Source: Chrysochromulina parva
Taxonomy: Eukaryota > Haptophyta > Prymnesiales > Chrysochromulinaceae
Direction: 5' to 3'
NCBI GenBank assembly: GCA_002887195.1
Contig: PJAB01001379.1
Span: 1-14,900, forward strand
Length of the DNA: 14,900 nucleotides
Shown here piece after piece: positions 1 to 14,900 of this stretch. The notes under the pieces were generated by a model. That model made no database searches. It was not told the DNA's origin and saw nothing but the letters and a program-made list of their open reading frames with translations. The position numbers and the translations under genes were made by a program. Positions within the stretch are counted from its first letter, which is position 1; every line of letters starts with the position of its first letter.

Positions 1-3000
1 AGTGCGAACGAGCCGCGGCTGAGCATCGCCCAGATGGGCGGCGTGGAGCGCTTCGTCACGATGCTCGCGCATGGCTCGATCGAAGCACAGGAACGGATCT
101 TGCGGCTCTGAACCCTAACCTTAACCCGAACCCTAACCTTAACCCTTAACCCCAACCCTAACCCTAACCCTTAACCCTGACCCTTAACCCCAACCCTTAA
201 CCCCAACCCTTAACCCGAACAGGAATGGATCTTGTGGCTCTTTTGGCAGCTCGTCGACGCTTCGAGCCGACTCGCCGTCGCCAGGGCTCGCTGCGCCGGC
301 CACGTGGTCGCCGCATGCCTCTCCGGCGGCCTGCGCCCCGCCGCGCTCGAGCACGCGGCAGCGGTGCTGAACGGGCTCGCGACGCCGATGGCCGCCCTCG
401 ATCCCGCCGAGCTCGCGATGAACAAGCAGGACATCGTGGTGGCCGGCGGCATCCCGCAGCTCGCGGCGCTGCTGCGCGAGGGCAACGGGCGCGCCCAGCG
501 GCACGCGGCCCTCGTACTCGGGCAGCTGACAGAGAGAGACGATCCCACGTTGGCGTACGAGGCCCAGATGCGTATCGCCCAAGCGGGCGCCATCGACGCG
601 CTCGTGGACTGGCTGCTGCCGGCCCGAGTGGTGATGCGGGCGGAGCGGGCGCAGCTGGCGACGGCGGTGGCGCCCGTGGGGGCGGCGCCGCAGCCTCTGC
701 CCGCCACGTCCGCGGAGGTGGGCGGCGCGACGGCGGCCAGGGCGGGCGATGGAAGACTCGGCGACGCGGCGGTTGCATCTGCGCCGCCGTCTGCACGCTT
801 GGTCGTCGGTGATTCGACCTCGCTACCCACGGCACCTCCCATTGCCCCTTCACCTCCGCCCAAGGCTACGAAATCGGCCTCCAAAGTCGAGTCATCCTCT
901 ACGTCCGCCCTCTCGACGGTGGTTACATCCGCCCTCTCGACGGGCCCACCCGAGCTAGCCGCGCGTGCCCTTTCGCAGATCGCCCGGCGTAATAAGGACA
1001 CGCAAGCGACCATCGCGGAGGAAGGGGCGATCGCGCCTCTGCTCGCCATGCTACGCCTCGAGGCCGGTACCGAAACGGCACGAGGTGGCGGCGGCGGGCG
1101 GCGCAGTGCGCGGGGCGCGGCACCGGACTTGCATGCCGTCGACCATGCAGTCGAGACGCGCCGATGGGCGGCGGCGGCGATCGCCGCGCTCGCGGACGAC
1201 AACATCTCGACTCGCATCGAGATTGCCGAGGAGGGCGGGATCGCGCCGCTCGTCTCCCTCATCCTAGCCGAGCGCGAGTCGGCCTCGTTTTCTCGGCAGG
1301 CGCCCCTCGTCGTTGAGAGCGCGGTGCACGCGCTGTACCATCTCGCTTCGGACGAGGACAACAAGCTCGCGATCGCTCGTCTCGGGGGCATTCCGCCCCT
1401 CGTACGCCTCATCGAGCTCGATGACGAAGGCACCGACGAGACGATGGAATGGGCCGCGGCCGCACTCGAGACCCTCGCTCGAGGCTCGCACGAGAACCAA
1501 CTCGCTCTCTCTCGACTGGAGGCCATCCGACCGCTCACACTCCTCTGCGGCGCCGAGCAGCCGCGCACGCGCGCGCACGCGGCGGGCGCACTGCTGTGCA
1601 TCGCGACGCCCAAGGAGAACCTCACCAACGTAGTCGTGCCGCTCGTCGAGCTCCTTGAGCTGCGCAACCCGGCGGCACTGGCCATCGCGGCGCACCTCCT
1701 CGCGGCGCTCGCGGCGCGCGGCGTAGCAGGGCGCACGGCCGTCGCCGACGCGGGAGGCATTCCCAGCCTCGTTCGGATGCTCGGGGATGGCACCAACCCC
1801 GCGCAGCTCCAGATCGACGCGGCCGCATGCCTGTTTGACCTCGCGCGCACGCCCAACGGCAAATCATCCCTCGCGGCCGCGGGCGGGGTGTCGCCGCTCG
1901 TTCAAATGCTCAGCTGCGCGAGCGTCGACGCGCAGACGCACGCCGCGGGCGCGCTCTGGTTGCTCGCCACCGTCCCCGCGTGCCAGCCGACACTCGTCAA
2001 CGCGGGCAGCATCGAGCCGCTCGTGGCGCTGCTCTCGAGCCCATGCGTGGCCGCCGCGACCCATGCCGCCGATGCCCTCGGGCAGCTCGGCTCCGGCTCG
2101 GACAACAAGGCGGCCATCATCAAGGCGGGGAGCGTGCCGCCGCTCGTGGCGCTGCTGAGTGCGTCGGCACCTCCCGAGGCACGCGAGAGTGCGGCGGCCG
2201 TCCTTGCAGAGCTCTCCCGCGGCAAGAAGGACGGCGCGCGGGAAGCCATCGCCAAGGCGGGCGGCGTCGAGCTCCTTGTGCAGCTCCTGAGTACCGACTG
2301 CGAGCCCATCTTGGTCAAGCATGCGGCGATGGCGCTGTGGGGACTGACCTCGGAGCCGGCCCTCCATGGCCTCGTGGCACGCGCGGGCGCGATGCCGCTG
2401 CTGGTCGCACTTCTCCAGTCGGACACGCACAAGGGCGAGGTGCACGGGCATGCCGCTGCGACCCTTTCCAACGTGGCGAGCGACCCGACCTGCCGGCATC
2501 TGCTCACGACGCAGACGAACGCGATGGGCGTGCTCATGGGCCTCACACAGGGCGGGAGTGCGTGGCTCATGTCCACGGCGACGGCGATCCTCAAGCAGCT
2601 GGATCCGAAGAAGAGCGCCAAGGGCGAGGGCGGTGGCGAGGACGATGGCGCGGCGGCGGCGGCGGCGTTGCAAAGGAAGGCGCAACGGGAAAAGGAGCGT
2701 CGCGATGCTGTACCCCAATACGGACCTCGCCTTGCATGCCAGTGCTCACCACGTGCTCGCCCTCCCCTCTTCCCACAGGAGCGTCGCGATGCTGCCGCGT
2801 TGAACCATCGTATGAAGATGAAGATGGAGGAGGAGGCTGCGAAATCGGCCAAGGGTACTGGTGGCGGTGGCGTGCCAAGAGGACCGCCGCTCTCAGCAAA
2901 AGGACCGCCCCTCTCAGCAAAAGGACCGCCGCTCTCAGCGAAAGAGCCGCCCCTATCAGCAAAAGGACCGCCGCTCTCAGCAAAAGAACCGCCCCTATCA

Positions 3001-4320
3001 GCAAAGGAACCGCCCCTATCAGCAAAGCAACCGCCGCTCTCAGCAAAGGAGCCGCCCCTATCAGCAAAAGGACCGCCGCTCTCAGCAAAAGAACTGCCGC
3101 TCTCAGCAAAAGAACCGCCCCTATCAGCAAAGCAACCGCCAAAACCCAACCCCACCGTGCTGGCCGCGCCGTTATCGACGCCCGTCGCCACGATCGCGAC
3201 GACCGCCACGACCGCCACGGCAGCTGTGCCTTCCCCCTCGGCGAGGCTGCTCGCTAAGCCACTGGCCGCGATGGCGCTTTCGAAGCTGACAAGAGCCCCG
3301 CCTCTTGCCGTGGCTGCCGTCGTCCAACGATTGGATGCGGCTCCCCATTCGGACCGGCATGCCCCCCCCCCCTCGGACCGGCATGCGGCGCCCCCCTCGG
3401 ACCGGCATGCCCCCCCCTCGGACCGGCATGCCCCCCCCCTCTCGGACCGGCATGGGGAGCGAGCCACCGACCGCTCGGGAGTATCCACGGATCGACGTCA
3501 GGGGAGTACTCCCCTCAGCCAGGACTCCCCCAGGGGAGTCTCAACGGATCGGAGTACCAGCAGCAGTGTGGTGATGGACCCTCGACGAGGATCCCACAGT
3601 GTGGCCACGTCACCTGCCACGTCACCTCGACGAGGATCCCACAGAAAAGGGGGCGGCATGTCAACGACCGTCTTGGGGAGTCTCGTGACGACCAAGGCTG
3701 CCGTCTTGGCGTCTGCCACTGTTCTGACCGCCCCTCCTGCTGACGCCGCCGTTGCTGCGCCATCGGGCGATGGCGCTGCCGATGAAGAACCACAAGGAAG
3801 CAGCAGCAGGACCAGCAGCAAAGCGCCTCGGCTGCGTCTCAAGCTGCCGGCACACGCCCCGCCGCCACCGGCTGCTCCGAGCTCGCCTGTGAATTCACAG
3901 CATTATAATTCACCTGCTGCTCCGAGCCAGCGCAGCGCGAGCTCGCCAGCCCCCTCTGTGGGAAATAGCTCGCCAGCCCCCTCTGTGGGAAATAGCTCGC
4001 CAGCTCCCTCGCAGCGAAATAGCTCGCCAGCCACCTCTGCGGGAAATAGCTCGCAACTCGCCTCCCAACGCAGCAGCAGCAGCAGCAGCAGCAGCAGCGC
4101 AGTTGGCCCGTCATCGCAGCGAGGAGCCCTCGCGACGATCAGGGACGCTCACGAGGACGCTGAGGAGGGCGCTACCACTACCGCCGCGCCCAAGGGCGGC
4201 GCCACCAGCGCGGCCGCCACTGGGACCGAGATGGCAAGCCGGGACTCTGCCCCATCGTATCGAACGAAGCCTTCAAGGACACGCGTGGCGGGGGGCGCAG
4301 CCCTACGCGGCGCTGCGTAA
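1..4320 (+). CDS. ARM-repeat protein with long Pro/Ser-rich repetitive tail (5' end outside window)
   Basis: Exons are inferred as 1-90, 223-2694 and 2779-4320, giving 1367 residues in the window and ending at TAA 4318-4320. The start lies upstream. Residues 1 to about 826 form roughly a dozen armadillo repeats with the recurring pattern [IV]xxAGG[IV]xPLVxLL followed by AAxALxxLA; an ARM superhelix normally binds other proteins. A low-complexity linker (about 600-950) and a Gly/Arg insert (about 1080-1125) interrupt the repeats. A Lys/Arg/Glu-rich helix follows around 2640-2860. The tail then holds twelve PPLSAK heptads, SDRHAPP repeats, SSPAPSVGN nonads and a poly-Ser run, and is probably disordered. 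ARM assignment is secure from the repeat pattern; the cellular role is unknown. The first splice has no usable GT donor, so if it does not occur the 5' end is broken by TGA at 109-111. Confidence 0.85.
91..222 (+). other. Probable intron made of telomere-like repeats, GA-AG, flanked by direct repeats
   Basis: The ARM reading frame runs from base 1, meets TGA at 109-111, then resumes in the same frame at 223. Bases 87-109 and 219-241 are near-identical (21 of 23, both differences C to T). Removing 91-222 (132 nt) keeps frame and joins CAG to GAA, restoring one copy of the duplicated segment. The interior is degenerate CCCTAA/CCCTTAA repeat. No GT dinucleotide exists between base 57 and the acceptor, so a canonical donor at this point is impossible and GA-AG is inferred. 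The alternatives are a GT-AG intron from 55 that would delete part of an ARM repeat, or a disrupted gene. Confidence 0.6.
110..219. repeat. Interstitial telomere-like repeat tract
   Basis: About 110 bp of degenerate units on the + strand: CCCTAA, CCTTAA, CCCTTAA, CCCCAA, CCCGAA and one CCCTGA. The complement reads TTAGGG/TTAAGGG-like. The tract is too short and too degenerate for a chromosome end, and coding sequence continues on both sides, so it is internal. It fills most of the probable intron at 91-222. Confidence 0.85.
2695..2778 (+). mobile_element. Introner-like intron 1 (ARM gene)
   Basis: Bases 2693-2710 recur exactly at 2777-2794, the second copy lying directly after the acceptor TCCCACAG. 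Between them is a core containing GCCAGTGCTCACCACG and a pyrimidine-rich run, shared with the introns at 6982-7065 and 7273-7341. Removal of 2695-2778 (84 nt, GA-AG) leaves one copy of the duplicate. A canonical alternative is GT at 2710 to AG at 2778 (69 nt), which would leave a tandem ERRDA-ERRDA in the protein. Both keep frame and the segment has no stop, so retention is also possible on sequence alone. Confidence 0.65.
2881..3132 (+). repeat. 21-bp minisatellite encoding twelve PPLSAK heptads
   Basis: Twelve consecutive 21-nt units encode (G/E/Q)PPLSAK, with one ELPLSAK variant, and a thirteenth unit breaks off as QPPK. The first residue of each heptad alternates Gly, Glu and Gln, and the CTC/CTA choice varies, so units have diverged slightly. 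Each unit has Ser and Lys in a proline-rich context, suitable for kinase sites or extended-peptide binding, but this is only inference. Confidence 0.95.
3349..3452 (+). repeat. SDRHAPP repeat with variable C-homopolymer runs
   Basis: Five copies of TCGGACCGGCATG are separated by C runs of 11, 6, 8 and 9 bases. The encoded repeats are SDRHA followed by two or three prolines, and all stay in frame. The copy-to-copy change in run length is what replication slippage produces. Confidence 0.9.
3498..3540. repeat. Pair of hairpin-forming inverted repeats in the coding tail
   Basis: AGGGGAGTACTCCCCT (3500-3515) is a perfect 16-bp palindrome. GACTCCCC (3523-3530) and GGGGAGTC (3533-3540) form a second inverted repeat with a 2-base spacer. 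The arms of the two are nearly interchangeable, so cross-pairing is also possible. The segment is translated as part of the Ser/Arg-rich tail. Confidence 0.8.
3581..3644 (+). repeat. 45-bp offset direct repeat encoding PRRGSH twice
   Basis: The 19-mer CTCGACGAGGATCCCACAG occurs at 3581-3599 and 3626-3644, an in-frame offset of 15 codons. It encodes two PRRGSH motifs around a TSPATSP spacer. PRRGS resembles a basophilic kinase site, which is inference only. Confidence 0.85.
3940..4098 (+). repeat. 27-bp SSPAPSVGN minisatellite followed by an AGC microsatellite
   Basis: Four 27-nt units starting AGCTCGCCAGC lie at 3940-4047, with a fifth diverged unit after them. They encode SSPAPSVGN-type nonads. 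At 4071-4098 a CAG/AGC run encodes a poly-serine stretch. Both are in frame in the C-terminal tail of the ARM protein. Confidence 0.9.
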
Positions 4321-5327
4321 ACCGAGCGGCGCGGCGTGATTTTTAGACGGGTGGAATTACAATTAGATTAGATCGGTGTAGTTTGTTTGACCCAACGAAA
4401 TGCTCAGCTAAACTGACACGACAGCAGTCCACCGCGACTCGACTCCGCCGCCGCGGAGACGTAGGCGCCTTGGCCGCATCGCGATCCCGCCCTGGCTCCG
4501 CCATTTTCCACCTTCCTCGGTCGCGCACAAAGGTCGCACATCGCACCCGAGATCCTCGCCTGAAGCTACTACGTAGTTACTCAGCGCATCACCCGTGTAG
4601 GAGGCACTTTCACAGCCCTTTCCTGATTTGATGTCTCATTCACAGCTCTTTCACAGCCCTTTCACGGGCAATTCTCGCGAAGTAAAAAAATGCGATGCAG
4701 GATTGTGCTTTCGGCCAATCCCTCGCGCGCGGGCGGATCGCCCACTGCCCTCGTCGAGCCCGATGGCCTGCTTCCCTTTGACACGCGTTCCGCGGTATGC
4801 GATGCCCAACTCATCGCTCCATCCGGCCTTCGCTGCGCTCCCGTCCGCTCACCCTGCGCGCGGGGTTGACGACGAGCTGAGATGGGGGCCGATTTCCATG
4901 CGCGTCTGCACGACATGCTTCGCGCCTTCGGGGCCTCGGGAAGTCACTGGGACGCTGCCCTCTTGTACTGCGGGGATCGCTTCCTACTCGCGCGCCCTGT
5001 GCCCTCGTCGAGCCCGATGGCCTGCTTCGCACACGTTCGGGGCCTTGGGAGCCACAGCTGCTTCGCACGCCCACACCACGCTGCTCGGGGCCTCGGGAGC
5101 CAGGCGTTGCGGCAGCGCGCCGTGGTCGCTTCGAGCGTCCTCGACGCGCCCTCGCGCCACGGCTGCCGCGGCCACCCGAGCTCCGAGGGGCCTGTGGGCG
5201 AGCTGCACATGCGCACCGCGACGGAGTGCGCACCGCCGCCTCTTGAGCGTCACCGCGGAGCCGCGCGTGCCCCCTCGAATCCGCAGGTGTCCGAGCGGGC
5301 GAAGGCCTGATAAGCGCGGTGGACGCG
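4321..5327. other. Intergenic region between ARM gene and ankyrin-kinase gene
   Basis: No supported gene is seen. An AT-richer stretch follows the ARM stop (about 4337-4400) and may hold its 3' end signal. ACTACGTAGT at about 4567-4576 is a perfect palindrome. TTTCACAGCCCTTTC occurs at 4608-4622 and 4648-4662. A 29-bp segment beginning TGCCCTCGTCGAGCCC occurs at 4746-4774 and exactly again at 5000-5028, and GGGGCCTCGGGA/GGGGCCTTGGGA motifs recur between 4929 and 5099. Open frames here lack family resemblance and look like by-products of high GC. Confidence 0.6.
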
Positions 5328-8300
5328 ATGAGCGACTCGATGGGCAAGGCCGTGTACGAGGCCGCAAGCTTCGGCAACGAGGCGGAGCTCAGGCGGCTGA
5401 TCGGCCTTAGAGGGAGCGTCAACTGGCGCGATGTGCGCCGCCGCATGTGCCTCGCGTGGGCGCCCGCGTCGACGCCGCCTCTGTTGGTTTAGTCGTCCTC
5501 GCCGCCGAGGCAGCGCCCGCCCGACACGGCGCCGTTTCCCCACAGCCCAGGCGGCGCTGGCCTTTTGCCGCCGCCCCGCCGACCCGCCGAATGGCGCGCG
5601 CCGCACCCCCGCGTGCTCGCCCATTCGTCTCACCCCTTTGGCCCTTGAGGATGGCTCGTGTGTGCGTCCAGGAATGCGGATGGACAGCTCTGATGAAGGC
5701 CTCATGGATAGGGCACGAATGGTGCGTCCGACTCCTCATCGAGTCCGGGGCGACCATCAACGACACGGAGGTAAGTCTGGAGCGCCCTCTCCCAAGCACA
5801 CGCCATGGGTCAGCTTCCCTGTAGTCATTTTGTTCGTGTCCTCCCTTATGTCTTCAGAACTGCTACGGACGCTCAGCTTTGCATTGCGCGGCAATCAACG
5901 GCCGCCTCGCGATCGCCAAGCGACTTCTCGAAGGCGGCGCCGATGCGACCCTTCGAGACAAGTGGAGCAAGACGGCCATCGACTGGGCACGGGAGTATGG
6001 CTACAGCGAGCTCGTGGCCCTGCTGAGCGAGCCTCGGTACGCGAACGGAGACCGAACCGAATGCGAACCGAATGCTGATTTGAATGCGAACCGAATGCGA
6101 AATCGATTGCGAACCGAATGAAAACCGAAAGGCAGGGAGGCGCCGTCTTGGGCGCGCACGCGGACCACGGTTTATCTGCCGCTCGGCGAGCGAATGGCGG
6201 CGAGCTGCCATGGGATGCGGCCGAGAGGTCGCAACGGACGCCCTCTTGGGCAACACAGCGCCTCGCCATTACACGCCCTTCACATTCGGCGACGGGTGCA
6301 GAACGACCAAATCCTAAGCGCCGTGATGGGCACCACGTGGTCTCCACTGAGTCTCCTACTGCCTTGTGATTTTGTGGTCGACCGTTCTCAAGCGCCAAGC
6401 TGTGCGTGCCCTCGCGCGTCCACAGGGGCGAGGCGCAGCGGCGCGAGGTGGAGCGGCGCGAGGCAGAGCAGCGCGAGGCAGAGCAGCGCGAGGCGCAGCG
6501 GCGCGAGGCCGAGCAGCGTGAGGCAGAGCGGCGCGATGCAGAGCGGCGCGAGGCGGAGCAGCGACGCGAAGCAGCGGCTCGACAGCAACGTGAGGCGGCC
6601 GAGGAGCATCGGCGACGCGAAGACGCGAAGACGGCTCTAGATGCGGCAATGAACAGCACCGATGAGGCGGCGCTTCAGGCTGCACTCCATGCGGGTCAAG
6701 AGTTGGCCCTTCCGGTCGAGCTTCTGGAGCGAGGCGTGCTCCGCCTGTCCGAGCTGCAGGAGGAGAGGAGGGAGCAGCTGGAGCAGCTGCGACGCGAAGC
6801 GGCGGCTCGACAGCAACGTGAGGCGGCCGACAAGGCGGCGGCCGACAAGGCGGCGGCCGACAAGGCCATGGCACTGGCTGAAGTAGAGGCTGCTCGGTCT
6901 GCGGCGGCCGCGGCAGCCGCAGCGGCGGCCGCCTCTCGGGAAGGACTGTCCAACGCGCTGAGAGCAGGCCCCCCGGCCGAGGTCACGATAGCATCTCTCG
7001 CATCTCTCGCCATGGGCACCCGTGCATGCAAGTGCTCACGACGCCGCCCTCACCTCTCCCCACAGGTCACGATAGCATATCTCGCGGCATGCACGGACAA
7101 CTTTGCGTGGGCAACGTGTGGGTTGGGCGAGGGCGCCTTCGGGAGGGTCTACCGCGGTGTGGATGCAGAGAGTGGCGTGCGCTTCGCCGTCAAGAGGCTG
7201 CGCGACGATATCGTCGACGGGCGCGCGGATGCCGCGGTCCTTGCTGCCATGCATCGCGCGGCCGCGCAAGAGGTGAAGGGGCTCTCTGAATTCCGCGCTG
7301 CAGGCAAGTGCTCACCACGGCGCCCCCGCCTCTCCCCACAGGTGAAGGTGCTCTCTGAATTCCGCCACCCGCACATCGTGCGGCTGCTCGCCTTTGCGTT
7401 CGAGGGTGCGCAGCGCTGCCTCGTGTACGAGCTGCTCCCAGGTGGCTCGCTCGACGCCGCGATCCGGGACGATCGGCGCGCGCGCGAGCTCACGTGGCGC
7501 ACGCGCGTCCGCATCGCGGCATGCGTCGCCAAGGCGCTCCACTACCTTCACCGCGGCGGAGGCGGGTTCAAGTGCTTCCACCGAGACGTCAAGGCAGCAA
7601 ACATCTGCCTGACTGCCGACCTCTCTCCGCAGCTCATAGACTGCGGCCTGGCCAAGTATGTGCCCGCGGAGAGTGGCCCACAAGTCTCGTCAGGCGGCCG
7701 CTTCGGGACCCCCGGCTACAAGTGCCCCCGCTACGAGGAGAGCGGCGGATATGATGACAAGTCCGAAGCGTACTCGTACGGCATCGTCCTCCTCGAGCTG
7801 ATCACGGGAGAAGTGCAGAATCACCGGCGCAGCTTGTATACCGTCTTCATCGAGGACGAAGACGAAGAGCTCGAGGCGGCCTTCGATGCACGCGCTGGCG
7901 AGTGGCCGGACCCAGTCAAGACCGAGCTCGCCAGCGTGGCCCGCGAGTGCCTGGACAAGTACAAGAAGCGGTGCGGCCTTGGGGCTGTGCTGCAGCGACT
8001 CGTCCGCCTCGAGCTCGCACACTGCACTCCATTGGTCGAGGAGGTGCACCTCGCTGAGGCGCGCGCCGAGCTCGATCGCCTTCGCGGCGCGGCACAAGTC
8101 GCCACCGCCGCTTCGGCGTTGCAGCAGCGCACGTGTCAGGTGTGCTACTGTGAGTGCGATCTGGCTGCGGGCGTCGAGTGCTCGCCACCGGCGGGCGCGG
8201 CGCCGCATTTCCTGTGCAACGGCTGCCTCGCGCAGTATGTCGGAGAGCAAGTCGCCAACCACACCGACGCCAACCTGCGTCGCTTCGAGCAGCGCGGCGG

Positions 8301-8931
8301 TGTTCGCTGCTCTCACTTCATTGCGCCTCGTGCAGGCCAGCCGGTGGTCGCGGAGTCGTGCCGCGCGCCCGTCTACACTGATGCCGCTCTTGCCGCCCAC
8401 CTGCCGGAGACGACCTTTGCCCTCTACTTTCAAGCGAAGGCGAAGGTCGCCGAGCAGAGAATACACGTGGAGGCAGCGCGCGGCTTTGCCGCGGAGCGGG
8501 CGGCTCTCGAGGCGCGCATCGCCACGCTCGACCTGGATGAGCGTGCTCGCCAGGTGCGCCACCATATCGTCGAGCGCATCCTCAACCCCGCATGCCCGCG
8601 CTGTGGGCAGGCTTTCGTTGACTTTGATGGCTGCTTTGCCCTCTCATGCAGCCGCGTCGGCTGCTCGCTCCCCGCATGCGGCTTCTGCGCCTACTGCCTG
8701 CACGACGCCAACGGCGATGCGCACGCCCACGTCGCCGAATGTCGGCACAACATCGCCCCCGGCCGCGGTGTCTGGGCATCGCTTGAGATCTTCAAGGAGG
8801 CGCAGCGCCGGCGCTGCACGCGCATGATTCGCGAGTACCTTGCGACTCTCGATGCGGCCTCTCGCGCACGCGCCCTTGGCGACTGCGCGCAAGATCTGCG
8901 CGATCTCGGCATCGCGCCCAACGAGATCTGA
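5328..8931 (+). CDS. Ankyrin - charged helix - TKL-like protein kinase - RBR-like zinc-finger fusion protein
   Basis: Exons inferred: 5328-5432, 5672-5770, 5858-6036, 6426-6981, 7066-7272, 7342-8931; 911 residues. ATG 5328 is the first after an in-frame TGA at 5244. Residues 1-128 are ankyrin repeats (GWTALMKAS, GRSALHCAA). Residues 129-310 are charged pentads and Ala-rich helix. Residues 314 to about 575 are a plant IRAK/RLK-like kinase: TDNF lead-in, GEGAFGRV loop, K356, E382, HRD 462-464, N469, D482. Odd positions are DCG for DFG, CPR for APE (R512) and E524 for the helix-F Asp. Residues 647-849 resemble an RBR: a weak RING1 (C647, C650, H671, C674, C677) and a RING2 with C800, C803, C813, C818, C823, C828, C831, spaced as in parkin. 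No IBR is evident. The 6036/6426 junction is the least certain: kinase-RBR might be a separate gene. Confidence 0.8.
5433..5671 (+). other. Intron 1 of ankyrin-kinase gene (GT-AG, 239 nt)
   Basis: The donor is GTGCGC after GAT (5430-5432) and the acceptor GTCCAG at 5671. It is phase 0 and joins SVNWRD to ECGWTALMKAS, giving a proper ankyrin repeat start. No flanking duplication is seen, unlike the later introns of this gene. Confidence 0.7.
5771..5857 (+). other. Intron 2 of ankyrin-kinase gene (GT-AG, 87 nt)
   Basis: The donor is the canonical GAG|GTAAGT and the acceptor TGTCTTCAG|AAC. It is phase 0 and joins GATINDTE to NCYGRSALHCAA, restoring the normal ankyrin helix-loop register. It has no flanking direct repeat and looks like an ordinary older intron. 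Confidence 0.8.
6037..6425 (+). other. Probable intron 3 linking ankyrin to coiled-coil/kinase exons (GT-AG, 389 nt)
   Basis: The donor is CG|GTACGC at 6037 and the acceptor GTCCACAG at 6425. The codon split by the donor (two bases) is completed by exactly one base at the acceptor, so LLSEP continues in frame into GEAQRREVE. The intron carries four copies of CGAACCGAATG (6053-6063, 6064-6074, 6087-6097, 6110-6120). If it is not spliced, the ankyrin frame ends at TGA 6119-6121. Confidence 0.6.
6439..6558 (+). repeat. 15-bp repeats encoding charged pentads (REAEQ/RREAE)
   Basis: Eight 15-nt units encode RREVE, RREAE, QREAE, QREAQ, RREAE, QREAE, RRDAE and RREAE. A separate 41-bp segment beginning CGACGCGAAGC occurs at 6562-6602 and 6790-6830 with one mismatch, and a 15-bp GCGGCCGACAAG-type unit repeats near 6826-6867. 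The five-residue period suggests a charged, possibly single alpha-helix spacer, not a classic heptad coiled coil. Confidence 0.85.
6982..7065 (+). mobile_element. Introner-like intron 2 (ankyrin-kinase gene, GT-AG, 84 nt)
   Basis: A 22-bp segment starting AGGTCACGATAGCAT is present at 6980-7001 and 7064-7085 with one mismatch. The first copy supplies the GT donor and the second begins the next exon after CCCCACAG. The interior holds GCATGCAAGTGCTCACGACG plus a pyrimidine-rich run. It is phase 0. Removal gives PPAEVTIAYLAACTDNF, the usual lead-in to this kinase type, whereas retention would duplicate VTIAxLA and insert 28 residues before the kinase. Confidence 0.8.
7273..7341 (+). mobile_element. 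Introner-like intron 3 (inside kinase domain, GT-AG, 69 nt)
   Basis: A 26-bp segment starting AGGTGAAGG occurs at 7271-7296 and 7340-7365 with one mismatch. The first copy supplies the GTGAAG donor and the second copy is the start of the next exon after CCCCACAG. The core GGCAAGTGCTCACCACGG and pyrimidine run match the other introner-like introns. It is phase 0, directly after the codon of the helix-C glutamate (E382). Removal gives the consensus-like AQEVKVLSEFRHPHIV; retention would duplicate EVKxLSEFR within the catalytic core. Confidence 0.85.
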
Positions 8932-9053
8932 AGAGTGATCTGACGAGATCTGAAGAGTGATCTGACGAGATCTGACGAGTGACAGCATGACAGGTGGCGG
9001 GCGGCCCGATCTGAAGTGAGATCTGAAGAGTGACAGCATGACAGGTGGCGGGC
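8921..9053. repeat. Tandem repeats overlapping the kinase-gene stop codon
   Basis: The 22-mer beginning ACGAGATCTGAAGAGTG occurs exactly at 8921-8942 and 8943-8964, and a part copy follows. The first copy contains the last codons and the TGA at 8929-8931. A 26-bp segment GAGTGACAGCATGACAGG... occurs exactly at 8977-9002 and 9028-9053. The array forms the proximal 3' flank. Confidence 0.9.
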
Positions 9054-9545
9054 ACCACGATCGATCCTGATGCGCGTCATTCACACGTCCCCACGGAGTC
9101 CTTCACACGATCGATGCCTGATCGTGCATGGTCTGCCCTTGCCCCTTGCGATGTGGGACGTGGGATGGACGGGGTCTGATGGGACTTGGGATAGACGGGG
9201 TGATGGGACGTGGGGCGTCGCGGGTCGCAGCGCCACGTGTGTGAGTGCCGCGCCCTGACCGAGGCGGCGAGGCTCGAGGGGCTAGCTTCGACACCGTTAC
9301 GTGATGAGAGCGAGCGGAGCCGTCGTGTGTGAGTAACTGCGCGCAAGACCCGCGCGATCTGTCAATGTGCGCCGTCCGGTCGGTGCAAGGGCATCGTTGA
9401 TGTGCCGTGTTTGCTCGCGGCTGGGTCTGCAGTCGCAAAACTGTGCGACGGGTGGTCCCATGTCAAGTTGCGAATATCTCGAAATATCCAACTGAACGCC
9501 AACGCACTAATTCATAGAGGAGCCTCGTGGAAACATGTGAATAAG
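9054..9545. other. Intergenic region before glycosyltransferase-like gene
   Basis: No gene is supported. Near-tandem units GGGACGTGGGATGGACGG / GGGACTTGGGATAGACGG lie at 9155-9180 and 9181-9204, with a partial third at 9205. CACGATCGAT occurs near 9056 and 9107. Bases 9336-9360 match 8882-8906 in the last coding part of the kinase gene at 23 of 25 positions, a small duplicated gene-end fragment. The frame of the next gene is already open from about 9402 but its first ATG is 9546. Confidence 0.6.
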
Positions 9546-10706
9546 ATGAACATCGGAAGATCGACGTCGCCGTGTTTGTTTCACGTCGAACAGGTCTTGA
9601 AGTCCTTCAAAGGTTCAATGACGACACCGACGCAGACACCGCAGTCCGCCCCATGCTCAAGACTTAACGTGGCTCGGCATGGAGGATTGCTTGGACTCAT
9701 GTTGACATCGAGCTCAGAATGGGTAATCCGCCCATGGCTGTACCGGCACATAGCAATCTTTGACCGTCTCGCCATCTGGGATGGAAGTAAAGCGGGATCG
9801 CCTGCGGCTGCTTGGACTGCTGCGCAGTGCAAGCTGTATGCGAACTGTGTATATGCAAACGAGGCCGATGTATTCAACTGGCGAATCCAGGGCTGGAAGA
9901 CAGACCAGACGATACGGGCTGCAGCAACGCAAGTACTGCTTTGTGGTGCTAAGTCCCAAGTGTTGGAGGGGCGATGGATCTACATTGCGCACCCGGACGA
10001 ATTTTTGGTGCAGGATCTGAGGATACTCGTCTCCCACGTGGAACGTCTCAGCCCATTAGCAAATGCCATCGAATTCAAGATGCTCTACGCCCTTCCTAGC
10101 TCCGGCGAGCGCTCAGGAATTCGTGAGTTCCAAGCCGCATCGAACGGCTACCAGAGCTTTGAGCCGATCGTATCATTGGCATCTTGCGACGCCGGATACA
10201 TCTGGCACGAGGCCCGGCTCTTCCGCTGGGAGGCCGGCGTGGAATGGGGCCAATCTCGAAGCAAGACCGGCATCATTCCCGAAAAGGGCCCAAGTAATGG
10301 ATGGAAGTACTGGCCGACTGCTGCACATTTTGATCGCACAACACGACACAGTCTTGCCCCACACATCGTGCACTTCAAGGTGCATGACTTTGCTCCCGGC
10401 GCATTCAAGGTGGAGAAATCAAAAAATAAAGGCAGGCCATGGATTTCCTTTACCAGGAGCGGTCTACACACTGGCATGGGCACTCATAGGACTCAAAAGT
10501 TCATTATTGATTGGAATCAGTCGGCGGAGGACCAGATATTTGGGTACTATAATCGAACTGGACATCGAGCTACACCAGTGGCAACTGAGCTGCAAGCTCG
10601 CTGCAATGCCACGGGGCTCGAGCCACGATGCAGCGTCGAATGGCAGCCACAGGCACGGTTCTCTCCTAGTTCACCGACGAAGAAAGTTGCTGGGGACACA
10701 TTTTAG
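9546..10706 (+). CDS. Glycosyltransferase family 2/92-like protein (divergent)
   Basis: A 386-residue protein from ATG 9546 to TAG 10704-10706; the frame is open upstream to at least 9402 without an ATG, so an upstream exon is possible. The pattern EWVIRPWLYRHIAIFDRLAIWDGS matches, loosely, the start of GT-A enzymes of the GT2_4/DUF23 type (acidic residue, Wxx(Y/H)H, FD, D..S). Further on, RWIYIAHPDEFLVQDLR aligns with the usual DxDEF metal/nucleotide-sugar motif, but the first Asp is His (HPDEF). No signal peptide or transmembrane anchor is obvious from ATG 9546, which is odd for a Golgi enzyme. Codon use is visibly less GC-rich than the neighbouring genes. Family assignment rests on motif reading only. 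Confidence 0.6.
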   Translation: MNIGRSTSPCLFHVEQVLKSFKGSMTTPTQTPQSAPCSRLNVARHGGLLGLMLTSSSEWVIRPWLYRHIAIFDRLAIWDGSKAGSPAAAWTAAQCKLYANCVYANEADVFNWRIQGWKTDQTIRAAATQVLLCGAKSQVLEGRWIYIAHPDEFLVQDLRILVSHVERLSPLANAIEFKMLYALPSSGERSGIREFQAASNGYQSFEPIVSLASCDAGYIWHEARLFRWEAGVEWGQSRSKTGIIPEKGPSNGWKYWPTAAHFDRTTRHSLAPHIVHFKVHDFAPGAFKVEKSKNKGRPWISFTRSGLHTGMGTHRTQKFIIDWNQSAEDQIFGYYNRTGHRATPVATELQARCNATGLEPRCSVEWQPQARFSPSSPTKKVAGDTF

Positions 10707-10994
10707 ACCCCGGTCACGTTCTTCAGTTTTGCTCACCGGGACGGTGTGGATGATGTTGTGCACGAAGCGCGCGCGCGCGCGCTCCCGCGTACGGCGATCG
10801 AACGTTTCGGCCCCGCCGCCAGCAGTCCACCCCCCCTCCACCCACTCACCTGTCTCCTCGTCGCCCGCCTCCGGAAACCGACGTTACAAGTGAACCGTGC
10901 ACGTCACGCCATCCTTCGTGCTTCGATCCAGAAGCCCCCGGGCATATCATAACATAAGCGTATTTTTTGTACGAGTAGACAATATGTTTCGAGA
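10707..10994. other. Convergent intergenic spacer
   Basis: This 288-bp spacer lies between the 3' ends of the rightward glycosyltransferase-like gene and the leftward SAM gene. It contains a GC-alternating run near 10766-10781, a C-rich stretch near 10830-10840 and an AT-richer segment at about 10945-10985 that may serve 3' end formation for the minus-strand gene. No gene is seen. Confidence 0.6.
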
Positions 10995-12281
10995 CTATCT
11001 CTTCGGCTTCTTCGGCGCCACCGCCGCCGGCGCCGCCGCTGGTGCGAACGCCGCAAGCGCCGCTCTGAGCTCCGCGGCGGCGGCGGCGGCCGCAGCGGCC
11101 GCTGCCTCGGCAATTTCCCTCTGGCGTTCGCGCTCGCGTGCGTGCTCGCGGCTGGCAGAGATGGCGCGCAGCCGCTGTACGCGCTTCGCTTCCTGCGAGC
11201 TCTCCACATCGAGATCGTGAATCACAGTCTCCGCGTGCGAGAGCTCCATGTCGCATGAGTACCAGTCATGCTCGGCGGTATGCACAAGCTCCTCGAGGTC
11301 CGTGCTCATGCGCACGAAGCTGCTGCTGAGCTCGGGCGGCGAGATCTCATGGATGCTAAAGTCGGACGGCACGAGCAGATTGACCATCTCGTGGCTGAAC
11401 GCGCGCTCCGGGGACCAGGTTTCCCCTTTGCCCTTGCGCAACGAGTTCTCGATGTTCATCGAGGCGCGCAGCATCTCCATCTTCGCCCTTTCGAGGCGCA
11501 GCAGCTCCTCCGTCTCGTGCAGCACGTCCTCGGCCTCGGCGCACGCGCGCATCTGAGCCTCGAGCCGTCGACGGCACGCGTGACGGATCCGCTCCGCTTG
11601 CTCGGCCTCGCGCTGCCGATGCACATTGTCGTTGAGATCGATCTGCGCGAGGGCGTCGAGCCCGACGTCCTCGGCCTGCTGCCAGAGCTGCGTGAGCAGG
11701 CGGCGCGTGCGCAGCGGGATGACGGGCGTCGTGGCGAGCACCTTTGCCATGCACTCGCCGAGCACCTGCAGCCGTCGCCGCCTCGCCTCGAGCTGCCGCG
11801 CCAGCTTCTGCTCGGAGAGTGCGCCGCTCGGGACCTCGCGCCGTGCGCGCGCTCGCAGCTCGTGCAGCTGGCGCAGGATGCGCTTGCGCTGCGGCAGATC
11901 GACGACGCCGAGCACGCGCAGGTCGAGCTCGTCTAGCGTGGTGAGCTCTACGCCGCTGATGCCCTGCGCCCGCAGCGCCTCCACCTGCTCCGCGTCAAAG
12001 CGCACCGTCGTGCGCAGCCACTCGGACACGTCGTCCACCGACCAGCTCGCGAGATCCACGGATGCCCCGGTTTGCGGGGCCTTGGTGGCATCCTGCAGAA
12101 CCTTCTCGTCGAGGGCCTGCTGTGCGAGCCGGCGGGCCACCCAATTGCCGACCGCCGCGCTGTCGTCGGAGCGTCCGCCTGCACTTGACTCGAGAAGCGC
12201 TGGCGACGATGGCACGCCGTGCAGCGCAGACGTCGAGGCCATCGCCTCCGCTTTGTCGAGGGCTGCACGGAGTGCGCGCAT
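10995..12281 (-). CDS. SAM-domain coiled-coil protein
   Basis: A 428-residue intronless frame on the minus strand. The first ATG is at 12281-12279; a TGA lies upstream in frame at 12332-12330. Residues about 79-143 form a sterile alpha motif domain: WSVDDVSEWL, a central EALRAQGISGVEL, and LGVVDLPQRKRILRQL, matching the five-helix SAM pattern. SAM domains mediate protein or occasionally RNA binding. Residues about 150-290 and 330-400 are highly charged with heptad-like spacing, likely coiled coil. The C-terminus is an Ala-rich run followed by PKKPKR, a possible nuclear localisation signal. The specific function is unknown. It lies 224 bp downstream of the JmjC gene on the same strand. Confidence 0.8.
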   Translation of the reverse strand: MRALRAALDKAEAMASTSALHGVPSSPALLESSAGGRSDDSAAVGNWVARRLAQQALDEKVLQDATKAPQTGASVDLASWSVDDVSEWLRTTVRFDAEQVEALRAQGISGVELTTLDELDLRVLGVVDLPQRKRILRQLHELRARARREVPSGALSEQKLARQLEARRRRLQVLGECMAKVLATTPVIPLRTRRLLTQLWQQAEDVGLDALAQIDLNDNVHRQREAEQAERIRHACRRRLEAQMRACAEAEDVLHETEELLRLERAKMEMLRASMNIENSLRKGKGETWSPERAFSHEMVNLLVPSDFSIHEISPPELSSSFVRMSTDLEELVHTAEHDWYSCDMELSHAETVIHDLDVESSQEAKRVQRLRAISASREHARERERQREIAEAAAAAAAAAAAELRAALAAFAPAAAPAAVAPKKPKR

Positions 12282-12505
12282 TGAGAGTGGCCGGTCACGC
12301 CATAGCAACCGTTTCGGAAATTCGCGTCGTCATGAGCATTCACTTGAATCGCTGCCAAATGGCGGTGCAATCGCCCGATCGCAATTCGCCGGCTTGCGCG
12401 CTGCGTACCGCCAGAACGAAAAGAGCGTTGAGACTGAGCACACAACTGTATCAAGAACAAGCCAAGGACCAGCAAGATTTCCCCTGGCTGGCTCTGCGCG
12501 GGTTC

Positions 12506-13603
12506 TCACTCAGGCTTCACGATACCGAGCATGCATGCGGGCGCGGGCTCCTCCGCGGTCGGGTCCCACGGCACGAGGACCGAGAGCGCGGACGACTCAT
12601 GGCCGGTCTCCACGTGGTGCCAGTGGTAAGGCGGCGTGTACAGCACATCGCCCGGCCGCACCTCCGCGTGCCACGCGGCCGCCTCCGCCGCGGACATGAT
12701 AGCCTCCGACATGGTAGTCTCCGCGCCCACGACGGCGCTCGCAAGTCCTCCCTCGCCCACGACGGCGCTCGCAAGTCCTCCCTCGCCCGCCTCCGCCGCG
12801 CCGAGCGCGCGCTGCCGCTTGGCGTCGCGCCACGCGTCGATCTGCTCGGAGAGCTGTGCCGCCTGCTCAATGTCTTGCAGGAGGGCCTCACCGAGCTCCA
12901 TTCCGTGGGAGGCGTCGCGCGGGAAGAGATCTCGAAAGGTCTCCGGCGGGTAGTAGGTGAAGTGCTTCGTGCCCAGGACGCCGACGAGGAAGCCGTGGCA
13001 CAGGTCGTAGTGAAGCGGCGTGACGCACCCAGTACTCCCGAGCCACACGCCACACTTGGCCACGTTGAAGCTGTGCGCGCCGGGCGCGCCGCCCACGAGC
13101 AACTCGAGCGCCTCGAGCGCCACCTCCTCGCGCAACCCATCCTCGAGCCGCGCGCGCGCGTAGAGCCGCTCACCGGGCGGCAGGCCGCCCGGCGTGAAGA
13201 GCCGCTCGGCCACGTGGCCAAACGGGCCCCAATAGTGCTCGCATGTCCGCTTCAGAAAGTGCCTGCCGTCGGGCGATCGAAGCACAAGGATGTCCTTGTC
13301 ATGCAGCGAGCTGAGATGCTCAACATTGCCCCAGCGGGCGAGCGCCGCCCAGTCGTTGGCGAGGCCGCGAAGAATCACTGGACGCTTGTGCTTGTAGCGC
13401 TCCACAAACTCGCTGTGCGTAAGGTCGGCCCTGACATCCACATGCTGCCGCTGCCCGATTGGTGGCAGCTGCGGCGGTGAAGCAGAGGCGGAGGCGGCGA
13501 AACACGCCTTGCAGCGCCCGAGTCCAGGGCCTTTCTTCCACTGAGCCGTGTTGTACCCGCTCTTCGGCTGGTCGCCGCCGCAGGCGAGGCACTGGTGGCC
13601 CAT
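12506..13603 (-). CDS. JmjC/cupin-8 family Fe(II)/2-oxoglutarate dioxygenase-like protein with N-terminal zinc motif
   Basis: 365 residues from ATG 13603 to TGA at 12508-12506, no intron needed. Residues 5-34 hold C5-x2-C8 ... C31-x2-C34 with a QWKKGPG stretch between, resembling a small zinc ribbon of the Stc1-like type (loose match). Residues about 58-350 match the cupin-8/JmjC family: KRPVILRG near the start, H198-x-D200 in TPLHYD as metal ligands, GTKHFTYYPP strand, and GDVLYTPPYHWHHV where H329 is the likely third ligand. Such enzymes hydroxylate protein or RNA side chains, or demethylate lysine; the substrate cannot be read from sequence. Residues 250-310 are a helical insert containing a tandem decapeptide from a 30-bp duplication. 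Confidence 0.85.
   Translation of the reverse strand: MGHQCLACGGDQPKSGYNTAQWKKGPGLGRCKACFAASASASPPQLPPIGQRQHVDVRADLTHSEFVERYKHKRPVILRGLANDWAALARWGNVEHLSSLHDKDILVLRSPDGRHFLKRTCEHYWGPFGHVAERLFTPGGLPPGERLYARARLEDGLREEVALEALELLVGGAPGAHSFNVAKCGVWLGSTGCVTPLHYDLCHGFLVGVLGTKHFTYYPPETFRDLFPRDASHGMELGEALLQDIEQAAQLSEQIDAWRDAKRQRALGAAEAGEGGLASAVVGEGGLASAVVGAETTMSEAIMSAAEAAAWHAEVRPGDVLYTPPYHWHHVETGHESSALSVLVPWDPTAEEPAPACMLGIVKPE
12728..12788. repeat. Tandem 30-bp duplication inside the JmjC-like gene
   Basis: Two exact head-to-tail copies of a 30-bp unit containing GACGGCGCTCGCAAGTCCTC encode the decapeptide GEGGLASAVV twice. It sits in the insert between the two metal-binding motifs, so it should not disturb the fold. 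Confidence 0.9.
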
Positions 13604-14328
13604 TGTTCGGACCGCCGAACCGGCCCTTCATGGCCACTTCACGACTTGCGTTATGCGCGTGAGTCGCCTCGAACGAAACTCCGTCCCAGCGTCTCGACTC
13701 CGGTGTGAATAGATTAGAGCAATGCATCATCCACCCGTGAACCGGGGCGCCGCCTGCGAACGAGCGCAGTGAGTTGTACACTGACCTAACTAACACACAT
13801 ATTGGGGGTCGGGAGGGTGGGCGCTTGCCATGGCTCTGCGCGCTCTTGTGCGCCAGACCACGAGAGCGAAGCCAAAGCTAGCTCTACAGTGGTGGCTAGA
13901 CGCGAGGCGCGCATACCCAAGGTTTTCCCCACAGCCCTCTTCACGCTGGACGAAGGTCGACTCCCTCGACTCCCCTGAACAATGGTCTGTTTGCTTTATA
14001 GCTCAAACTCTGCTCTGCGCGCCGAGCCCGTCGACGCGTGGCGCTCTCCCAAGGATTTCACACCGTCATACGCAGCATGACACACAGTTCATGTAATCTT
14101 GTAATGAAACCAGCCATGCAATCTCCGCGCGCCCCATATCGTCTTCGACATCGCACATGCACCCCCTCGGACACATCTCCATCGTAATGCACCCTCAGTG
14201 GTCCAAAGCCCCAGCCGCCGGTTGTCCGAAGCCCCAGCCGCCGGCTGCCGACGCGGTGACAGCACCTCGCTCCTCACGTGCAGCTGCGCCAAGGGCAGAT
14301 CGAAACGCTCCTGGCCCAGACGACGTAC
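13604..14328. other. Non-coding region upstream of the JmjC-like gene
   Basis: No gene is supported. The region should contain the promoter of the leftward JmjC-like gene and the 3' end of the partial gene further right. A 20-21 bp unit GTCC(A/G)AAGCCCCAGCCGCC is duplicated at 14201-14220 and 14224-14243. The stretch around 14080-14110 is comparatively AT-rich. No TATA box or other clear core-promoter element could be identified. Confidence 0.55.
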
Positions 14329-14900
14329 TCAGACGTGGTCTCTGACATTCTCGTTGTCATTGGAGAATTCCAGTAGCTTGTCGATCCTTGACAGAGAGAG
14401 CGTCAGCAAGGCCGACTCGCAGTCGTTGACTCCATACGAGAAGTGGAAGCTTGGCCCTTGGCGGAAGCCGCCCATCACAAACTGCACACCATCGCAGACG
14501 GCATGGCGCTCCGTCACAATTCGCGCGTCACCCTCGGCCCTGCTCTCCAAGGATGGCAAGCACAGCTCACGCGAGAAGCGCCGGATGCTCAGCTTCGTCT
14601 CGTCAATCGTGAGAAAGATCTGCCGGTAAGAGGAGCCGAACTCATACGGCCCCTTATCGTCAGCACGTGGCAGGTAATGGACGTGGCCCACGGCGAGATA
14701 CGCGTTGAGCTCCTCTACCCAGATTGGATGGATCGAGTTGTGCACATCGGCCGAGAAGCTCCTTGGCGCGCGCCGCTGCCTGAGCATGACGGGTTGTCGC
14801 ATGTTGTCCAACCTGTTGTCCATGTCTCCCGTCTCGAGCTCCTGTGGGCTGAGAGGCACCGACCAAAAGGTCGTCTTTGGCGCTATGTCCACCAGCTCAA
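14329..14900 (-). CDS. Unrecognised protein, C-terminal part (5' end beyond right edge)
   Basis: The frame is open from the right edge to TGA at 14331-14329, giving 189 complete codons. No ATG is needed here because the gene continues outside the window. The sequence is well ordered and protein-like: HNSIHPIWVEEL, YLAVGHVHYLP, FGSSYRQIFLTI, RFSRELCLPSL, then FHFSYGVNDCES near the end. The alternation of short beta-like strands with conserved-looking aromatic, His and Asp residues recalls beta-propeller carbohydrate-active enzymes, but this is an impression and no family is assigned. Codon use is less GC-extreme than in the ARM and kinase genes. Confidence 0.65.
   Translation of the reverse strand, partial: ELVDIAPKTTFWSVPLSPQELETGDMDNRLDNMRQPVMLRQRRAPRSFSADVHNSIHPIWVEELNAYLAVGHVHYLPRADDKGPYEFGSSYRQIFLTIDETKLSIRRFSRELCLPSLESRAEGDARIVTERHAVCDGVQFVMGGFRQGPSFHFSYGVNDCESALLTLSLSRIDKLLEFSNDNENVRDHV

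Follow-up and report, generated by a model that had tools for sequence, protein, structure and literature searches.

How did one short sequence come to lie between long direct duplications in two unrelated genes, and does it spread as an intron? The question arises from the 14,900-nt window (the whole stretch of Chrysochromulina parva contig PJAB01001379.1 that we analysed), in which an earlier note had described three introns with a common core, flanked by duplications (D) of 18-26 bp with 0-1 mismatch, in two unrelated genes. We recovered the three segments with the shared core as it had placed them; D measured 18, 22 and 26 bp with 0, 1 and 1 mismatch, and the hosts are an armadillo-repeat ORF and a protein-kinase ORF (Table 1). 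Their designation as introns probably holds for copies 2 and 3, which are GT-AG, but not in the canonical sense for copy 1, which would be GA-AG and has no canonical donor.

Table 1. Features of the window. D, direct duplication; 3n, length divisible by three.
Feature	Positions	Strand	Remarks
Host gene 1	232..4320	+	Armadillo-repeat protein ORF, open through copy 1
Copy 1, upstream D	2693..2710	+	18 bp; same letters as 2777-2794, 0 mismatches
Inserted segment 1	2695..2778	+	84 nt, 3n, stop-free, GA..AG; armadillo-repeat gene
Copy 1, family core	2741..2753	+	
Copy 1, downstream D	2777..2794	+	
Host gene 2	6406..8931	+	Protein-kinase ORF, open through copies 2 and 3
Copy 2, upstream D	6980..7001	+	22 bp; donor AG|GTCACG from D; 1 mismatch vs. 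7064-7085
Introner 2	6982..7065	+	84 nt, GT-AG; directly ahead of kinase domain
Copy 2, family core	7031..7043	+	
Copy 2, downstream D	7064..7085	+	Exon start
Copy 3, upstream D	7271..7296	+	26 bp; donor AG|GTGAAG from D; 1 mismatch vs. 7340-7365
Introner 3	7273..7341	+	69 nt, GT-AG; within kinase domain, directly ahead of VKVLSEFRHPHIV
Copy 3, family core	7307..7319	+	
Copy 3, downstream D	7340..7365	+	Exon start

Copies of the window and their relatives

Reading the sequence of copy 1 by eye, we found no canonical splice pair that would restore the exon exactly; segment 1 may be an in-frame insertion or a non-canonical intron, perhaps of the translated, unspliced kind. Since all three copies (84, 84 and 69 nt) are divisible by three and carry no in-frame stops, both host ORFs stay open through them, and splicing is accordingly not demonstrable from the window alone. 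TGCTCAC within the core of copy 2 resembles a branch-point motif, and, as read from the sequence, an ordinary intron of host gene 2 probably ends near 6425. Within the window, the 13-base core had 12 matches (≤3 mismatches) vs. 6.3 expected, a number reached in 7 of 200 shuffles, and this is weak evidence for a family.

The Pkinase score was 123.8 bits without copies 2 and 3 vs. 109.2 bits with both. In a protein-level comparison, the relative P0064, identical at 685/697 residues beyond its divergent first ~60-70 residues, was without exactly 6982-7065 and 7273-7341, to the residue; that so close a relative is without both kinase-gene copies points to their recent gain. Copy 2 is present in P0063, copy 3 is missing at the protein level from P0066, P0068 and P0070-P0075, and P0065 starts with a copy-3-like tail of other length or frame. 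Copy 1 is present in P0183-P0185 (98-100%) and was not recognisable in P0194 (57%), whose alignment there is poor. Empty paralogues within the same genome were found at none of 14 other sites.

The genome-wide family and its two mirror-image layouts

Searching the whole genome was decisive: the 19-base core (≤3 mismatches) had 1,915 matches in the 45-Mb genome vs. 7 for its reversed control, and the core followed by a pyrimidine tract and CACAGG had 148 exact matches vs. 0; the core is therefore not confined to the window, and local duplication inside the window is excluded. In the element (E), the core GCATGCAAGTGCTCACCACGGCG continues 5' as far as GTACGYTGATTGCCACTGATGACCTGCCT, 3' into a pyrimidine tract with the end CCCCACAG, or both. 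Its copies sit in many unrelated exons between direct duplications, with unrelated flanks in the 14 sibling pairs compared. Many near-identical copies at non-homologous positions of one genome are the hallmark of introners, and this is probably a large, recently active introner family. The recent spread of one element, as proposed in the earlier note, is thus borne out by a genome-wide family in unrelated exons and by P0064 without copies 2 and 3. The search that it had suggested, with the core for introns with duplicated ends, largely succeeded (unrelated exons, D about 8-52 bp, frame restored on removal), but some copies are not intron-shaped.

Rfam had no match for the window or for five loci, and folding of five copies gave z from -1.5 to +0.8, on which grounds a known or structured RNA was dismissed. 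In one IMG/VR contig (L074) the core is confined to the final 60 bases, next to phage-like ORFs (by eye); this contig is most likely chimeric, and a viral vehicle was rejected.

The insert has the form D-E-D, so the exon is recovered by excision between matching points of both D. One element end coincides with a splice junction in modes A and B. In mode A, the acceptor is kept by E, the 3' end is constant and the 5' end truncated, and D begins with GT and hence gives the donor, often with no AG ahead of the GT. In mode B, the donor is kept by E, the 3' end is truncated, the upstream exon is duplicated, and D ends in AG and hence gives the acceptor. The earlier rule that D starts with AG|G and that its second copy is the next exon's start thus describes the window copies but not the whole family. 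A third layout, with donor and acceptor both inside D, is apparently found in few copies (L051 and L078, by eye).

Across the family, D is variable in length, at about 8-52 bp: 10-47 bp in 57 single mode A copies, 8-37 bp in 30 single mode B copies and 12-52 bp in 42 arrays of a later sample, where clear D was seen in 42 and no clear D in 18 of 60 arrays. D and E lengths are anticorrelated (rho -0.58 in mode A, -0.80 in mode B). A genome search requiring CACAGG favours and hence over-represents mode A copies, as one requiring part of the element's 5' half does for mode B. Among 148 arrays, 46 were unassigned; on reading these by eye, many resembled mode B with short or mismatched D, tandem arrays, or full-length copies without D.

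Reading frame and splice layout

The frame test covered 108 classified copies (67 mode A, 41 mode B) in coding exons, from 148 arrays of which 40 fell outside the test for having no A/B call or short flanks. Removal was frame-consistent in 89 of the 108 vs. ~36 by chance; among the 67 copies of length other than 3n, the frame was kept in 52 if removed and in 3 if retained, with 12 fitting neither. The test was failed by 17/67 mode A copies, and assigned ends outside GT/GC/GA..AG (8/67 mode A, 5/41 mode B) look like wrong anchoring. By these patterns, many inserts seem to persist as new introns, with D providing the splice signal that was missing.

The later sample, of 60 loci, took in 63 of the first 100 listed places of the 19-base core, and 12 of its 42 duplicated arrays had no exact splice layout, a share that is overstated because places from earlier samples, mostly spliceable, were left out. 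With 22 earlier arrays added (one, in L026, being the L187 place and counted once), the combined sample held 81 arrays; the 59 with D were 39 GT-AG, 7 only GC-AG and 13 without an exact layout. Since all arrays of these samples carry the exact core, they represent young copies. Lengths of 3n were found in 12/39, 5/7 and 9/13, respectively, an excess in the layout-less vs. GT-AG arrays both here (Fisher p 0.022) and in the later sample alone (9/12 vs. 8/27, p 0.014), based on 13 cases with the coding strand unsure in several. On reading by eye, at least one of the layout-less arrays (L014) resembles a mode A copy that has decayed; in L156 no frame is open. The layout test has a high background, with an exact GT/GC..AG pair in 16/38 arrays with D vs. 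80/304 shifted pairings. In the later sample alone, sense:antisense ratios were 16:1 for spliceable and 1:3 for unspliceable copies at margins >10 (Fisher p 0.012) and 21:6 vs. 5:7 over all cases (p 0.06); a bias of spliceable copies toward sense is only suggestive.

As the duplicated insertions without splice layout are mostly 3n, we infer from this small sample that insertion seems independent of splicing, with selection afterwards keeping spliceable or in-frame inserts. Strict splice-coupled insertion, suggested by the element end at the splice junction, was rejected since duplicated arrays without splice layout exist. Such copies may show insertions prior to selection for splicing, and suggest that one type of event may yield an intron in some cases and additional protein sequence in others.

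Copying step, rival explanations and known introners

The variable junction of mode B has bases in common with E (2.15 vs. 0.80 permuted, p 0.0002), as it does with siblings from unrelated loci (4.93 vs. 1.29; at least 5 in 14/29); mode A junctions had no significant sharing (p 0.17). Given the long, variable D, the loss of sequence from one or the other element end and the transfer of donor flank, copying into a staggered break appears, with less certainty, to be a better fit than either reverse splicing or transposition by cut-and-paste. We surmise that a short copy of E would be joined into a widely staggered break at an exon site by target-primed or microhomology-primed synthesis, leaving D-E-D with D of about 8-52 bp, and that bits of donor flank would travel with the copy into new sites. 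D would then supply the missing splice site, i.e. the donor (mode A), the acceptor (mode B) or both, and splicing would become possible where donor and acceptor fall at a matching point of both D; insertion would proceed regardless of splicing, and inserts would be retained if spliceable or in frame. At less than even chances, the route may be a repair-driven one, copying a sequence as short as ~20-25 nt, perhaps in either orientation, with bits of donor flank and 8-52 bp D, without transposase or a splicing-coupled step, and yielding an intron if a splice signal lies at the D edge and a protein insertion if 3n. If true, introns would be gained en masse by a route separate from both reverse splicing and the DNA-transposon introners.

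SINE-like retroposition, in which LINE-type machinery would insert an RNA copy through target-primed reverse transcription, is one version of this copying step and, while doubtful, has the variable D and the constant 3' and truncated 5' ends of mode A on its side, along with five RVT_1 matches in the genome with open frames of 758-2709 aa. The truncated 3' end of mode B is nevertheless not predicted by ordinary target priming, and no A-rich or repeat tail was seen by eye between E and D. The five matches, at 29.7-34.2 bits just above the cut-off of 29.6, point to no specific machinery, and the two ORFs scanned, whose long frame is on the locus plus strand, show RVT_1 only. At the other three matches the long frames are on the minus strand. 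It is improbable that the copies are in-frame coding sequence left unspliced, and not introns: the three window copies are all 3n and stop-free and some of the family may be such insertions, but family-wide there is no strong 3n bias (27/67 mode A, 14/41 mode B) and copies of other lengths restore the frame on removal.

We give still less credence to a non-autonomous, MITE-like DNA transposon whose target duplications are made by a transposase. According to the parts of PMC9860276 drawn on here, most published non-fungal introner families show at least one such signature, and acceptor-only and donor-only families are known; yet the duplications reported there are 3-9 bp where present, and in place of a fixed short duplication we find D of 8-47 and 12-52 bp, longer than typical transposon ones as the earlier note had held. 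In addition, no terminal inverted repeat was seen on reading the element ends by eye, and truncation is possible at either end. Reverse splicing, as proposed for fungal introner-like elements, would place excised intron RNA in new transcripts that are then reverse-transcribed and recombined; in our estimation it is very unlikely. It would account for the element end at the splice junction in modes A and B and for classified copies in coding exons, but the coincidence at the junction is expected without it since any matching point in D-E-D gives the exon back, and it predicts no duplication, against clear D in 42/60 arrays and 13/59 duplicated insertions without exact splice layout. As for the AGGT model, in which an exon stretch with AG|GT is doubled, the interval becomes the intron and the core is incidental, the earlier note was right that it predicts the exon-restoring geometry, and L051 and L078 seem by eye to hold both splice sites in D; the common core, matched 1,915 times in the genome, nonetheless lies between the duplicates and outside D, so that the intron is not made only from duplicated exon. 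The model is refuted as sole explanation, and we assign it hardly any weight.

The family bears on how introners without transposon signatures spread, combining D so long that every insertion is marked exactly, at some 1,900 matches, with two mirror-image splice-site recruitments by one element and a near-identical relative without two copies. Introners, as set out in the parts of PMC9860276 drawn on here, are near-identical introns that occur as families in unrelated exons and are enriched in aquatic taxa, and the present family resembles them in this respect and in carrying one splice site while taking the other from the target duplication; unlike them, it has long, variable D and recruits donor-side, acceptor-side and both-side within one family. 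Chrysochromulina sp. introner family 5, likewise from a haptophyte (TARA MAG, PMC9860276 Fig. 2C) and compared by description only, has its own donor, an acceptor from the duplication and no inverted repeats, a mode B-like pattern, but is set apart by 4-bp duplications. Daphnia neointrons, as portrayed in the portion of PMC4202315 used here, stem from staggered break repair, with duplications of 4-12 bp and polymorphic alleles; there too the end of one adjacent exon recurs at the opposite side of the newly gained intron, but they are described without a single repeated source family, unlike the core-bearing family here. Amoebophrya introners, in the corresponding portion of PMC7789003, share direct repeats at intron borders (3-5 nt) and the occurrence of non-canonical ends, but have hairpin-forming inverted repeats of 8-20 nt, whereas z ranged from -1.5 to +0.8 on folding five of the present copies.

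Anatomy and size of the family

A typical copy of the family comprises an element (E) lying between two copies of a direct duplication (D), giving the layout D-E-D, and the splice sites are divided between them in two ways. In mode A, the element ends CCCCACAG and carries its own acceptor, with the duplicated exon downstream starting with GT and its upstream copy acting as donor; in mode B, the element starts GTACGYTG and carries its own donor, with the duplicated exon upstream ending in AG and its second copy acting as acceptor. Automatic assignment of 148 arrays (25 of them tandem, e.g. loci L116 and L117) placed 72 in mode A, 30 in mode B and 46 in neither. Judged by eye, both splice sites seemingly lie within D in a few copies (L051, L078), while the full-length copies at L052 and L094 have two splice sites of their own and no evident D. 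The donor of L163 is displaced by 3 bases into D, which would leave an extra codon after splicing; no other offset of this kind was noticed.

The long end duplications that the earlier note expected to find (15-30 bp) do characterize the family, but their range is wider, spanning 10-47 bp for mode A (57 single copies) and 8-37 bp for mode B (30 single copies). The lengths of D and E are anticorrelated (rho -0.58 in A and -0.80 in B) around a median intron length of ~78 nt in the classified arrays; selection on intron size therefore probably limits which copies are observed.

The genome search with the core, as suggested in that note, yielded 1,915 matches to the 19-base core GCATGCAAGTGCTCACCAC at ≤3 mismatches vs. 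7 in the reversed control, these being matches rather than arrays, as one tandem array contains several. A stricter pattern (core, pyrimidine tract and CACAGG) had 148 exact matches in the 45 Mb genome vs. 0 in the reversed control. About one-tenth of the family has a 5' extension; the end of this 5' half joined to the core gave 194 matches and the 5' half alone 210, so it seems that the 5' half rarely moves separately from the core.

Several variants were also observed: 1) mode A copies at L154, L171 and L126 end in AATTAG where others have CCCCACAG, a hint that one subfamily uses a different acceptor; 2) L022, L029 and L114, in seemingly different genes, form a subfamily with a common 3' part CGCCCCC(A)TCCACTTCCCCACAG, with TCG directly before TGCATGCA; 3) L167 harbors a second, inverted partial core ~50 bases 3' of the first; 4) an IMG/VR contig with phage-like ORFs, probably chimeric, has a terminal introner core with CACAG|GTGAG (L074:4495-4554).

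The window copies and the probable recent gain of two of them

Features of the window
Feature	Position	Flanking D	Host or neighboring gene
Copy 1	2695-2778	2693-2710/2777-2794	armadillo-repeat
Copy 2	6982-7065		protein-kinase
Copy 3	7273-7341		protein-kinase
Telomere-like repeats (CCCTAA / CCCTTAACCC)	113-222		just 5' of armadillo-repeat ORF
~12 repeats of 21 nt (PPLSAKE/G)	2876-3150		armadillo-repeat
28-residue coil stretch	6778-6861		beside copy 2

All three segments were reproduced, with the cores as well as the D of 18, 22 and 26 bp, as was their placement in two unrelated genes. As for their being introns, copies 2 and 3 are GT-AG but copy 1 would be GA-AG, and on reading its sequence we did not find a canonical pair that exactly restores the exon. 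All three have lengths that are multiples of 3 and are free of stops, so the ORFs are open through them. Among named species, haptophytes provide the best relatives of the kinase and armadillo proteins, with moderate identity (59% for Prymnesium parvum, 42% for Chrysochromulina tobinii); the pelagophyte Pelagomonas appears at 49% in the kinase list. The host is accordingly described here as no more than haptophyte-like. The telomere-like repeats, internal to the contig, are possibly an interstitial or mis-joined telomere; the number of 21-nt repeats differs among the near-identical proteins P0183-P0185.

A related protein from a JGI source, P0064, is identical to the window kinase at 685/697 residues once a divergent N-terminal region is set aside (93.4% for the full alignment of 758 residues) and, compared at the protein level, lacks exactly the bases of copies 2 and 3. 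Its start matches the translated end of an apparent ordinary intron near 6425, which suggests a genomic rather than a spliced sequence; if P0064 were a spliced transcript, it would itself demonstrate precise splicing. Both copies are present in P0063 (718/732 identical). P0065 (485/543 identical) starts with a copy-3-like tail of other length or frame. Copy 3 is absent at the protein level from the more distant homologues P0066, P0068 and P0070-P0075, of which P0072 and P0074 are uninformative on introns since they are annotated NCBI proteins spliced in silico. Gain of copies 2 and 3 is likelier than their loss, in agreement with the recent spread proposed earlier. Copy 1 is retained in three relatives at 98-100% identity; in P0194 (57%) it was not seen, in a poorly aligned region. 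The coil stretch is missing in P0063 and P0064 and has no core, representing a length polymorphism.

Splicing and insertion

We scored 108 classified arrays (67 A, 41 B) with a codon-usage model that had been trained on genes of the window itself. The flanking frames agreed after removal of the insert in 50/67 A and 39/41 B, where chance is one third. Among the 67 arrays with lengths not divisible by 3, frames agreed in 52 if the insert was removed, in 3 if retained and in 12 in neither case. The Pkinase score was 123.8 bits without copies 2 and 3 vs. 109.2 with both. This strong albeit indirect evidence argues that family copies are spliced out as introns.

Among 60 arrays chosen by exact core alone, from places outside the earlier search samples, 42 had a clear D: 27 with exact GT..AG excision, 3 with GC..AG only and 12 with neither. 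Lengths divisible by 3 were found in 9 of these 12 (binomial p 0.004), compared with 8 among the 27 GT..AG arrays (p 0.014 by Fisher's test). Since the places in those earlier samples were mostly spliceable, we reran the test with them included; among 59 arrays with D, the length was a multiple of 3 in 12 of 39 GT-AG, 5 of 7 GC-AG only and 9 of 13 with no exact excision. By Fisher's test, this last group differs from the GT-AG arrays with p 0.022, and with p 0.006 when pooled with the GC-AG arrays. Eight of nine unspliceable inserts divisible by 3 can be read through in one frame or more (L156 in none), a weak observation in a GC-rich genome, and some translate as peptides, e.g. LHASAHHG and MQVLTTAP. 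The simplest reading of this small sample is that insertion is independent of splicing, with the survivors being either spliceable or in frame.

Long duplications and the mode of insertion

The D of this family (8-47 bp) is, as the earlier note had remarked, longer than the target duplications typical of DNA transposons; for introners, Gozashti et al. 2022 (PMC9860276) cite 3-9 bp. Other reports give 4-12 bp for Daphnia neointrons (PMC4202315), 3-5 nt for Amoebophrya introners (PMC7789003) and 4-30 bp (mean 11.4) for 213 introns of several kinds (PMC11782384). Among the titles and abstract openings of the matches listed, we found no introner family with long variable duplications; we claim no priority.

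The fixed-length target duplication expected from a transposase was not found in the family's D. Insertion coupled to splicing is unnecessary to account for exact restoration, because in a D-E-D layout the exon can be recovered from any pair of corresponding points in the two D. Truncation at either end together with carried-over donor flank favors copying of the element into a widely staggered break, for which the template may be RNA (target-primed) or DNA (microhomology-primed). Five matches to the RVT_1 profile, located in open frames of 758-2709 aa, scored just above cut-off and point to no particular machinery.

At the variable junction of mode B, 2.15 bases are common with the element vs. 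0.80 in permuted pairs (p 0.0002). The inserted tract of mode B also continues into D as it does in siblings elsewhere, over a mean of 4.93 bases vs. 1.29; base sharing in mode A was not significant (p 0.17). At least 5 bases of the mode B tract are shared in 14 of 29 copies, the flanks of these 14 being unrelated, and in L050 and L062 the common tract runs through GGCTTCCACAG, inclusive.
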